This document shows, in pieces, positions 1 through 64,000 of a stretch of DNA of 64,000 nt; position 1 is the first letter of the stretch, and each line of letters begins with the position of its first letter. The notes under the pieces were generated by a model, which saw only the letters and a list, made by a program, of their open reading frames with translations, had not been told where the DNA came from and did not search any database. Both the position numbers and the translations under genes were made by a program. Location: positions 3,162,001 through 3,226,000 of the forward strand of contig JAWPMV010000001.1 in assembly GCA_033391075.1 (NCBI GenBank), given 5' to 3'. Source of the stretch: Bacteroidia bacterium. GTDB taxonomy: Bacteria; Bacteroidota; Bacteroidia; J057.

Positions 1-1335
1 TTCCTCTTCTACTTTAACTTCTTCTTCTATATTTTCTAGCAGCTTTTCTTCCTCTGAATTTTCATCTTCCTCCCTTTCTTCTTCTGTCTTAGTCTCAGCT
101 TCAATCACATCGACTTGCTCATCTGTAGACCCAGGTTCTTCGAGAAGAGGACTCGATAAAATCTTCTCTTCTTGCTTTACCTCCTTTTCTGCTAATTCAG
201 CTTTTTCCAAATCATCGACAGGAAGAATTTCTTCCTCGGACTTTCCAACTTTCTCAGTTTTCAGTCCTTCTTCCGGAGTTTTTTCTTGGGTAGACTCAGA
301 TTCAAGCACGCTATCCAAATAAGCAATTGGAGCTATTTCTTCTTCTTTAGAAATAACTTCCATCTCTCCCGTCTCTTCCGTCTCTTCCGTCTCTTCCGTT
401 TCACTTTTTACATGCTCGGGGATTTTTGTTTCTTCTTTGGCGCTAAGAATCTCCTCTTTTTCCTCTTCCTCTTCCTCTTCCTCTTCCTCTTCCTCTTTGC
501 CAAACTCTTCATTCACAGAAAACAGCTGAGAAGCCGTGAAATCCTGTAATTTTGAAACCGTTTCATCCTCCGAGATCGGAGAATCAACAACCTCTTCCTT
601 GCTAAGCTCTGATTCTGCTACTTCTTGATTGGGAATATCTGCAATAGCAGCAAGTTTTACTGGCTCAATTTCATTTGTAAAGGAAGGTGCCAGGAAAGCC
701 TCTTGAGCTTCCTGTAAATATGGATGACTAATAAGGAACTCATGTAGGCGATACAACAAAGCTGCCAGTGCAGGATTATCGCATGCCAGAAAATCAGTGA
801 GTCTGACTTGGTCCCATCTGAGACTTTCTTCATCCTGAGCCAATATGCTTTCAGGATTGGGAACCAAAAGGGTATTTCCCAGGTATTCTTTTTCCTGATT
901 GAGCAAAGCTTCAGCCCGGTCCAATCCCAACACTCCGGAATCCCAACTAAAGTATGCACTGAAGCCAGAGATTTCTTTGCTGAGTGCCAACCAATCATCC
1001 AGATTGGAATTAACAGAACTCAAATCGGAACGAATAATGATTGAAGCTAAAATTGCTTCAGCAGGTAGCACCAGCAATTCCCCTTCTTTGTACAAGTGGA
1101 AGCTGTTCTTTTTATATAGTAAAATCTCCGAGAGAAAATTCTTTTCATCGGCACCCATAACGACACCCTGACCCAGGCCGAGATGTTCGGGGATAAAGTT
1201 TTGTAAAACTGCACGGAATGCAGTAGCAGAAAATGGAAAGGAACCAACCCGATAGGAGTTGGAGATAAGTTTTTTCAATCTGAGGTCCCTAACACAAATT
1301 TCATTAGCAAGAGAAACGAAATAATCTAATTTCAT
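1..1335 (-). CDS. Glu-rich hypothetical protein, N-terminal part (cut by left window edge)
   Basis: An open frame runs on the minus strand from an ATG at 1335 to the window edge, giving 445 codons without a stop, so the C-terminus lies outside. Residues 1 to about 240 look like a folded domain of ordinary composition that I do not recognise; it starts MKLDYFVSLANE. From about residue 245 the chain becomes strongly acidic and low in complexity, dominated by Glu with Lys, Ser and Thr, and includes a run of Glu residues and TEE repeats encoded by short tandem DNA repeats. There is no signal peptide, so it is probably cytoplasmic. The protein at 13327 has a similar Glu-rich stretch after an N-terminal domain, but I see no convincing sequence similarity between the two N-terminal domains. 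Function unknown. Confidence 0.75.
   Translation of the reverse strand, partial: MKLDYFVSLANEICVRDLRLKKLISNSYRVGSFPFSATAFRAVLQNFIPEHLGLGQGVVMGADEKNFLSEILLYKKNSFHLYKEGELLVLPAEAILASIIIRSDLSSVNSNLDDWLALSKEISGFSAYFSWDSGVLGLDRAEALLNQEKEYLGNTLLVPNPESILAQDEESLRWDQVRLTDFLACDNPALAALLYRLHEFLISHPYLQEAQEAFLAPSFTNEIEPVKLAAIADIPNQEVAESELSKEEVVDSPISEDETVSKLQDFTASQLFSVNEEFGKEEEEEEEEEEEEKEEILSAKEETKIPEHVKSETEETEETEETGEMEVISKEEEIAPIAYLDSVLESESTQEKTPEEGLKTEKVGKSEEEILPVDDLEKAELAEKEVKQEEKILSSPLLEEPGSTDEQVDVIEAETKTEEEREEDENSEEEKLLENIEEEVKVEEE
371..397. repeat. 9-bp tandem repeat, three perfect copies
   Basis: The unit gtctcttcc occurs three times in a row, preceded by one imperfect copy at 362-370. It lies in frame inside the Glu-rich gene and encodes repeated Glu-Glu-Thr on the minus strand. 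Copy changes would alter protein length without shifting the frame. Confidence 0.85.
461..496. repeat. 6-bp tandem repeat, six perfect copies
   Basis: The unit tcctct is repeated six times without interruption and encodes an uninterrupted run of Glu on the minus strand within the left-edge gene. The unit is a multiple of three, so slippage would change the length of the Glu run rather than switch the gene off. Confidence 0.9.
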
Positions 1336-1526
1336 CAGGACGGTAGCTTAGCCAATGGCTTTTGGGTAATACATTCAACCTTTGCTCAATCAAAAATAGA
1401 AAAGCAAAAGAATCATACTAGTACTACCTGCAAGAATGGGGCCTATCTCATCCTATCCGGCAAAAATCAGATAATGAACCGTTTAGCAGAATTGTGATTA
1501 ATTGAAATGTTTCGTCTTATGGATAA

Positions 1527-1916
1527 TTATGCAGGTACCTGGGAAGATCCAAAAATCTCCTTTACGCCCTCTATAATCGCTTGTTTATTGATGGGTTTGG
1601 AGAAATAGGCATCGAAGCCTGCATCCAGGAATCTTTGCTTGTCACCGGGCATTGCGTAACTGGTAACAGCCATAATTTTGATGTGACTATTTTTAGGATC
1701 ACTCTTGATCACTTTCATGATCCCTTCACCATCCAGGCTGTTGCTGCCCAAATTGATATCCATAAAAATCAGATCAAAGTCATTCTCTTCAACAGCCGCA
1801 AATGCTTGTTTGTCATTAACAACATGCTTGCAACTGCATAAACTCTGAATGGTTTTGGTAAGAACAAGTGCGTTGATTTTGTTGTCTTCGACTATGAGGA
1901 CGTTAGCTTTATTCAT
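1527..1916 (-). CDS. Single-domain response regulator (CheY/DivK-like receiver)
   Basis: This 129-residue protein is a bare receiver domain with no output domain. The acidic pocket is IVEDN at residues 8-12 (E10, D11), the predicted phospho-acceptor is D53 in IFMDINLG, the conserved Thr is T85 (VTSYAM), and the conserved Lys is K107 in the FSKPI motif. It lies 52 bases downstream of a histidine kinase on the same strand and is very likely its partner. The kinase has no receiver of its own, so this protein probably acts as the separated receiver of that system, passing phosphate or contacting another protein. The kinase/receiver pairing is inferred from position. Confidence 0.93.
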   Translation of the reverse strand: MNKANVLIVEDNKINALVLTKTIQSLCSCKHVVNDKQAFAAVEENDFDLIFMDINLGSNSLDGEGIMKVIKSDPKNSHIKIMAVTSYAMPGDKQRFLDAGFDAYFSKPINKQAIIEGVKEIFGSSQVPA

Positions 1917-1968
1917 GGATTTTTTGTCTAAGGAAATTTTTCTTTAGTGTTTATTTCCAATTTCCATT

Positions 1969-3690
1969 TTATTTCTGAATTCTACTAGCCGAAAATCCAG
2001 GTAATCTAACGGTAAATATACTTCCTTCTCCTTGTTGACTTTCCACGAAAATCTGACCTTTCAAAAGTTCGATGATTCGCTTTACCAAAGACAAACCCAG
2101 TCCAGCTCCTTCATAGTTTCTGTCCAGTCCTTCACTCTCTTGTTCGAACTTCATAAAGAGTTTTTTGCTTACAAAGTCTTCACTCATTCCGATACCCGTA
2201 TCTTTGATCTTAATATCCCAAAAGGCCTTATTAGAACCTTCCTCAGCAAATGCTTCGATCCAGGTCTCAACTTCTCCATTTTCGGTAAACTTCACAGCAT
2301 TTCCTATGATATGCTCCATGACTTTCTGTAAAAGAGACAGTTCGGATTCCACATAATAGATACGATCCATTTCCCTCACCTTGAGTTCAACGTTTTTCTC
2401 AACCGCCTGACTTTCAAATTCTTTGCAGGTAGATTCTAGCACTTGGTTTAAACAAACCTGGCTGGTGGGCATTTCTGCTTCATAGGTTTCCAGATTTGAA
2501 AGATCCAAAATTGATCCTATGGTACGAAGCAATCTCTGACCGGATTCCAGCAGTAGATCTGCATACATATTGAGTTCTTCTTCATTTTCACCGTATTCTG
2601 CAGAAATGATTTCAGCGAGGCCGATTACTCCATTTATAGGCGTTCGAATCTCGTGACTCATATTATTGAGGAAATGAGCTTTTGCAATCGTGGCTGATTC
2701 TGCTCTTTCTTTTTCGAATATTAGTTTTTGCTCAAATTCCTTACTCTCCGTGATATCTGTAATCCGCAGGAGAAGTTGCTGTTTTTCTCCATATTTAACG
2801 AAGGTATAAGCCATACTACCCCAAAAGATCCTATTGTCCCGGGTCACAAATTCACGCTCCCAACTCCATTTCTCATCATTGATCAGACGATAATTGATTT
2901 CTTCCAATCCTTGCGCATTATAGGGATTTTTCATTAAAGCTTGTATTTTCTCGCCTTCAAAACTCCCGGATCTATCCAGATCAAATAGCTCCAGTGAGCG
3001 AGCGTTGCTTTCAATGATTTTGTGATCATTGAGGTCTGCGATAAAAATGGCATCAAAGGAATTATTGAAAACAGCTTTCAATTCCTGCTGTGCAGCAAAA
3101 ATAATTTCATCGACCTGTTTATCGGAAAGAGATTGGAAATAAAGTGCTATTGCAATACCTATTAGGATGGCAATTATAAAATTACCTAAATAGGTTGCGG
3201 TTCGCTCATCCATACTTGTAATGGGATCTCCAAAAATCCGATGATCATAGGCTTCCATCAAGCCAATAAAGGCAAATGTTACCATCACCAAAAAGATGAT
3301 CTTTCCTTTTTCCTTTACATCGAACAGGGTAAAAATAAGTAGGACCAGCAGAAAAAATGCTAAATGGTCTCCGCTTTCGAAGCCCATATAAGAGCTTGTA
3401 AGAAATACAGAAATATTCCCTACAATTAGAAACCAAAATCTAGAAAAAATAAGATAACCTCTATGGTTCCAGAGCATAGTTAAGAGGAATGCTACTACAG
3501 TAGCCATCTGACTCCAGGCAGCAACTTCTATCCCCAAATCAAAATAATGGAAGACATGGGGAAGATTTAACAAACTTCCAATAAATGCTATTCTGTTTAA
3601 CAATTTGGTTCTTTTTGCTTCACCAGATAGCAATCCTTCTCTAACGCCTACATTGGAAAGAGCATTCCAGATTTGCTTAATTATGTTCAT
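1969..3690 (-). CDS. Membrane PAS-domain sensor histidine kinase
   Basis: This 573-residue protein has about six hydrophobic segments in residues 32-186 with short loops, so the sensor is embedded in the membrane rather than periplasmic. A PAS domain follows at about 205-315, ending in the ITDITESKEFE linker helix. Then come HisKA with phospho-acceptor H346 (NNMSHEIRTP) and a HATPase domain with N464 (N box), DTGIGM at 497-502 (G1) and GAGLGLSL at 528-535 (G2). All catalytic motifs are intact. It is followed by a single receiver protein (1527-1916), and an alpha-oxoamine synthase family enzyme lies just upstream on the same strand. A multi-TM kinase beside such an enzyme recalls CqsS and LqsS. 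Its ligand is unknown. Confidence 0.94.
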   Translation of the reverse strand: MNIIKQIWNALSNVGVREGLLSGEAKRTKLLNRIAFIGSLLNLPHVFHYFDLGIEVAAWSQMATVVAFLLTMLWNHRGYLIFSRFWFLIVGNISVFLTSSYMGFESGDHLAFFLLVLLIFTLFDVKEKGKIIFLVMVTFAFIGLMEAYDHRIFGDPITSMDERTATYLGNFIIAILIGIAIALYFQSLSDKQVDEIIFAAQQELKAVFNNSFDAIFIADLNDHKIIESNARSLELFDLDRSGSFEGEKIQALMKNPYNAQGLEEINYRLINDEKWSWEREFVTRDNRIFWGSMAYTFVKYGEKQQLLLRITDITESKEFEQKLIFEKERAESATIAKAHFLNNMSHEIRTPINGVIGLAEIISAEYGENEEELNMYADLLLESGQRLLRTIGSILDLSNLETYEAEMPTSQVCLNQVLESTCKEFESQAVEKNVELKVREMDRIYYVESELSLLQKVMEHIIGNAVKFTENGEVETWIEAFAEEGSNKAFWDIKIKDTGIGMSEDFVSKKLFMKFEQESEGLDRNYEGAGLGLSLVKRIIELLKGQIFVESQQGEGSIFTVRLPGFSASRIQK

Positions 3691-3811
3691 CCATACTTTC
3701 TTGATCCATCAAGATAATTTCGTGAGTATCATTTAGAAAGAACGAAAACTGGATTTCCTAACAGATAGAAATTTAGGAGATGAAATGAATTATTAGAATT
3801 CAACTAAAAAA

Positions 3812-3836
3812 AGCCGAAGAAAAAATTTCTTCGGCA
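3812..3836 (-). terminator. Intrinsic terminator of the oxoamine-synthase gene
   Basis: On the minus strand gccgaagaaa and tttcttcggc form a 10-bp perfect stem with a tiny loop, followed by a run of seven T. It lies 45 bases after the stop of the gene at 3880-5142 and separates it from the histidine kinase downstream. Confidence 0.8.
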
Positions 3837-3879
3837 AAATAACGGGGAATAAACGGGAAATTATTTTTTAGCAGGCACC

Positions 3880-5142
3880 TTAAGTCTTTACTTTAAATGC
3901 TTCATAAACATCCTCCATAGATGAATTCTCTTCTTTCAAAACTTTGGGGAGTTCTTCGGCCACACATTGCAGAAGTGCATCTACATCTTTGTAGGTAATA
4001 TGATTACTTATGGCAACTCTAACACCGGTATTCTTCTTAGGCACACTGGGGTAAACGGCCAGGTTGACAAAAAATCCATTTTGCTGAAGTCTGTCCACAA
4101 TTTTATAGCCGACAGACTGTAGCCCTACATTGATAAAACATATAGGAGAAATCGATTCAGAGAATACGGGTACCTGCAGTTCTTCCGCCCGTAAATTGAA
4201 ATAAGCTATTTTATTTCTGAGTCTTTGCTGGAGTTCTGGCAATCTTGATCCCATATGAAGTTTGAGACTAGCAATTATTGCCCCCAGATTTGCAGGTTGC
4301 AAGGGACCGGAAAAAATCATGGTTCCTCCACAGGTTTTAACCTTGCGACGACTTTCTTCATTTGGATAAACCAGTATACCTCCTGCAGCTCCAAAGCTTT
4401 TAGCCATCCCAGCTACCAGATATAATCTTTCATGATAGGGTAGCACACTATTGACGTAGCCACTCCCGTTTTCACCAAATGCACTAGATCCATGGGCATC
4501 ATCGATATACAAATGAAATTGATCATACTTGTTCAATAAGACCGTAAGCCTATCCATAGGGGCAAAATCTCCATACATAGAATAGATACCATCTGCCAAA
4601 TACCATATTCTTTTATGCGTGGCACTCAGTTTCTGGATTCTGCTTTCAAGCATATCCATATTATTGTGTCGTACAAGCTCAACTCTGATCCCACGGATTC
4701 TCAAAAGGTTTGCTGCCATTTGAACAGAAGCATGAACCTGATAATCGAGAATTACAGCATCTTCATCTTCTATCAGAACTGGAAGGTTGGATAAATGCCC
4801 ATGAGTCACTGAGGCTGCCAGAATAACCGGCCGTTTATAAATGCTTTCTAATAATTTCTCCGCTTCTTCATATAATCCGATCGATACATATGCTCGAGAG
4901 GATGAATATTGGGTTCCGTATCTTAAAATTGCGTCTATTGCCCCTTGTTTTAAACTCTCTTCAATTTCTAATCCCAGGTAGCTACAGCTACCAAAGTTGA
5001 TAAGGTCTTTTCCTTTTATGTTTATCGTTCTCCCGTTTAATGCATAATCTTCAGCTGTGAGGTGAATGAGACCTAATTCTGAAGCCCGGCTAACAGATTC
5101 ATCTATAGCTTCTAAAGACTGGGCTGTTTTACTTTTGCTCAT
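3880..5142 (-). CDS. Alpha-oxoamine synthase family PLP enzyme (AONS/KBL/CqsA-like)
   Basis: This 420-residue fold-type I PLP enzyme has the hallmarks of acyl-CoA:amino acid condensing enzymes. These are the INFGSCSYLGL N-terminal motif (48-58), H137 for ring stacking in DYQVHASV, DDAHG at 214-218, and K248 in AGMAKSFGAAGG as the Schiff-base lysine. The family includes 8-amino-7-oxononanoate synthase, 2-amino-3-ketobutyrate CoA ligase, serine palmitoyltransferase, 5-aminolevulinate synthase and the autoinducer synthases CqsA/LqsA. No biotin, threonine-degradation, haem or lipid gene is adjacent. The same-strand neighbours are a multi-TM histidine kinase and a receiver protein, which favours a signalling metabolite or a lone lipid or amino-ketone step. 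The substrate cannot be read from the sequence. Confidence 0.85.
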   Translation of the reverse strand: MSKSKTAQSLEAIDESVSRASELGLIHLTAEDYALNGRTINIKGKDLINFGSCSYLGLEIEESLKQGAIDAILRYGTQYSSSRAYVSIGLYEEAEKLLESIYKRPVILAASVTHGHLSNLPVLIEDEDAVILDYQVHASVQMAANLLRIRGIRVELVRHNNMDMLESRIQKLSATHKRIWYLADGIYSMYGDFAPMDRLTVLLNKYDQFHLYIDDAHGSSAFGENGSGYVNSVLPYHERLYLVAGMAKSFGAAGGILVYPNEESRRKVKTCGGTMIFSGPLQPANLGAIIASLKLHMGSRLPELQQRLRNKIAYFNLRAEELQVPVFSESISPICFINVGLQSVGYKIVDRLQQNGFFVNLAVYPSVPKKNTGVRVAISNHITYKDVDALLQCVAEELPKVLKEENSSMEDVYEAFKVKT

Positions 5143-5189
5143 TGTTTGCTTAGGTTAAAGTGAATATGATATTTCGTTTATTCCTCATC

Positions 5190-5197
5190 CAAATCTA
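5190..5197 (-). promoter_or_regulatory. Possible Bacteroidota -7 element (TAGATTTG)
   Basis: The minus strand reads TAGATTTG 48 bases upstream of the oxoamine-synthase start and matches the TAnnTTTG consensus of Bacteroidota sigma factors. I see no well-spaced TTTG at -33, so the call is tentative. Confidence 0.35.
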
Positions 5198-5421
5198 TTC
5201 CTTTAGCTGCCAGTATTAAGTACCAAAATGAAGCATTTGTACTAGAAAAAATCGATAATAAAAGGCTCCTAGCACTCTAATTCGCCCATTTTAAAAAAAC
5301 TTTGTACCAATTACGGAATTCAGAAATAATAGCTTTTCGCAGGTATTTAGTCTTCGATTTTATCCAAAAAGCTGCCTTTTCGACATTATTTTTTTCAAAA
5401 CGAAATCCCTACTTTTAGCCC

Positions 5422-6279
5422 ATGCGAAATTATTTACTGCTTTCTCTTTGCCTATTCCCCCTCCTTTTTCCTGGCCTTTCCCAAGCACAGACCTATTGCA
5501 CCAAAGCCAATAAAGATTTGTGCGAATCTCAATTGAATAAGTTGAAGGCCGTGACAGCTGATCAGAACATTCAGGAAATCGCCATTCAGGTGGGGAAAAA
5601 CTTTTTGGGTACTCCCTATGTAGGTGGGACTTTGGAAGTCGGAACTGAAGAACAATTGGTAATAGATTTACAGGGACTTGACTGCACAACTTTTATGGAA
5701 AATGTGGTGGTTTTTTCCCGCTTAGCGAAAAAAGGAAAGCTTGATTTTGAGGCTTTTCAGAAAGAATTGGAATTTTTGCGATACAGAGATGGACGTATGC
5801 AATCATACGCTTCTCGTCTACATTATTTCACAGAATGGATTTCCAATAATGAGGCTAAAGGAATTGTAAAAGACATTACTGCAGATATTGGAGGAGAACC
5901 TTACAATAAGCAGATCAATTTTATGTCTACCCACAGATCTGCCTATAAACAGTTAGCTTCTGATGAATACTTTGAAAACATTAAGGAAATAGAAGTACAA
6001 CTCAATCAGAAAAAGAGATTCTACATTCCCAAAGCAAAATTGGCAAGTTTAGAGTCCGGGATTCAAAGTGGAGATTTGCTTACAATAACTACCACTATCA
6101 AGGGGCTGGATGTCTCACATGTCGGAATGGCTTATAAAAAGAATGGAAGAATCCATATGCTTCATGCCTCCACCCGTTCGAAAATGGTAGAGATTACTTC
6201 TGTACCTCTTGCAGATTACTTGCAAAGAAGTAAATCTCAATCAGGGATTATTGTTTGTCGATTGCAGGAGGCTGTCTAA
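5422..6279 (+). CDS. N-acetylmuramoyl-L-alanine amidase-like protein (DUF1460)
   Basis: This 285-residue exported protein has a Sec signal peptide (about residues 1-22, ending SQAQ). The body matches the DUF1460 group of papain-fold (NlpC/P60-related) enzymes. The probable catalytic Cys is C88 in LDCTTFMENV and the probable His is H233 in VSHVGMAY. The conserved FLGTPYVGGTLE and HASTRSKMVEI stretches are also present. Characterised relatives cleave the N-acetylmuramoyl-L-alanine bond in peptidoglycan or its turnover fragments. The gene is convergent with the ROK kinase and overlaps it by four bases. A role in cell-wall recycling together with that kinase is possible but not shown. Confidence 0.85.
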   Translation: MRNYLLLSLCLFPLLFPGLSQAQTYCTKANKDLCESQLNKLKAVTADQNIQEIAIQVGKNFLGTPYVGGTLEVGTEEQLVIDLQGLDCTTFMENVVVFSRLAKKGKLDFEAFQKELEFLRYRDGRMQSYASRLHYFTEWISNNEAKGIVKDITADIGGEPYNKQINFMSTHRSAYKQLASDEYFENIKEIEVQLNQKKRFYIPKAKLASLESGIQSGDLLTITTTIKGLDVSHVGMAYKKNGRIHMLHASTRSKMVEITSVPLADYLQRSKSQSGIIVCRLQEAV

Positions 6280-7247
6280 ACCAATTCTTCAAGCCCCAAT
6301 TCGTCCCAAACCAGGGCACTGGCTCCCAGAATAGCAGCATCACTATCCGGGAGTCCGGAAGGAATGATATCTATTTTATTTTTATAAATCTTGAGTAGGT
6401 TTCTTTCCATATGCCTTTTGGTTGGCTCAAGAATCCAATCACCGGCCTTTGCTACTCCTCCGAATATAAAGATTGCTTTGGGGCTTAGAAATGCCACCAT
6501 GTCTGCCAGGGATTCTCCTAATATTTTGCCTGTATATTCAAAAGCATGTTTCGCCACTTGATCTCCAGCCTCTGCCGCATCAAAGATATCTTTGGGAGTC
6601 AATTTCTCGGCAAGGATATGTCTTAGTTTGGTATCGTCCTGGGTAGCTGCCAGTTCCTCCTGAACCGTCAGCACCAAACCTCTGGCAGCAGCATAAGTTT
6701 CCACACAACCTCTTTTCCCACAGGTGCAAGCCCTTCCGCCTCGAACAGCAGTTACATGCCCAAACTCTCCTGCAAATCCATCATGTCCATAGATGAGTTT
6801 TCCATTGCTAACAAATCCACTTCCCACTCCGGTTCCCAGCGTAACTACTGCAAAATTATCCATGCCCTTCGCAGCTCCATAGACCCTCTCGCCAATGGCA
6901 GCAGCATTGGCATCATTGGTAATGAAAACATGGGTATTCAAACGTTCCTTAATCATTTCCACCAGGGGAATCACTCCTTTCCAGGGAAGATTCGGAGCAT
7001 ATTCTATAGTACCAGTGAAATAGTTCGCATTAGGAGCACCAATCCCAATCCCTTTTATATCAAGTTCCTCCCCTATGGATTTACTCAAATTCAGGATGGC
7101 ATCAATCAAAGCATCTATATAATCCTCAATGTTTTTATGTGAAACTGTGGGATGAGAACTATCTGCCAGAAGCTTACCATTTCTATCGACAATACCATAT
7201 TTGGTATTCGTTCCACCTATATCGATTCCTATTGCAACTTCTTTCAT
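6276..7247 (-). CDS. ROK family sugar kinase (glucokinase-like)
   Basis: This 323-residue cytoplasmic kinase has the ATP loop GIDIGGTNTKYG (7-18), catalytic D112 in TNDANAAA, the EFGH motif (161-164) and the ROK zinc motif ACTCGKRGC (C174, C176, C181, with H164). There is no N-terminal HTH, so it is an enzyme rather than a NagC-type repressor. The closest functional group is glucokinase or N-acetylhexosamine kinase; sequence alone does not decide the sugar. It diverges from the glycosylasparaginase at 7383 across a 135-bp region and is convergent with the DUF1460 enzyme. Together the three genes could handle amino-sugar-containing glycopeptides. Confidence 0.92.
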   Translation of the reverse strand: MKEVAIGIDIGGTNTKYGIVDRNGKLLADSSHPTVSHKNIEDYIDALIDAILNLSKSIGEELDIKGIGIGAPNANYFTGTIEYAPNLPWKGVIPLVEMIKERLNTHVFITNDANAAAIGERVYGAAKGMDNFAVVTLGTGVGSGFVSNGKLIYGHDGFAGEFGHVTAVRGGRACTCGKRGCVETYAAARGLVLTVQEELAATQDDTKLRHILAEKLTPKDIFDAAEAGDQVAKHAFEYTGKILGESLADMVAFLSPKAIFIFGGVAKAGDWILEPTKRHMERNLLKIYKNKIDIIPSGLPDSDAAILGASALVWDELGLEELV

Positions 7248-7382
7248 AAATTTTTGCGAATTTCCGTTCTGTTTTTTGCTGCGAGCCTTTCGTCAAAACA
7301 GGTCGACTTCACCTGTAGAACTCAAGTTTCGCGAGTTCAAATAAACAACAAAATTCCTTTATTTAGAATCTTTATTAAAACT

Positions 7383-8375
7383 ATGACGAATCGAAGACAC
7401 TTCCTGAAAATCGGTGGCCTAAGCAGCTTATTGGCAGCTATGGGCTTGACTTCCTGCGAAACTGAAAAAAGTCCAACAGCGAATAAGCCCAAAGTGCAAA
7501 ACAAACCCATAGTAATTTCTACCTGGGAACATGGATTAGCCGCCAATGCCTCAGCCTGGCAAGTATTGGGTACAGGAGGTAATGCCCTCGATGCCGTTGA
7601 ACAAGGAGTGAGGACCACAGAGTCTGATCCGAAGGTAAGTACTGTTGGAATAGGAGGTCGCCCGGATCGTACGGGAGTTGTAAGTCTGGATGCATGTATA
7701 ATGAATGAGCATGGAGACTGTGGGTCTGTAGCTTTTCTTCAAAATATAGAAAACCCTATTTCGGTTGCGAGAAAGGTGATGGAAGAAACCCAGCATGTAA
7801 TGCTAGTTGGTCAGGGTGCTCTGGATTTCGCTAAAAAGCAGGGATTTGAAGAAAAGAACCTATTGACAGAAGAAGCTGAAGCCGATTGGAGAAAATGGCT
7901 TGAATCCAATAAGCAGGATGTTCGGCCAGAAATAAATGTTGAGAATCACGATACTATAGGCATGGTTGCCCTGGATGAATCCGGCAATCTTTCGGGTGCT
8001 TGTACCACGAGTGGTGCAGCCTGGAAATTACATGGCAGAGTTGGAGATTCTCCTATTATAGGGGCTGGATTGTATGTCGACAATGAAATTGGTGCAGCTA
8101 CAGCAACCGGATGGGGAGAAGCCGTGATCCGTGCAGTGGGATGTTTTTTAGTAGTAGAATTTATGCGTCAGGGACATTCACCAGAAGATGCCTGTCGATT
8201 GGCAGTAGAACGGGTGATTAGCAAAAATCCGGATTGGAAAGAAATACAGGTAGGCTTTCTTGCTCTTAACAAAGCGGGAGAACATGGATCTTATTGCATC
8301 CAGAAGGGTTTTGATTATGCAGTATATGATCAGGAGAATGAGAATGTAATGATACGCGCAAAAAGTAAAGTATAG
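7383..8375 (+). CDS. Exported N4-(beta-N-acetylglucosaminyl)-L-asparaginase (glycosylasparaginase)
   Basis: The start is placed at the ATG at 7383, which gives 330 residues with a Tat-like signal (NRRHFLKIGG, residues 3-12) and a lipobox-like LTSC ending at C25. A longer frame to 7152 would overlap the divergent ROK gene. The family nucleophile T191 lies in NHDTIGMVAL, where autoproteolysis between D190 and T191 yields alpha and beta subunits. The downstream GDSPIIGAGLYVD and ATGWGEA stretches are typical. The enzyme cleaves the GlcNAc-Asn bond of N-linked glycopeptides. In flavobacteria the family is found in the periplasm. Both a Tat motif and a lipobox are present, so it may be a Tat-exported lipoprotein. 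Confidence 0.93.
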   Translation: MTNRRHFLKIGGLSSLLAAMGLTSCETEKSPTANKPKVQNKPIVISTWEHGLAANASAWQVLGTGGNALDAVEQGVRTTESDPKVSTVGIGGRPDRTGVVSLDACIMNEHGDCGSVAFLQNIENPISVARKVMEETQHVMLVGQGALDFAKKQGFEEKNLLTEEAEADWRKWLESNKQDVRPEINVENHDTIGMVALDESGNLSGACTTSGAAWKLHGRVGDSPIIGAGLYVDNEIGAATATGWGEAVIRAVGCFLVVEFMRQGHSPEDACRLAVERVISKNPDWKEIQVGFLALNKAGEHGSYCIQKGFDYAVYDQENENVMIRAKSKV

Positions 8376-8708
8376 GTTTTTTGCGCATTTGGTAAGAGTT
8401 CAACTTTCCCCTTCTTTTCTTACAAGTATTATTTAATTCACAATTGATCAAAGGGATATTGACCCATAACGAAACCCACTGACTGACAGACAAATATGCC
8501 GATTTTTTCATAAGCCAAAGAGTATATATTTCGCATTTAATCTGTTTACAAAAAAATAAAATTACGGAAATACGTCATTCCTAACATCGATTCTAGTATT
8601 TCGATTCTTCTTGCTTAATATTGTGGCAGGGGATAAATCACTAGACCCTGCCAGTAAGAAAAAACTTAATTACGCAGAAAAAATTCTGCACAAGGCGACT
8701 CACTCATT
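8376..8708. other. Intergenic region without a gene
   Basis: These 333 AT-rich bases hold no convincing open frame. The only structure I see is the 8-bp inverted repeat at 8624-8653. The promoter of the secreted protein at 8709 must lie here, but I find no clear TAnnTTTG element. Confidence 0.6.
8624..8653 (+). promoter_or_regulatory. Inverted repeat in the leader of the gene at 8709
   Basis: tggcaggg and ccctgcca form a perfect 8-bp inverted repeat around a 14-base spacer, 55 bases before the start codon. No T-run follows on the plus strand, so it is not a terminator for that direction. It could be an operator or a leader hairpin. Confidence 0.4.
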
Positions 8709-11318
8709 ATGATCACAACCGAGAGAGAAACTTGCTCAAGGCTACTTTTGGTTCTCCTATCTCTAATTTGTGTTAGCTGTCTTCAAAGTCAGGGACAAAA
8801 TGGAACTCAAACGATCGATTTCAGGGGGTATAATGCAAATCTCCTAAACAATGACGGGGATTTTGTCAGAACGACTTTTGAATTGCCCTCCTATCGGATG
8901 CAAGGTACTTCAGAGGGAGTTCGACTTACTTTTGATGTAGGCAATGATCCAGGCCCCTTTAATGTGACCTATCGTTCAGAACTAAGAGAACAAAATATCA
9001 ACACTTATCCAGCCTCAGGAACTTCCACTGTATATCATGCACGATTTACCGTAGAAGACTTACCTGATTTATATGGGCCGGTTACCATCTTTCAACGCTT
9101 TAATCGCGACAATGATGGACCCGATATCGAGGTAGAGCTTACAGGAGCTAATCAGTTCAGCAATGCAGTTCCCAGTGACCTACAGGTAGTAGCATTCGGA
9201 AGAAGAAAGCGATTGGGAAAATTTCTCAAGCCAATCAATGATCTTAAAATCATCATTTACTCCGGAGGAAATACCGGCAAATATAAAGTGAGCTTGAATG
9301 GCGAAACCCTGGATGAAAGAGATGGCGTAAATACTCTGGGTTCTACGCAAGGTACCTGGTCTCAATTTGGACTATATCCTCATGGGCTTCATAATTCAGC
9401 AAATCGACAGGATCAAATCAACTCCGGCAATACCAAGGTGTCTTTTGTTTACCATGATTATACCAAGACCAGCTATAATTATGAGGTAAACCTGGCAGAC
9501 TTCACTACAGAAGATCTCAATGATGGCAATCCCAATCCAGGACCGGGTCCGGGACCTGGACCATTGCCTGTGGATACCTGCTCCGGCAACCCTCCTCAAA
9601 ACTGGCAATTTGGAGACATTGGAGGACCTGCTATTCAGGGAGAAGTTTGCGAAGAAAATTCGATCTGGGATATTCGAGCAGCAGGTTCAGACATTTGGAA
9701 TACAAGAGATGAATTCTTCTACGTCTATAAAAGCCTGGATGGTGACATTGACATTGAAGCCCGAATTCTCAGTATAGGAGATTCTCATTTTTGGGCAAAA
9801 GGGGGAGTCATGATCAGGGAAGGTTTGGGAGGAGATGCCAGAAACGTTTTCATGGGCATTACCCAGCAAGGTCGCTATACTTTCCAAAGAAGAACCACAG
9901 TCTTGGACTCTACCCGAAGTACAAGAAGCGAAGAAGGCAGTGTCAGTTTATCGCATTATGTAAAGTTGGAAAAAAGAGGAAACAAATTCTATGGCTATCA
10001 ATCCACAGACGCACAAAATTGGAATCTGGTTGATTCGATTGAAATCGCTATGCAAGGCCAATTATATGTCGGAGTCGCAGCCACAAGTCATGACGAAACT
10101 TCTCTCAATAGTACAACAATCAGCGAAGTAAAAACCAGCATTCCAGGAGGCGGAGGAACAGCCTGTAACATTCCTGCTGGATGGGAAGGACAAGATGTAG
10201 GTTCTGTTGCAATAGCAGGAGAGGCTTGTGCAAATGGAGACCAGCTGAGCATTTCAGCTTCAGGATCAGATATCTGGAGCAGTGAAGATCAATTTTACTA
10301 TGTATATCAACCTATGCTAGGTGATTGGCAATTATCAGCTCGTATTCTAAGTATAGGGGAAAGTGATCCCTGGGCAAAAGCAGGCCTTATGATACGAGAA
10401 AGTCTTGATGCGAATGCCAAAAATGCGTTTATAGCAAGTACCGCAGGTCGTAGGTGGTCCTTTCAACATAGAGACAACACTGCTGATGAAACCATTGGTA
10501 TCCTCAATGAATCTGCCGAATTTACTTTTCCTCATTGGATCAGACTGACCAGAAGAGATAAGGATTTTTATGGTTACTATTCTGTTGATGGAGTAAACTG
10601 GGAACTTGTTGGTACGGCCAATATTGATGTACCCGACCAGGTCTTATTGGGTATCGCTTCAACATCGCACAACAATAACGTATTGAATGAAGTCGTCTTT
10701 GATCAGGTAGAATTTACAACAGGAAGTGGGAATCCCGGTACTTTTCCCGTTGAGTTTACAGACTTTTATGGGATTCCGGATCCCGCAAATGCCAAAGTCG
10801 ATTTGGTATGGAATGTAGGAATGGAACAAGGCAATGATTATTTCAGCGTGGAACGCTCCATAGATGGAGTGGCTTTCGAGAGCCTGGCACAACTTCCCTC
10901 CAGAGGAGATACCCGAAGACTGAGAGAATATAAATTTTCTGACCTACGTCCTAACTCTGATAAGAATTATTACAGAATTAGACAGACGGATATAGATGGC
11001 CAATTTTCCTACTCTGCGACCCTAGAAGTAGGTTTTACCTCTGATCTAAATAATTCTATTGCAGCTTATCCTGTTCCGGTTAAATCAGGTGAACAATTAA
11101 TGGTGGATATAAACTGGTATTCTGCAAATAATAGCAAATTGGAGATCAGGGACATCTTAGGCAGAGTCCTCTATCAAAAGAATTTAGGGAAGGAAGAATT
11201 ACAGCAAAGTATTTCCATAGACACCTCTTCTTTGCTGGAAGGAATGTACTATATTACCCTTAGTGATCCTGATGGATATGAGAAAAGCCTGGCACAAAAA
11301 ATATATGTCAATAGATAA
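8709..11318 (+). CDS. Secreted T9SS protein with lyase-like jelly roll and two repeated concanavalin-like domains
   Basis: This 869-residue protein has a signal peptide in residues 1-28. Residues 32-265 resemble the beta-jelly-roll of alginate and glucuronan lyases: YRSELRE (88-94) matches the RSELR strand motif, IFQRF lies at 127-131, and QFGLYPHG (219-226) lies where those enzymes have their KxGxY strand. A Pro/Gly linker follows. Then come two copies of a roughly 180-residue DUF1349-like domain (about 290-475 and 490-675), sharing W(S/N)..D.FYYVY, ARILSIG and MIRE motifs. A fibronectin-like segment and a C-terminal T9SS sorting domain (AYPVPV...YITL) complete it. A role in binding or degrading an anionic polysaccharide is inferred. 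Confidence 0.85.
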   Translation: MITTERETCSRLLLVLLSLICVSCLQSQGQNGTQTIDFRGYNANLLNNDGDFVRTTFELPSYRMQGTSEGVRLTFDVGNDPGPFNVTYRSELREQNINTYPASGTSTVYHARFTVEDLPDLYGPVTIFQRFNRDNDGPDIEVELTGANQFSNAVPSDLQVVAFGRRKRLGKFLKPINDLKIIIYSGGNTGKYKVSLNGETLDERDGVNTLGSTQGTWSQFGLYPHGLHNSANRQDQINSGNTKVSFVYHDYTKTSYNYEVNLADFTTEDLNDGNPNPGPGPGPGPLPVDTCSGNPPQNWQFGDIGGPAIQGEVCEENSIWDIRAAGSDIWNTRDEFFYVYKSLDGDIDIEARILSIGDSHFWAKGGVMIREGLGGDARNVFMGITQQGRYTFQRRTTVLDSTRSTRSEEGSVSLSHYVKLEKRGNKFYGYQSTDAQNWNLVDSIEIAMQGQLYVGVAATSHDETSLNSTTISEVKTSIPGGGGTACNIPAGWEGQDVGSVAIAGEACANGDQLSISASGSDIWSSEDQFYYVYQPMLGDWQLSARILSIGESDPWAKAGLMIRESLDANAKNAFIASTAGRRWSFQHRDNTADETIGILNESAEFTFPHWIRLTRRDKDFYGYYSVDGVNWELVGTANIDVPDQVLLGIASTSHNNNVLNEVVFDQVEFTTGSGNPGTFPVEFTDFYGIPDPANAKVDLVWNVGMEQGNDYFSVERSIDGVAFESLAQLPSRGDTRRLREYKFSDLRPNSDKNYYRIRQTDIDGQFSYSATLEVGFTSDLNNSIAAYPVPVKSGEQLMVDINWYSANNSKLEIRDILGRVLYQKNLGKEELQQSISIDTSSLLEGMYYITLSDPDGYEKSLAQKIYVNR

Positions 11319-11335
11319 ATAAGTTCCCAGTCCAT

Positions 11336-11376
11336 AAAAGAAAGGCCATGTTATAAAACACATGGCCTTTCTTTTA
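11336..11376 (+). terminator. Intrinsic terminator after the lyase-like protein
   Basis: The arms gaaaggccatgt and acatggcctttc form a perfect stem of at least 12 bp, extended by flanking A/T pairs and followed by a T-rich tail. It lies about 20 bases after the stop at 11318. Confidence 0.9.
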
Positions 11377-11577
11377 TTTATAATGAATAATAAGGGACTT
11401 TTAGGGGATATGATTAAGCAGATAATTTATAGGAATACCGAACTCCCTGATTATATCATATCGTGGAATAGTATTTGCTTCCTCATCCTTAGGAAAACTA
11501 AATATCAATCCCCGACGCTAATTCCAGCTTTAACCTGTGTTTCAATAGAAGACCACTACATTTATTAGCTCTCGGAG

Positions 11578-12984
11578 ATGATTGTCAAGAAACAAAGGAT
11601 CGTATTTACGTATCTGGTATTAGAGTTTCTGCTCTTAAACGTATGCGCATTAGTCAGTCTGTATATAGCCAGACCTGAATTTTTCACAGGTGCGGCTACA
11701 ATTGCAGGCAATTCAGCTTACTTCTCATTGCTGATTATTTACAACATTAGTTGGGGCTTGACCATATTATATTATGGTCCTTCTGAACTATATGCCAGCA
11801 AAAACATCAAGGCAAGGTGTGTACAGCACATCATCAATTCTCTAACCTTTCTCGGAATTACTTCCGTTTTGGTAATACTCTCTGGTATAGGTGATATAAA
11901 TAAGGTTCTGATCCTGGGGCCTATCGTGATGTTTTCCGTTTTGAACCTCTTTGTTTTCATGACACTCCATAAGGTCTTCAAAAGGAGACAAAAAAGGGAT
12001 TCACCTTTTGGATCTCGCTTATTGGTACTTGGATATGGGGATAAAGGAAAGGAAGTCTTTGATTTTACGGAGAACAATAAGCATTTAGGGTATGGAGTCA
12101 TAGGGTATCTGGATGACGAGCAGAGTTTTGCAAATGAGCATCAGGCCCATTACCTGGGAACCATACAAGATTTAGCCAATATACTTGACACAAAACCCAT
12201 AGACGAAATAGTCATAACCCTTCCTGCCAAACGGGAAGATGAAATTAAGAAAGCCATAGAAGTTGCAGATTTCAGAGGTGTGAGAGTAAATGTGATTCCA
12301 GACATTCCCAGTTATGGAACAAAAGTAAAATCCTACACCTTTGATACCCTTCCGGTATATCAAATACGAAGAATACCCCTGGATAATTTCAACAATTTTT
12401 TTCTTAAGAAAGTCTTTGACATAGTTTTTTCATTTTGTGTCCTAGTATTCCTCTCTCCGATTTACCTGATTATAGGACTTCTGGTATTTTTGGAAACCGG
12501 TTGGCCTATTTTCTATACACCTTTAAGAAAAGGGGAAGCAGGAGGTAATTTCAAGTGTTATAAATTTCGAACCATGAAGGTGAATGATGATCCGAATAAT
12601 GGAACTAAGTCCACCGTCAAGAACGACCCGAGAATTACAAAGATTGGAAAATACCTGAGGAAATACGATCTGGACGAACTACCCCAATTCCTGAATGTCC
12701 TTAAAGGCGACATGAGCGTAGTCGGCCCGAGGCCCCACCGCGTCAACTTACAGCATGATTTCAGGAAGATCGTAAACGATTATATGATCCGCCATTATGT
12801 AAAGCCCGGCATCACAGGTTGGGCCCAGGTAAATGGCTGGAGAGGCCCTACAGAGACCTCAGAGCAGAAAAAGGAGCGAGTTAGACATGACCTCTGGTAT
12901 ATCGAAAACTGGAGCTTCCTCATGGATATCAAGATTATTTTTCTGACGGTCTTCGGCAGAAAAACTCGAAAAAATGCATTCTAG
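11578..12984 (+). CDS. Polyprenyl-phosphate glycosylphosphotransferase (WcaJ/ExoY-type)
   Basis: This 468-residue inner-membrane enzyme starts exopolysaccharide or O-unit synthesis by moving a sugar-1-phosphate onto undecaprenyl phosphate. The N-terminal third has about four TM helices. A Rossmann-like CoA-binding domain follows (LLVLGYGDKGKEVF, about residues 142-155). After one more TM (VFDIVFSFCVLVFLSPIYLI) comes the catalytic domain with YKFRTM, KYDLDELPQFLNVLKGDMSVVGPRP split over adjacent segments, and KPGITGWAQVNGWRG. All family motifs are present. No glycosyltransferase, Wzx or Wzy gene is adjacent, so it is an orphan priming enzyme in this window. Glucose is the usual sugar for this architecture, but this is not provable here. 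Confidence 0.94.
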   Translation: MIVKKQRIVFTYLVLEFLLLNVCALVSLYIARPEFFTGAATIAGNSAYFSLLIIYNISWGLTILYYGPSELYASKNIKARCVQHIINSLTFLGITSVLVILSGIGDINKVLILGPIVMFSVLNLFVFMTLHKVFKRRQKRDSPFGSRLLVLGYGDKGKEVFDFTENNKHLGYGVIGYLDDEQSFANEHQAHYLGTIQDLANILDTKPIDEIVITLPAKREDEIKKAIEVADFRGVRVNVIPDIPSYGTKVKSYTFDTLPVYQIRRIPLDNFNNFFLKKVFDIVFSFCVLVFLSPIYLIIGLLVFLETGWPIFYTPLRKGEAGGNFKCYKFRTMKVNDDPNNGTKSTVKNDPRITKIGKYLRKYDLDELPQFLNVLKGDMSVVGPRPHRVNLQHDFRKIVNDYMIRHYVKPGITGWAQVNGWRGPTETSEQKKERVRHDLWYIENWSFLMDIKIIFLTVFGRKTRKNAF

Positions 12985-13326
12985 CTAAATTTCCACTAGC
13001 GCGTAATATTTATTTTGATGTAGGAAGGAGTTTTAAAAAGCGTCTGAAAGTTTGATTTATTTCTAAATCTTCAAAATTATCAAAACCAATAATGAATGTA
13101 TGCCCGCGGTTCACACATAATGCCTTACTATTCAGGAAGGATTACTTGTGAAAAATTTCAAATTGCGTTTCTTGGCACTTAAAATGCAGAGTTAATACAC
13201 TGGGTTCGTTCTTTCCTTTTAAATTCTTTTAAAAATTTTAAGGCGATACATACGCTAAATGAGTCGTTCCAATGTTTTTGGCAAATATTGGATATACGCC
13301 TGATAACAGCTTAGACTCAAACAAAT
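12985..13326. other. Intergenic region without a gene
   Basis: These 342 AT-rich bases lie between the sugar transferase and the Glu-rich protein at 13327. I find no supported frame or terminator. An A/T-only stretch at about 13217-13241 could be part of the promoter region of the 13327-17214 unit. Confidence 0.55.
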
Positions 13327-15834
13327 ATGATAAATCTGATATTTACAAGGAAAAGCCTACTAGCTGGGGTTAAAGCAGAGTCGGCAGATTTACTTAGCTT
13401 CGAAGAGAATTCTCAAATAGAATTCGGCAACCGCAATATGCGCGAGGTGCTAGAAGATAGCATTCCCGAAATCATTGAGAAATATTCTGACTATGCCAGA
13501 AAGAATAAAATTGTTCTGAATGGCAGTATCCCCGCTACATTGGTATTCCCTGTAGAAACTACTGCAAGAGAAGTGCATGAGATCATGCATTTCGTTGGGA
13601 GCTATTCCGATGTTCATTTCAACATTGTACATATAGACGACCTTATCCAACCTTTCCTTCATGGGCAAAAGCTTTCATCACAAGACATGAAAGAACCCAT
13701 GATCGTCCTGGAAGGATTGGACAATTATCTCAGTGTTGTTTACTACTTCAATACCAAGGAGGTAAAGCATCAAAGCTTCATCACATTTGAAGAAAAGCAG
13801 GCCGAAAATCACGGCCAACATGTCATAGACGCTCTGGTCAAAGAATTCGAAAAAATAGGATTTAGCCTGAGCGAAGACGACCAAAAAGAGTTGAGGTATC
13901 AACATACCCTTAACAACAGCACCTATTTTATTCAGAAATCAAATGGAGTAGCAACTTTGAGTGCATCTGTACGCAAAGAAGATCTTGTCCTGGACAAGTC
14001 AGCATCCATAGATAAATACACGCTGAGTCGGGTACTCAATAAGGAAAGATTGACCAAGCTGGGAATCAAAAAGGTGGTTCTCATCGGTAAGCATCTCCTG
14101 GATTATGGCTACCCTCAGTATTTAACAGAGGAGCTTGGGCTCGGTGAGATGATTTATATTCCAAATTCTGTTGAATCAGGCAAATCTTTCCTGACTATTC
14201 TAAATGGAATTGAAAACAGAACATCTTCCCCTTTTCAACCCGATTTAAAAGTTGCCGAGGTCTTAAAGCCCCAGGTACAGGAAAAAGAATTTCTTGATCT
14301 TAGTAAATTAGCTCCCCAGCTAAAAGAGGAAGAACTCAAGGAAAAATTTGATCTCATTTCCAGGGATAAAAAAGAGCCTAAGCAAGAGGAGAAAGCCTTG
14401 CTTATCCCTCAAGAGGAAAATCAAGCACAGGAAGAGGCAGCTATAGCAAAGGAAGAAGTAGCTACTGAAGAGCAATCAAGCAATATTGAAAGCGAGGCTA
14501 GGGAAGAACAGCCTGAAGCCAAAGAACTTCCGAAGGAAGCAAAACCGCAAGAAGGAAATCCCCCCGTGGCTCAGGAAAACAATGAGTCATTACATGTAGA
14601 AGAGCAGTCTTCAGAAGAAGGGCTAGCTGAGGAAGCAGAAGGGGGAGTAAGTGAACCAAGTATTGAGATCCTCAAGAAAAGTCTGGCAAGATTGGCTGAT
14701 AAGCCCTTGAGAGATGGCAGGAAAGAAGTAGAGGTAGCCAGTCAACCCTTGGAAGAAGAAGAATTCGCTGAAGCTGAAGCTGAAGCTGAAGGAAAAGAAG
14801 AATCAAAAAAGGAAAGCAAAGAGGAAGCTCCTGAACAAACAGAAGAAGAAGAAGAAAGTCCTGTAGAAGCCAAAGCAGAAGTTGCCAGTCCAAAACCAAT
14901 TGTTGCTGCTACAGAAACCCCTAAAGCTGCTGAAGAAGTAGCTGCTCCTATTGTTGCTGAAAGCAAAGCAGAAGTGAAAACGGAAAGCGAAGCTGAGGTA
15001 AAACCAATAGCAGAGCCACAGGTCGTAGCAGAAGTCAAAGGAGAAAAGGTACAAACGCTGGCAAAAAGTCCTCAGACAGGTATTGAAGAATGGAACAAGA
15101 TTTCCGAAATGGAGGAAACCTTGAAGAGGCAGGAGGAAGAGGAGCGCAAGAAATTTGAGATGCTTAAAGAAAAACTGGCTTTGCAACGCAAGCAGAAAGC
15201 CAGTCAAAAGGCACCAGAAGAAGTTCCTAATGTCCCCAGAAAGAATGCTCGCTCCATCAATCTAAAGGAGGCATTTGAGTTTATCAAGAATTTCCCGGAA
15301 GAAGAATTTATCACACAACTGGTATTGGACAAAAATCTCAGAGCGAAAAAAGTTTTGCGCTTTGTGAGCAATGCAGATTTCGCCCAATCCTATATAGAAT
15401 ATAAGTTCCTGCGACTCTATGATAAAGAGTCTCGTTATTATCCAGGTATAAGTGGACTGTACGAAAGCGAAGAAGGTAAATTCTACATGAGAAATTACTA
15501 CAAGGGATCTACCCTCGCAGAATACGCCAACAAGGCCGGCCTGGCAAAAAAACATAGCCTTAAAAAGTTGAGTAGCTCTGATCTGGAATTTGTCGTTAAA
15601 GTCATCAATGAAGTAAATGATTCTCCGGTTTCTCATGCCAATCTCCATGCGAATAATATCATTATTCAGGAAAAAGGCTTCTGGAGATTCAATACTGTCG
15701 AGCAAATTCGCTTGGTAGGATTTACTTCCGACGATTGCAGCCAGGAAGATATGCTTAACCGGGTTCATGAGATCTTTCATGCGCTCTTGGCTCCCGGTGT
15801 TTATTCTGAATTCCGTAACACGCTTAAATTGTAA
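13327..15834 (+). CDS. Actin/Hsp70-like domain, Glu-rich linker and pseudokinase-like C-terminus
   Basis: This 835-residue protein has no signal peptide. Residues 1-300 have the strand order of the actin/Hsp70 (ASKHA) fold: an opening strand LIFTRKSLLAGVK, EPMIVLEGLDNYLSVVYYF (123-141) like the second phosphate strand, and KKVVLIGKHLLDYG (248-261) like the adenosine strand. The diagnostic glycines are missing. Residues 310-580 are low-complexity and Glu/Ala/Lys-rich. A coiled coil lies at 588-628. Residues 645-835 resemble a small-molecule-kinase fold: Y.KGSTLAEY hinge (725-733) and SHANLHANNIII (769-780) as a catalytic loop with N772 instead of Asp. The expected metal Asp is replaced in RLVGFTSDD. 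It is probably a catalytically dead scaffold. The TonB-like gene starts six bases later. Fold assignments are inferred by eye. Confidence 0.7.
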   Translation: MINLIFTRKSLLAGVKAESADLLSFEENSQIEFGNRNMREVLEDSIPEIIEKYSDYARKNKIVLNGSIPATLVFPVETTAREVHEIMHFVGSYSDVHFNIVHIDDLIQPFLHGQKLSSQDMKEPMIVLEGLDNYLSVVYYFNTKEVKHQSFITFEEKQAENHGQHVIDALVKEFEKIGFSLSEDDQKELRYQHTLNNSTYFIQKSNGVATLSASVRKEDLVLDKSASIDKYTLSRVLNKERLTKLGIKKVVLIGKHLLDYGYPQYLTEELGLGEMIYIPNSVESGKSFLTILNGIENRTSSPFQPDLKVAEVLKPQVQEKEFLDLSKLAPQLKEEELKEKFDLISRDKKEPKQEEKALLIPQEENQAQEEAAIAKEEVATEEQSSNIESEAREEQPEAKELPKEAKPQEGNPPVAQENNESLHVEEQSSEEGLAEEAEGGVSEPSIEILKKSLARLADKPLRDGRKEVEVASQPLEEEEFAEAEAEAEGKEESKKESKEEAPEQTEEEEESPVEAKAEVASPKPIVAATETPKAAEEVAAPIVAESKAEVKTESEAEVKPIAEPQVVAEVKGEKVQTLAKSPQTGIEEWNKISEMEETLKRQEEEERKKFEMLKEKLALQRKQKASQKAPEEVPNVPRKNARSINLKEAFEFIKNFPEEEFITQLVLDKNLRAKKVLRFVSNADFAQSYIEYKFLRLYDKESRYYPGISGLYESEEGKFYMRNYYKGSTLAEYANKAGLAKKHSLKKLSSSDLEFVVKVINEVNDSPVSHANLHANNIIIQEKGFWRFNTVEQIRLVGFTSDDCSQEDMLNRVHEIFHALLAPGVYSEFRNTLKL

Positions 15835-15840
15835 AGTAAA

Positions 15841-17214
15841 GTGCAAATTAGTGAAAACAACGCTCCTCATGAGCTATATATCGAGCAGGTAAAACAGGAA
15901 GAAAAAAAGAAGAAGCGTAGATATCTGCTACTTTTGCTCTTATTATTACTGATAGGAGTTGCAGGGGGAGGAGGACTCTTCTCTCTACTGAGATCTCCTG
16001 AAGGTTTGGAATACAGAACCTTTAACAAGACTGATCTGGATGCAGAGAAGGTCAGAGCTCTGCTTGCGGAAAAAAATGTAAGCCTAAGAGTACTTGACTA
16101 TGAAAGAGGGCGACTTGATACAATCAATACCCTGGAGGAGTACAAACAACTCTATGGGGATGGCTTTACAGGAGACCTTGTGGCTTCAGATAGCACGGGG
16201 GCTAATTTCGGGATTGAACCGGATGCCTATGCTAATCGAACAGAAGAATCCGATCCGAATGATATCTCCAATCAGAGAAATGATCTGGAGCAATATAGTG
16301 ATGGAAACAGATCGTCAGGGGCAGATGGCTTTGAAGAAAGCACAGGTCCTCTCAAGCGTTACAAACTGGATATTATTGGTAAAAAGGTAGCAGGTGAAAT
16401 TCTTTCCTTCATTATCACTGATTACAATCCTTCTATCAAATACAATCTTGACTTTGGTAATGGGATCGTACAGGATGCCAAAGAAATCACCCTCTATATG
16501 TATCCGGCCTCTGGACGATTTACCCTGAACCTGACCGCTACAGATGCACAGTTCAATAGAAGCATTACCAATGAGTATTTAGAAATCAAATCCCAAAACC
16601 CCTCCATCGCCAACAATCCTAATAACAGAGATGGAGATAACAATAGCTCTCGGGAACCGATTGCTTCAGATTGGGAAGAAGTTAGACCAGAAAATAAGAC
16701 CAATCCAAATACGGGTACCGATTTCTCTAGCGAGGAAAAACCTGATGGATCAGATAGTGATCCCGCTTTGAACTCCAACAATGCCGGGACAGATAATACC
16801 AACAAAAGTACAGAGCTTGAACAACCTCGCTCCACTACCCCAACTGAGCAGCCTGATACCAAGACTCAGCCGGTCTTTGATGCTTCCAAGATCAAACAGC
16901 CGCTGACTACCGCTCAGAAAGCACCTTCTTTCCCAGGAGGAACTCAGTCGATGTATTCTTTTCTGAATAAGCACATCGCCTACCCTCAGCAAGCACGGGA
17001 TTTTGAAGTAGAAGGCAAAGTGTATGTACAGTTTGAAGTTGATAGAAACGGAGGCATCAAGCACCCCAAAGTTGTAAGAGGCCTGGGATATGGATGTGAT
17101 GAAGAAGCCCTTCGTATCGTAAAACTGATGCCAAAATGGGAACCTGCTGAGCACATGAATCAGGTAGTTCCTTATTTGTATACTCTGCCTGTAACTTTTA
17201 GGCTGGTAGATTAA
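15841..17214 (+). CDS. TonB-like membrane protein with PKD-like domain
   Basis: The start is GTG at 15841, six bases after the preceding stop; no nearby ATG fits. This 457-residue protein has a short charged cytoplasmic tail (EEKKKKRR), one TM helix at about 28-50 and a long disordered Ser/Asn/Asp-rich periplasmic stretch. Embedded in that stretch is a PKD-like beta domain (about 185-255, with LDFGNG and YPASGRFTLNLTA). A TonB C-terminal domain follows at about 365-457 (PSFPGGTQSMYSFL, YPQQAR, GKVYVQFEVDRNG). TonB proteins couple ExbBD energy to outer-membrane receptors. No exbB or exbD is adjacent, so it may instead act as a periplasm-spanning anchor for the partner encoded upstream. Confidence 0.85.
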   Translation: MQISENNAPHELYIEQVKQEEKKKKRRYLLLLLLLLLIGVAGGGGLFSLLRSPEGLEYRTFNKTDLDAEKVRALLAEKNVSLRVLDYERGRLDTINTLEEYKQLYGDGFTGDLVASDSTGANFGIEPDAYANRTEESDPNDISNQRNDLEQYSDGNRSSGADGFEESTGPLKRYKLDIIGKKVAGEILSFIITDYNPSIKYNLDFGNGIVQDAKEITLYMYPASGRFTLNLTATDAQFNRSITNEYLEIKSQNPSIANNPNNRDGDNNSSREPIASDWEEVRPENKTNPNTGTDFSSEEKPDGSDSDPALNSNNAGTDNTNKSTELEQPRSTTPTEQPDTKTQPVFDASKIKQPLTTAQKAPSFPGGTQSMYSFLNKHIAYPQQARDFEVEGKVYVQFEVDRNGGIKHPKVVRGLGYGCDEEALRIVKLMPKWEPAEHMNQVVPYLYTLPVTFRLVD

Positions 17215-17230
17215 AGAATAAATCTTTTCA

Positions 17231-17277
17231 AAAAATCCTATCTTGTGCGCCATTCGCATGAGATAGGATTTTTTCTT
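17231..17277 (+). terminator. Intrinsic terminator after the TonB-like gene
   Basis: The arms aaaaatcctatct and agataggattttt form a perfect 13-bp stem followed by a T-rich tail, 16 bases after the stop codon. It separates this unit from mogA. Confidence 0.9.
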
Positions 17278-17285
17278 TTAGCTAT

Positions 17286-17816
17286 ATGAAAATAAGAATC
17301 GGAATCATCAACGTATCAGACCGGGCCAGCAAAGGCATCTACGAAGACATTCCCGGAAAAGCAGTGGTTTCTACCCTCAATGAATATCTGATATCAGAAT
17401 GGGAAGCAGAATACCGTGTAATTCCTGATGAACAAGACCAAATTTCGGATGCACTCAGATTTATGGCAGATGAAGCGGGATGCTGCCTGGTAGTTACGAC
17501 TGGAGGAACCGGACCGGCGAAAAGGGATGTAACTCCAGAGGCAACTAAAGCAGTTTGTGAAAAGATGATGCCGGGTTTCGGAGAATTGATGCGTCAGGAA
17601 AGTCTGAAATATGTTCCGACGGCTATTTTATCCAGACAAACTGCCGGAATCCGGGGAAATTGTTTGATTATAAACCTGCCTGGTAAACCCAAGGCCATTC
17701 GCGAATGCCTGGATGCTGTTTTCCCAGCCGTACCTTATTGTATTGATTTGATCGAAGGTCCTTTTCTGGAAGTCAATGAAGAAGTGATAAAAGCATTCAG
17801 ACCCAAAAGCAAGTAA
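17286..17816 (+). CDS. mogA: Molybdopterin adenylyltransferase MogA-like
   Basis: This 176-residue cytoplasmic MoCF-fold protein has the signature TTGGTGPAKRDVTPEAT (71-87), which binds molybdopterin. It also has the SRQTAGIRGNCLIINLPGKP-type C-terminal loop (split around residue 120-138) and the usual MogA length. It adenylates molybdopterin before molybdate insertion. No other moa/moe gene is present in the window. In archaea and some bacteria the related MoaB does the same step, so the exact symbol is by similarity. The start is 12 bases after the terminator, which leaves an unusually short leader. Confidence 0.9.
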   Translation: MKIRIGIINVSDRASKGIYEDIPGKAVVSTLNEYLISEWEAEYRVIPDEQDQISDALRFMADEAGCCLVVTTGGTGPAKRDVTPEATKAVCEKMMPGFGELMRQESLKYVPTAILSRQTAGIRGNCLIINLPGKPKAIRECLDAVFPAVPYCIDLIEGPFLEVNEEVIKAFRPKSK

Positions 17817-17833
17817 GCAGATAGTTTCCTAAC

Positions 17834-18472
17834 TCAATTACAAACCCTCATTTCTATGAAACTGAGTTGATTCTCTATTTGATCATAGAATTTCTTATCA
17901 TAGGCTTTTTGCAACCATTTACATGCATTTGTCGCTTTTCCAGTCTTCTCATAGTACAGAGCCTTATTGCGGTATACATAAGCATTATCAGCATCCAGTT
18001 CTTCTGACTTCAAGACATCTTTCATTCCATCCCGAAACTGGCCAAGGAGAATTTTTGAATAGCCACGATTGTTGTAAGAATAGGGAAAGTCGGGGTCAAC
18101 TTCTATCGCTTTATCAAAAGCCTCTATCGCTTTTTCATGCTCATCATTTTCCTGGAAAACGAGTCCTTTATTATTGTGTGGGCCTGGCCACTCTGGTTCA
18201 AAGTCAATGGTCAGGTCTAAATAGTGAAGACCGGAATCTTCCAAACCCATTTCCAAAAAATTATCAGACATAATAAAAGCCACTCTCCCATTCTTGCCGT
18301 CTCTTTGAATGAGTTCTCTACCGATTTCATTAGACGCTTCATAATTCCCTTCTCTCCCAAGTCGCTTGAACTCTTCTAGTCGTGGATCTGGCTCGCTTTC
18401 CGAACAAGAAAAGAGCATGACCAACAGCCATAAGAAGAAGGTATTTCCTAAATGCCTTTTAAAAAGCCTCAT
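17834..18472 (-). CDS. TPR-repeat lipoprotein
   Basis: This 212-residue protein has a lipoprotein signal with VMLFSC (Cys 23). It is followed by a chain of tetratricopeptide repeats, clearest in GPHNNKGLVFQENDEHEKAIEAF and FPYSYNNRGYSKILLGQF (each shortened here to its core). TPR domains bind other proteins; the partner is unknown. The gene is convergent with mogA, with a 17-base gap and no terminator I can see between them. It diverges from dodecin. Confidence 0.88.
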   Translation of the reverse strand: MRLFKRHLGNTFFLWLLVMLFSCSESEPDPRLEEFKRLGREGNYEASNEIGRELIQRDGKNGRVAFIMSDNFLEMGLEDSGLHYLDLTIDFEPEWPGPHNNKGLVFQENDEHEKAIEAFDKAIEVDPDFPYSYNNRGYSKILLGQFRDGMKDVLKSEELDADNAYVYRNKALYYEKTGKATNACKWLQKAYDKKFYDQIENQLSFIEMRVCN

Positions 18473-18600
18473 AAATTTTCAATGTGAAAATATTCTAAAT
18501 ATGAATAATTGCTATGGTAAATGTTACTTATTAGAGATTTCTCCTTCTAAAGAATATAAAACTGATAATCCTATTGTCTAAACCATAAATTTTAAACACC

Positions 18601-18801
18601 ATGGCAGTAATGAAAGTCGTTGAATTGATGGCCAATTCATCCACAAGCTGGGAAGATGCTACACAAAAAGCAATTAAAAAGGCATCAAAATCCATTAAAA
18701 ACATTCGCTCCGCCTTTGTCCAAAGTCAAAGCGTTGTTGTTAAAGAAGACAAAGTCACAGAATTCCGTGTTAACCTGAAGGTTACCTTCGAAGTAAAATA
18801 A
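18601..18801 (+). CDS. Dodecin family flavin-binding protein
   Basis: This 66-residue protein is the full usual length of a dodecin. The fold MKVVELMANSSTSWEDATQ, the flavin-stacking W17 and the C-terminal strand KVTEFRVNLKVTFEVK match the family. Dodecins form hollow 12-mers that store or buffer flavin (riboflavin, FMN or FAD) in the cytoplasm. It is monocistronic, with its own strong terminator immediately downstream. Confidence 0.95.
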   Translation: MAVMKVVELMANSSTSWEDATQKAIKKASKSIKNIRSAFVQSQSVVVKEDKVTEFRVNLKVTFEVK

Positions 18802-18802
18802 C

Positions 18803-18840
18803 ACAAAGAGCCCTGAGTGATCAGGGCTCTTTGTTTTTTC
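18803..18840 (+). terminator. Intrinsic terminator after dodecin
   Basis: The arms acaaagagccctga and tcagggctctttgt form a perfect 14-bp stem around a GTGA tetraloop, followed by a T-run. It begins directly after the dodecin stop codon. Confidence 0.95.
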
Positions 18841-18943
18841 AGAAATCTATATATTTTATCAGTAATACTTTACAACTAATCGAACTTGATTTCCAGCAGG
18901 ATTTCTCCATATTGATCTGAGAAAATAAACACCGGATCATTTT

Positions 18944-20692
18944 ATGTTGAGGCCCAATTCTCTTTTCCTGCTCCTTATTCCCAGCCTGTTTTTCCTTTCC
19001 TTCCCACTTACCACCTTCGCCCAAAAAGATCATTTCAAAGCCTATTTAAAGGTAAGTGGGCAAGATAATCCAAGTAGACTTCAAGCCAATAAACTTATCC
19101 TCCAGCCAAATGGAAAGGATTTCTATGTCCTCTCTGAACTGAAAGCTGCTAGTCCGGATTATACCAATTATGCCCTTTTGATTTCAGTAGATGCTGAAGG
19201 AAATATACAGGAAAGTTCTACCTTAAGCAGCAATGTCCAGAATGCTGTAGACGGTGTAAGGGCTTCTTCCATTTGCTTTGATACAGATGGTCAGCTTTAC
19301 ATTGGAGGAGGCTATACAGGCTCCTGGAATCCTTTGGGGACAGGTGCAGAAAGAACTCTTTCTGCTTTAGATGCACAGGGAAATCTAAAATGGAGTCAAA
19401 TGCAGTCAAGTTTTTACTTTGCTGACATTTTATATGATGCCGATATCGACCGGATCATTAGTCTCTCAGGTCCTTCCAATCTCGCCAATACGAATTACAA
19501 CATACAGATCAATCAGTTTGCCAGAGATGGAAAATTAGGTCAGACTTTTTCTATTCTTAGTTCCAGTCAGGATTATGGCAAAGCCCTGATCAGTCTGGAA
19601 AGCAAAGACTATGGATTTGCGGGAACTTCCTATGATGCAGGGAAAGGTAGTGTACTCGTGGGAAAGATTGATCAAAGTCTGTCTCTGATCTGGGCGAGCA
19701 AATTTAGTCATCCAGATTTAGATATGGAGGTTCAGGATATGAGTCAACATCCAGGGGGAAGAATTGCCATTTCAGGGACAGCTAATGATATCAAAAGTGG
19801 AAGCCAGAAAGCTTTCTTATTAATCCTGGGTAATACCGGAGAGCTGGTAAGTTTTACGAGCTATCAAATTGGGACAGCTTGCCCAACAGAAGGAATGGGG
19901 ATGGAAGCCTTTGAATACAATGGAAAAGATGGCTTTATTTTGAGCGGTTTTTACTACGAAAGCAATCCAAAGGAAAGAAGATCATTTGTTTTGAGGAGCA
20001 ATCTGGAGGGAGAAATTGATTGGGTGAATACCTATAGTGAGTACAGACCAGAAGACAATAGCTGGGATGAAGTACTGAGAGATATTCAGCTTCTTCCTTC
20101 AGAAGGACAATTTGCTGCCATTGGTGAAGTAAACAGGTATAAAAATGGGATTGAGTTGGACAGGAAAGCTTTAGTTATGGTAAAGGGATCTTTAGAAGAA
20201 GGGAGCTTGAGCAGCGGAGAAGATTGTTATGAGGGTTTACAAGCAGCTAGTGAAAGCTATAGCCTGAATCAAGAATCTCTTACTTCTGCAAGCATTCTCC
20301 CTAATTCGGCCATCGGTTTCGCCTATCAACAGCCAACTATCTCGGTTGAAAATGGCTACTGTAGTTTCGGTTCTGTTCCAGAAAATGAAGATCCACAGGA
20401 AGATATTCGTAACAGATTCCCTGACAGAATTTCCCTGGACCAGGAAGCCTACCTTATTTTTAAAAATGGGCCACAAAGCATCAGTTTCCGATCCAAATAT
20501 GGATTTATGCCGAAAGCAGGGAAATTGGAGGTCTTTGATATTACAGGAAGAAAGTTGGAAAGCCTGATTCTTTCCCCTAATGATCATAGCAAAGAAATAG
20601 TACTCCCACAGCTCAGCTATGGCATGTACTTCATTCTCTTAAAAGATGGAGAACATCTGATTGATACGCAGCGTTTCTTATTGGGCTTTTAA
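18944..20692 (+). CDS. Secreted T9SS protein, probable beta-propeller
   Basis: This 582-residue protein has a signal peptide (about 1-26, ending TTFAQ). The body carries recurring strands of the form ILQPNGKDFYVLSE, ICFDTDGQLYIGGGYTG and AISGTAND, typical of SBBP/NHL-like propellers in Bacteroidota cell-surface proteins. Residues 500-582 form a T9SS sorting domain (KLEVFDITGRKLESL, LSYGMYFILLKDG). Its function is unknown. The stop codon is one base from the stop of the convergent fusion gene at 20694, with no room for a terminator. Confidence 0.85.
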   Translation: MLRPNSLFLLLIPSLFFLSFPLTTFAQKDHFKAYLKVSGQDNPSRLQANKLILQPNGKDFYVLSELKAASPDYTNYALLISVDAEGNIQESSTLSSNVQNAVDGVRASSICFDTDGQLYIGGGYTGSWNPLGTGAERTLSALDAQGNLKWSQMQSSFYFADILYDADIDRIISLSGPSNLANTNYNIQINQFARDGKLGQTFSILSSSQDYGKALISLESKDYGFAGTSYDAGKGSVLVGKIDQSLSLIWASKFSHPDLDMEVQDMSQHPGGRIAISGTANDIKSGSQKAFLLILGNTGELVSFTSYQIGTACPTEGMGMEAFEYNGKDGFILSGFYYESNPKERRSFVLRSNLEGEIDWVNTYSEYRPEDNSWDEVLRDIQLLPSEGQFAAIGEVNRYKNGIELDRKALVMVKGSLEEGSLSSGEDCYEGLQAASESYSLNQESLTSASILPNSAIGFAYQQPTISVENGYCSFGSVPENEDPQEDIRNRFPDRISLDQEAYLIFKNGPQSISFRSKYGFMPKAGKLEVFDITGRKLESLILSPNDHSKEIVLPQLSYGMYFILLKDGEHLIDTQRFLLGF

Positions 20693-20693
20693 G

Positions 20694-23600
20694 CTAGACT
20701 TCCCAGCCACAAAGAGCTGCGATATATGCCTTGCTACCATCATTGGACCAGGCATCCAGCTGTGCGGGATCTTTTAACTGCTGTCCTCTCATACGGGAAA
20801 CAGCCAGGTATCCGCAATTGACATCAGGAAGACCACTCATATCTCCCCAGAGTTTCTCGACCTGGGCTACTGGATAAATGTCTTCCTGTCCATGCCCCCA
20901 GCGCAACTTTACATTTTTTATGGTTACATAGGTGGGCATCCTACTGGCCATTTGCCGTACAGCCTCATCGATTCTTTCCGGCTTTGAATGAAGATCTTCT
21001 CGACTAAGTCCAAAGAGTTCCAGAAGCTGATCAACATCTATCCAGGTGGTAAGAGAGTTGTAATAACTCAATTTAAATTCATCTTCCTCCCGCGGTTGAG
21101 CCAATCCTTCAAGCAAACGTACCTGACCATTAACTCTGGCCAGGCCACCTCCCCTATCTTCAATTCTTCGAGGTACTACCTCAAAGCTGAGAACTTTCGA
21201 TGAATGTATATGATATCCTAGAGCGGCTGGATCAATATCGGCTCCCAGAGTATCAATATTATGAAGCATGATAGTCTTAAGGCCTGGATGCTCCTTCAAA
21301 ACCTTAGCCAGGGTTCCATTTCTCAGAAGGTTACTCACCTCATACCAATGCCCTAAAGGACTAAGTCTCTGAGAAGCTATATTATCTTCATAATCGGTTC
21401 CTTCTCCTTTAGATTTCGCCCATCCGATCAAGGCCTCTCTCACAGCATCCTGGACTTTTTGCTTGTTTTCATCCAGGGTTTCCTGGGCCATTTCTTCCCA
21501 TAGAAACCTAAGGTCTCGTTCCATCGGAATGAACCTTTGTCCTATAGATCTACCGGGAGAAAGATATACTCCTCCCTCATATCCATAATTCCCTGCAGTA
21601 TTGAGATTCTCCTGTATAGAGTTGTGAGTAAGATGACTCGTCGCAAATATATGAGGAATAGGCACCTCAAATGTTTCTGAGGTACGCTGGGTTTTCTTTA
21701 AATGAATTTCGATAAAGGATCTATGAATGCCTTCTATTTCTACAAAAGGACTCAGGGCTTTTATTACTCCGGCACCTTGTGTCCATCGACTTCCTACTCC
21801 TCCTGCCAGACTCAGTACCGCCAGCTCCCCATTTCGAATCGCTTCTTTACCTTTCTCCTGGTACGCCTCCAATTGCTTGAGTTCAACTACATCTTCAGAC
21901 AGGACATCCTCAATCTGGCTTTCAGCTGACAATCGGTTTCTGGAAAGCCCAATTCGTCCTCTTTGGAGATCCTTCCGCAATTGTTCGTGTTGGATAAAGT
22001 CGAATCCATTTTCCTCTTTGATCTTGCGACTTAGCTTGTGTTGCTCCTTCAGATCAGAGGTTCCTGCCGGATCGCTGCTTCTAAACAATTTACCAACCAT
22101 CGTCCTCAAGAGGTTATGGGCCGTATCCCCATTTCCCAATTGGGCGGTATATCTATCTATTTCTATTTTTCTATCGTTGGGAAGTTCACTTCCCTTTTCG
22201 GAAAGTTCGGCCAAATGCAATCGATAATAAGCATCGGGCATCAAGGCTTCATAATCTTCCATCAAACTAGCCTGAGTTCCCAGAGGATTTATGTTGAAGT
22301 CATAGACCACAGGCTCCATGGCAAAAGGAAGTGCAGCTGACAACTCTTGTTTACTTTCTTTCAGGATTTCCAGAACAGCTTCTTTCGCATTTCCATTATA
22401 GGCCGGATCGACAAACATACCCATACCTCCTCCAGACATTCCTCCCAGCATCAAAAAACCCCAGTATTGATCTCCAAACTTCTTCTTGGCCTTCTGTATG
22501 ATCAATTCTGTAAAATGGGTTGAGGCCCAGGGAATAATAGTCTTGATTGGGTATTCCCAATTGTGATTGGTGTTTTGGGCAAGCTTTTGGATGTCGCCTT
22601 CTCTCAAAGCATGCTGAATATTGTTATAAATCTCATAAGCAGCCTGTCTTGCCTTCCATTCTTCGGAAGCGCGAAGCAGATACTTCTCTGTAACCATTTC
22701 CAGAATGGGGCCTACATTTTGAGCCATACCCCCATGCATCAATACCAGAGATTTACTCAGTCTTTCATTGATCTCTGCATGGAGATTTTCGCCTTGCAAT
22801 ACATTGTGGATAGGCAAGAGACATCCCCGACTGATTCCAAATTCGGGATCTCCTGATTTTGCAGCTGTGCCTTCAATTTTTTTGATTCCAGGCCAGACTC
22901 CTCCGGAATCCTGCCAACCTCCCCCGGAACCTCCTAACCATTCTCCTAATATAGCTCGTGATGCGACCAGTCTTCTTTCAGGCTCTGTCAATCCCCCTTC
23001 TAATGAAGCCGTCTGCCCGGTTGCACGCATAATGAGGGCAATCATAGAACCTAGCAGATTGGTCGAGACGGCAAAGCGGGAACCTTTAGGTATATCATTT
23101 ACCTTCGTCAATAACTCAACTCCCATGCCTGGCCCAACAATACGCGCCAGTATCTCCTCCAGTTTCTGTCCGGTACCTTCAAAAGCGGGAGGCACCAGTC
23201 CACCGGCAATAATCCCGGCTTTCAGGAGGGAAAGATAGTCATTGCCAAAATTGAAGAGGTCGGCTAAATCAGAAATGTCTTTACTCGTATTCAGGTCCAG
23301 ACTACTCAAGCGGATCACAGGTTCAGAAATAACCCTAAAATAGGTACTTATTGAAGGACGGATTTCTTTATCTCTCCCATAAACCCCTAAATCGACAGAT
23401 ACATTTATTACTCTGGCTCCTTCAGGATAATCCATACCCAAAAAGAAGATATCTGACCAACCGCTATGGCTAAGATCCATTCTGACAGAAGTCTGTTCTC
23501 TGAGAATGGGAAACAACTGACTATTTTCAGATTTATTAAGTAAAGCGGAATGAATATGTATGGGTAATTCTTCTACATGTCCGAGGCGAAACATCCATTG

Positions 23601-24026
23601 ATTTCCTCTACTGGCGCGCACGCTTTTCCGAACCTGATCTGCTAGAATTTTAAAGCTCAGGTGATGGTAGGCATCTGCAAGCGCACTTGCCAGTACGGCA
23701 TTCATTCCCACCTTTTCCACTTCTTTGTGAAAGGTATGTATCGCTTGTTCAAACTTTCTATCAAGAAGGTCTTCAAAACCATGATAAGGCAATTTCCCAG
23801 TGCCGGGTATATTATCGGATTCCTGCAGCACAAATCGGAAGGCAGAATGCAGGAACAAACTGGCTCTTACTCTTTCGTAAAGATTGTCTGTTTGCTTTCT
23901 GAATGCTTCTAATTCATCCAAATAGCTCATCAGGTCTTCTGTAGAAAGACCTTCGCACAGATCGAGGAAGGAACGATCCCTGATAGCCTGCTCCTGACTA
24001 CTAATGGTTTCTATAAATGGATTCAT
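20694..24026 (-). CDS. Fusion of GHMP sugar-kinase-like module and UDP-sugar pyrophosphorylase-like module
   Basis: This protein has 1,110 residues. After an N-terminal helical part, residues 178-545 follow the fucokinase branch of GHMP kinases: MDLSHSGWSDIFFLG (183-197), DIPKGSRFAVSTN (311-323) where the ATP loop should be, GGWQDSGGVWPGIK (369-382), and LGGMSGGGMGMFVD (527-540). The ATP loop lacks the usual GLGSS/GLGTS glycines. Residues 735-1100 look like a UDPGP-type nucleotidyltransferase: SLAGGVGSRWTQGAGVIKAL (739-758), MLHNIDTLGADID and FEVVPRRIEDRGGG. The likely role is sugar 1-phosphorylation followed by, or allied to, UDP-sugar formation; the sugar is not identified. Its ATG overlaps the stop of the upstream nucleotidyltransferase in a TAATG junction, which indicates translational coupling. 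Confidence 0.82.
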   Translation of the reverse strand: MNPFIETISSQEQAIRDRSFLDLCEGLSTEDLMSYLDELEAFRKQTDNLYERVRASLFLHSAFRFVLQESDNIPGTGKLPYHGFEDLLDRKFEQAIHTFHKEVEKVGMNAVLASALADAYHHLSFKILADQVRKSVRASRGNQWMFRLGHVEELPIHIHSALLNKSENSQLFPILREQTSVRMDLSHSGWSDIFFLGMDYPEGARVINVSVDLGVYGRDKEIRPSISTYFRVISEPVIRLSSLDLNTSKDISDLADLFNFGNDYLSLLKAGIIAGGLVPPAFEGTGQKLEEILARIVGPGMGVELLTKVNDIPKGSRFAVSTNLLGSMIALIMRATGQTASLEGGLTEPERRLVASRAILGEWLGGSGGGWQDSGGVWPGIKKIEGTAAKSGDPEFGISRGCLLPIHNVLQGENLHAEINERLSKSLVLMHGGMAQNVGPILEMVTEKYLLRASEEWKARQAAYEIYNNIQHALREGDIQKLAQNTNHNWEYPIKTIIPWASTHFTELIIQKAKKKFGDQYWGFLMLGGMSGGGMGMFVDPAYNGNAKEAVLEILKESKQELSAALPFAMEPVVYDFNINPLGTQASLMEDYEALMPDAYYRLHLAELSEKGSELPNDRKIEIDRYTAQLGNGDTAHNLLRTMVGKLFRSSDPAGTSDLKEQHKLSRKIKEENGFDFIQHEQLRKDLQRGRIGLSRNRLSAESQIEDVLSEDVVELKQLEAYQEKGKEAIRNGELAVLSLAGGVGSRWTQGAGVIKALSPFVEIEGIHRSFIEIHLKKTQRTSETFEVPIPHIFATSHLTHNSIQENLNTAGNYGYEGGVYLSPGRSIGQRFIPMERDLRFLWEEMAQETLDENKQKVQDAVREALIGWAKSKGEGTDYEDNIASQRLSPLGHWYEVSNLLRNGTLAKVLKEHPGLKTIMLHNIDTLGADIDPAALGYHIHSSKVLSFEVVPRRIEDRGGGLARVNGQVRLLEGLAQPREEDEFKLSYYNSLTTWIDVDQLLELFGLSREDLHSKPERIDEAVRQMASRMPTYVTIKNVKLRWGHGQEDIYPVAQVEKLWGDMSGLPDVNCGYLAVSRMRGQQLKDPAQLDAWSNDGSKAYIAALCGWEV

Positions 24027-24976
24027 TACTTTCTTTGATCTTCGGCCAGCAGATGTACAAGCTTATTTAGCATTTCGTTCTTCTCGATTCCAGCCAGTCC
24101 CAAAGCCAATTGTGCCTGAAACAGTCCATAGCCGGAGCTAAGGTCATAGCGCCTCCCCTTCATATCCAGTGCCAGATAACTACCCTGTTCGGCGAGTTTC
24201 TGTAAACTGGGGGTCAACATCAATTCATCTTGATCTGATTTCCTGGCCTCAAAGCTTTCTTGCAGGAGTTGAATAATTCCCCCATCCAGAACATGCATCC
24301 CAAAAATACAGAGGTAATAGCCCAACTTCAGACCGGGCATTTGCAAAAGCAGTTCTGCCTGGCTCAGAGAAGGTTTTTCTAATATGGTTTCAACCTGATA
24401 TACGCCTTCTTTATGAGGTAAAAGCTTTCCGGAAAGGGTGCCATATTTCCCAATCAGGTATTCGGGAGTTTCATTGACAGCACTTACAGATCCTCCTTCT
24501 TGTTCTGCGACTGAAATCAATTGTTTCGAACAACCCATTTCATCCAAATCACTAACGTAAAGATGATCTCCCAACAGCAATAGAAAGCTATCGTTTTTCA
24601 CATAATCCTTTGCACAGAGAACGGCATGCCCATATCCCAGGGTTTCTTCCTGAACCCTGAAATACATTCGATCCAGAAGATCCTTAATCTTCTTTACCTG
24701 GATTTCGGACCAATCCCGTTTATTCTCTTTAGAGGAAAGATTTTTTGCAAGAGAGCGAAAAGCTTCCAAATAGCGTGGTTCATCCCCGGGAGCACAAACG
24801 ATACATACCTCTTCTACCCCACCAGAGAGTGCCTCTTCTGCTATTACCTGAATCACAGGTTTGGTTATTCCATCTCTATCAACAATGGGCAACATGGCTT
24901 TTTGAACCGTATCACTAACCGGATACAATCTACTGCCCCGAGCTGCTGCAGTAATAACAGCTTTTTTAATACTCAT
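24026..24976 (-). CDS. GalU-like nucleotidyltransferase
   Basis: This 316-residue NTP-transferase fold protein begins KKAVITAAARGSRLYPVSDT and continues with QKAMLPIVDRDGITKPVIQ, the pattern of GalU-type UTP-glucose-1-phosphate uridylyltransferases. LGDHLYVSDLDEM carries the metal-binding Asp region and ETILEKPS the sugar-binding region. The nucleotide loop reads AARGSRLYP where GalU has AAGxGTRxxP, a noticeable deviation. It is the first gene of a coupled pair with the 1,110-residue fusion, which contains a second, unrelated nucleotidyltransferase. The two could work on the same sugar, or one could be regulatory. Confidence 0.86.
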   Translation of the reverse strand: MSIKKAVITAAARGSRLYPVSDTVQKAMLPIVDRDGITKPVIQVIAEEALSGGVEEVCIVCAPGDEPRYLEAFRSLAKNLSSKENKRDWSEIQVKKIKDLLDRMYFRVQEETLGYGHAVLCAKDYVKNDSFLLLLGDHLYVSDLDEMGCSKQLISVAEQEGGSVSAVNETPEYLIGKYGTLSGKLLPHKEGVYQVETILEKPSLSQAELLLQMPGLKLGYYLCIFGMHVLDGGIIQLLQESFEARKSDQDELMLTPSLQKLAEQGSYLALDMKGRRYDLSSGYGLFQAQLALGLAGIEKNEMLNKLVHLLAEDQRK

Positions 24977-25123
24977 TTTTTCTTCTCCTATTCAATTTTC
25001 AGAGGGCCATTATAGTTTTTTTCGGTCGCTTGTGCAAACCATTCTAACCAGAGGGTCCTCCTCCCTTATTTTGAAAATTCCAATAATTAAGCCATTTTTC
25101 AAAGGATTACTAGTCCAAACAAC

Positions 25124-25945
25124 ATGCACAAAACTCTACTACTTACCCTTCTTTGCTCTTGTTCAAGTCTCTTTCTATTTTCTCAGGAAAAATTCAATAC
25201 AGAATTTGCAAATGCTGATTCCTATATTGAATCCGGTTTTTTTGAGTTGGCAAGAAATCTTCTTCAAAATCTTCAGCCCAGAATCGAAACGGGTTCAGAG
25301 GATTACAGACTCTGTGTTGATAAAATTGCCCACACCTATAATCTCCAGTGGAAAGAAGCTTTAAACTCCCCTTCCTCTCAAAAAAGGATGACATTTCTAA
25401 CTGGATTTCTCCAACATATTGAAAACGATGGGGCCTATTTATCGAAATCTCTGACTGTGGATCGAGCGCATTATATATATGAAGCTCTGATAGGAGAATA
25501 TCTCAACAGAGGAGATCATGAATCTGCCATGAAATATAAAGGCAAATTGTATTATGCTTTTCAAAATGGATTACTCCCCAGCTCCATCAAGGAAGTCTTT
25601 AGCCTCGGCAAGTACTCCAATGGCAGTGTCAGTATTTGGGGTTATGAATGGTATGAAGGCTTTGCCTCTCCCAAAGATAATGGCAGCTTCAGTAAAATGG
25701 TCTTTTCTGTTTATCCGGCGAATTCTCCAGGAGAAGAAGAAAAAGAATTGATGCAATTTCATCTTAAACGCATCAATTGGATAGATCATAACCTGGGAGA
25801 ATATGTTTTGGTAGAAAGGCCGGGCAGCTCTCAATCGGGGCGGGTAACAACCCTTTGGGATTTTAGTTTTGATCGTCCGATAGACTACCTCGAACTCCGT
25901 GAGATCATCCTGACGCTTGCCATGTCAGGTGATAGCCGCGGATAG
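25124..25945 (+). CDS. Exported protein of unknown function
   Basis: This 273-residue protein has a signal peptide (HKTLLLTLLCSCSSLFLFSQ, about 1-21). An alpha-helical part (residues 25-160) contains helices that look TPR-like (FANADSYIESGFFELARNLL). A beta-rich C-terminal half (about 165-265) contains YSNGSVSIWGYEWYEG and RVTTLWDFSF. I do not recognise the family. It is monocistronic, diverges from the nucleotidyltransferase pair and is followed by its own terminator. Confidence 0.75.
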   Translation: MHKTLLLTLLCSCSSLFLFSQEKFNTEFANADSYIESGFFELARNLLQNLQPRIETGSEDYRLCVDKIAHTYNLQWKEALNSPSSQKRMTFLTGFLQHIENDGAYLSKSLTVDRAHYIYEALIGEYLNRGDHESAMKYKGKLYYAFQNGLLPSSIKEVFSLGKYSNGSVSIWGYEWYEGFASPKDNGSFSKMVFSVYPANSPGEEEKELMQFHLKRINWIDHNLGEYVLVERPGSSQSGRVTTLWDFSFDRPIDYLELREIILTLAMSGDSRG

Positions 25946-25975
25946 CATAATCACTTGCAGTTATACGAAAATAAG

Positions 25976-26008
25976 AAAAGGGGACGGTTATTAACTGTCC
26001 CCTTTTTT
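25976..26008 (+). terminator. Intrinsic terminator after the 25124 gene
   Basis: aaaaggggacggtta pairs with taactgtcccctttt (one G-T pair) around a one-base loop, followed by a T-run. Confidence 0.85.
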
Positions 26009-26015
26009 ATAGAAA

Positions 26016-26039
26016 AGGGCACCCCTACCAGGATGCCCT
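26016..26039 (-). terminator. Intrinsic terminator after the four-repeat protein
   Basis: On the minus strand agggca and tgccct close a hairpin that is followed by TTTTCT and then more T. It lies 28 bases after the stop of the gene at 26067. Back-to-back with the plus-strand terminator, it isolates the two convergent genes. Confidence 0.7.
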
Positions 26040-26066
26040 AAAACCGTTAACTAAATGAGAAGAAAA

Positions 26067-28412
26067 TTACTTCTGAATGATCAGTTTTTCCTGCTTCACG
26101 TAGTCGCCATCTATTTTCATAAGCAATAGATAAGCACCAGATTGAATTTCACTGAGTTGGAGTCTTTCAGTATGATCTCCTTGTACACGGAGGCCCATAT
26201 TTACTTTCTTCACAACTCTTCCCATCATATCCATTAGCTCAAAACTCAAATCACCTGAAAGAGGAAGATTAAAGGCTATATTCAAATCTTGCTTTGCAGG
26301 ATTTGGATAGAGTTTGAATGCAGTGTTTGCAAATAGATCAGGATCTATCGAAACCGCATTTACATTCAAGATATTATCCATGTAATAGGTATCATCTGCA
26401 CCTGCAGTGTTAAAATTCGGGAAGAGGACTACCTGATTGTAATTATGAGCGGCATCATAGGTTGGTGCTGTACTCATATCAAAACTCAAGGTCTCCCAGC
26501 TCATAGCTGCTGTAGTTGATACTTGGAGTTCAGAGAAAATAGAAGGATTACCATTTCCATCAGGTGGAGAGGTAGTATCTTCAAATTTAAGGAGAATAGG
26601 CGTACCCGCAGCAGGTGACCATACGTCTACAGAGAATACCGCACCAGGAGAAAGATCAATTACCTCATCAAGTGCAATAGAAACACCTGCCCAGGTTTGA
26701 GCACCTGCAGGTTTTGTGATACGAAGTACTTTAGCACTGGTATTACCGGTCATGTCAGGGTTATCCAAAACTTCGGTAGTAGCATCTCCGAAACCAGCTG
26801 GTGCATAACCCGCTGTAGCTGATTCAAAATCGATCGGAAGTTTTACAGGATCTGGATCAACAGTTTCTACTTGCTCAAAATCATCAAAGTAGTAGTCTTC
26901 GCCTCCTGTCTGACCTGCAGTACCGAAGTCTGGGAAAAGTACAACTCGGTTATAGTTATGCGCTGCATCATACGTTACTGCCGTCGAAATATCGAAGGTC
27001 AGGGTTTCCCAGGCACTGGCTCCTGTAGTATTCATGTCCAGTTCTGAAAAGATTGTAGCATCATTTACATCTTCTACTTTTAGGCGAATAGGCACACCCG
27101 CTCTAGGAGACCATACTTTAACAGAAAACATGGTTCCCATAGTCAAATCAAGAGGAGCTGCAATATCAATAGAAGCACCGCCCCAGGTTTGAGCAGTTTC
27201 TGGTTTGTTCAAATTCAAAACATTAGCACTTGCATTGCCATTCATATCAGGATTGGCAATCACCATGGCTGCTACTTCACCAAATCCAGCTGGATTGTAG
27301 TCAACTGTAGTATCTTCAAAAGTGATAGGTAGCGTAGGTAAGTTAACTGTATTTACCGCTTGCTCAATATCATCCATATAGAAGTTTTCACCTCCAGTTT
27401 GACCTGCTGTACCAAAATCCGGAAATAGAGCTATTCTACTGTACATATGTGCAGCACTGTAGGTAGGCGCTGCAGAAATATCAAAGCTCAAAGTTTCCCA
27501 GCTACTTGCTACGGTAGTATTAACATCTACCTCAGAAAAGAGAGTCGCATCATTTTTATCTTCTACTTTGAAACGAACAGGAACTCCGGCTCTTGGAGAC
27601 CATACTTTTACCGTAAAGACTGTACCGACTGTCAAATCAATCGCAGAACCTAAATCAACAGAAGCCCCTCCCCATGTCTGAGCAGTCTCAAGTTTGTTAA
27701 GGTTAATTACTGAATCGCTCATATTTCCAGCACTCATGTCCGGATTGGCAATAACTGCAGCAACAACATCTCCGAAACCAGCGAGTGCGTAATCTACATT
27801 CGCTTCATCAAAGGTCATTGGAAGTGAGGCAGGCGTGGCCTGACCTGCGACTTGCTCAATGTCATCCATGTAAAAGTCTTCGCCCATCCCAGCTGTTCCA
27901 AAGTCAGGGAATAAAGCAATTCTACTATACATGTGTGCAGCATTGTAGGTAGCAGCTGAAGAAATGTCAAATGTCAAGGTTTCCCAGGCACTTGCAACCG
28001 TTGTGTTAGCATCGACTTCAGAAAAGATTGCAGCATCATTTACATCCTCTACTTTGAAACGAACAGGAATGCCTGCTCTTGGGGACCATACTTTTAGGGT
28101 AAAGGTCGTTCCGCCCGTGAGGTCGATAGCTGAAGCGAGGTCGATAGATGCTCCTGCCCATGTCTGAGAATTCATAGGCTTATTGAGTGTCAATACAGTA
28201 TCGCTCATGTTTCCAGCACCCATGTCTGGATTAGCAATAACAGCTGCAACTACATCTCCAAAGCCTTGAGGATTGTAGTCAATTGCACCATCTTCAAAAT
28301 CCACGGGGAGTGTGGGACTTGTCTGCGCCGATATCGTTCCGGCACCAAGACCCAGAAAAGTCAGGATCGAGATTAGTAGTATCCAATTTTTACTTAGGGT
28401 AGTAATACTCAT
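26067..28412 (-). CDS. Secreted T9SS protein with four tandem CBM-like repeats
   Basis: This 781-residue protein has a signal peptide (about 1-30, ending TISAQ) and four tandem copies of a roughly 155-residue beta domain (36-190, 197-352, 361-516, 525-688). Each copy has FE/FD start, (A/G)GFGD, NPDM, QTWAG(A/V)S, VWSPRAG.P, FSE and AWETL(T/S)FD elements. A T9SS sorting domain follows at about 692-781 (FKLYPNPAKQDL, SGAYLLLMKIDG, KLIIQK). The domain looks like a jelly-roll carbohydrate-binding module. It sits beside a propeller/HTH regulator and two GH16 glucanases, so binding of a beta-glucan is plausible but inferred. Repeat 4 has a short insertion (PPDGNGNP) and is the most diverged. Confidence 0.87.
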   Translation of the reverse strand: MSITTLSKNWILLISILTFLGLGAGTISAQTSPTLPVDFEDGAIDYNPQGFGDVVAAVIANPDMGAGNMSDTVLTLNKPMNSQTWAGASIDLASAIDLTGGTTFTLKVWSPRAGIPVRFKVEDVNDAAIFSEVDANTTVASAWETLTFDISSAATYNAAHMYSRIALFPDFGTAGMGEDFYMDDIEQVAGQATPASLPMTFDEANVDYALAGFGDVVAAVIANPDMSAGNMSDSVINLNKLETAQTWGGASVDLGSAIDLTVGTVFTVKVWSPRAGVPVRFKVEDKNDATLFSEVDVNTTVASSWETLSFDISAAPTYSAAHMYSRIALFPDFGTAGQTGGENFYMDDIEQAVNTVNLPTLPITFEDTTVDYNPAGFGEVAAMVIANPDMNGNASANVLNLNKPETAQTWGGASIDIAAPLDLTMGTMFSVKVWSPRAGVPIRLKVEDVNDATIFSELDMNTTGASAWETLTFDISTAVTYDAAHNYNRVVLFPDFGTAGQTGGEDYYFDDFEQVETVDPDPVKLPIDFESATAGYAPAGFGDATTEVLDNPDMTGNTSAKVLRITKPAGAQTWAGVSIALDEVIDLSPGAVFSVDVWSPAAGTPILLKFEDTTSPPDGNGNPSIFSELQVSTTAAMSWETLSFDMSTAPTYDAAHNYNQVVLFPNFNTAGADDTYYMDNILNVNAVSIDPDLFANTAFKLYPNPAKQDLNIAFNLPLSGDLSFELMDMMGRVVKKVNMGLRVQGDHTERLQLSEIQSGAYLLLMKIDGDYVKQEKLIIQK
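26349..28307 (-). repeat. Four-copy intragenic repeat, about 480-495 bp per unit
   Basis: The four CBM-like units of the 26067-28412 gene are visibly similar at both protein and DNA level. Repeats 1-3 share long identical protein stretches, such as the VWSPRAG core and NTT.AS.WETL. This points to tandem internal duplication. Confidence 0.85.
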
Positions 28413-28530
28413 ATGTTATAGTTTAAATTGAGTGGGACATATCCATAATTTCTAGCGTACAAGATAGCTGAAGCAAGGCTGATCCCAGCTACTACATTAC
28501 TACTCATATAGCGAAAAACGAATATATAGG

Positions 28531-31395
28531 CTAATAAGCCATGAGGAATTCGGTGAGGTTCTGGTTGGAATCCAGTTCAAACTTTTTGCGCAAGCGATAT
28601 CTACTCGCTTCTATTCCTCTGACGGTAACATTGAGTAAGGAGGCCATTTCTTTGGTAGAAAGGTTCATGCGCATATACGCACATAGCTTTAGATCTTTGG
28701 GAGTGAGGTCGGGATAGGTAGTTTTAATCTCCTGGAAAAAGTCTTTGTTCACCTCATTAAAATGAAGGAGGAATTGTTCCCATCCTTTATCAAGGATACT
28801 ATCCTGCTGCAACATTTGGATGAGTTTTTTGAGGTCTTTATTTATCGGGATATCCTTACTTTTCCTTCTGATATCCTGTAAGTCATTTTTGATCCGTTCC
28901 AGCAATTCATTCTTCTGCAATACATGCATGGTAGTACTCACCAACTCTCGTTTCTTAAACTCCAGTTCCTTCTGGATCTGTTCTTCTCTAAGCTTGCCAA
29001 TGGTTTTCTTAGAGGCCTCAATTTCCTGCTCATGATCTTCCTGAAGACTTTGATATTTTTTGTTCTGTTGTCTGAGGTAGAAATAAATGGCAGCAAATAA
29101 AAGGAGTGCATATATCAAATAAGCAAGCCTTGAAGCATACCAGGGAGGATGGATTTTAAAGGAATAGCTTACTGCTTCACTTAGTTCTCCATTAGGCTTT
29201 CGAGCTTCTAATACAAAGGTGTAGGAGGAAGGAGGAAGATTTGTGTATTCCTTGGTGTTTTCCTGTTTCCACGGACTCCAATCCTGATCAAAACCTTCGA
29301 GCTTAAAACGGTATTCAACTTCCAGGGGAGATACATAGTCGGTGGAAGAAAAGGAAAATTTGAGGGCATTTTGATCAGAACTAAGCTCGATTTTGCCATC
29401 CGAATCTTCCTCAAAAGCTCCTATAGAAGCTCCACCATATAGAATTCTATCTTGTTCACCGGTAATTTTTACTTCCCGCACCAGAGCTGTAAAAAAAGGA
29501 GGAAAGCGTTGAGAATTTTTATAATCATACAAAATAAAACCTTCTTCCGAGGTGATAAATACATGTCGATCATTATGCCCATAGATCTGCTCAAACCCCT
29601 TATTCAGCAAGGGTTCTATTTGTGGGAATTCTTCTTTTATCACCTCCTTCTCAACTCCTCTATCTGTAATCTTCAGGACTCCAAAATCATTTTGACTGAT
29701 ATACCAGATATCTCCATTTGGAAGCATCCTCAGCCGGCGGATTTTAACAGAATCTCCAAAAATATTATTGAACCTTTCGAAGGGAATAAATCTTTCCTTT
29801 TGATAATCAAATAGGAAACTCCCTTTACTGCTACAAAAGACAATTTCGTCTCCAATCCGAAATAAATGATTATCGAGGTCGGAAGTCAAGCCATCCTTTT
29901 CTCCGTATTGATGAACACTTGAACTCTGCAAGGGCTCGCTAAGTTCTATTCTGAAAATACCGCGATAGGGATGTGCAATCCATACATTGCCTTTATTGTC
30001 TTGCTCTAGGAATCGGCTTGACTCTGAGAAATCTTCCAGATGGTAAAGGTATTCAAGCTCTTCCCCCTTATTCCTAAAAAACGCAACTCCCTGATAATTT
30101 CCCGCAACTGAGATATCCGGATATTTTTGCAAGGCTTCAAATTTCCAGTAACCTGTTCCTTCAAAAAAGCGATTTGCTCTCCCTGATGAAACCAAAGAGG
30201 CTCCCCGATTATCACTTAGCAATAGTTTATTGTCCAGCAAATCCAGTCCCCAGGTAAGTCCTTTGCTATTTTCAATCAGTTGAAAATTTGGGTTTAGGCC
30301 CGGTGGATAGTATTCTATCCAGGGTGCACGATATAAACCATTACTTGTTGCAAAAAAGATTTCATCATTCTTGATCTGAATATCATAAGCAGTTCCTCTC
30401 AAAGATTCATCTGGATATATCTTCCTGAAAGGAGAATTGACCTGGACCAAATTAATCCCATTGTCCAACCCAAGCCAAAGATTCATACTTTTATCGAGGT
30501 ATATGCCCAAAATGCTATTTCGGAGCAATCCATCTTCCTGCTTTATCCACTGATAAATTTTCCCCTCCGCATCCAGCATAAGTAATCCTCCAAAAGCTGT
30601 ACCTATAGCAAGATTTCCTTCTTTTAAGGCTTGAATAGAACTGATCTGAAGATCGGCCAGCAAGGCTTCGTTTTGTAATTTTTTCTTTTCCAACTTCCCC
30701 TCAAGAAGGCTGTATAAGCCTTCTTGATCAGTGGCTAATATTATTTCATCTCCAAGGGCACAAATACCTTTTATGAGAAAGGCTTCTGATTTAACAATTT
30801 GTCCCAGACTACGGCTTTCCTTCTGATCAATTTCCGAAATACTACCATCCTGAGCAGCCGCAATCACCTTTCCATTGGCAGAGCCTAAAAAAGTATAGGT
30901 TCGATCAGAGAAAACCTGGCTGGTTTCCGAATCCAGAAAAAAGATCTTATTGGAGGATCGAAAAAATACACCAGCATCTGTAGTTACGATCTCCCATACA
31001 TCTTCAAAATCTGTATGGGATTCCGGAATCAATCTTTTTAAAGAATGATACCTCCACTGGCCAGAAGAATCCGGAGAGAAATAGCCTATCTCATTTTGTC
31101 CCCCTGCATAAATACGACCGCTCTCAGATATTGCCAGTGCCCTTAATACGCTTTTATTGGGTAAAGGAAAGAGTTCCCAGCTTCTTCCGTCATATACCAA
31201 CAAGCCCTCAGAGTTAGCGAAGTAAACAAGGCCCTGCTGATCCTGAACGATACTCCAATTAGGAGCAGCAGCCTGATATTCATCTCTCTCAAAAGATTTG
31301 ATAAAGGGAATCCCCAAATTATAATCCTGAGACAATCCGACTGAACAGAAAAAAACCAGTATCAATAAAGTAAAAAGCGGGAGATTCTTTCTCAT
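28531..31395 (-). CDS. Propeller/Y_Y_Y membrane regulator with C-terminal LuxR-type HTH
   Basis: The start is placed at the ATG at 31395 because MRKNLPLFTLLILVFFCSVG then forms a clean signal peptide; an upstream ATG at 31431 would add 12 residues. This 954-residue protein begins with a large periplasmic sensor made of two-component-regulator propeller repeats (for example EDKGNVW-like QDNKGNVWIAHPYRGIF). A Y_Y_Y domain follows (YRFKLEGFDQDW, TFVLEARKPNGE), then one TM (LAYLIYALLLFAAIYFYL), a cytoplasmic coiled coil, and an HTH (LTPKDLKLCAYMRMNLSTKEMA, VRGIEASRYRLRKKF). There is no kinase domain: it is a one-protein membrane-to-DNA regulator. Such proteins control glycan-use genes in Bacteroidota. 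Likely targets are the adjacent GH16 genes and the repeat protein. Confidence 0.9.
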   Translation of the reverse strand: MRKNLPLFTLLILVFFCSVGLSQDYNLGIPFIKSFERDEYQAAAPNWSIVQDQQGLVYFANSEGLLVYDGRSWELFPLPNKSVLRALAISESGRIYAGGQNEIGYFSPDSSGQWRYHSLKRLIPESHTDFEDVWEIVTTDAGVFFRSSNKIFFLDSETSQVFSDRTYTFLGSANGKVIAAAQDGSISEIDQKESRSLGQIVKSEAFLIKGICALGDEIILATDQEGLYSLLEGKLEKKKLQNEALLADLQISSIQALKEGNLAIGTAFGGLLMLDAEGKIYQWIKQEDGLLRNSILGIYLDKSMNLWLGLDNGINLVQVNSPFRKIYPDESLRGTAYDIQIKNDEIFFATSNGLYRAPWIEYYPPGLNPNFQLIENSKGLTWGLDLLDNKLLLSDNRGASLVSSGRANRFFEGTGYWKFEALQKYPDISVAGNYQGVAFFRNKGEELEYLYHLEDFSESSRFLEQDNKGNVWIAHPYRGIFRIELSEPLQSSSVHQYGEKDGLTSDLDNHLFRIGDEIVFCSSKGSFLFDYQKERFIPFERFNNIFGDSVKIRRLRMLPNGDIWYISQNDFGVLKITDRGVEKEVIKEEFPQIEPLLNKGFEQIYGHNDRHVFITSEEGFILYDYKNSQRFPPFFTALVREVKITGEQDRILYGGASIGAFEEDSDGKIELSSDQNALKFSFSSTDYVSPLEVEYRFKLEGFDQDWSPWKQENTKEYTNLPPSSYTFVLEARKPNGELSEAVSYSFKIHPPWYASRLAYLIYALLLFAAIYFYLRQQNKKYQSLQEDHEQEIEASKKTIGKLREEQIQKELEFKKRELVSTTMHVLQKNELLERIKNDLQDIRRKSKDIPINKDLKKLIQMLQQDSILDKGWEQFLLHFNEVNKDFFQEIKTTYPDLTPKDLKLCAYMRMNLSTKEMASLLNVTVRGIEASRYRLRKKFELDSNQNLTEFLMAY

Positions 31396-31571
31396 AAGCC
31401 AATGAGTACACAATAAATACCCTAAAAACAAATAATGAGTAGTAAAATAGTAGAGAATTTATAAATAAAACAGCCTTGAGTAAGCTTTATGTTATAATTG
31501 AGAGGATGAAAGCTTGTATATTGTGTAATCAAATCATATATGAAAAAAATTATATAAGTAAACTTTCATTT

Positions 31572-32423
31572 ATGTTCCGATACATTTCCTTACAGCTGGT
31601 TTTATACGCATTTATTCCCCTCTTACTACTCTTTGGAGCCTGCAATACTGCTGGGATATCAGTTGATCAGAACTCAAAAAAATTCCAAAAACTTATATGG
31701 TCAGATGAATTTGATTATGAAGGATTGCCTGATCCTACGAAATGGAGTTACGATCTAGGTGATGCCTGTGATTTGCCTGCAGGATGTGGATGGGGAAATA
31801 ATGAGCTGCAATATTACACACAGGAAAGCTTGAAAAATGCCCGAGTTGAAAATGGTTTACTGACGATAGAGCTGCATAAAGAAAAGGTAGAAAACAGAAA
31901 TTATAGTTCCGCAAGATTAGTTAGCAAAGGAAAGGGAGATTGGAAATACGGTAAAATTGAAGTTCGGGCAAAATTACCCCGAGGCAAAGGTAGTTGGGGA
32001 GCGATTTGGATGCTTTCTTCAGAAAATAAATACAAGGGTTGGCCTCACAGTGGAGAGATTGACATCATGGAAAATGTGGGATACGATCCGGATACGATTC
32101 ATGCCTCCGCCCATACCCTCGCCTATCACCATAGCATTGGCACCCATAAATCCGGAAAAGTTTCCTTACCCGATGCGGGGGAAAAGTTTCATATCTATAG
32201 CCTCGAATGGGAAGAAGATGAATATCGAGTATATGCAGATGAAAAAATGATCTTCCGCTTTGAGAAGGAGGCGAATGATTTCAAAGTATGGCCATTTGAC
32301 CAAAAGTTTCACCTAATCATGAATATAGCCTATGGGGGAAACTGGGGTGGAAAGATGGGACTAGATGACATGGCCTTACCTGCAAACATGCAAATTGACT
32401 ACGTAAGAGTATACGCGCTTTAA
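31572..32423 (+). CDS. GH16 lipoprotein (beta-1,3-glucanase/laminarinase type)
   Basis: The start is set at the ATG at 31572, which gives a lipoprotein signal with LLFGAC (Cys 24); the longer frame to 31476 would place 32 residues before it. The 283-residue protein is a single GH16 domain beginning KLIWSDEFDYEG. The catalytic motif is GEIDIMENVG, with nucleophile E162, assisting D164 and acid/base E167. A loop CDLPAGCGWGNNELQYY carries two Cys. The motif with the extra Met is the laminarinase-type beta-bulge active site that cuts beta-1,3- or mixed-linked glucans. It diverges from the regulator at 28531-31395 and is followed 20 bases later by a second GH16 gene. Confidence 0.93.
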   Translation: MFRYISLQLVLYAFIPLLLLFGACNTAGISVDQNSKKFQKLIWSDEFDYEGLPDPTKWSYDLGDACDLPAGCGWGNNELQYYTQESLKNARVENGLLTIELHKEKVENRNYSSARLVSKGKGDWKYGKIEVRAKLPRGKGSWGAIWMLSSENKYKGWPHSGEIDIMENVGYDPDTIHASAHTLAYHHSIGTHKSGKVSLPDAGEKFHIYSLEWEEDEYRVYADEKMIFRFEKEANDFKVWPFDQKFHLIMNIAYGGNWGGKMGLDDMALPANMQIDYVRVYAL

Positions 32424-32443
32424 TTAAATACAAGCTATCAAAC

Positions 32444-33637
32444 ATGAGATTTTATTTAAGTATTATCCTGAGTCTGACGGTTCTGTTTTCTGCCTGTGAA
32501 GGGGAAACTCCAGAACAACCAGCTTTGCCCAAACTCTCAATCAGAAACGAGGCCGTTCAGGAAGGCAATTCAAATTCTATCCTGACAGTAACTGTTCAAC
32601 TAAGTAGCCCTAGTGAACAAGAAGTAAGTATGAGCTATGAAACATTGGATGAAAGTGCTGCCGCAGGGGAGGACTTCGAGGCCGCTAGCGGAAATCTGGT
32701 AATTCCTGTAGGAGACACCGAAGCAGAAATAGAAATCAACATTATTGGGGATGAGTTTAGAGAAGAGAATGAAACCTTTTTGGTTAGGCTCTCAAACCCG
32801 GTGAATGCTGAATTTTCAAGAACCACGGGTACGATGACGCTGATGAATGATGATACCATGGTGGACGAATCTAATCTGAATATTCCATCTAGTGGTTATA
32901 GTACTCCAGACAACTACCAGGGGATGACACTGGTCTGGAGAGATGAATTTCAGGGAACAGACATCTCTGATGATTGGGTATTTGAAATAGGCGATGGTTG
33001 CGACAGAAACTTATGCGGCTGGGGAAATAATGAGCTTGAATATTATAGAGAGGACAATGCTTTCATTGCATCTGGAGAGTATCTCGCTATACAGGCCCGC
33101 AGAGAAAACTTTGAAGGCAGGAATTACACCTCAACCCGAATGATTACGCAGGGAAGGCAGAAATTCCAATTTGGCAGGATCGATATTCGCGCAGCTATGC
33201 CTTCGGGTCAAGGTATGTGGCCGGCCCTTTGGATGTTGGGATCAAATATTACATCTGTTGGTTGGCCTGCATGTGGGGAGATTGATATCATGGAACTGGT
33301 CGGACATGAACCCGATAAAGTACATGGAACCATTCACTGGGACAATGGCGGTAATTATGCAAGCTTTGGACAAGGCTTTGACAGTCCTACCTCTCTGGAA
33401 AATGAATGGAATGTATATTCAATTACCTGGGATGAGAATCAGATTCGCTGGCTTCTCAATGATGTCCAGTACAATGTTGCAGACATCACTCCTACCAATC
33501 TATCTGAGTTTAAAAACGAATTCTTTTTTATCCTCAACGTTGCAGTTGGTGGAAACTGGCCGGGACAACCCAATTCCAGCACGGTATTCCCACAGAGAAT
33601 GTTAGTGGATTATATCCGGGTTTTCCAGGATAATTAA
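32444..33637 (+). CDS. GH16 lipoprotein with N-terminal Calx-beta domain
   Basis: This 397-residue protein has a lipoprotein signal ending LFSAC (Cys 18). A Calx-beta domain spans about 30-137 (LSIRNEAVQEGNS, GDEFREENETFLVRLSNP) and a GH16 domain about 160-397. The catalytic motif is GEIDIMELVG, with E279, D281 and E284. The CGWGNNELEYY loop is shared with the preceding gene, so the pair probably arose by duplication plus domain gain. It should be anchored on the periplasmic side or on the cell surface and cut beta-1,3-glucans. The two genes form an operon. The stop overlaps that of the convergent FMN dehydrogenase by four bases. Confidence 0.93.
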   Translation: MRFYLSIILSLTVLFSACEGETPEQPALPKLSIRNEAVQEGNSNSILTVTVQLSSPSEQEVSMSYETLDESAAAGEDFEAASGNLVIPVGDTEAEIEINIIGDEFREENETFLVRLSNPVNAEFSRTTGTMTLMNDDTMVDESNLNIPSSGYSTPDNYQGMTLVWRDEFQGTDISDDWVFEIGDGCDRNLCGWGNNELEYYREDNAFIASGEYLAIQARRENFEGRNYTSTRMITQGRQKFQFGRIDIRAAMPSGQGMWPALWMLGSNITSVGWPACGEIDIMELVGHEPDKVHGTIHWDNGGNYASFGQGFDSPTSLENEWNVYSITWDENQIRWLLNDVQYNVADITPTNLSEFKNEFFFILNVAVGGNWPGQPNSSTVFPQRMLVDYIRVFQDN

Positions 33638-34686
33638 ATCCATTTCACAGCGGCGGGTGTTAGTTCTTCCAAAGATCTGACACCCGCTAATTGCATATTC
33701 CTTTTGAGTTCGCTTTCCAGAATTTCCAGGACTCGACTTACGCCTTCCTCACCTGCTACGCTTAAGCCATAAATATACGGTCTTCCCAGGCATACAGCTT
33801 TCGCTCCTAAAGCCAGGGCCTTAAATATATCCGTTCCTCTTCTGATCCCTCCGTCCAACAGAATGGGAATTCTACCATTTACAATTTCAACTACCTCTTC
33901 CAATACTTCCATCGTCGACAAATTGCTTTCCAATTGTCTGCCCCCATGATTGGATACAATGATACCATCTACCCCATGCTCTATGGCAAGGCGAGCATCT
34001 TCCTTACACATAATCCCTTTCAGGAAGATTCTCATTTTCGTCCGAACTTTCAACCAGGGAATACTTCTCCAGGCCATTGCCGGATCAAGAAAAGAGACGC
34101 CTTCAGGCATTGTAGATAAATTTCCCATCCCCTGACTCCCTTTATCAATTGCTGTCTGTAGTTTTTGCCCATGATATTCGCGATTTCCCAATACAGGTAC
34201 ATCTATCGTTAGGACCAATGCCGTACAGCCTGCAGCTTCCGCCCGCTTGATCAATTTTTCCCGGAATTCCAGATCATCCGTAGGATACAATTGGAACCAG
34301 GGTTTTTGTTCTCCATCAAACACCTGCCCAATCTCCGTGATGCTGGATTTGCTCACCGTAGAAGCAATCATCAAATGACCGGATTTCTTCGCGGCTCTGG
34401 CTGTCGCCAATTCTGCCTCCGGATGGAATCGATCCTGCAATCCAACCGGGGCTAACATAATGGGAGTGCGATAGGCTTTTCCGAAGAACTTTACCGACAT
34501 ATCAATCTTACTCACATCCATCAATCTCCTCGGTTTGATCTGAAGTTGTTTGAATATATCCATGTTCCGCTGATAGGTCAGCCCATCATCCGCACCACTG
34601 TCCAGGTATTCAAAACTCTCCTTTCCCAATATCTTCTGAGCAGCCTTCTGGAATCCGTAAACATTCTTCAACAGATCAATATTCAT
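33634..34686 (-). CDS. FMN-dependent alpha-hydroxy-acid dehydrogenase/oxidase
   Basis: The start is placed at the ATG at 34686; a TTG two codons upstream is also open. The 350-residue TIM-barrel enzyme follows the LldD/glycolate oxidase/lactate oxidase family: EYLDSGADDG near the start, RTPIMLAPVG (FMN), QLYPTDD, LTIDVP, LKGIM, and SNHGGRQLE with active-site His H247 and Arg R250, then LLDGGIRRGTDIFKAL. It oxidises an L-2-hydroxy acid such as lactate or glycolate to the 2-oxo acid. There is no obvious membrane insert as in E. coli LldD, which fits a soluble enzyme. It diverges from the protein at 34744. Confidence 0.92.
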   Translation of the reverse strand: MNIDLLKNVYGFQKAAQKILGKESFEYLDSGADDGLTYQRNMDIFKQLQIKPRRLMDVSKIDMSVKFFGKAYRTPIMLAPVGLQDRFHPEAELATARAAKKSGHLMIASTVSKSSITEIGQVFDGEQKPWFQLYPTDDLEFREKLIKRAEAAGCTALVLTIDVPVLGNREYHGQKLQTAIDKGSQGMGNLSTMPEGVSFLDPAMAWRSIPWLKVRTKMRIFLKGIMCKEDARLAIEHGVDGIIVSNHGGRQLESNLSTMEVLEEVVEIVNGRIPILLDGGIRRGTDIFKALALGAKAVCLGRPYIYGLSVAGEEGVSRVLEILESELKRNMQLAGVRSLEELTPAAVKWI

Positions 34687-34743
34687 ATCCAATAATTTGA
34701 TAGCCTCTTGTAGGTGTAAATAAAGGAAACTAATTTGGCAATA

Positions 34744-35208
34744 ATGATGCCTGAGTTTGTAGCAAATAAAAGCACCTTAAGTGCAATATTCATTTTTTTC
34801 TTCCTGACTCCCTTACTTAGGGGGCAGGATACAGATCCCTGGGATATCCTGGCAGATACAGAATTCAATCAGGAATATTTTGAAGAGGAAGAGGCTTCTT
34901 TTCTGGCCCCGACCTTTGGACCTCTTCCCAAATCTTTTGAAGGGAAAAGCTTTGAAATCACAGGCTTTCTGATTCCCCTCGACCCTACAAACCGTGAGTA
35001 CATCCTCTCTAAATATCCCTATGCCTCCTGCTTTTTTTGCGGAGGTGCAGGGCCTGAATCGGTATTGGAATTAAAATTTCCGGAAGGAGTTGAACCCAGA
35101 AACTACGAATTAGATGAATATATCAGCTTTCGAGGCACGCTGGTATTGAATGCTAGCGATATATTTCACATGAATTTTATCCTGGAGAATGCAGTTGAAC
35201 TGGAATAA
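34744..35208 (+). CDS. Small exported protein, DUF3299-like
   Basis: The start is placed at the ATG at 34744 (TTG at 34735 is also open), giving 154 residues with a signal peptide ending near LLRGQ. The mature part contains GKSFEITGFLIPLDP and YASCFFCGGAGPESVLEL with a CxxC pair, followed by DEYISFRGTLVLN. This layout is seen in small exported DUF3299-type proteins, which are often next to metal or lipoprotein transport genes. Function is unknown; the CxxC could bind a metal or form a disulphide. Confidence 0.72.
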   Translation: MMPEFVANKSTLSAIFIFFFLTPLLRGQDTDPWDILADTEFNQEYFEEEEASFLAPTFGPLPKSFEGKSFEITGFLIPLDPTNREYILSKYPYASCFFCGGAGPESVLELKFPEGVEPRNYELDEYISFRGTLVLNASDIFHMNFILENAVELE

Positions 35209-35378
35209 ATTAGGATACAGTTTATCCAGCCCCCCCCCTTTCACCTCTTATGCTCGAACTGAGTCAAAAACCTGCACGTCTCAAAGGTTAAATGTAGCTG
35301 GATTGCAGCACTGAGAGATCATATTTTACTTAGTCCTCCAATATTTCGGTAGTCAATCCCAGCATTCAAGCTCTTAAC

Positions 35379-36500
35379 TCAATGACTGGGTGCCATTTTT
35401 TGTCCACAAACCACTTCCAGCGCTTTCACCAATGCTTCATTCGCTTCCCGGGTACCAATAGTTATCCGCACACAGCCAGGCGCTCCAAAGGAAGCTACGG
35501 GCCTCACCATGATCCCCTCTTCCAGCATTTTTTCCTCAAACTCAAAGGCATCCATTTCAGGTTTGCTTAGAAAGAAGTTGGCCTGGCTTTTCCAGTACTT
35601 GATACCTATACGATCTAAATGAGGATAGAGAAAGGCTTTTTCTGCCTGAATCAGTTTTACGGTTTCCTCAATAAAGGCCTGATCCTCTAAAGCTGCTATT
35701 GCTGCCTCCAGACAGAGGGTATTTACCATAAAGGGTCGACGAACGGTCTGGACATATTGGGCCAGTTCAGGAGTAGTATAAGCATATCCCATACGCAGAC
35801 CTGCTAAACCATAAGCTTTGGAGAAGCTATTTACTCCGATTACCTGTTTTCCTGCCTCCACATATGGAAGGGCAATGGTATAATCTTCTTTATCTGCAAA
35901 TTGATAATAGACCTCATCGAATACCACGATTACATGATCTGGAACAGCATCGATCAATTCATCCAACTGATATTTGGGTACATAGGTACCAGTCGGATTA
36001 TTGGGATTTGTGATAAAAACCAGTCGAGTCTTTTCATTGATTTCAGCCAAAATCCCTGCTACATCCAGCAAGAAATCATCTCCAACCAAAGGTACATCTA
36101 TTACCTTTGCTCCCTCTTTTTCGGCAAACATTTTATAAGGAAGGAAACAGGGATTGGAAATAATTGCCTCCTGTCCCTCCTGTAAGAAGGCACGAGTGAT
36201 CAATTCCAGGGTTTCTACTCCGCTATTAGCAGTAATAAACTGACCGGCTTTTAAACGAGATCCGTAGAAGTTCTCTAATGCCTCCTGATACCTGCCATCT
36301 GTTTGATCCGGATATTCATTTACACTTAAGAGGAAACGTTGGACGGCTGCTAAAGCTTTTGGAGAAGAACCCAAAAGATTCTCATTGGAGGAGAGTTTAT
36401 ATACTTTTTTCCCGGCAGCGGCATCGGCTTTTGACTTGCCTCCTTTGTAGGTTTTCTTTCCGTATAACCAGGGCTTAAAGGGCGAAATCTTATCTGACAT
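35379..36500 (-). CDS. Aminotransferase class I/II, HisC-like
   Basis: This 373-residue PLP enzyme has the fold-type I motifs in the HisC order: KLSSNENLLGSSPKA (35-49), NPNNPTGT (165-172), VVFDEVYYQF (192-201) with D195, and Schiff-base K228 in NSFSKAYGLAGLRMGY. It is of usual HisC length. No other his gene is nearby. The next gene on the same strand upstream encodes a fused 2-oxo-acid dehydrogenase E1. This aminotransferase may therefore act on another amino acid (for example an aromatic or branched one) rather than in histidine synthesis. Confidence 0.9.
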   Translation of the reverse strand: MSDKISPFKPWLYGKKTYKGGKSKADAAAGKKVYKLSSNENLLGSSPKALAAVQRFLLSVNEYPDQTDGRYQEALENFYGSRLKAGQFITANSGVETLELITRAFLQEGQEAIISNPCFLPYKMFAEKEGAKVIDVPLVGDDFLLDVAGILAEINEKTRLVFITNPNNPTGTYVPKYQLDELIDAVPDHVIVVFDEVYYQFADKEDYTIALPYVEAGKQVIGVNSFSKAYGLAGLRMGYAYTTPELAQYVQTVRRPFMVNTLCLEAAIAALEDQAFIEETVKLIQAEKAFLYPHLDRIGIKYWKSQANFFLSKPEMDAFEFEEKMLEEGIMVRPVASFGAPGCVRITIGTREANEALVKALEVVCGQKMAPSH

Positions 36501-36602
36501 AGGATTATTTCTTGGGATAAAGGTCCTGAAACAGACCCGTTTTGCAAGCTAGTGCTTGCAAATGAATTTCTCTGAATAAAATGAATGATTTTTCTTCCTG
36601 GC

Positions 36603-38690
36603 CTAGTAATCCAAAAGCTCTTTAATGGCTTTGGAAACTTTTTTGGCAGAAGGAAGCATGGTCTCTTCGAGTATGCTATTGAGCGGAATGGCCGGCATAT
36701 TTTCAGCCCCCAGCGTTCTTACAGGAGCATCCAGTTCCTGAAAACACTCCTGCATGATGCGAGCAGATAAACTTTGGGCGAAGGTATTATTTACCGGTTC
36801 CTCTGTAAGCACCAGGCATTTATTATGCCTTCTGACGCTTTCAAATATAGCTTCTTCATCAAGTGGGAAAAGTGTTCTCAAATCCAGCACCTCAATCTGT
36901 CCGGGAAAATCCTTCGCGGCATTGATCGCCCAGTGAACGCCCATTCCATAGGTAATTACACAAAGGCTGTCTCCTTCATCTACCTTTTCTTCTTCTGCTT
37001 GCAAAAAGACATTGGCTTTCCCCAATGGCAGGACATAATCTTCAGCCGGTTCTACCGTTTTAGCAGCCAGTGTTCCCGGCACCTTTGACCAGTACAATCC
37101 TTTATGTTCCAATATTACAACCGGATTGGGATCCAAATGAGCTGCTTTCATCAAGCCTTTCAAATCCGCTCCTGTAGAAGGGTATACAATCTTGATTCCT
37201 CTGATATTGGTCAGTACAGATTCTACGCTGGAAGAATGATACGGCCCTCCACTTCCATAGGCGCCAATAGGCACTCGAAGAATCATATTTACCGGCCATT
37301 TTCCATTGGATAAATAGCAGGAACGACTCACTTCGGTGAAAAGCTGATTGAGTCCCGGCCAGATATAGTCAGCAAACTGAACTTCTACAATGGGCTTTAA
37401 TCCAACGGCTGACATGCCTGCTGTCGAGCCGATAATAAATGCCTCCTGAATCGGGGTATTGAATACTCTATCTTTCCCAAATTTTTGGGCCAAAGTGGCA
37501 GCCTCTCTAAATACGCCTCCCAGTCTATGACCTACATCCTGTCCATATAGCAATACAGCTGGATCAACTTTCATCACTTCCTCTACTGCGTGAAGTGCAG
37601 CATCGACCATCACTGTCTTCTCTCCCCCCGCAGGATTCCGCACTCCTTTTTCCTCTGTTACAGGGCTTTCAGCAAAATCATGGGTGAAAAGGTCCTCGGG
37701 GCGAGGGTCCTCAGCTCTTAGCGCTCTTTGGTAATCAGAATCCACCCAGATTTCAGCTTCCTCTTCTAAGCTTCTGATTTCTTCTTCCCTGAATCCCATA
37801 TCACGCATCTGGTGCTTTACGATAGGATAAGGATCTTTCATCCATGCTTCTTCCAGATCATCCCGATACCATTCCATGCGCACACCAGAAGTATGGTGAT
37901 TCAGGAGAGGAACTCGTGCATGCAACAAGATGGGGCGTCTTTCGGTCCTGATCGTTTCGATGGCATCAAAGGCCGCACGATAACTGGCCAGAAAATTACT
38001 CCCGTCTATGCTTATTGCCTCCAGGCCTTTGAACCCTTCGGCATATTCAAACGCATTTTGGGAACGGGTCTCTTCTGCATTAGCAGAAATATCCCATTCG
38101 TTGTCCTGAATGAGAAAGAGAATGGGAAGCTGTTTTAAAGAAGCCATTTGAAAAGCTTCAGCTACCTCTCCCTCCGTTACGGAGGCATCACCGAGTGAGC
38201 ATACAACTACTCCTTTTTCGGTATAAGAGAACAGCTCAGAAAATTTTTCTTTGTACTGAATGCCCATGGCCGCCCCTGTGGCTGGAATCGCCTGCATACC
38301 CGTTGCTGACGATTGATGTGGAATTTTCGGCTTCGAGGGATCATTTAGGCTAGGATGCGAGTAGTAGGTTCTCCCACCACTAAAGGGGTCGTCGCGTTTA
38401 GCCAGCAATTGGAGCATGAGATCATAGGGATCAAGTCCCAAACCAAGGATCATTGCGTCGTCTCGATAATAGGGATAGACGAAATCCTGTGGAAGTAATT
38501 GCATGCCTACTGCCAGCTGTATGGCTTCGTGGCCACGAGAAGTAGCGTGTACATACTTCGATACCTGCTTGAAATTCTCTTCAAATAAGTAGGACATTCT
38601 CCGAGCTGCAGCAAAGAGCTTAAAAGCTTCTGCAAATCTTTCTTTATCCAGTTTATAAGTATCGATCAGGTACGAAGAGGATGATATCAT
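36603..38690 (-). CDS. Fused 2-oxo-acid dehydrogenase E1 alpha-beta subunit
   Basis: This 695-residue protein joins E1 alpha and E1 beta. The alpha half (1-340) has HATSRGHEAIQLAVGMQL and the thiamine-diphosphate motif SLGDASVTEGE (165-175) ending at N197 (IQDNEW). The beta half (about 365-695) has LLYGQDVGHRLGGVF, NTPIQEAFIIGSTAGMSAVG and FADYIWPGLNQL. Such fusions are known in Bacteroidota and usually belong to branched-chain 2-oxo-acid (or related) dehydrogenases. No E2 or E3 gene lies in the window. It shares strand with the HisC-like gene and is divergent from an Lrp/AsnC regulator. Together these suggest amino-acid catabolism controlled by that regulator. Confidence 0.92.
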   Translation of the reverse strand: MISSSSYLIDTYKLDKERFAEAFKLFAAARRMSYLFEENFKQVSKYVHATSRGHEAIQLAVGMQLLPQDFVYPYYRDDAMILGLGLDPYDLMLQLLAKRDDPFSGGRTYYSHPSLNDPSKPKIPHQSSATGMQAIPATGAAMGIQYKEKFSELFSYTEKGVVVCSLGDASVTEGEVAEAFQMASLKQLPILFLIQDNEWDISANAEETRSQNAFEYAEGFKGLEAISIDGSNFLASYRAAFDAIETIRTERRPILLHARVPLLNHHTSGVRMEWYRDDLEEAWMKDPYPIVKHQMRDMGFREEEIRSLEEEAEIWVDSDYQRALRAEDPRPEDLFTHDFAESPVTEEKGVRNPAGGEKTVMVDAALHAVEEVMKVDPAVLLYGQDVGHRLGGVFREAATLAQKFGKDRVFNTPIQEAFIIGSTAGMSAVGLKPIVEVQFADYIWPGLNQLFTEVSRSCYLSNGKWPVNMILRVPIGAYGSGGPYHSSSVESVLTNIRGIKIVYPSTGADLKGLMKAAHLDPNPVVILEHKGLYWSKVPGTLAAKTVEPAEDYVLPLGKANVFLQAEEEKVDEGDSLCVITYGMGVHWAINAAKDFPGQIEVLDLRTLFPLDEEAIFESVRRHNKCLVLTEEPVNNTFAQSLSARIMQECFQELDAPVRTLGAENMPAIPLNSILEETMLPSAKKVSKAIKELLDY

Positions 38691-38852
38691 ATATAAATTC
38701 TAAAGCTGCTATTCGATTATTAAAATTACAGCTAAAGAATAATTCTCTAAAGAATCGTAAATTTTTAAGAAAAATTACTCATTCATCGCAAAAATGTGAG
38801 ATATTTATTCCACAAATAAGCAAATTCAAACAATAAAGAAGAATTTTATTCT

Positions 38853-39323
38853 ATGGTAAAACTGGATGAAATAGACAGGAAGATCCTAAAAATACTGCAG
38901 GAAGATTGTCGGATAACTATCAAAGAGCTGTCAATTCGCTTTAGTCTTTCCTCTACTCCCATCTTCAATCGCATCAAAAGAATGGAGAAATCAGGGATCA
39001 TAGATCGATATGTGGCGATCCTGAATCCAGACAAAGTAGGAAAGAAATTTAGTTCCTTTTGCCACGTTTCTCTCAAGGATCATTCTAAAAGTCTGGTTCA
39101 GAAATTTGTCGAAACCGTAAATGAATTAAATGAGGTAATGGAATGCCATTATGTAACGGGAAATGCAGACTTTATCCTAAAGGTAATTACCCATGATATT
39201 GAGTCTTACAACCAGTTTATCATTGATAAGCTCTTTCGAATCGAGAATATATCCAAGGTTGAATCTTTGATATCTATGGCGGTCAGCAAAAAGACCCATG
39301 TCATCGACTTGGATCAGGATTAA
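38853..39323 (+). CDS. Lrp/AsnC family transcriptional regulator
   Basis: This 156-residue protein has the N-terminal HTH of the family (LDEIDRKILKILQEDCRIT, ELSIRFSLSSTPIFNRIKRME) and a C-terminal RAM ligand-binding domain (NEVMECHYVTGNADFILKV, KVESLISMAV). Members sense amino acids and often regulate the divergent neighbour. Here that neighbour is the fused E1 gene, 162 bases away across an AT-rich region. Confidence 0.95.
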   Translation: MVKLDEIDRKILKILQEDCRITIKELSIRFSLSSTPIFNRIKRMEKSGIIDRYVAILNPDKVGKKFSSFCHVSLKDHSKSLVQKFVETVNELNEVMECHYVTGNADFILKVITHDIESYNQFIIDKLFRIENISKVESLISMAVSKKTHVIDLDQD

Positions 39324-39401
39324 GTCTATTTTTGTTGTTCCTGCTTTTCTTTTACATTATTTTAGTGTTTCAAAATACTGTGCGTGCTTGGCACATTTTC
39401 T

Positions 39402-41264
39402 ATGAAGCAAAAGTTAATTTACATCTTTCTCATTTTCAGTCTCTTGCCTGGAATTTTCTTAGGGCAGGATACCTTTAAGGTTGGGATTATCCAATATAAA
39501 TCTCCCAAAGCTTTTTCGGAGACTTACCAACCGCTGATAAATTATCTGGGAAAAGAATTGAATAAGAAAATCATCCTGGACATCGTCCCGGAAGATGAAT
39601 TGGCCTATAAACTTGCCAAGGGGCAATACGATATGGGCATATTTACGGTCTTCCCATACCTGAGAGCCAAGATTGATTTTGAAGAATTGGAGGTTTTTGC
39701 CTCTCATACCGTAAATGGAGAAGATTCCTATAGTGGTTGTATCATGATCCGTAAGGAAAGTGGGATCAATTCACTTCACCAACTGAAAAAGCGGAATTTC
39801 CTTTTTGTCAAACCGAGTTCGACCTCTGGCTACAAATATCCCAAAGGCATTTTCAAAGAACGTAACCTTGATATTGATGCAGGTTTCTTTGAATATGATT
39901 TTTCAGGGGGACATGACAGATCACTCAAAGCCCTTATGGATAAGGAAGTGGATGGAATAGCGGTAGATACCCGGGTATATAATAACCTTTCTGCACAAAA
40001 CAAGGATGAATACCATATGCTGGAGTGCTATGAGATTCCATATCATGCCTATGTTTTAGCACCTGATGTCGATAGTAGCCTTAAAGCAGAACTCAAACTG
40101 ATCATGTTTGATGCTCATAAAAACCCGAGCAATCGACCCCTATTCAACAATCCTTTAAAAATTGAGAAATGGCACGCTCAAACGGATGATGCCTACAATT
40201 CACTAAGAAGGTATTTGAGGATAGTACGGGAAAAGCCTTCCGTTCATGTAAGTTGGGAAATTCGAAACGCTGCCCAGAAGTTGTTGGATGAAAGAGGAGA
40301 TCTGCTGGCTCTGCTACAGGAATCCTGCCTTAACAAACTAACTTCTACTCAGCGCTTTAAAGAGGTGAGTGATGAAGATTCTCAAATGGAAAATGCCAAA
40401 GAGGTAAAGATTAGTTTGGGGGTAATTGACAAACAGTTGCATTACAACTTTTACCTGGATGATGTACAAATAGGTGAAGGGAACCTCAATGAGCAACGAC
40501 TGGTATCAGAATTGCCAACGCTGCTCACAAGAGATGTATTGAAAGCCTATATACTTGAAGGCCAGCTTCTATTCAATGGAGAAGCATGGTTCGTTACCTT
40601 TGGTTCAGATGATGGGGTTAAAGCAGCAGATTATACTTTCGAGATAGAAGGAGATTCAGGGATAAAGAGATTACTAAGTGAAACAGAAATATCTCGAATC
40701 ACCAGCCTGAATACTTTTTTCAAAAAGGCGGACAGCAATTCTTTTAAAGAAGGTCAAAAAGTCCGTATTCTTTATAATGATGCAATGGTAGCAGAATTGG
40801 AAGGAGGAAATTCAGGCATAGGCGAAGGTTCTTTCTGGGATAATCTGGATAATCGCTGGGGAGTAATCGGTTTGTTGGTTGCCTTTATTAGTGTCGCTGT
40901 AGGTTCCTATTTTAGTACAGCAAGAAAAAGGCGGTTTCAATCTTATCAGAGACAAGCCAATGATCTCCTCCTCCATTTTTGGGTTGATAAAGCCAATGTA
41001 GATCCTAAACTCATTTCCCTCAAAGAAAAGATTCATGCTTCTCTCCAGAAGACACGCATCAATGAAAATCAGTTCTTGATTCTTAACAAACGAATCGACG
41101 ATATAGAAAGAATTATCCATGAAGACTTTCCTCATCACAAAAAACTGAATAAAACAGTTAAAGATGAGTTAGACGAAATTTGCTCCAATGGAGTGATTAC
41201 TGAAAAAGAATTCAGCAGGATTATGACCCTTACCCGCAAATTTGGGCGAGAATCGGCATCCTGA
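39402..41264 (+). CDS. PhnD-like binding domain fused to a membrane anchor and cytoplasmic helical domain
   Basis: The start is placed at the ATG at 39402, which opens a signal peptide (KQKLIYIFLIFSLLPGIFLG); a GTG at 39384 is also open. The 620-residue protein has a periplasmic-binding domain of the phosphate/phosphonate (PhnD) type at about 24-270 (FKVGIIQYKSPKAF, GQYDMGIFTVFPYL, FVKPSSTSGYKYPKGIF). A region of beta structure follows (about 325-470), then a TM at about 485-506 and a 110-residue cytoplasmic helical domain (LKEKIHASLQKTRI, FSRIMTLTRKFG) that I do not recognise. No ABC permease or ATPase is adjacent. It looks like a sensor rather than a transporter part. The M14 peptidase gene starts 21 bases after its stop. 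Confidence 0.8.
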   Translation: MKQKLIYIFLIFSLLPGIFLGQDTFKVGIIQYKSPKAFSETYQPLINYLGKELNKKIILDIVPEDELAYKLAKGQYDMGIFTVFPYLRAKIDFEELEVFASHTVNGEDSYSGCIMIRKESGINSLHQLKKRNFLFVKPSSTSGYKYPKGIFKERNLDIDAGFFEYDFSGGHDRSLKALMDKEVDGIAVDTRVYNNLSAQNKDEYHMLECYEIPYHAYVLAPDVDSSLKAELKLIMFDAHKNPSNRPLFNNPLKIEKWHAQTDDAYNSLRRYLRIVREKPSVHVSWEIRNAAQKLLDERGDLLALLQESCLNKLTSTQRFKEVSDEDSQMENAKEVKISLGVIDKQLHYNFYLDDVQIGEGNLNEQRLVSELPTLLTRDVLKAYILEGQLLFNGEAWFVTFGSDDGVKAADYTFEIEGDSGIKRLLSETEISRITSLNTFFKKADSNSFKEGQKVRILYNDAMVAELEGGNSGIGEGSFWDNLDNRWGVIGLLVAFISVAVGSYFSTARKRRFQSYQRQANDLLLHFWVDKANVDPKLISLKEKIHASLQKTRINENQFLILNKRIDDIERIIHEDFPHHKKLNKTVKDELDEICSNGVITEKEFSRIMTLTRKFGRESAS

Positions 41265-41285
41265 AACCCTTATTAACACCTTTTC

Positions 41286-43838
41286 ATGAACAAATTTGCC
41301 TTCCTACTACTACTGGGATGCCTACTGTGGGTACCCAGCGACCTATTGGGTCAAAATGATTACTTCTTTCCAAAAATCAATTCCTTTGATGAAAAAGTGC
41401 CCAGTCCGGAAGATTTCCTGGGCTATGCCATTGGGGAACAACACACGCGACACGATCGACTGGTTTCCTATATGCAAGAACTCGCTCGTGTATCAGAGCG
41501 CGCTCAATACCTGCAATTGGGAATGACCTATGAGTATAGACCGTTATTGATGCTGATCATAAGTGATCCTGGCAACCTTGCCCGCCTGGAAGATATACAA
41601 AAGGATCAATTGAAGGCCGTGATTCCAAATAATGGATTTACCTATCCGACCTCCAACCCTATCCTTGTCAATCTAGGCTACAATGTCCATGGAAATGAAC
41701 CTTCCAGTAGTGAAGCTGCCATGCTGACGGCTTATTATCTGGTTGCTGGTGAAGGAGCAGAAGCGGATAAATTCAGGAAAGAAGCAGTAGTTTTTATTGA
41801 TCCGGTTATCAATCCGGATGGTAGAGACCGCCATAGCAATTGGGCAAATAGCTATAAAGGGATGCCACCTGTTTCAGATCCTGCAGATAGAGAACACAAT
41901 GAAGCCTGGCCACGGGGCAGAACCAATCACTTTTGGTTTGACCTCAACAGGGACTGGATTCTTCTGGTGCATCCGGAGTCAAAATCCAAGCTAAAATGGT
42001 TTCACCAGTGGTATCCACATGTGGTTACCGACTTTCATGAAATGGGCACCAATAGCACCTATTTCTTTGAGCCTATGAAACCCATCGGTTCCAAAGACCC
42101 CATCATGCCGGAAGAAAACTATACTACTCTCAATGAATTGTTTGCCACCTATTTCAGCAAAGCCATGAATGAGATTGGTTCTCTTTACTTTTCTAAAGAG
42201 CGCTTTGATGGCACTTATCCGGGTTATGGTTCTTCTTATCCGGACCTTCAGGGAGGATTGGCTCTGCTTTTTGAACAAGCCAGTTCCAGAGGTCATCTTC
42301 AGGAAAGCAGTAACGGTCCGATCTCATTTGCCTTTACCATCAGAAATCATTTGGTCAATAGTTTGGCTACGGTTCGGGCAGCTGTCGAGAATAAAAGTCA
42401 ACTATATGACTACCAAAAACGTTTTTTCAATTCTGCCATATCTCGTGCCAAGGCTGATCCTGTAAAAGCCTATGTGTTTGGAGATGCATATGATCAAAAC
42501 AGAAATCGTGCTTTTCTTGATCTCTTGCTTAGACATAAGATTGAAGTTTTTGAAGTTGGTAATGATGTTAATCAGGGAGGAAAGAGCTTCAAAAAAGGAA
42601 GTGCATGGATGGTTCCTACTTCACAAGCGCAGTACAGGCTGGTCCAAACGATGTTTGAAACCTATGCTGAATATAGAGATAGTGTTTTCTACGATGCATC
42701 TGCCTGGTCTTTGGCCAATGCATACGGCCTGGCTTATGTGGGAGTAAAGGGCAATCTGGCGAAAGGAAATGCCGTGAGCATGGAAAATAATAAGATTGTA
42801 GTAGAAAGAATTGCTCGTTCAGAGTATATGTATTTGATGGATTGGTCCGACTATTATGCACCTGATGCCCTCAATTTTCTTCAGGGGAAAGGAATCAGAA
42901 CCAAAGTTGCCTATAGAGGATTTACAGTTGAAGGAAATACCTGGCCAGCCGGGACTATTCAAATTCCCGTAGCCAATCAAAAACTTAGTGCAGATATGAT
43001 TTATGGTCATATCATGGAAGCCAGCAGTCGCCATAATATATCTTTTACTCCGGTAAATACAGGATATGCCGAGGCTGGCGTAGATTTAGGGAGTCCCTGG
43101 TTTCAAAACCTGAAAGCGCCTAAAACGCTTATGTTGTTGGGAAATGGAATTTCCAGCTATGAAGCAGGAGAAGTATGGCACCTACTGGATACCCGTGTAG
43201 GTCTTCCTGTTACTAAGGTAGAGCAGGATCGTTTCTCCCGGATATCTTTAAATCGCTACAATACCATGATTCTGGTTTCCGGCAACTACAGCCTGGACAG
43301 CAATGCGATAGCTAAAATATCTCAATGGGTCGCTGCCGGAAACACCCTCATCACTACCCGTACGGCCAGTGATTGGGCGATCAAAAAGAAACTGGTCAAA
43401 GAGCAATTGGTAAAAGCCCCCAAAGACACCGCTAAAGTAGAACGAAAACCCTTCGCTCTTGCTCAGGAGATACGCGGAGCAGATCAGGTTGGGGGAACCA
43501 TTTTTGAAGTTCAAATGGACCTCACCCATCCCCTGGCATTTGGCTACCATTCGGAAAAACTACCAGTCTATCGAAATAGCAAAGTCTTCCTGGCTCCCAG
43601 TAAGAGTCCTTACAGTACGGTTGCTCAGTACACAGCCGATCCACATATCGACGGCTATGTTTCTGATAAAAATCTCAAACTCATTGCTAATTCGGCAGCT
43701 GTTTTGGTGAGTTCTATTGGTAGAGGCAGGGTGATAATGTTCTCAGACAATCCCAATTTCCGGGGCACCTGGTATGGGACAAATAAGCTATTTTTGAATG
43801 CACTTTTTCTGGGAAATACCGTTTCTGTACCAAATTAG
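41286..43838 (+). CDS. Exported M14 family zinc carboxypeptidase
   Basis: This 850-residue protein has a signal peptide (about 1-22, ending DLLGQ). The zinc motif HxxE is H135-E138 in NVHGNEPSSSE, and the third ligand is probably H251 in TDFHEMGTN. FWFDLNRDW, NPDGRDRHSN and LALLFEQASSRG complete the catalytic domain, the last with the likely general-base Glu. A long C-terminal part (about 400-850) includes a glutamine-amidotransferase-like beta/alpha stretch (KTLMLLGNGISSYEAGEVW, GRVIMFSDNPNFRGTW). It should remove amino acids from peptides in the periplasm or outside. It lies just downstream of the PhnD-like protein gene. Confidence 0.93.
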   Translation: MNKFAFLLLLGCLLWVPSDLLGQNDYFFPKINSFDEKVPSPEDFLGYAIGEQHTRHDRLVSYMQELARVSERAQYLQLGMTYEYRPLLMLIISDPGNLARLEDIQKDQLKAVIPNNGFTYPTSNPILVNLGYNVHGNEPSSSEAAMLTAYYLVAGEGAEADKFRKEAVVFIDPVINPDGRDRHSNWANSYKGMPPVSDPADREHNEAWPRGRTNHFWFDLNRDWILLVHPESKSKLKWFHQWYPHVVTDFHEMGTNSTYFFEPMKPIGSKDPIMPEENYTTLNELFATYFSKAMNEIGSLYFSKERFDGTYPGYGSSYPDLQGGLALLFEQASSRGHLQESSNGPISFAFTIRNHLVNSLATVRAAVENKSQLYDYQKRFFNSAISRAKADPVKAYVFGDAYDQNRNRAFLDLLLRHKIEVFEVGNDVNQGGKSFKKGSAWMVPTSQAQYRLVQTMFETYAEYRDSVFYDASAWSLANAYGLAYVGVKGNLAKGNAVSMENNKIVVERIARSEYMYLMDWSDYYAPDALNFLQGKGIRTKVAYRGFTVEGNTWPAGTIQIPVANQKLSADMIYGHIMEASSRHNISFTPVNTGYAEAGVDLGSPWFQNLKAPKTLMLLGNGISSYEAGEVWHLLDTRVGLPVTKVEQDRFSRISLNRYNTMILVSGNYSLDSNAIAKISQWVAAGNTLITTRTASDWAIKKKLVKEQLVKAPKDTAKVERKPFALAQEIRGADQVGGTIFEVQMDLTHPLAFGYHSEKLPVYRNSKVFLAPSKSPYSTVAQYTADPHIDGYVSDKNLKLIANSAAVLVSSIGRGRVIMFSDNPNFRGTWYGTNKLFLNALFLGNTVSVPN

Positions 43839-43922
43839 GCAGATTCCAACCCCTGAGATTTTGATGCGTCCTTATGAATACTTAATTTAAAATATATCCA
43901 TCACGCTAAAATTCTAATTGCT

Positions 43923-44348
43923 ATGGCTGAACATTTTGAAGACCCCTTTGACAAAAATGAAGGCGAACCCAAAGTAAGCTTTGATGCTAATGGGAATGCC
44001 CTTTCTAATGCAAGTCTCGGAAAAAGATTTGTCAACGTATTAGTTGACGGCTTTGCGATAGGAGCTATTGGAGCTCTGTTATCAATGAATACAGGCAGTT
44101 TCTTTTGGGGCAACCTGATATACTTTGCCTATTATATTTACCTGGAAAATAGCAAGGGGCAAACCCTTGGTAAAATGCTAACCAAAACCAAAGTTGTAAA
44201 TGAGGATGGTAGTAAACCTGAGGTTTCTATGATCATCCTGAGAACCTTACTAAGGATCATTCCTTTCCTTTGGATTTCCTTCTTCATTACAGATGATAAG
44301 ACGGGTTGGCATGACAGATGGACCAAAACTCGCGTAGTCGAGATTTAA
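43923..44348 (+). CDS. RDD family membrane protein
   Basis: This 141-residue protein has a charged soluble N-terminus, LGKRFVNVLVDGFAIGAIGAL (the R and D of the RDD signature in the first TM), and a second TM with an aromatic stretch. GQTLGKMLTKTKVV and DDKTGWHDRWTKTRVV follow, typical of the family. Its function is unknown; some RDD proteins are Na+/H+ or Li+/H+ exchangers. It is paralogous to the next gene. Confidence 0.92.
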   Translation: MAEHFEDPFDKNEGEPKVSFDANGNALSNASLGKRFVNVLVDGFAIGAIGALLSMNTGSFFWGNLIYFAYYIYLENSKGQTLGKMLTKTKVVNEDGSKPEVSMIILRTLLRIIPFLWISFFITDDKTGWHDRWTKTRVVEI

Positions 44349-44365
44349 GATATATGAAATCTATA

Positions 44366-44400
44366 AAAAGGGCAGGCCTACAAGGTCTGCCCTTTTGTTT
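44366..44400 (+). terminator. Intrinsic terminator between the two RDD genes
   Basis: aaaagggcaggcc and ggtctgccctttt form a 13-bp stem with one G-T pair, followed by a T-rich tail. The second RDD gene must therefore have its own promoter or depend on read-through. Confidence 0.85.
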
Positions 44401-44463
44401 TTGAAAATTCCCCTCAGCTTCTTATAATTGGGTAGATATTTACAACCAGAAAACTATCAAATC

Positions 44464-44958
44464 ATGTCTAATTCAATTAATGACCCTTTCGAGAATTCTT
44501 CTTCAGAAGAGCACCTCCTAAACAGAGAAGATTTTGCTGCAGACCTAATGGTCCTGGATACTGCAAGCGGCGGGACTCGTTTTGCAAACTATTTGATCGA
44601 TTCTTTGGGTATTTGGCTGTTTCAAACCTTCGGGCTGGGATACCTTGTAGAGAATTTTTTCCTTAACAATCTGATCACAGATTATGATTCATATGCCTAT
44701 ACTTCTGTGATATTGGGGATCTATTTTCTTTCCGCTTTTCTATACTATGCCATGTTTGAAATCATTTTCGAAAAAACACCTGGCAAATTTCTGACGAAAA
44801 CCAAAGTCGTTAATCTGCAGGGAGGAAAAGCTGAAACCAAAGACATATTGCTAAGGTCCATTATTCGTTATGTCCCCTTTGAGGCATTTTCATTCCTCGG
44901 AGACAGCGCTATAGGATGGCACGATAGCTGGTCAAAAACACGCGTGGTTAGAGGCTAA
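44464..44958 (+). CDS. RDD family membrane protein (second paralogue)
   Basis: The start is placed at the ATG at 44464 (MSNSINDPFENS), which matches the NDPFE-like N-terminus of RDD proteins; an open frame extends to 44428. The 164-residue protein has GTRFANYLIDSLGIWLF (RDD signature), about three TM helices, and KTPGKFLTKTKVVNLQGGK and AIGWHDSWSKTRVV. These closely parallel the end of the gene at 43923. It is convergent with rimM and overlaps it by four bases. Confidence 0.92.
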   Translation: MSNSINDPFENSSSEEHLLNREDFAADLMVLDTASGGTRFANYLIDSLGIWLFQTFGLGYLVENFFLNNLITDYDSYAYTSVILGIYFLSAFLYYAMFEIIFEKTPGKFLTKTKVVNLQGGKAETKDILLRSIIRYVPFEAFSFLGDSAIGWHDSWSKTRVVRG

Positions 44959-45509
44959 TCCTCTTTTCCATCTTCTTCCTCTTTGCCTAAATAAAATTCT
45001 ACCAGTCCATCTGGGATATTGGTATGGATCAATTTGTTTTCATGCTCGGCATGTAAAACGAAAGATTCGGTCATGGGTATAAGGATTTCTTTTTCCTTAT
45101 AGTCCATGATTAGGATGTCCTGTCCACTTGTCTCCATGATGTCTTTGACCGTACCCAGACGTCCCAATTTCTTATCCTCTACTTCGAAGCCAATTACCTG
45201 ATAGTAGTAGAATTGTCCCTCTTCGAGCTTGGGAAGCTCTGCAATAGGAAAATAAATAGTTGAAGTTCTCAGGGCTTCTGCTTCATCGCGGTAGTTGATG
45301 CCTTCAAACTTCATGATTGCCTGCTGCCCTACCAGACCCATACGTTTGAGTTTGTATTTTTCGAGGGGCGCACCTTTTTTCCCCAAATAGAAGCTTTTCC
45401 GCTGAGCATATTCACTCATATCATGCACATCGAAATGAGCCTTCACCTCCCCTTTCAGACCGTGGGGTTTACCGATGTATCCTAATTCTACACAATCCTC
45501 TCTGAGCAT
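44955..45509 (-). CDS. rimM: 16S rRNA processing protein RimM
   Basis: This 184-residue protein begins with the RimM N-terminal motif LGYIGKPHGLKGEVKA. It has the PRC-barrel-like C-terminal half (GFEVEDKKLGRLGTVKDIME, ILIPMTESFVL) and a short acidic tail. It binds ribosomal protein S19 and helps mature the 30S head. It follows rpsP on the same strand, the widely conserved rpsP-rimM order, although a terminator-like hairpin lies between them. Confidence 0.96.
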   Translation of the reverse strand: MLREDCVELGYIGKPHGLKGEVKAHFDVHDMSEYAQRKSFYLGKKGAPLEKYKLKRMGLVGQQAIMKFEGINYRDEAEALRTSTIYFPIAELPKLEEGQFYYYQVIGFEVEDKKLGRLGTVKDIMETSGQDILIMDYKEKEILIPMTESFVLHAEHENKLIHTNIPDGLVEFYLGKEEEDGKED

Positions 45510-45527
45510 ATTTTCTATTTAGTAAAA

Positions 45528-45557
45528 TTGCCATCTCCGGAATTCCGGAGATGGCAA
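45528..45557 (-). terminator. Perfect hairpin with T-run between rpsP and rimM
   Basis: ttgccatctccgg and ccggagatggcaa form a perfect 13-bp stem with a four-base loop. On the minus strand TTTTAC follows. It lies 22 bases after the rpsP stop and 18 bases before the rimM start. It may terminate, attenuate or stabilise the rpsP message. Confidence 0.8.
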
Positions 45558-45579
45558 TATATGTTTGCGGAAATATTAA

Positions 45580-46254
45580 TTATTCCTCGCTTTTTTCTTC
45601 TTCAGCTGGAGCCTCTTCTGCAGGAGCTTCTTCGGCTGCTGCCTCAGCTTCAGCGGCAGGAGCTTCTTCAGCAGCGGCTTCCGCTTCCGGAGCAGCTTCT
45701 TCAGCAGGAGTTTCCTCAGCAGCAGGAGCTTCTTCTACAGGAGCTTCTTCAGCTGCTGGAGCTTCTGCTACAGCTTCCTCAACAGGAGCAGCTTCTTCGG
45801 CAGCTGGTGCCTCAGCTACTGGCTCTGGCTTTGGTTCTTCTTTCTTTTTGACCGGCTTCGCTTCAGATTCCGGAACTGGCTCCAAAGGATTGCCGGAGAT
45901 GTCTACAGAAATCACTTTCTTTTTCTTCTTGGCATCCTTTTCAGCACGCCACTTTCCGTAGATTTTTTCGATCTCTGCCTCAGACTTTCCTTGCTTGATC
46001 AGTGCATACTTTACAGTAACACCAGCATGGCGAAGGAGCGCACGAACGGTATTGGTAGGTTGAGCACCATTGGCGAGCCATTTAAGCGCAGCCTCATGAT
46101 CAACGTATACCCTTGCAGGCTCAGTCAAAGAATTATAGAAACCGATTTTTTGGATGAAACGCCCATCTCTAGGGGCTCTGGAGTCGGCAGCAACAATCGC
46201 ATAATGAGGTGCTTTGCTTCTACCTTGTACTTTTAGTCTTAATTTTACTGGCAT
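45580..46254 (-). CDS. rpsP: 30S ribosomal protein S16 with long Ala/Glu-rich tail
   Basis: The start and core are typical S16: MPVKLRLKVQGRSKAPHYAI, ADSRAPRDGRFIQKIGFYN, and a region to about residue 85. The protein is 224 residues, against 80-90 in most bacteria. A Lys-rich segment (KWRAEKDAKKKKKV) is followed from about residue 130 by a low-complexity tail of Glu, Ala, Pro and Val. The tail is encoded by imperfect repeats of codons for Ala-Pro-Ala-Glu-Glu. C-terminal extensions of S16 occur in Bacteroidota, but this one is long. Because the frame is open throughout and ends in a stop, it is not an artefact of a missed stop. Confidence 0.96.
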   Translation of the reverse strand: MPVKLRLKVQGRSKAPHYAIVAADSRAPRDGRFIQKIGFYNSLTEPARVYVDHEAALKWLANGAQPTNTVRALLRHAGVTVKYALIKQGKSEAEIEKIYGKWRAEKDAKKKKKVISVDISGNPLEPVPESEAKPVKKKEEPKPEPVAEAPAAEEAAPVEEAVAEAPAAEEAPVEEAPAAEETPAEEAAPEAEAAAEEAPAAEAEAAAEEAPAEEAPAEEEKSEE

Positions 46255-46337
46255 ATAACCACAAATCTGTTTAAAAAATTGAGTCGCAAAAGTACTCTTT
46301 TTTAATCAATAAGCAAAAAAAGGAGAAGAAATTTGTT

Positions 46338-47573
46338 TTAGCCCTTTAGGCCTTCAGTTACTTGAAATTCCGCAGCCCTTCGGGATGGATAAAGAGAAGC
46401 CAGGGTTGCAAGTATCAATACCGTAAAAAATACCAGGACAAAATCCCAGATATCCAGGGCAACCGGAAAAGCCTCGACCCTGAAAACTCCATTTAATTTG
46501 ATCACTCCAAACTTGATCTGAATGATTCCGCAGATAAAGGCCAGGCTCACCCCCAGAAAACCTCCAATCGCTCCGACCAGCAAACCATCCGAAAGGAATA
46601 TTCTTCGGATAAAGCCTTCGGTAGCTCCAAAAGATTTGAGAACGGCGATGTCCCGTTTCTTTTCTATAACGATCATAAAGAGTCCTCCCACGATATTGAC
46701 TGCCGCTATTGCCAGCATCAGAACCAGGATCAAATAGGAGATATATTTTTCATTCTTCATCACCCGATACAAGGTTTTGTGTTGTTCGTACCAGGTCAGG
46801 ATTTCATATTTACCTTCCACCTTATCGTCCCAGTCGCTTTTGAAGTCTTCCGCATCTTTGATATCGTTCAGACGGATTTCATAGGAAGAGAGTTCTTCTG
46901 ATTTATCAAATAAACTCCGGGTAAAGTCCAAACTACTTACCAGGTACTTGGCATCATATTCATTCTGTACACTAAAGAAGCCAGCCGGATAGACCTGATC
47001 ATTGACAATGCTTGCTTCCAATTGCGTGAGGGAAGCTGATTTAGGTATATAAAAGACATTTATAGGAGAAGTAAAGGCAAATTCATCCTCCAGGACCGCA
47101 TTGAGCTCTGCAGCAATGCCTGAACCCAGAATAGCCCGATTGATCCCATTTCTGGCTGCAAAACTATATCCTCCATCATAGACAAAGGTATCCAGACGAT
47201 TGACCTCTGTAAAATTGTCTTCTACGCCTTTTAGAATACCATAAGCGACATTATCCTCAAATTGAAGCCCTATCCTGCCTTCCAGGGTTTTTGTTATGGC
47301 TGCAACACGGGGATCATTGGCCAGCTCTTCATATAGTTCAAGAGAATCGGCCATATAACGTCCCTCAAAGGCAACGATCTTCACATCCGGATCAAAAGCG
47401 GAAAACAGATCTTCGATAAATTCCGTCAATCCATTGAAAACAGAAAGCACCAAAATGATGGCAGCCGTTCCGACTCCTATCCCTACAATTGACACCCAGG
47501 TAATGATATTAATCGAATTACTGGATTTCTTTGAAAAGAGATACCTGCGCGCTATGAAAAAAGGTACGTTCAA
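46338..47573 (-). CDS. ABC transporter permease of the LolC/LolE (FtsX) type
   Basis: This 411-residue protein begins VPFFIARRYLFSKKSSNSIN and has the four-TM FtsX/MacB layout: TM1 about 22-48, a periplasmic domain of about 220 residues, then TM2-4 (YLILVLMLAIAAVNIVGGLF, LLVGAIGGFLGVSLAF, FVLVFFTVLILATLASLYP) and the PSRRAAEFQVTEGLKG end. LolC/E extract lipoproteins from the inner membrane together with LolD, which is not nearby. The start codon is TTG and directly abuts the rbfA stop codon, with no spacer, so coupled translation is likely. Confidence 0.9.
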   Translation of the reverse strand: MNVPFFIARRYLFSKKSSNSINIITWVSIVGIGVGTAAIILVLSVFNGLTEFIEDLFSAFDPDVKIVAFEGRYMADSLELYEELANDPRVAAITKTLEGRIGLQFEDNVAYGILKGVEDNFTEVNRLDTFVYDGGYSFAARNGINRAILGSGIAAELNAVLEDEFAFTSPINVFYIPKSASLTQLEASIVNDQVYPAGFFSVQNEYDAKYLVSSLDFTRSLFDKSEELSSYEIRLNDIKDAEDFKSDWDDKVEGKYEILTWYEQHKTLYRVMKNEKYISYLILVLMLAIAAVNIVGGLFMIVIEKKRDIAVLKSFGATEGFIRRIFLSDGLLVGAIGGFLGVSLAFICGIIQIKFGVIKLNGVFRVEAFPVALDIWDFVLVFFTVLILATLASLYPSRRAAEFQVTEGLKG

Positions 47574-47915
47574 TTATAGATCGGTTAAAATTTCATCAAT
47601 CCGCTCAGCATACTGATTGGAATCATCTTCGTAAAAGCGAAGCTCGGGAATTTTTTTGACTTTATTTTTAATTCTGGCAGCCAAAGCCTTCCTCACCTCC
47701 CAATCATGTTCGGTTAGTGCCTCAATAACTTCCGGAAGTTTCGGATCAGGAAGGGCAGAGACATACACTTTTGCGATAGAAAGGTCACCCGTAACTTTTA
47801 CGAGAGTCAGGGTAATAAAAGTTCCCGGCACGTATTTTAGGTCTCTCGAAAGGATTTCTGAGAGTTCGACCCTGATTAATTTGGCCAGTTTTTTTTGAAC
47901 ATTGGACTCCGACAT
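47574..47915 (-). CDS. rbfA: Ribosome-binding factor A
   Basis: The start is placed at the ATG at 47915 (MSESNVQKKLAK), which gives the normal 113 residues. A longer frame to 47963 would overlap the divergent ABC exporter. The KH-like fold is seen in IRVELSEILSRDLK, ITLTLVKVTGDLSIAKVYVS and RIKNKVKKIPELRFYEDDS. It is a late 30S maturation factor for the 16S rRNA 5' helix. It forms a two-gene unit with the LolC/E-like permease and diverges from the exporter gene 39 bases away. Confidence 0.94.
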   Translation of the reverse strand: MSESNVQKKLAKLIRVELSEILSRDLKYVPGTFITLTLVKVTGDLSIAKVYVSALPDPKLPEVIEALTEHDWEVRKALAARIKNKVKKIPELRFYEDDSNQYAERIDEILTDL

Positions 47916-47953
47916 ATAGCTTTGTAAAGTTACTTTGACAGCAAAAGTACAAA

Positions 47954-49786
47954 ATGCGGACATATTTACGAGTGATTGCGTACGGGAGGCCTTATTTTAG
48001 CTTTGGAGCTTTTGCCATAGTTTCTCTTTTTTTATATACCCTCTTTAGTACTGCCACCCTTCTTACTTCCATTCCCTTCCTGGAAATTCTCTTTGACAAT
48101 AGTCAAAAAATTGCAGAGGCAAATCCCGCAGAACTCTCTATTGCAGATACAGATAGCATAAAAGATTATGCTTATTTCAAACTCGAACAAGCCAAGCAAC
48201 ACTATGGAACCTGGAACATGCTCATCTTTATTTGTGTGGGCCTCCTGATCATAAATTTGCTAAAAAACGCTTTCCGCTATCTCGCCTCCTGGAACATAGC
48301 TCCCCTCGAATTTGGCATACTGGAAAACATCCGAAATGACTTATTCGACCACCTCAATACCCTCAGTATGTCTTTTTACTCTAAAAAGAGGAAAGGGGAT
48401 TTGATCAATACAACACTAGCAGATGTTCAGGTCATTCAGGAAGCGGTAATTAGCACTGTTCAGCAGGTCATTCAGCAGCCCTTTATGATCCTTGTAGTTT
48501 TGGCTACCCTTTTCGTTATTTCCTGGAAACTGACCCTATTCGTACTCATTATCCTGCCCATAACTGCTTATTTCATCAATATCATCACCAAGCAGCTCAA
48601 ACGTAAGGCGCATAGAGGACAGGAAGTTTTAGGTGAATTGGTCTCTACTCTGGATGAATTTGTGGGTGGAATTCGCATTGTAAAAGCTTTTCAAGCTGAG
48701 GATTTTGAAAAAGAAAAATACCAGAGCAGGAACCGGGATTACTCCAAACTTCAGATTAGTATAAAAAGAAGAGTTGAAACAGCTTCTCCTACTACCGAGA
48801 TTTTAAGTTTTGCTATAATAGCAGTTATCATCCTTTATGCGGGAAATCTGATTCTGGAAGGTACAGAAGGGAGTCCCAAAAGATCTGAATTCATTGGCTT
48901 TCTGGTTCTCTTCACTCAATTGCTCAATCCCATCAAAATATTCAGCAATTCTATCGCTAAAGTTCAGAAAGGAATTGCAGCCTTTGAACGGATCGAAAGT
49001 TTGCTGGCAGAAAAAGCGGAAATCATCGATGTCCCTACTGCCATTTCCGTAAATAAGTTCAAAGAAACCCTCGAATTTCAGGATGTCTATTTCAAATATG
49101 AGAAGGATGATGTGCTGAAAGGAATTAGCTTTAAACTGGAGAAAGGAAAAACCATTGCTTTAGTTGGTCCTTCTGGCGGAGGAAAGTCCACCATAGCTGA
49201 TTTGATTCCAAGATTTTTTGATCCCTATCAAGGTAAGATATTGTTGGATGGAACAGATATTCGACAAATAAAGCTAAAGAGTCTCCGCTCGTTTATTGGA
49301 AATGTAACACAAGAGAGTATTCTCTTTCATGATAGCATAGCCAGTAATATCGCTTATGGCATAGCTGATGCCAGCAAAGAAGACATTATACAAGCGGCAA
49401 AAATTGCCAATGCCCATCGCTTTATCATTGACCTCCCCGAGCAATATGATACCATCATTGGTGAAAGGGGGACCCGCCTTTCCGGTGGTCAAAGACAAAG
49501 AATATCCATTGCAAGGGCTGTGTTGAGAAATCCGGAAATTCTCATTCTGGATGAGGCAACCTCAAATTTGGATACAGAATCCGAAAAACTGGTACAGGAA
49601 GCCCTTGAAAAACTCATGCAAGAACGTACAACTTTGGTGATCGCCCATCGATTATCCACCATCCTGAATGCAGACGAAATACTGAGCATTGAAGGAGGTC
49701 GTATCGTTGAAAGAGGTAAGCATCAGGAGCTTATCCAGAACTCCGGCATGTACAGGCGTTTGTACGATTTACAGTTTGGAGACTAG
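47954..49786 (+). CDS. ABC exporter, permease-ATPase half transporter (MsbA-like)
   Basis: This 610-residue protein has six TM helices in residues 15-330 and one ATPase domain. Walker A is GPSGGGKST (from about residue 405), the signature is LSGGQRQR (about 509), and Walker B is ILILDEATSNLD, followed by the H-loop IAHRLST. It works as a homodimer or heterodimer. The general layout is that of MsbA lipid flippases and related multidrug exporters; the substrate is not evident. The 39-bp divergent region to rbfA is very short. Confidence 0.94.
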   Translation: MRTYLRVIAYGRPYFSFGAFAIVSLFLYTLFSTATLLTSIPFLEILFDNSQKIAEANPAELSIADTDSIKDYAYFKLEQAKQHYGTWNMLIFICVGLLIINLLKNAFRYLASWNIAPLEFGILENIRNDLFDHLNTLSMSFYSKKRKGDLINTTLADVQVIQEAVISTVQQVIQQPFMILVVLATLFVISWKLTLFVLIILPITAYFINIITKQLKRKAHRGQEVLGELVSTLDEFVGGIRIVKAFQAEDFEKEKYQSRNRDYSKLQISIKRRVETASPTTEILSFAIIAVIILYAGNLILEGTEGSPKRSEFIGFLVLFTQLLNPIKIFSNSIAKVQKGIAAFERIESLLAEKAEIIDVPTAISVNKFKETLEFQDVYFKYEKDDVLKGISFKLEKGKTIALVGPSGGGKSTIADLIPRFFDPYQGKILLDGTDIRQIKLKSLRSFIGNVTQESILFHDSIASNIAYGIADASKEDIIQAAKIANAHRFIIDLPEQYDTIIGERGTRLSGGQRQRISIARAVLRNPEILILDEATSNLDTESEKLVQEALEKLMQERTTLVIAHRLSTILNADEILSIEGGRIVERGKHQELIQNSGMYRRLYDLQFGD

Positions 49787-49982
49787 AATTTCTTCCTTTT
49801 TTAAATTTTTCTTACCGCTCACGCGCAAAATTCGTCGCTTCGAAACAATTGCATTGTCACTATATGTTGCTTTTCCGATTTTTAGGGAAAGTGGTATTAG
49901 GAAACCATCTATCAGACTAGCAGTACAAATCGCCCTGGCACTCTTAAAGACTTAAGAAATGCCAGGTTTATTTAATTAAGAG

Positions 49983-52900
49983 ATGATGAAAAGCTTTACA
50001 GCACTCAAGTTCTTATTAGTTTTTGCTCTAAGCTTGAGCTCACAACTATTCGCAGCGAACGTTCAAAGTGTCAAGAGTGGCAGTTGGGATGACCCCAGCG
50101 TTTGGTCTACCGGAGCTGTACCAGCCCCTGGAGACAATGTGGTCATCAAAGTAGGCCACTTTGTGCAATCTACCCAGATCAATCCCAATATTGAGATCAA
50201 TAACTTCACAATTGAAGCTACTGGAAGACTCCATTTAGGGAACAGAAATTTCAGGGTTAATGGACAAACCAATATTTCCGGTACGTTTAAAGATGTTGAC
50301 ACCAATGGAGCCAATGTTTTTCAGGGGAAAGTTACAATTGGAGCCGGAGGAATCTGGAATACCCTGGCAGTTGGAGGTAGTGCCCAAAGAATAGTTTTTG
50401 GGGGAGGAATCGATGTCAATGGAGATTCCATGTTGATCCAGGTGGCTTCTTTTGCAGGAAACAATCAACTTATTTCGGGAAGTACACAATTGTACATTAC
50501 CAAGGAACTTTTTGTAAGTCCCGGATTAACTATCACCAATGAAAATACTGCCGGGATGTTTTTTGATGGAGGTCAAATAAGAAGTAGCGATGCTACCGCA
50601 ACCTTTGTCAATAAAACCATCTTGAAGTATCATGATAGAAATGCGCCGATGACCCCGGGCTCTGTAGATTTCAGTACTCCCGGGAATACTGTCATTTATG
50701 GGAGAAGAGATCGCCAGTTCGTGCGACCAACTACCCATTTCAACATGGTTATTGACGACCATGATTTGGCAACTGATGAAAACAATAAAATTCTTCAGCC
50801 AGGAACAGCAACTATAGTATTAAATGAGCTTACCATTAATCCTTTTGCAGAATTAAGCACAGAGGATCAATTCCTGACTGTTCAGGGAAATACCATCATC
50901 AAAGGAGAAGTTTTCGACGGAAAAGCTGGAGGTTTGGTGACCTTTACCAATCTTCTTCTGGATGGAGGAAAAGTCCACGGACAACCCTGGGCCTTTGGGG
51001 ATTTTGTAGTTACGGGAACGTTCACGATTCAGGGAGCAAATCCCATCATCGAAGACGGAAGTTGGGATGTTCAGGGCACCACAAATGTTATAGCGGGTTC
51101 TAATTTCAGAATTGAAGGAGGAGGCCCCGGACTTAAGCAATTCAGACAAGTAAACCTCGCTCCCGGTGCAAATTATATCGATGTAGCTACTAATGGCAAC
51201 CTGATCTTTAAAGAGCAGTTGAATATTCAAAATGGTGCCTTCCTGATGAGACAAGACACCTATTTTGAAAATGGATTTGATCACACTGGCGATACCCTGG
51301 GAGTTGAAGCAAATATTTTCTTTACAGGAAATACACAAGAGGCTCGCTCATCTGCAGGATGGTTACTAAAAAAACCCATCAATATTGCATCAGGGGTAAG
51401 AGCTATCATCAATATTGAAGGTGGGCTTTATGTTCCCACAAACAACACTTATTTCCTTGGAGAGGATGCTACGGCAGTATTTGCGAATAAAGGACAGGTT
51501 ATTTTTAATGAGAATATTCCAAAACTAAATGCCGTTACCACAGATTTTACGGAAGTAGGAAATGAGGTTGTCATGAATATGGTGCCCGCCAATTATGTAG
51601 AATTGCCTGGAGGAGACTTTTATCACCTCACAATCAATAACCAGCGGGTAGAAAACCAAACCATGTTCAGCTTCCTGCCTTTCCAAACCCTTCATACTCT
51701 GGGGGATTTTACCCTTGGTAGAAACATCTCTCTCAATCCAGTCCAATTTGATATGCAAGTTGATGGTTGGGGAAGAATCTACGGAGAAATCTTTGACAAC
51801 AATGTAGATGGAATAGTTACTTTCGGAAACCTGGAAGTAGGTCGGGGGAAGATAGACGGAAACAATTGGAGAAAAGGAACCTTCGCAGTTGCAGGAGATT
51901 TTGTAGTAGAAGATACGGTTACAGTTGAAGAAGCAGATTTCTCTGTAGGAGGAATGACTACCATTAAGTCAAACGGTTTGTTGCTCCTTTCAACCAAAGA
52001 AGGAGATCGTTCTTTCGGAGGTTTGACAATTGAACCAGACGGAGAGCTCCTGGACAATACCCTGGGAGAGGACTTTGTATTCGATGGTCCGGTTGAACTA
52101 GCCGGAAAACTTAGTCTTGCAAATGGTATTTGCCTTTTCACACATCCCGTTATTATTACTGAAACAGGAACCCTGACTTTTGAACGGGAATGGGGTTCGT
52201 ACAATTTCTCCAAAGGAATCATCAACAATGGAACCGTTGCCTTGGGTAATGGATATTTTGCAGTATCCGGGGAAGTTGGGGGTATGGCAGAAATTGCCCT
52301 GAATTCAGACATTTCCGTAGGTGCAGGAGATACCCTAACCAATACAAACTCTGCAGGATTTACTGTTGGCGGAATATTGAATGGAGAAGACGAAGGAAGT
52401 TACTTTATCAATAGAGGAATTTTCAATTATGCTCCACGTGCGCCAAATATCCCGATGGAAGTCGGTACATTTGACGCTTTCACCGACCCAGATAATTGGG
52501 TAAACTTTTCCGGAACTAATGGATGGCAGGAAGTAGAAACTGGAGATTATCGTAACATTGGATTCCTCAATGGGGGAAATAAAAAATTAGCCGGTGGAAA
52601 CATCCAGATATATGGAGATATAAAGGTTGCAGAAACAACCGTAAGAAAAGCGCAAGATCCTTTTGCAGTCGGAGTAGTAAGAATTGTAGGTGAAGGTGAT
52701 CAGCACATTTCCGGAGATGTGAGTGGATTGTTTGAAGAAGTTTTTGTCGAAAAACCTTCTGGCAAACTTATCCTGGACAATGACTTCGGCATTACCGGTA
52801 CCCTTTTGATGAAAGGTGGGATCATGGAAGCCTATAATGGCGGCTTATTCATGGCCAACAACAGTTTTTTACAAGAGACAGAAGAATCTTATGTTCTGGG

Positions 52901-53537
52901 TCGGGTTGCTGCACTCAGGGATATTTGTGAAGGTTGTTCCAATGATTTCGGAGGATTAGGTCTGAAAATTCAGGCAGGATCCGGAGTAGCAATGGGCCCA
53001 ACTCGTGTGATTCGTCATACGGGTGCCTCTTATGCCCCCGGTCAAGTCACACGTTATTATGAGGTTATTCCTACCAATAATGAAAATCTTAATGCTTCTA
53101 TTGAATTCGGTTATCTCGAAAGAGAAATCAATGGAGCGATTGAAAAAGACCTCGATGTAGTTCTATCGACAGATGGGACCACTTTCGAAGTCCTGGGAGG
53201 AAAAAACCTGACCAAGAGCAATCTGGTTCAGAAAACCAAAATCGACCAATTAGGCATCATTTCTTTGGCCCCAAGTAGTATGGCCATCAATGCCTATCCT
53301 TCTCCATTTACAGATGGAAACCTGAACATCGATTATGTGATTGATGAGGATATGTTTGTTGACCTCAGAATCTTTGACAGAACAGGAAGAACTTTTGTAA
53401 AAAGAAGTGTTGAAAGTTTTGGAGGATTAAACACCTTCAAGCTCGAAGAAATGCAATTGCCTGCCGGCATCTACTTTGTGAGAATAGTCGCAGGAGATAA
53501 AATTGGATTCAAAACAGTCCTCAAGATCACTCCATAA
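49983..53537 (+). CDS. Large secreted T9SS protein, repetitive beta-rich (G8-like start)
   Basis: This 1,184-residue protein has a signal peptide (about 1-26, ending LFAAN). The N-terminal SGSWDDPSVWSTGAVPAPGD is the start typical of G8/parallel-beta domains in Bacteroidota surface proteins. A long repetitive region of short beta strands follows, with recurring NGGN, GGGI, TITEN and TGT.TLTF-type phrases. Residues about 1110-1184 form a T9SS sorting domain (AYPSPFTDGNLNIDY, LRIFDRTGRTFVKR, PAGIYFVRIV). It is probably an extracellular adhesin or matrix protein. Its specific function is unknown. Confidence 0.87.
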   Translation: MMKSFTALKFLLVFALSLSSQLFAANVQSVKSGSWDDPSVWSTGAVPAPGDNVVIKVGHFVQSTQINPNIEINNFTIEATGRLHLGNRNFRVNGQTNISGTFKDVDTNGANVFQGKVTIGAGGIWNTLAVGGSAQRIVFGGGIDVNGDSMLIQVASFAGNNQLISGSTQLYITKELFVSPGLTITNENTAGMFFDGGQIRSSDATATFVNKTILKYHDRNAPMTPGSVDFSTPGNTVIYGRRDRQFVRPTTHFNMVIDDHDLATDENNKILQPGTATIVLNELTINPFAELSTEDQFLTVQGNTIIKGEVFDGKAGGLVTFTNLLLDGGKVHGQPWAFGDFVVTGTFTIQGANPIIEDGSWDVQGTTNVIAGSNFRIEGGGPGLKQFRQVNLAPGANYIDVATNGNLIFKEQLNIQNGAFLMRQDTYFENGFDHTGDTLGVEANIFFTGNTQEARSSAGWLLKKPINIASGVRAIINIEGGLYVPTNNTYFLGEDATAVFANKGQVIFNENIPKLNAVTTDFTEVGNEVVMNMVPANYVELPGGDFYHLTINNQRVENQTMFSFLPFQTLHTLGDFTLGRNISLNPVQFDMQVDGWGRIYGEIFDNNVDGIVTFGNLEVGRGKIDGNNWRKGTFAVAGDFVVEDTVTVEEADFSVGGMTTIKSNGLLLLSTKEGDRSFGGLTIEPDGELLDNTLGEDFVFDGPVELAGKLSLANGICLFTHPVIITETGTLTFEREWGSYNFSKGIINNGTVALGNGYFAVSGEVGGMAEIALNSDISVGAGDTLTNTNSAGFTVGGILNGEDEGSYFINRGIFNYAPRAPNIPMEVGTFDAFTDPDNWVNFSGTNGWQEVETGDYRNIGFLNGGNKKLAGGNIQIYGDIKVAETTVRKAQDPFAVGVVRIVGEGDQHISGDVSGLFEEVFVEKPSGKLILDNDFGITGTLLMKGGIMEAYNGGLFMANNSFLQETEESYVLGRVAALRDICEGCSNDFGGLGLKIQAGSGVAMGPTRVIRHTGASYAPGQVTRYYEVIPTNNENLNASIEFGYLEREINGAIEKDLDVVLSTDGTTFEVLGGKNLTKSNLVQKTKIDQLGIISLAPSSMAINAYPSPFTDGNLNIDYVIDEDMFVDLRIFDRTGRTFVKRSVESFGGLNTFKLEEMQLPAGIYFVRIVAGDKIGFKTVLKITP

Positions 53538-53563
53538 GGCTAGTCATTATTAATATAATAAGT

Positions 53564-53597
53564 CCGCCAGGCAGATCTTCTGTCCTGGCGGCTTTTC
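53564..53597 (+). terminator. Intrinsic terminator after the 1,184-residue protein
   Basis: ccgccagg pairs with cctggcgg around a 12-base loop, followed by CTTTT. It begins 26 bases after the stop at 53537. Confidence 0.8.
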
Positions 53598-53622
53598 CTT
53601 TAATATAAAAGCCGTAAATTTG
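53593..53622 (+). promoter_or_regulatory. Probable valS promoter (TAAATTTG -7 element)
   Basis: TAAATTTG at 53615-53622 matches TAnnTTTG exactly. A TTTT tract 18 bases upstream (53593) stands where -33 TTTG is expected. The element overlaps the tail of the preceding terminator and leads to the valS ATG 26 bases later. Confidence 0.6.
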
Positions 53623-53648
53623 CAGCCTCAAAATGGCATAAACAGAAA

Positions 53649-56276
53649 ATGAACATTTCCACCAAGTATTCACCAGCAGAGATCGAAGATAAGTGGTATC
53701 AGGCCTGGTTGGACGCAAAATGCTTTGCTTCCAGTCCAGACGAGCGTGAGCCCTATACCATAGTTATACCTCCTCCCAACGTAACCGGGATATTGCATAT
53801 GGGCCATATGCTAAACAATACCATACAGGATGTCCTGGTCAGAAGAAAAAGGATGGAAGGATACAATGCATGCTGGGTTCCGGGTACGGACCATGCATCT
53901 ATCGCGACTGAGGCCAAAGTGGTAAAAATGCTGGCGGATCAGGGGATCAGCAAATTTGACATCGGCAGGAAGAAATACCTCGAGCATGCATTCGAATGGA
54001 AAGAAAAGTATGGGGGAATAATCCTGCAACAGTTGAAAAAACTGGGCGCCAGTTGTGATTGGGATCGCACCGCCTTTACCATGGATGAAGATTATTCAAA
54101 ATCCGTGATTCAGGTATTTTGTGATCTTTATGAAAAAGGTCATGTATATCGCGGTATCCGTATGGTCAACTGGGATCCCTCTGCCAAAACAGCCGTTTCA
54201 GATGAAGAGGTAATCCACAAAGATACCCCCGGCAATCTCTACCATGTTCGCTATGCGATCAAAGATATGGAAGGGGAATTTGTAACCATTGCCACTACCC
54301 GACCCGAAACTATCCTGGGAGATACAGCCGTTGCGATCCATCCGGAAGATGAACGCTACACCCATCTGCATGGCAAGAAGGTTCTTGTGCCGCTGATCAA
54401 TAGAGAAATTCCTATCATCGCAGATGATTATGTTGAACGTGAATTTGGAACCGGATGTCTGAAAGTTACTCCTGCACATGATCTCAATGACTATGAGATC
54501 GGAATCAGGCATAATTTACCGACCATTGATGTATTAAATGAAGATGGTACTATCAGTGAGGCGGGAGAAATGTTTATCGGAGAAGATCGCTTTGTCGTTC
54601 GTAAGAAAATCTCCAAAGCTCTGGAAGAAGCTGGGCATCTGGTAGAGAAAGAACCTTACAACCACTCTGTGGGATACTCAGAAAGAACAGATGCGGCTAT
54701 TGAGCCCCGTTTGTCTATGCAGTGGTTCCTCAATATGCAAGAAGTCTCCAAACCGGCTCTAAAAGCGGTAATGGATGGCGAAATAGAACTGATTCCTGGC
54801 AAATTCATCAATACCTACAAATATTGGATGGAAAATGTACGGGATTGGTGTTTGTCCAGACAGCTTTGGTGGGGACATCAGATTCCGGCTTACTATATCA
54901 AGGGTACAAATGATCATGTAGTTGCTGCAACAGCATCAGAAGCCCTGGAAAAAGCAAAAGCAAAGACGGGAAATGCATCCCTGACAATGGATGAGCTGAC
55001 TCAGGATGAAGATGTATTGGATACCTGGGCTTCGAGTTGGCTCTGGCCGATTTCAACTTTCCGTGGATTGACCGATCCCGGAAATGAAGATATCAAGTAC
55101 TACTACCCTACCAATGATCTGGTTACGGCTCCGGAGATCCTTTTCTTTTGGGTTGCGAGAATGATCATTGCGGGTTATGAGTATATGGGCGAAAAGCCTT
55201 TCAAGAATGTTTATCTGCATGGAATTGTAAGAGATGACAAGCGGAGGAAAATGAGTAAATCCCTCGGTAACTCTCCCGACTCTTTGGAACTGATCGAGAA
55301 GTTTGGGGCAGATGGAGTTCGGGTAGGGATGCTATTGGCTTCTCCAGCGGGGAATGATCTTTTGTATAAAGATAGCCTGGTTGAACAAGGAAGAAACTTT
55401 GCTAACAAAATCTGGAATGCTTTCCGTCTGGTAAAAGGATGGGAAACTTCTGATGCACCTTCCTTGGACACAGATAAAATTGCCATTGAGTGGATGAAGG
55501 CCAAAATCAAAGATGCGGCTTTCGAAATCGAAGATCACTTCAGCAAATTTCGGATTTCAGATGCTTTGATGTCGGTATATAAATTGAAATGGGATGATTT
55601 CTGTTCCTGGTTCCTGGAAATGGTAAAACCTCCTTATGGAGAACCGATTTCTGCAGAAACTCTTGAATCCGTAATCGACCTATTTGAAGAAGCCCTTAAA
55701 ATTCTTCATCCGTTCATGCCTTTTATAACCGAAGAACTTTGGCATGGATTAAGAGAAAGAGAAGCTGATGATTTCATCATGCTAAGTGATATGCCCAAAG
55801 GAAATGGAAATAAGCCTTCCATTCTTGAAGACATCGATCTCATCACAGAAGGTATCTCAGCCGTAAGAAATTTCCGTACTCAGAAAGGCCTTTCGCCCAA
55901 AGAAAGCATCGAACTCTATATAAAGAGCGATCAGAAAACTCTCTTTGAAACCTATCAGGGATTCCTGAGCAAATTCCTCAATACTTCCAAAATCGAGTTT
56001 GTGGATGAGCAGGTGGATGGAACAGGTAGCCTAAGAGTCAGAACTCATGAGTTTTTCATTCCTCTGGGAGAGGTAGATGTTGAAGCCGAAAAGGAAAAAA
56101 TTCTCAAAGAGATTGAATACAACCAAGGCTTCCTGATCAAAATTCAAAAGAAACTGGCCAATGAACGCTTCGTTCAAAATGCACCTGAAAAAGTGGTAGA
56201 ACTCGAACGGAAAAAGCAATCTGACACAGAAGCTAAACTGGCTCTACTGAAAGATAGTCTGGAACAGTTAGGCTAA
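53649..56276 (+). CDS. valS: Valine--tRNA ligase
   Basis: This 875-residue class I synthetase has PPPNVTGILHMGHM (41-54, HIGH-type motif) and the CP1 editing domain (FVTIATTRPETILGDTAV, DYVEREFGTGCLKVTPAHD). It also has the WCLSRQLWWGHQIPAYY stretch, KMSKSLGNSPD (534-544), the anticodon-binding domain and a C-terminal coiled coil (about 800-875). Length and motifs are those of ValRS rather than IleRS or LeuRS. It charges tRNA-Val and edits mischarged Thr. Confidence 0.97.
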   Translation: MNISTKYSPAEIEDKWYQAWLDAKCFASSPDEREPYTIVIPPPNVTGILHMGHMLNNTIQDVLVRRKRMEGYNACWVPGTDHASIATEAKVVKMLADQGISKFDIGRKKYLEHAFEWKEKYGGIILQQLKKLGASCDWDRTAFTMDEDYSKSVIQVFCDLYEKGHVYRGIRMVNWDPSAKTAVSDEEVIHKDTPGNLYHVRYAIKDMEGEFVTIATTRPETILGDTAVAIHPEDERYTHLHGKKVLVPLINREIPIIADDYVEREFGTGCLKVTPAHDLNDYEIGIRHNLPTIDVLNEDGTISEAGEMFIGEDRFVVRKKISKALEEAGHLVEKEPYNHSVGYSERTDAAIEPRLSMQWFLNMQEVSKPALKAVMDGEIELIPGKFINTYKYWMENVRDWCLSRQLWWGHQIPAYYIKGTNDHVVAATASEALEKAKAKTGNASLTMDELTQDEDVLDTWASSWLWPISTFRGLTDPGNEDIKYYYPTNDLVTAPEILFFWVARMIIAGYEYMGEKPFKNVYLHGIVRDDKRRKMSKSLGNSPDSLELIEKFGADGVRVGMLLASPAGNDLLYKDSLVEQGRNFANKIWNAFRLVKGWETSDAPSLDTDKIAIEWMKAKIKDAAFEIEDHFSKFRISDALMSVYKLKWDDFCSWFLEMVKPPYGEPISAETLESVIDLFEEALKILHPFMPFITEELWHGLREREADDFIMLSDMPKGNGNKPSILEDIDLITEGISAVRNFRTQKGLSPKESIELYIKSDQKTLFETYQGFLSKFLNTSKIEFVDEQVDGTGSLRVRTHEFFIPLGEVDVEAEKEKILKEIEYNQGFLIKIQKKLANERFVQNAPEKVVELERKKQSDTEAKLALLKDSLEQLG

Positions 56277-56297
56277 AGATATTTAGATAATAAATCG

Positions 56298-56331
56298 TAG
56301 GGGCTGATATAAATCAGCCCCTATTTTTTTT
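56298..56331 (+). terminator. Intrinsic terminator of valS
   Basis: taggggctgat and atcagccccta form an 11-bp perfect stem followed by eight T, 21 bases after the valS stop. Confidence 0.93.
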
Positions 56332-56343
56332 ACAAAATTCTTT

Positions 56344-56458
56344 GTCATCCTGAGCACCGTCGAAGGGACTAAATGAGGTACCAGAAATTATGAGTTAGTT
56401 CAAAATTGGCACAGCTTGGGGTAAGAAATGTAGGCCCCTCGACGGAGCTCGGGGTGAC
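56344..56458. repeat. REP-like inverted repeat pair
   Basis: gtcatcctgagcaccgtcga (56344-56363, continuing agggac) is matched by the reverse complement of 56435-56458, which reads gtcaccccgagctccgtcga followed by gggg. The two arms are about 65 bases apart and differ at a few positions. The GTCATCCTGAGC...GTCGAAGG type is a dispersed extragenic palindrome seen between genes in many bacteria. Confidence 0.7.
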
Positions 56459-56513
56459 ACAGCTTGTGTTGGGACTACAAATCATGTCAAGCTTAAGCCC
56501 CAAAAACAAAGGC

Positions 56514-56534
56514 CCCGGAAGAAGTTCTTCCGGG
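56514..56534 (-). terminator. Strong hairpin, possible terminator of the EamA gene
   Basis: cccggaagaa and ttcttccggg form a perfect 10-bp stem around one base. On the minus strand GGCCTTTGTTTTT follows. It lies about 185 bases beyond the stop of the EamA transporter, so it would end a long 3' UTR. Confidence 0.55.
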
Positions 56535-56717
56535 ACATCAAGGTTTGTAAACAAAATTGAATATTACGAATCTTTTTAGCTCATGATTGTTAAACAGCAA
56601 CTTTTGATTAAAGCATTTTATAAAACTTTTTGTTTAGCTGTTAATTCTCATAGGAAATAATAATTCCTACTTTAGAATATACCGAATTTTCACCTGTTTT
56701 TCAAATAGTCCCTCTAC

Positions 56718-57620
56718 TCATCGCCCTGCCCGATTTACGAGATAAACACTACATAAAATCAGGCCCATTGCCAGAATTTGCCAGTAGGAAATCTGTTCAC
56801 CATCCCAGGCTCCCCAACTAATTGCAACCAGGGGCATGAGATAGGTAGTTAGGGTTGCAAAGACTGAACCACTTATTTGTACGAGGTAGCTCAGAAGGAT
56901 CAAAGCAATGGCATTTGCAAAGATTCCCAGGATCAACACAAAACCCATCGCACGCATGCCCCCTTCTACCTCAAAAGCCAGGGGAAAGAATTCTCCCGTC
57001 AGTAACAAAGTCCCCGAAAGAGGTAATATTAGCAGAAAGGCCACAGATGCGATCTGCAAGGCGCTAAGTCCACGCAGGTTGAATTGTAGCATATTGGCCG
57101 TAAAGCCATTGAGAACCGTTGCAAAGACCGAGACCAGGACAAAAAAATTAGCATAGCCAATCTCAGCATTTCCACTAACCCGCAACAAGAAAAGGGTCGC
57201 GGCCAGGCCTAGCAATAAACCCAGTGCTTGCATGCGATTTAGTTTCTGTTTATAGGCCAACAAACCCACGATCAGGGTCATGAGCGGCGTCAGGGTATTG
57301 ATGATCCCATTGAGGGCACTGTCAATCTGGCTTTGAGCCACGGCATAAGAAAGGGTGGTGAAAATATTGGCAATGACAGAGAAAAGTATCAGATATTTCC
57401 ATTTCTCACCCGGAATATTTTTTAGCTCCCGAAGGGCAAAAGGAAGAAGGGTAATAGCCGCGAAAGTCATCCGTCCCGAAACGACCTGCAAAGGTGTAAA
57501 AACGACCAGTGCTTTCTTTAGCATAATGAAGGAACTCCCCCAAACAAAAGTCAGGACAAGGATCAACACCCATGCTTGTATTTTGGGAGGAATATTTTCC
57601 AGGTATTCTTTCAGTGGCAT
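56718..57620 (-). CDS. EamA/DMT family transporter
   Basis: This 300-residue integral membrane protein has ten predicted helices in two EamA halves. The typical start AWVLILVLTFVWGSSFIMLKKA and the mid-protein repeat (NFFVLVSVFATVLNGFTANML) support the duplication. Members export amino acids or metabolites; the substrate is unknown. It diverges from the serine hydrolase at 57744. Confidence 0.93.
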   Translation of the reverse strand: MPLKEYLENIPPKIQAWVLILVLTFVWGSSFIMLKKALVVFTPLQVVSGRMTFAAITLLPFALRELKNIPGEKWKYLILFSVIANIFTTLSYAVAQSQIDSALNGIINTLTPLMTLIVGLLAYKQKLNRMQALGLLLGLAATLFLLRVSGNAEIGYANFFVLVSVFATVLNGFTANMLQFNLRGLSALQIASVAFLLILPLSGTLLLTGEFFPLAFEVEGGMRAMGFVLILGIFANAIALILLSYLVQISGSVFATLTTYLMPLVAISWGAWDGEQISYWQILAMGLILCSVYLVNRAGR

Positions 57621-57743
57621 GATTCGAGGCCAAAATTAGTAATTAAATCCAGACCTTTAGCCAGAGAAAAATTAATTTCTTGTAATATCTTTAAGAAAGT
57701 GGGTACTAAGTGAATAGAGAACAAATTAATTTAACTAGAACAC

Positions 57744-59411
57744 ATGAAAATCCTGGTCTTTAGCTTGAGCCTCATTTTTAGCCTGACATTTCTGCATCAT
57801 CCTGTTTTCGCCCAAAGAATACCTGAAAGCATCAAGCAGAACATCCGAGCAAGAATTGACAATGGGGAAAATAAAAACATCATCATTGGCATTGTTGATG
57901 AGAAGGGAAAACAATACTATAGTTATGGCTATGTTTCTGATAAAGCCAAAGTAGCTCCCAAGAAATATACCCTCTATGAAATCGGCTCTGTCAGCAAAGT
58001 TTTTACCGGACTTGCACTGGCAATGGCGGCAACTGAAGAGCAAATCAACTTAGATGATCCTTTAGCTGATCATTTGCCGGAAGGGGTAAAACTCAAAGAT
58101 TATGAGGGGCAAGCCGTTTTGATGAAACACCTTTCTAATCATTACTCTGGCCTTCCACGCCTGCCAGAAAACATGCCTTTTACAGATCCTCTGAATCCCT
58201 ATGAAGATTATGACAAAGAACTCTTGTGGGAATTCCTGAATGGACATGCTTTGAGAAGGGCACCAGAGGCTAAATATGAATATTCAAATTTGGCAGTCGG
58301 ACTATTGGGGACGATTCTGGCAGATAAAAAAGGAAAAAGCTATGATGAATTGATTTATGGGGAAATCTCCAGCAAACTGGATATGAAGGATACGAGGGTC
58401 AAGTTGAATGATGATCAGAAGCTTCGTCTATCTCCGGGCCATGATGGCAATAAACAAGTTAAGAACTGGGACCTCAACGCTTTGGAAGGAGCAGGCGCCA
58501 TTCGTTCATCAGCCTCTGATATGCTCAATTTCCTCATGTACCAGATGGAAATGTATCCTTCTCCTTTAACTAGCGCTATGAGATTGAGCCAAAAAGGAAC
58601 TGCAGCTCTGGATAATGGTACAGACTCAGTTGCCCTGGGTTGGCACATCAAACATGGGGAAGACTCAAAAATCATCTGGCACAACGGACAGACGGGAGGC
58701 TATCATTCCTTTCTGGGATTTGATAAAGCCAAGAAAAAGGGGGTAGTCGTTTTGAGCAATTCAACCATCAGCATAGATGACATCGGCTTGCATTTTCTGG
58801 ATGCGAATAATCCCCTTAAGGAGATCAAAGAAATAGTTAAGCTGGGAGTAGAAACCCTGGATCAATATGTGGGCACGTACTCTTTAGCGCCCAATGTGAA
58901 TGTATTTATCCGGAGAAATAATCTTCAATTGAGCGCACAGGTGACAGGCCAGGGAGAATTTGAGATTTATCCCGAATCTGAAAATAGATTTTTCCTCAGA
59001 GTTGTCGATGCAGCTGTCGAGTTCAATAAAGACGATGAAGGAAATATTGAAAGTTTTACTCTCTTTCAAAATGGTCTGGAACAAGTAGCCAAGAGAACTT
59101 CTGATGAGACTCCAAAAGTGGAGAAAAAAGAGCGAGTTGAGATCGAATTAAGTGAGTCGCAAATTGAGAAGTATGATGGAAGCTATATACTCGCACCTGG
59201 AGTTGAGTTCACCGTTACGCATAAAGGAAATCAGCTCTATGTAAAACTGACCGGCCAGGCTTCATTCCCCGTATATGCAGTATCAGAAAGCAGATTCTTT
59301 TACAAAATTGTAGATGCCGAATTAGAATTTGAAGTAAATGATAAGGGAGAAGCAAGGGCAGTAACCTTATTCCAAAACGGAGCAGAGCAGAAAGCAAAAC
59401 GTAAAGAATGA
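57744..59411 (+). CDS. Exported serine hydrolase (class C beta-lactamase fold) with two C-terminal DUF3471-like repeats
   Basis: This 555-residue protein has a signal peptide (about 1-23, ending PVFAQ). The beta-lactamase-type domain (25-370) has S82-x-x-K85 in GSVSKVF, Y180-S-N182 and H313-N-G in WHNGQTGGYHS. Two similar domains of about 90 residues follow (LDQYVGTYSLAPNVNV and IEKYDGSYILAPGVEF starts, both ending FQNG.EQ.AKR). The architecture is common in Bacteroidota hydrolases of peptides or esters, so true beta-lactamase activity should not be assumed. Confidence 0.92.
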   Translation: MKILVFSLSLIFSLTFLHHPVFAQRIPESIKQNIRARIDNGENKNIIIGIVDEKGKQYYSYGYVSDKAKVAPKKYTLYEIGSVSKVFTGLALAMAATEEQINLDDPLADHLPEGVKLKDYEGQAVLMKHLSNHYSGLPRLPENMPFTDPLNPYEDYDKELLWEFLNGHALRRAPEAKYEYSNLAVGLLGTILADKKGKSYDELIYGEISSKLDMKDTRVKLNDDQKLRLSPGHDGNKQVKNWDLNALEGAGAIRSSASDMLNFLMYQMEMYPSPLTSAMRLSQKGTAALDNGTDSVALGWHIKHGEDSKIIWHNGQTGGYHSFLGFDKAKKKGVVVLSNSTISIDDIGLHFLDANNPLKEIKEIVKLGVETLDQYVGTYSLAPNVNVFIRRNNLQLSAQVTGQGEFEIYPESENRFFLRVVDAAVEFNKDDEGNIESFTLFQNGLEQVAKRTSDETPKVEKKERVEIELSESQIEKYDGSYILAPGVEFTVTHKGNQLYVKLTGQASFPVYAVSESRFFYKIVDAELEFEVNDKGEARAVTLFQNGAEQKAKRKE

Positions 59412-59516
59412 TGCTTCAACATTAAAAGGAGGAAATGTCGTTTTACGGACGGCTATCAAGCTTAAGGCTATATCTTACATAGTCGTCGATAAATAAGATT
59501 AAGTAGGCGATTAGGC

Positions 59517-59547
59517 TTGTGGCCTAGTGGGCGTGCAACTAATTTTG
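59517..59547 (+). promoter_or_regulatory. Probable promoter of the DUF5916 gene
   Basis: TTG at 59517-59519 and TAATTTTG at 59540-59547 are separated by 20 bases. This fits the Bacteroidota -33/-7 pattern. The start codon is 15 bases downstream of the -7 element. Confidence 0.6.
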
Positions 59548-59562
59548 CACAAAATCTAATCG

Positions 59563-61782
59563 ATGCTAAGAACGCTTGTCCCCCTTTTTATTTCCGCAAT
59601 CCTAGTTTGTGGAACTAGCTTCGCCCAGTCAGGTTCGAACTATTCAGATCGTAGCATCAACATCAAAGAGGCCACAGAAACGATTCGTTTGGATGGTGTA
59701 CTCGATGACAAAGCCTGGCAGGAAGCCGAAAGCAGTAATGGATTTTTCCAGCGCTTTCCAATGGATACTTCTTTAGCGGAGTCCCAGACGGAAGTAATGC
59801 TTTCCTACGACAAGAACTTCTTATACGTAGCAGCGATTTGCCACAGAAAGCCTGGTGAGTACGTAATTTCTTCATTACGCCGTGATTTTTCTACCAGAGG
59901 AGAAGATTATTTTGCTATTATTCTCGATCCTTTTCTAGACAAGACCAATGGCTTCGAGTTTGCAGTCAGTGCGTATGGTGTTCAAAGAGAATCTCTGATC
60001 ACCAATGGAGGAAATGGAAGGAATGGAACGACTTCAAGCTGGGACAATAAATGGTTTGCCAAAACCAGTAGAGATGATAAAGGCTACTATGTAGAAATAG
60101 CTATTCCATTTAAAACCCTTAGATATAAAGAAGGGGGCACAGAATGGGGAATCAATTTCGCCCGCTCAGAATCACAAACCAATGAGCGAACCAATTGGAC
60201 CCTTATTCCCCGAAACTTTCAATCCACTTCTTTGGGTTTTACAGGTGCTTTGAGATGGGATAAACCTTTGAGAAAACCGGGATTCAATATGGCAGTAATT
60301 CCATATATGACAGGAGGAATTACCAAAAATTATGAAGAAGGAACGGATCCAAATTCCGGAGGAGCTATTGGCGGAGATATAAAAATTGGGGTTGGACCAG
60401 CCCTCAACCTTGACCTGACCATCAATCCTGACTTTTCACAAGTAGAAGTTGATCGTCAGGTAACCAATCTGGATCGATTTGAGATTTCTTTCCCCGAAAG
60501 AAGACAGTTCTTTCTGGAAAACAATGACTTATTCTCCAGCTTTGGGACGCAATCTTTGAGGCCATTTTTTACCCGGAGGATCGGTATTGCCAAAGATATT
60601 GTTACCAATGAGACCGTAGAAAATCGAATCATTGCAGGTGCCCGATTGAGTGGGAAGTTGAATAAAGACTGGCGGGTTGGCTTGCTGAATATGCAGACAG
60701 AGTCTGATCCGGAAATTGGAGTGCCAGCCACAAACTATACCGTAGGAGTGGCTCAACGCCAGGTTTTCAGCAGATCCAATATATCCGGCATTGTGATCAA
60801 TAAAGAATCCTTTGCTACTACTGCAGAGGAAGATACCCTGGCATTCCCTCGTAGTTTCAATCGGGTCGTTGGAATGGATTACAATCACGCTTCCCGGGAT
60901 AATAAATGGCAGGGAAAAGTCTTTTACCATAAATCCATTGGGATGGAAAATCTCGATGATGAATACTCACATGGTACTAGTCTCCGATACAATAGTCCGA
61001 TTTGGGAAGTGCAGTGGAATCATGAGGTGGTAGGGGAAAATTATGATGCAGAAGTAGGTTTCATCAGAAGAACCGGATATAGAAGAATCAGCCCTAGTCT
61101 GGAATATAAATATTATCCCAAACTCAAACTTTTCAATCGGGTTGGAGCAGAGGTTCAAACGGATTATCTATGGTCCAATGAATTGGGACTTACCGACAGA
61201 ACCCTGAGTGCCGACATTATCCTAAGGTTTAATAGAGGAGATTATCTTCGCTTTGGCTATGAGAATGAATATGTAAAGTTGACAAGCAGTTTCGATCCTA
61301 CCCGAACCGATGGATTAGAATTAGAAGCAGGAACAGAATATAATGCGCACAGGATGACAGCCCTGTTTTTCTCAGATAGTCGTAGAAAGTTTAATACCTT
61401 TTTCCGCGCTACGCATGGAGAATATTTCAATGGCAGAAGGTCCGGTATCTCTGGGGAATTGCGTTATCGCATGCAACCCAGAGCCGTTATTTCCTCCAGT
61501 TTCTCCTTAAATCGCGTCGAACTACCTGAGCCCTACAATAGTGCTACGCTTATTCTGGTGGGTCCCAAGATTGATCTCACCTTCACCGACAAAATCTTCT
61601 TCACTACCCTCATCCAATACAATAACCAGATAGACAATGTGAACATCAACGCCCGTTTCCAATGGCGTTATGCACCGGTCTCAGACCTTTTCATTGTCTA
61701 TACCGACAATTATTATTCTTCAAATTTCCAGGTAAAAAATCGGGGAATTGTGTTGAAGTTGACGTATTGGTTAAACGTGTAG
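59563..61782 (+). CDS. DUF5916 outer-membrane protein with CBM9-like N-terminal domain
   Basis: This 739-residue protein has a signal peptide (about 1-21, ending TSFAQ). A CBM9-like beta domain lies at about 35-230 (IRLDGVLDDKAWQEAE, EVMLSYDKNFLYVAA, YVEIAIPFKTLRYKEGGTEW). The DUF5916 part follows (NPDFSQVEVDRQVTNLDRFE, FPERRQFFLENNDLF) and ends in many amphipathic beta strands with a C-terminal aromatic pattern (GIVLKLTYWLNV). It is probably an outer-membrane barrel. The family has no firmly established activity. Confidence 0.92.
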   Translation: MLRTLVPLFISAILVCGTSFAQSGSNYSDRSINIKEATETIRLDGVLDDKAWQEAESSNGFFQRFPMDTSLAESQTEVMLSYDKNFLYVAAICHRKPGEYVISSLRRDFSTRGEDYFAIILDPFLDKTNGFEFAVSAYGVQRESLITNGGNGRNGTTSSWDNKWFAKTSRDDKGYYVEIAIPFKTLRYKEGGTEWGINFARSESQTNERTNWTLIPRNFQSTSLGFTGALRWDKPLRKPGFNMAVIPYMTGGITKNYEEGTDPNSGGAIGGDIKIGVGPALNLDLTINPDFSQVEVDRQVTNLDRFEISFPERRQFFLENNDLFSSFGTQSLRPFFTRRIGIAKDIVTNETVENRIIAGARLSGKLNKDWRVGLLNMQTESDPEIGVPATNYTVGVAQRQVFSRSNISGIVINKESFATTAEEDTLAFPRSFNRVVGMDYNHASRDNKWQGKVFYHKSIGMENLDDEYSHGTSLRYNSPIWEVQWNHEVVGENYDAEVGFIRRTGYRRISPSLEYKYYPKLKLFNRVGAEVQTDYLWSNELGLTDRTLSADIILRFNRGDYLRFGYENEYVKLTSSFDPTRTDGLELEAGTEYNAHRMTALFFSDSRRKFNTFFRATHGEYFNGRRSGISGELRYRMQPRAVISSSFSLNRVELPEPYNSATLILVGPKIDLTFTDKIFFTTLIQYNNQIDNVNINARFQWRYAPVSDLFIVYTDNYYSSNFQVKNRGIVLKLTYWLNV

Positions 61783-61788
61783 AGAAGT

Positions 61789-61850
61789 GTTCTGGTGTTC
61801 AGATGTTCTGGTGTTATTGCAAGTTTTTATATCCCAGGAGAACACCAGAA
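61789..61850. repeat. Direct and inverted copies of a TTCTGGTGTT motif
   Basis: ttctggtgtt occurs at 61790-61799 and 61806-61815, and its complement aacaccagaa at 61841-61850. The second and third copies could pair over a 25-base loop. The site lies between two convergent genes and may serve as a bidirectional terminator. Confidence 0.6.
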
Positions 61851-61863
61851 TACCCGAGCACAT

Positions 61864-62709
61864 TTATTTCAGCTTCCCTTCCAACTCTTCAAAAGCCTCT
61901 TTCTGCTCCTTTGTCAACTTCGTTGGGGTCTTCACCTGTACGGTAACATACAGATTGCCAAACTTGCTGGTGGTTCCATAATGAGGCATTCCGAGGCCAG
62001 ATAGTTTGAGTTTCTCTCCACTTTGGGTTCCTGCTGGTATGGTGAAACTGACACTTCCCTTTAAAGTAGGGATTTTGATCTTTCTATTGAGAACGAGATC
62101 AAAAAGATCCACCTTGAGGTCTATGTATAGATCGTTTTCTCGGCGGCTGAATTTGCCATGGGGTTTGATTTTCACTTCTAAAATGAGATCGCCAGCAGGC
62201 CCTCCACTTCTTCCCGGTCCCCCCTGCCCTTTCAGCCGCAACTTCTGGCCATGCTTTACCCCTGCTTTGACATGTACTCGCAATTTCTTACCATCATACT
62301 TCAGAACATCTCTCATGCCTTTATAGGCCTCCTCAAGACTGATGGTCATATTAGCAACATGGTCCCGACCTTTACGTATGGTATTTCGGGCACCAAATAT
62401 CTCTTCAAAAAATGAGGTAAATACCGAATTGATATCTCCTCCACCGGGAGCCTGCCTAAAACCTCCCATAGGTCCCCCCTGATATTGGCGGAAATTCTGC
62501 CCCAGCATATCGTACTTGCGCCGGTTGTCCGGATCAAGCAGTACTTCCTTGGCTTCACTGATCTCTTTAAACCGCTGTTCGGCAGAAGGATTGTTGGGAT
62601 TGGCATCGGGATGATACTTTACCGCCAGCTTCTTATACTTCTTCCGGATCTCCTCTTCACTCGCAGTACGGCTTACTCCCAGAACTTTATAATAATCTTT
62701 ATACTGCAT
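61864..62709 (-). CDS. DnaJ-like co-chaperone without zinc finger (CbpA type)
   Basis: The start is placed at the ATG at 62709 (MQYKDYYKVLGV); a TTG one codon upstream is also open. The 281-residue protein has a J domain (3-68) with HPD in KYHPDANPNN, a Gly-rich linker (GGPMGGFRQAPGGGD), and a two-lobe substrate-binding domain (VHVKAGVKHGQKLRLKGQGG, FTIPAGTQSGEKLKLSGLG). There is no CxxCxGxG zinc domain, as in CbpA. It stimulates the ATPase of DnaK and holds unfolded clients. No dnaK is nearby. Confidence 0.95.
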   Translation of the reverse strand: MQYKDYYKVLGVSRTASEEEIRKKYKKLAVKYHPDANPNNPSAEQRFKEISEAKEVLLDPDNRRKYDMLGQNFRQYQGGPMGGFRQAPGGGDINSVFTSFFEEIFGARNTIRKGRDHVANMTISLEEAYKGMRDVLKYDGKKLRVHVKAGVKHGQKLRLKGQGGPGRSGGPAGDLILEVKIKPHGKFSRRENDLYIDLKVDLFDLVLNRKIKIPTLKGSVSFTIPAGTQSGEKLKLSGLGMPHYGTTSKFGNLYVTVQVKTPTKLTKEQKEAFEELEGKLK

Positions 62710-62745
62710 CAATCAATAGTACACAATTCCCGTGCAAAAAGAAAA

Positions 62746-62777
62746 GTGTCAGATGCAGGAGGTCCCACATCTGACAC
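62746..62777 (-). terminator. Intrinsic terminator of the right-edge T9SS gene
   Basis: gtgtcagatg and catctgacac form a perfect 10-bp stem. On the minus strand TTTTCTTTTTG follows. It lies 37 bases after the stop at 62814 and just upstream of the dnaJ-like start. Confidence 0.88.
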
Positions 62778-62813
62778 AAGGTCATAAAATTTATGTCAAG
62801 CTGACAAATCAGC

Positions 62814-64000
62814 TTATTTCTTCAAAAGACGGGCTGACCATATCCCTTCTGCAGTTTCTACTCGTACGAAGTAGAATCCAGCAGGAAGTCTTGAGATATC
62901 CAACTGCTTATCGAAAGCTTTTTCTTCCAATTGCAGCATAGTTTGTCCTACCAAATTGATCACAGAGATCTTTTCCATTTGCAGGCTGGCATCCAGTCTG
63001 ATTTGAGTTTGAGCAGGGTTAGGATACATCTTGATTGCATCAGCAGGAAGCAATTCAGGAATACCAACTGTGCTTTCTACCAGACGTACAGTAATGGTAT
63101 CTATAGAAACAGTAGCATTGTTGTCAACAGAAGTGATAACAATTTCTACGAATTCTTCTCCTTCAGAATCTGTATCACCAATGATTTCCAATGGAAGAGC
63201 AACAGAATCATTTTCACAACCAGAAACAGTGAAAGTACTGTCAGTCCAGTTGAAGTCCGTTCCCGCGGTAGCTGTAGTACCAGCACCCAATGCAACAGAA
63301 ATAGTAGTGGTATCAGGATTGTTGTTGGAAGTAACTACTACGATATCAGCAGTACTTGTAACGGTATCAGAAACCGTTTTTCTGTCAGTGTAGAATCCTA
63401 CAACAGGATTACGTGCTACAAAATCAGACAGACGGCTTGGGAGGATCTGGTGTCCACCTAATGGAGGATCATCTCTGTCAAACTGAGTTCCCAGACCGGT
63501 TATGTTCCACCAGTTTCCAGAAGGAAGCGGGGTACCATTGATATCTGTATCTGAGTCAATTCTTACGATAAAGGTATCCACTCCGTTAGTGAAGTCTATG
63601 TTGACACTTCCACCTGCAGTGGTTGGCCAATCAGCAGTATCAATGATAGCTACACAACCTAAGGTAATGTATTCTGATTCAGTAGACTCATCAAGCATAG
63701 ATACTTCTCGTGGAGTTTGCAATGCATTCCCTTGAGAAATAAGAATGATTTCTGAAACAAATATTTCTGCCAGACCGTTGAAGTTAGCTACCTCTCCCTG
63801 GGCAATGATTTCATCACCTTCCGTTACCTGGTAACCACTAGGGGCATCATTGAAGTTGAAGATATTGATACCACCTGTGCTGTCAATCAGGTAGAAAGAG
63901 TAACCGTTATTTCCGTCATAATCGATTCCGTGAACGATTCCTTGAACCTGAGCCACGACATCAACAGAGTCGGTAATACCATCACCGTCTGAATCCCCTG
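62814..64000 (-). CDS. Secreted T9SS protein, C-terminal part (cut by right window edge)
   Basis: The frame is open to the window edge, so the true start lies outside; internal GTG or ATG codons should not be taken as starts. At least 395 residues are visible. They begin with a Ca-binding-type stretch (GDSDGDGITDSVD), then an OB-fold-like domain (VQGIVHGIDYDGNNGYSFYL, DEIIAQGEVANFNGLAEIFV). A Calx-beta-like domain follows (GTTATAGTDFNW, DTDSEGEEFVEIVI), then a complete T9SS sorting domain (IKMYPNPAQTQIRLDA, LPAGFYFVRVETAEG). It is extracellular or surface-attached. Its function cannot be assigned from this part. Confidence 0.85.
   Translation of the reverse strand, partial: GDSDGDGITDSVDVVAQVQGIVHGIDYDGNNGYSFYLIDSTGGINIFNFNDAPSGYQVTEGDEIIAQGEVANFNGLAEIFVSEIILISQGNALQTPREVSMLDESTESEYITLGCVAIIDTADWPTTAGGSVNIDFTNGVDTFIVRIDSDTDINGTPLPSGNWWNITGLGTQFDRDDPPLGGHQILPSRLSDFVARNPVVGFYTDRKTVSDTVTSTADIVVVTSNNNPDTTTISVALGAGTTATAGTDFNWTDSTFTVSGCENDSVALPLEIIGDTDSEGEEFVEIVITSVDNNATVSIDTITVRLVESTVGIPELLPADAIKMYPNPAQTQIRLDASLQMEKISVINLVGQTMLQLEEKAFDKQLDISRLPAGFYFVRVETAEGIWSARLLKK

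Follow-up and report, generated by a model that had tools for sequence, protein, structure and literature searches.

An alpha-oxoamine synthase of a separate clade beside a membrane sensor kinase in a Bacteroidota genome: a candidate small-molecule signalling module

The window, that is, the whole analysed stretch of 64,000 nucleotides, belongs to contig JAWPMV010000001.1 of a Bacteroidia bacterium (GTDB J057). A preceding sequence-only reading had placed an enzyme gene, a gene for a kinase without receiver and a gene for a lone receiver on one strand, and all three open reading frames were found (Table 1). The kinase and receiver genes are separated by 52 bases. The N-terminus of the kinase is hydrophobic, with a MASE7-like match just below the Pfam cut-off, and is followed by PAS, HisKA and HATPase_c domains. 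H346 is intact, and no receiver domain is present in the kinase. The lone receiver retains D53 and has no output domain. No export, acyl-supply or reductase gene linked to the enzyme was found in the window.

Table 1. Features of the enzyme-kinase-receiver locus, in window coordinates
Feature	Position	Strand	Basis
Putative signal synthase (420 aa), an alpha-oxoamine synthase (AOS) from a clade of its own	3880..5142	(-)	PF00155
Membrane PAS histidine kinase without receiver, 573 aa	1969..3690	(-)	HisKA, HATPase_c
N-terminal six-helix membrane sensor domain (kinase residues 1-201)	3088..3690	(-)	Predicted fold as Rv1625c anchor
Lone receiver (129 aa), probably the kinase's partner	1527..1916	(-)	Single REC domain
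Intrinsic terminator 3' of the enzyme gene	3813..3835	(-)	10-pair hairpin followed by T7
Remaining intergenic gap, presumed kinase/receiver promoter region	3691..3812	(-)	Position only

Because of the strong terminator between them, the enzyme and the kinase are read as separate transcription units. The sequence-only reading had counted this terminator against a signalling module. It is present, and it is no objection, since similar hairpins occur in the same gap of relatives, and two Vibrio records show cqsA and cqsS as separate genes that converge. The gap between enzyme and kinase is 189-204 bases long in the window and in five relatives. The hairpins are similar in L045 and L044 and weaker in L046; none was found in the gap of L042 and L064.

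The enzyme contains the complete AOS active site, as expected of a Cqs/Lqs synthase. It consists of H137, D214, H217, the carboxylate-binding R375 and K248, which lies within GMAKSFG and is the intact PLP lysine, as had been read. None of the five residues varies in the first alignment of the enzyme clade, with 13 members. In the case of the curated family models, the enzyme scored below every equivalog cut-off. The best model was NCBIfam PRK07505 (NF005697), with 272 bits over nearly the full length against a cut-off of 342; this model is named only 'hypothetical protein' and has no assigned function. The LqsA/CqsA model gave 87 bits (cut-off 428), the BioF model 166.6 bits (426), the two Kbl models 125 and 142 bits (493 and 460), and the Spt models 98-150 bits (500-670). 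PHROGs gave no match. The closest solved enzyme is Alb29 of Streptomyces albogriseolus (PDB 8xha; 139 bits, 31% identity), which is actinobacterial, unlike the enzyme described here.

A phylogeny with CqsA, LqsA, BioF, Kbl and Spt references, which had been proposed as a check, placed the enzyme outside all of them. In the careful maximum-likelihood tree, from which one mis-read row (L031, branch length about 10) was left out, the enzyme and its relatives form one clade with a support of 99/98, apart from Kbl, CapB, Spt and BioF. CqsA/LqsA form their own clade with a support of 100/100 that excludes the enzyme; its LqsA-like members are Cupriavidus and Tistrella plasmid records named so solely by similarity to CqsA, and its V. 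cholerae CqsA row is the part found to agree with PDB 2wk7 at every residue. The enzyme shares 18-22% identity with CqsA/LqsA. Constraining its clade to join CqsA/LqsA was rejected (AU p=0.0014), and so was joining it with BioF (AU p=0.00013). Outside the clade, Alb29 comes nearest, together with two enzymes from rhizobia and one from an E. coli plasmid; Alb29 and the plasmid row are on long branches. The reference rows 28eh, 8guh, 2w8u and 8xha are partial, and single letters in them may be off. By this tree, the enzyme is a member of a separate, well supported AOS clade. The earlier label 'CqsA/AONS family' is thus correct at the superfamily level and incorrect at any finer level.

Other genes of the genome were considered for the housekeeping functions of the superfamily. 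A true Kbl (700 bits) is encoded elsewhere, as is a CapB-like cysteate acyltransferase of sulfonolipid synthesis (G000:C1:1026963-1028021, L056), whose best match of solved structure scored 550 bits and whose match to a chain named cysteate-C-fatty acyltransferase scored 542 bits. Neither BioA nor BioB was found above the cut-off in this genome, which appears unable to make biotin. Each housekeeping assignment was rejected: BioF on its score, the AU result and the missing BioA and BioB matches; Kbl on both scores and the true Kbl elsewhere; Spt/CapB on scores under the cut-offs, the position outside both tree groups and the separate CapB-like gene. Since the enzyme lies outside all reference clades in a genome with its own Kbl and CapB-like enzyme and with no BioA or BioB match, it has no evident housekeeping role. 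The sequence-only reading would have been abandoned if the enzyme had grouped firmly with BioF, Kbl or Spt with no second copy of that function and no conserved gene order. The grouping found was a different one, and the linkage is conserved.

The enzyme clade is present in 11 of 60 related genomes at 39-62% identity, with other AOS enzymes next at about 30%. As the suggested neighbourhood comparison revealed, L042, from another genus of the same family, has the identical enzyme-kinase-receiver order, with identities of 62, 46 and 60%. The gene after the enzyme encodes a hybrid kinase bearing the sensor domain type of the window in L045, a kinase truncated by the end of the contig in L046, and kinases with a different membrane domain in L044 and L047. 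Next to the L043 enzyme (55% identical), no kinase or receiver gene lies within two positions. Another 80 loci, many of them with the enzyme followed by a kinase or by receiver and kinase genes, came from a scan of named genomes, and dereplication gave a set of 68 loci, of which 58 were scorable. Across the 68 loci, kinase or receiver genes made up 70/242 of the genes within two positions of the enzyme vs 11/325 at four or more positions (Fisher p about 2e-18, with genes within one locus not independent). Of the 58 clade loci, 39 have a kinase or receiver gene no more than two positions from the enzyme; among 39 loci that encode other AOS enzymes, only one does. The linkage of synthase and kinase genes, a trait of Cqs and Lqs, is therefore found here too and is not universal: the remaining 19 scorable clade loci have no such gene within two positions. 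In a separate phylum-wide draw, the clade occurred in 9/391 other genomes, and a kinase or receiver gene was this close to the enzyme at only 1 of 10 clade loci. This comparative evidence makes a functional link of the enzyme clade to signal transduction very likely. The adjacent kinases vary in sensor type between loci, and these types are related weakly if at all, which is not predicted by one conserved ligand. Three loci from genomes of the same family, L042 (3954-5402), L045 (8992-10500) and L050 (5040-6395), also encode an uncharacterised protein of 450-500 aa whose gene is transcribed divergently from that of the enzyme; it has no Pfam match (tested in L042), and the window lacks this arrangement.

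The sensor domain of the kinase was followed in 12 genomes of the same family. All four enzyme-bearing genomes gave a strong match (E below 1e-11), and none of the eight without the enzyme did so; weaker matches are present in some of these. In G009, the sensor kinase and the enzyme lie on different contigs, yet both are present. The window's own genome has no close paralogue of the domain. The AlphaFold model (mean pLDDT 84) consists of six membrane-length helices with short loops; the helix count was read from this predicted structure, as hydropathy counts were ambiguous. One structure alone matched clearly, the membrane anchor of the Rv1625c adenylate cyclase (PDB 7yzk), with Z 18.3 and an rmsd of 2.6 A over 183 residues; it shares 12% identity, and its output is a cyclase in place of the kinase here. 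The next matches were human AC9 (Z 12.5-13.3), one chain at 9.4 and the rest at 7.3 or below. The model thus has the six-helix design without extracytoplasmic domain seen in Cqs/Lqs kinases. A profile comparison with CqsS and LqsS gave no match, with shallow profiles of 5 and 3 sequences. CqsS and LqsS have been described as sharing the six-helix design of the Rv1625c anchor, and CqsS can replace this anchor in a chimera, giving a response to CAI-1 (Beltz and colleagues, PMC4821796). The predicted fold fits a lipophilic, membrane-borne ligand; it is widespread and does not itself identify the ligand.

The enzyme has a C-terminal extension of about 400 residues at 35 of the 68 loci left after dereplication, and this fusion needs a single change on the tree. 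The predicted fold of the fused domain is a tandem GNAT of the FemX/FemA type, with weak detection by PF13480. This fold suggests that the aminoketone may be N-acylated or N-aminoacylated in the fused branch. The commonest non-kinase neighbour of the branch is DUF7793 (19 loci). All nine non-kinase loci of the phylum-wide draw have the fused form and a divergent DUF7793 gene; beyond it, the three loci read fully encode a regulator with an AraC-like end, and in the one regulator scanned, an AraC-type HTH was found and a HAMP match narrowly missed the cut-off. L122 has four DUF7793 genes in a row upstream of the fused enzyme. In L074 and L120, two fused copies are present per locus, as if the module had been duplicated. 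A short-chain dehydrogenase gene lies just upstream of the fused enzyme in L089, L095 (confirmed with Pfam), L124 and L125, and its product could reduce the ketone.

In several genomes, rteC (PF09357) adjoins the fused gene; the two loci that were scanned gave 203 and 280 bits. After the GNAT-fused enzyme of L176, L177 and L180-L184 comes a gene for a protein of 276-298 aa, which was rteC where tested (L176 and L183), and the neighbours resemble a Bacteroidota conjugative-element backbone (excisionase-like HTH, DnaC-like ATPase). The presence of rteC and conjugative-element-like genes beside the fused enzyme suggests that a signal may control element transfer at these loci. The fused copy of L183 (6934-9361) is split into two open frames of 637 and 187 aa and appears to be frame-broken; its relatives have intact copies.

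A separate enzyme branch that adjoins sensor kinases in many bacteria of the phylum points to a probable role in chemical signalling. The best single explanation, to which we give a probability of about 0.5, is a module for synthesis and sensing of an autoinducer, in which a self-made signal is used as in Cqs and Lqs and which arose independently within the AOS superfamily. In this module, the enzyme would make a lipophilic molecule of the alpha-aminoketone type, and this molecule would partition into membranes. Judging from the gene pairing and the predicted fold, the six-helix, loop-poor domain of the adjacent kinase would sense it, and the kinase would alter the phosphorylation of the lone receiver, which would relay the signal to a downstream output. 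The plan is like that of Vibrio CqsA/CqsS and Legionella LqsA/LqsS/LqsR, where an AOS synthase is also paired with a loop-poor six-helix membrane kinase (predicted in our case). As in Vibrio, synthase and kinase are separate transcription units, and as in Lqs, the receiver is apart from the kinase. The differences are the other AOS clade, the sensor without a sequence match to the shallow profiles, the PAS domain that follows it, and the Bacteroidota host. Since the clade test fails, the locus is not a member of Cqs/Lqs. The analogous small-molecule signalling module proposed from the sequence therefore gains from the conserved kinase/receiver linkage, the co-occurrence of sensor and enzyme and a predicted sensor type that CqsS can replace; it loses its tie to CqsA/LqsA, and the sensor gave no match to the shallow CqsS/LqsS profiles.

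A substantial rival, less probable than the autoinducer module, is that the enzyme is under the control of the kinase and receiver, or that these sense a membrane state altered by the enzyme, and that the product is a non-signal lipid or secondary metabolite, comparable to the sulfonolipids of CapB. AOS enzymes mostly make lipid bases and metabolites, a CapB-like enzyme is already in this genome, and regulators often adjoin the genes under their control. The varied sensor types are consistent with such a pathway, as are the FemX-like GNAT, which could N-acylate a lipid base, and the MFS gene beside enterobacterial plasmid homologues. However, the other lipid and metabolic AOS enzymes of the phylum show no such linkage (1/39), the enzyme and kinase of the window are separate transcription units, and the spotty distribution (9/391) is ill-suited to a structural lipid.

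Much less weight falls on the remaining explanations. The adjacency of enzyme and kinase could be chance in this large genome, where a terminator separates the two genes and the upstream gene is unlike that of the relatives; with the same order in L042, the enrichment of kinase and receiver genes and the co-occurrence of sensor and enzyme, we consider this very improbable. True membership of Cqs/Lqs, with alpha-hydroxyketones as products, would account for the common superfamily and the same pairing with a six-helix-type kinase and receiver. It is very unlikely given the exclusion from the CqsA/LqsA clade, the AU result, the low identity and score (87 vs 428 bits) and the lack of a sensor match to the shallow CqsS/LqsS profiles. 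Only a superfamily-level similarity favours a housekeeping role as BioF, Kbl, Spt or CapB with a kinase beside the gene by accident. This is no easier to accept, as every equivalog cut-off was missed, Kbl and CapB functions are encoded elsewhere with no BioA or BioB above the cut-off, joining with BioF was rejected and the kinase linkage is conserved.

In Bacteroidota, hardly any small-molecule autoinducer is known that has its own synthase and receptor. No published description of the enzyme clade or of the module was found in the papers searched. The locus is a compact, testable, putative synthase-receptor pair, and it suggests that AOS enzymes have been recruited to signalling more than once. 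More tentatively, the clade may be a large undescribed quorum-sensing family, present in Bacteroidota and scattered other phyla, which makes autoinducers of the alpha-aminoketone type for cognate membrane/PAS kinases, with the FemX-like fusion diversifying the signal and the rteC-adjoining lineages possibly controlling conjugative transfer. The fused form is a candidate for the control of mobile elements that seemingly carry the fused gene.

Distant homologues outside the clade were also observed. On rhizobial plasmids, the AOS genes of L150, L227, L228 and L229 adjoin genes for response regulators, autoinducer-binding domains, GNAT or SDR proteins, and they possibly represent a second, undescribed signalling-like group. 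With GNAT, response-regulator and autoinducer-binding neighbours beside these homologues, the tie to regulators and acyltransferases may predate the enzyme clade. In an E. coli plasmid (L147) and a Klebsiella plasmid (L230), a distant AOS gene lies directly after an MFS gene with a slight overlap, and this overlap with a transporter gene suggests that the product may be exported.
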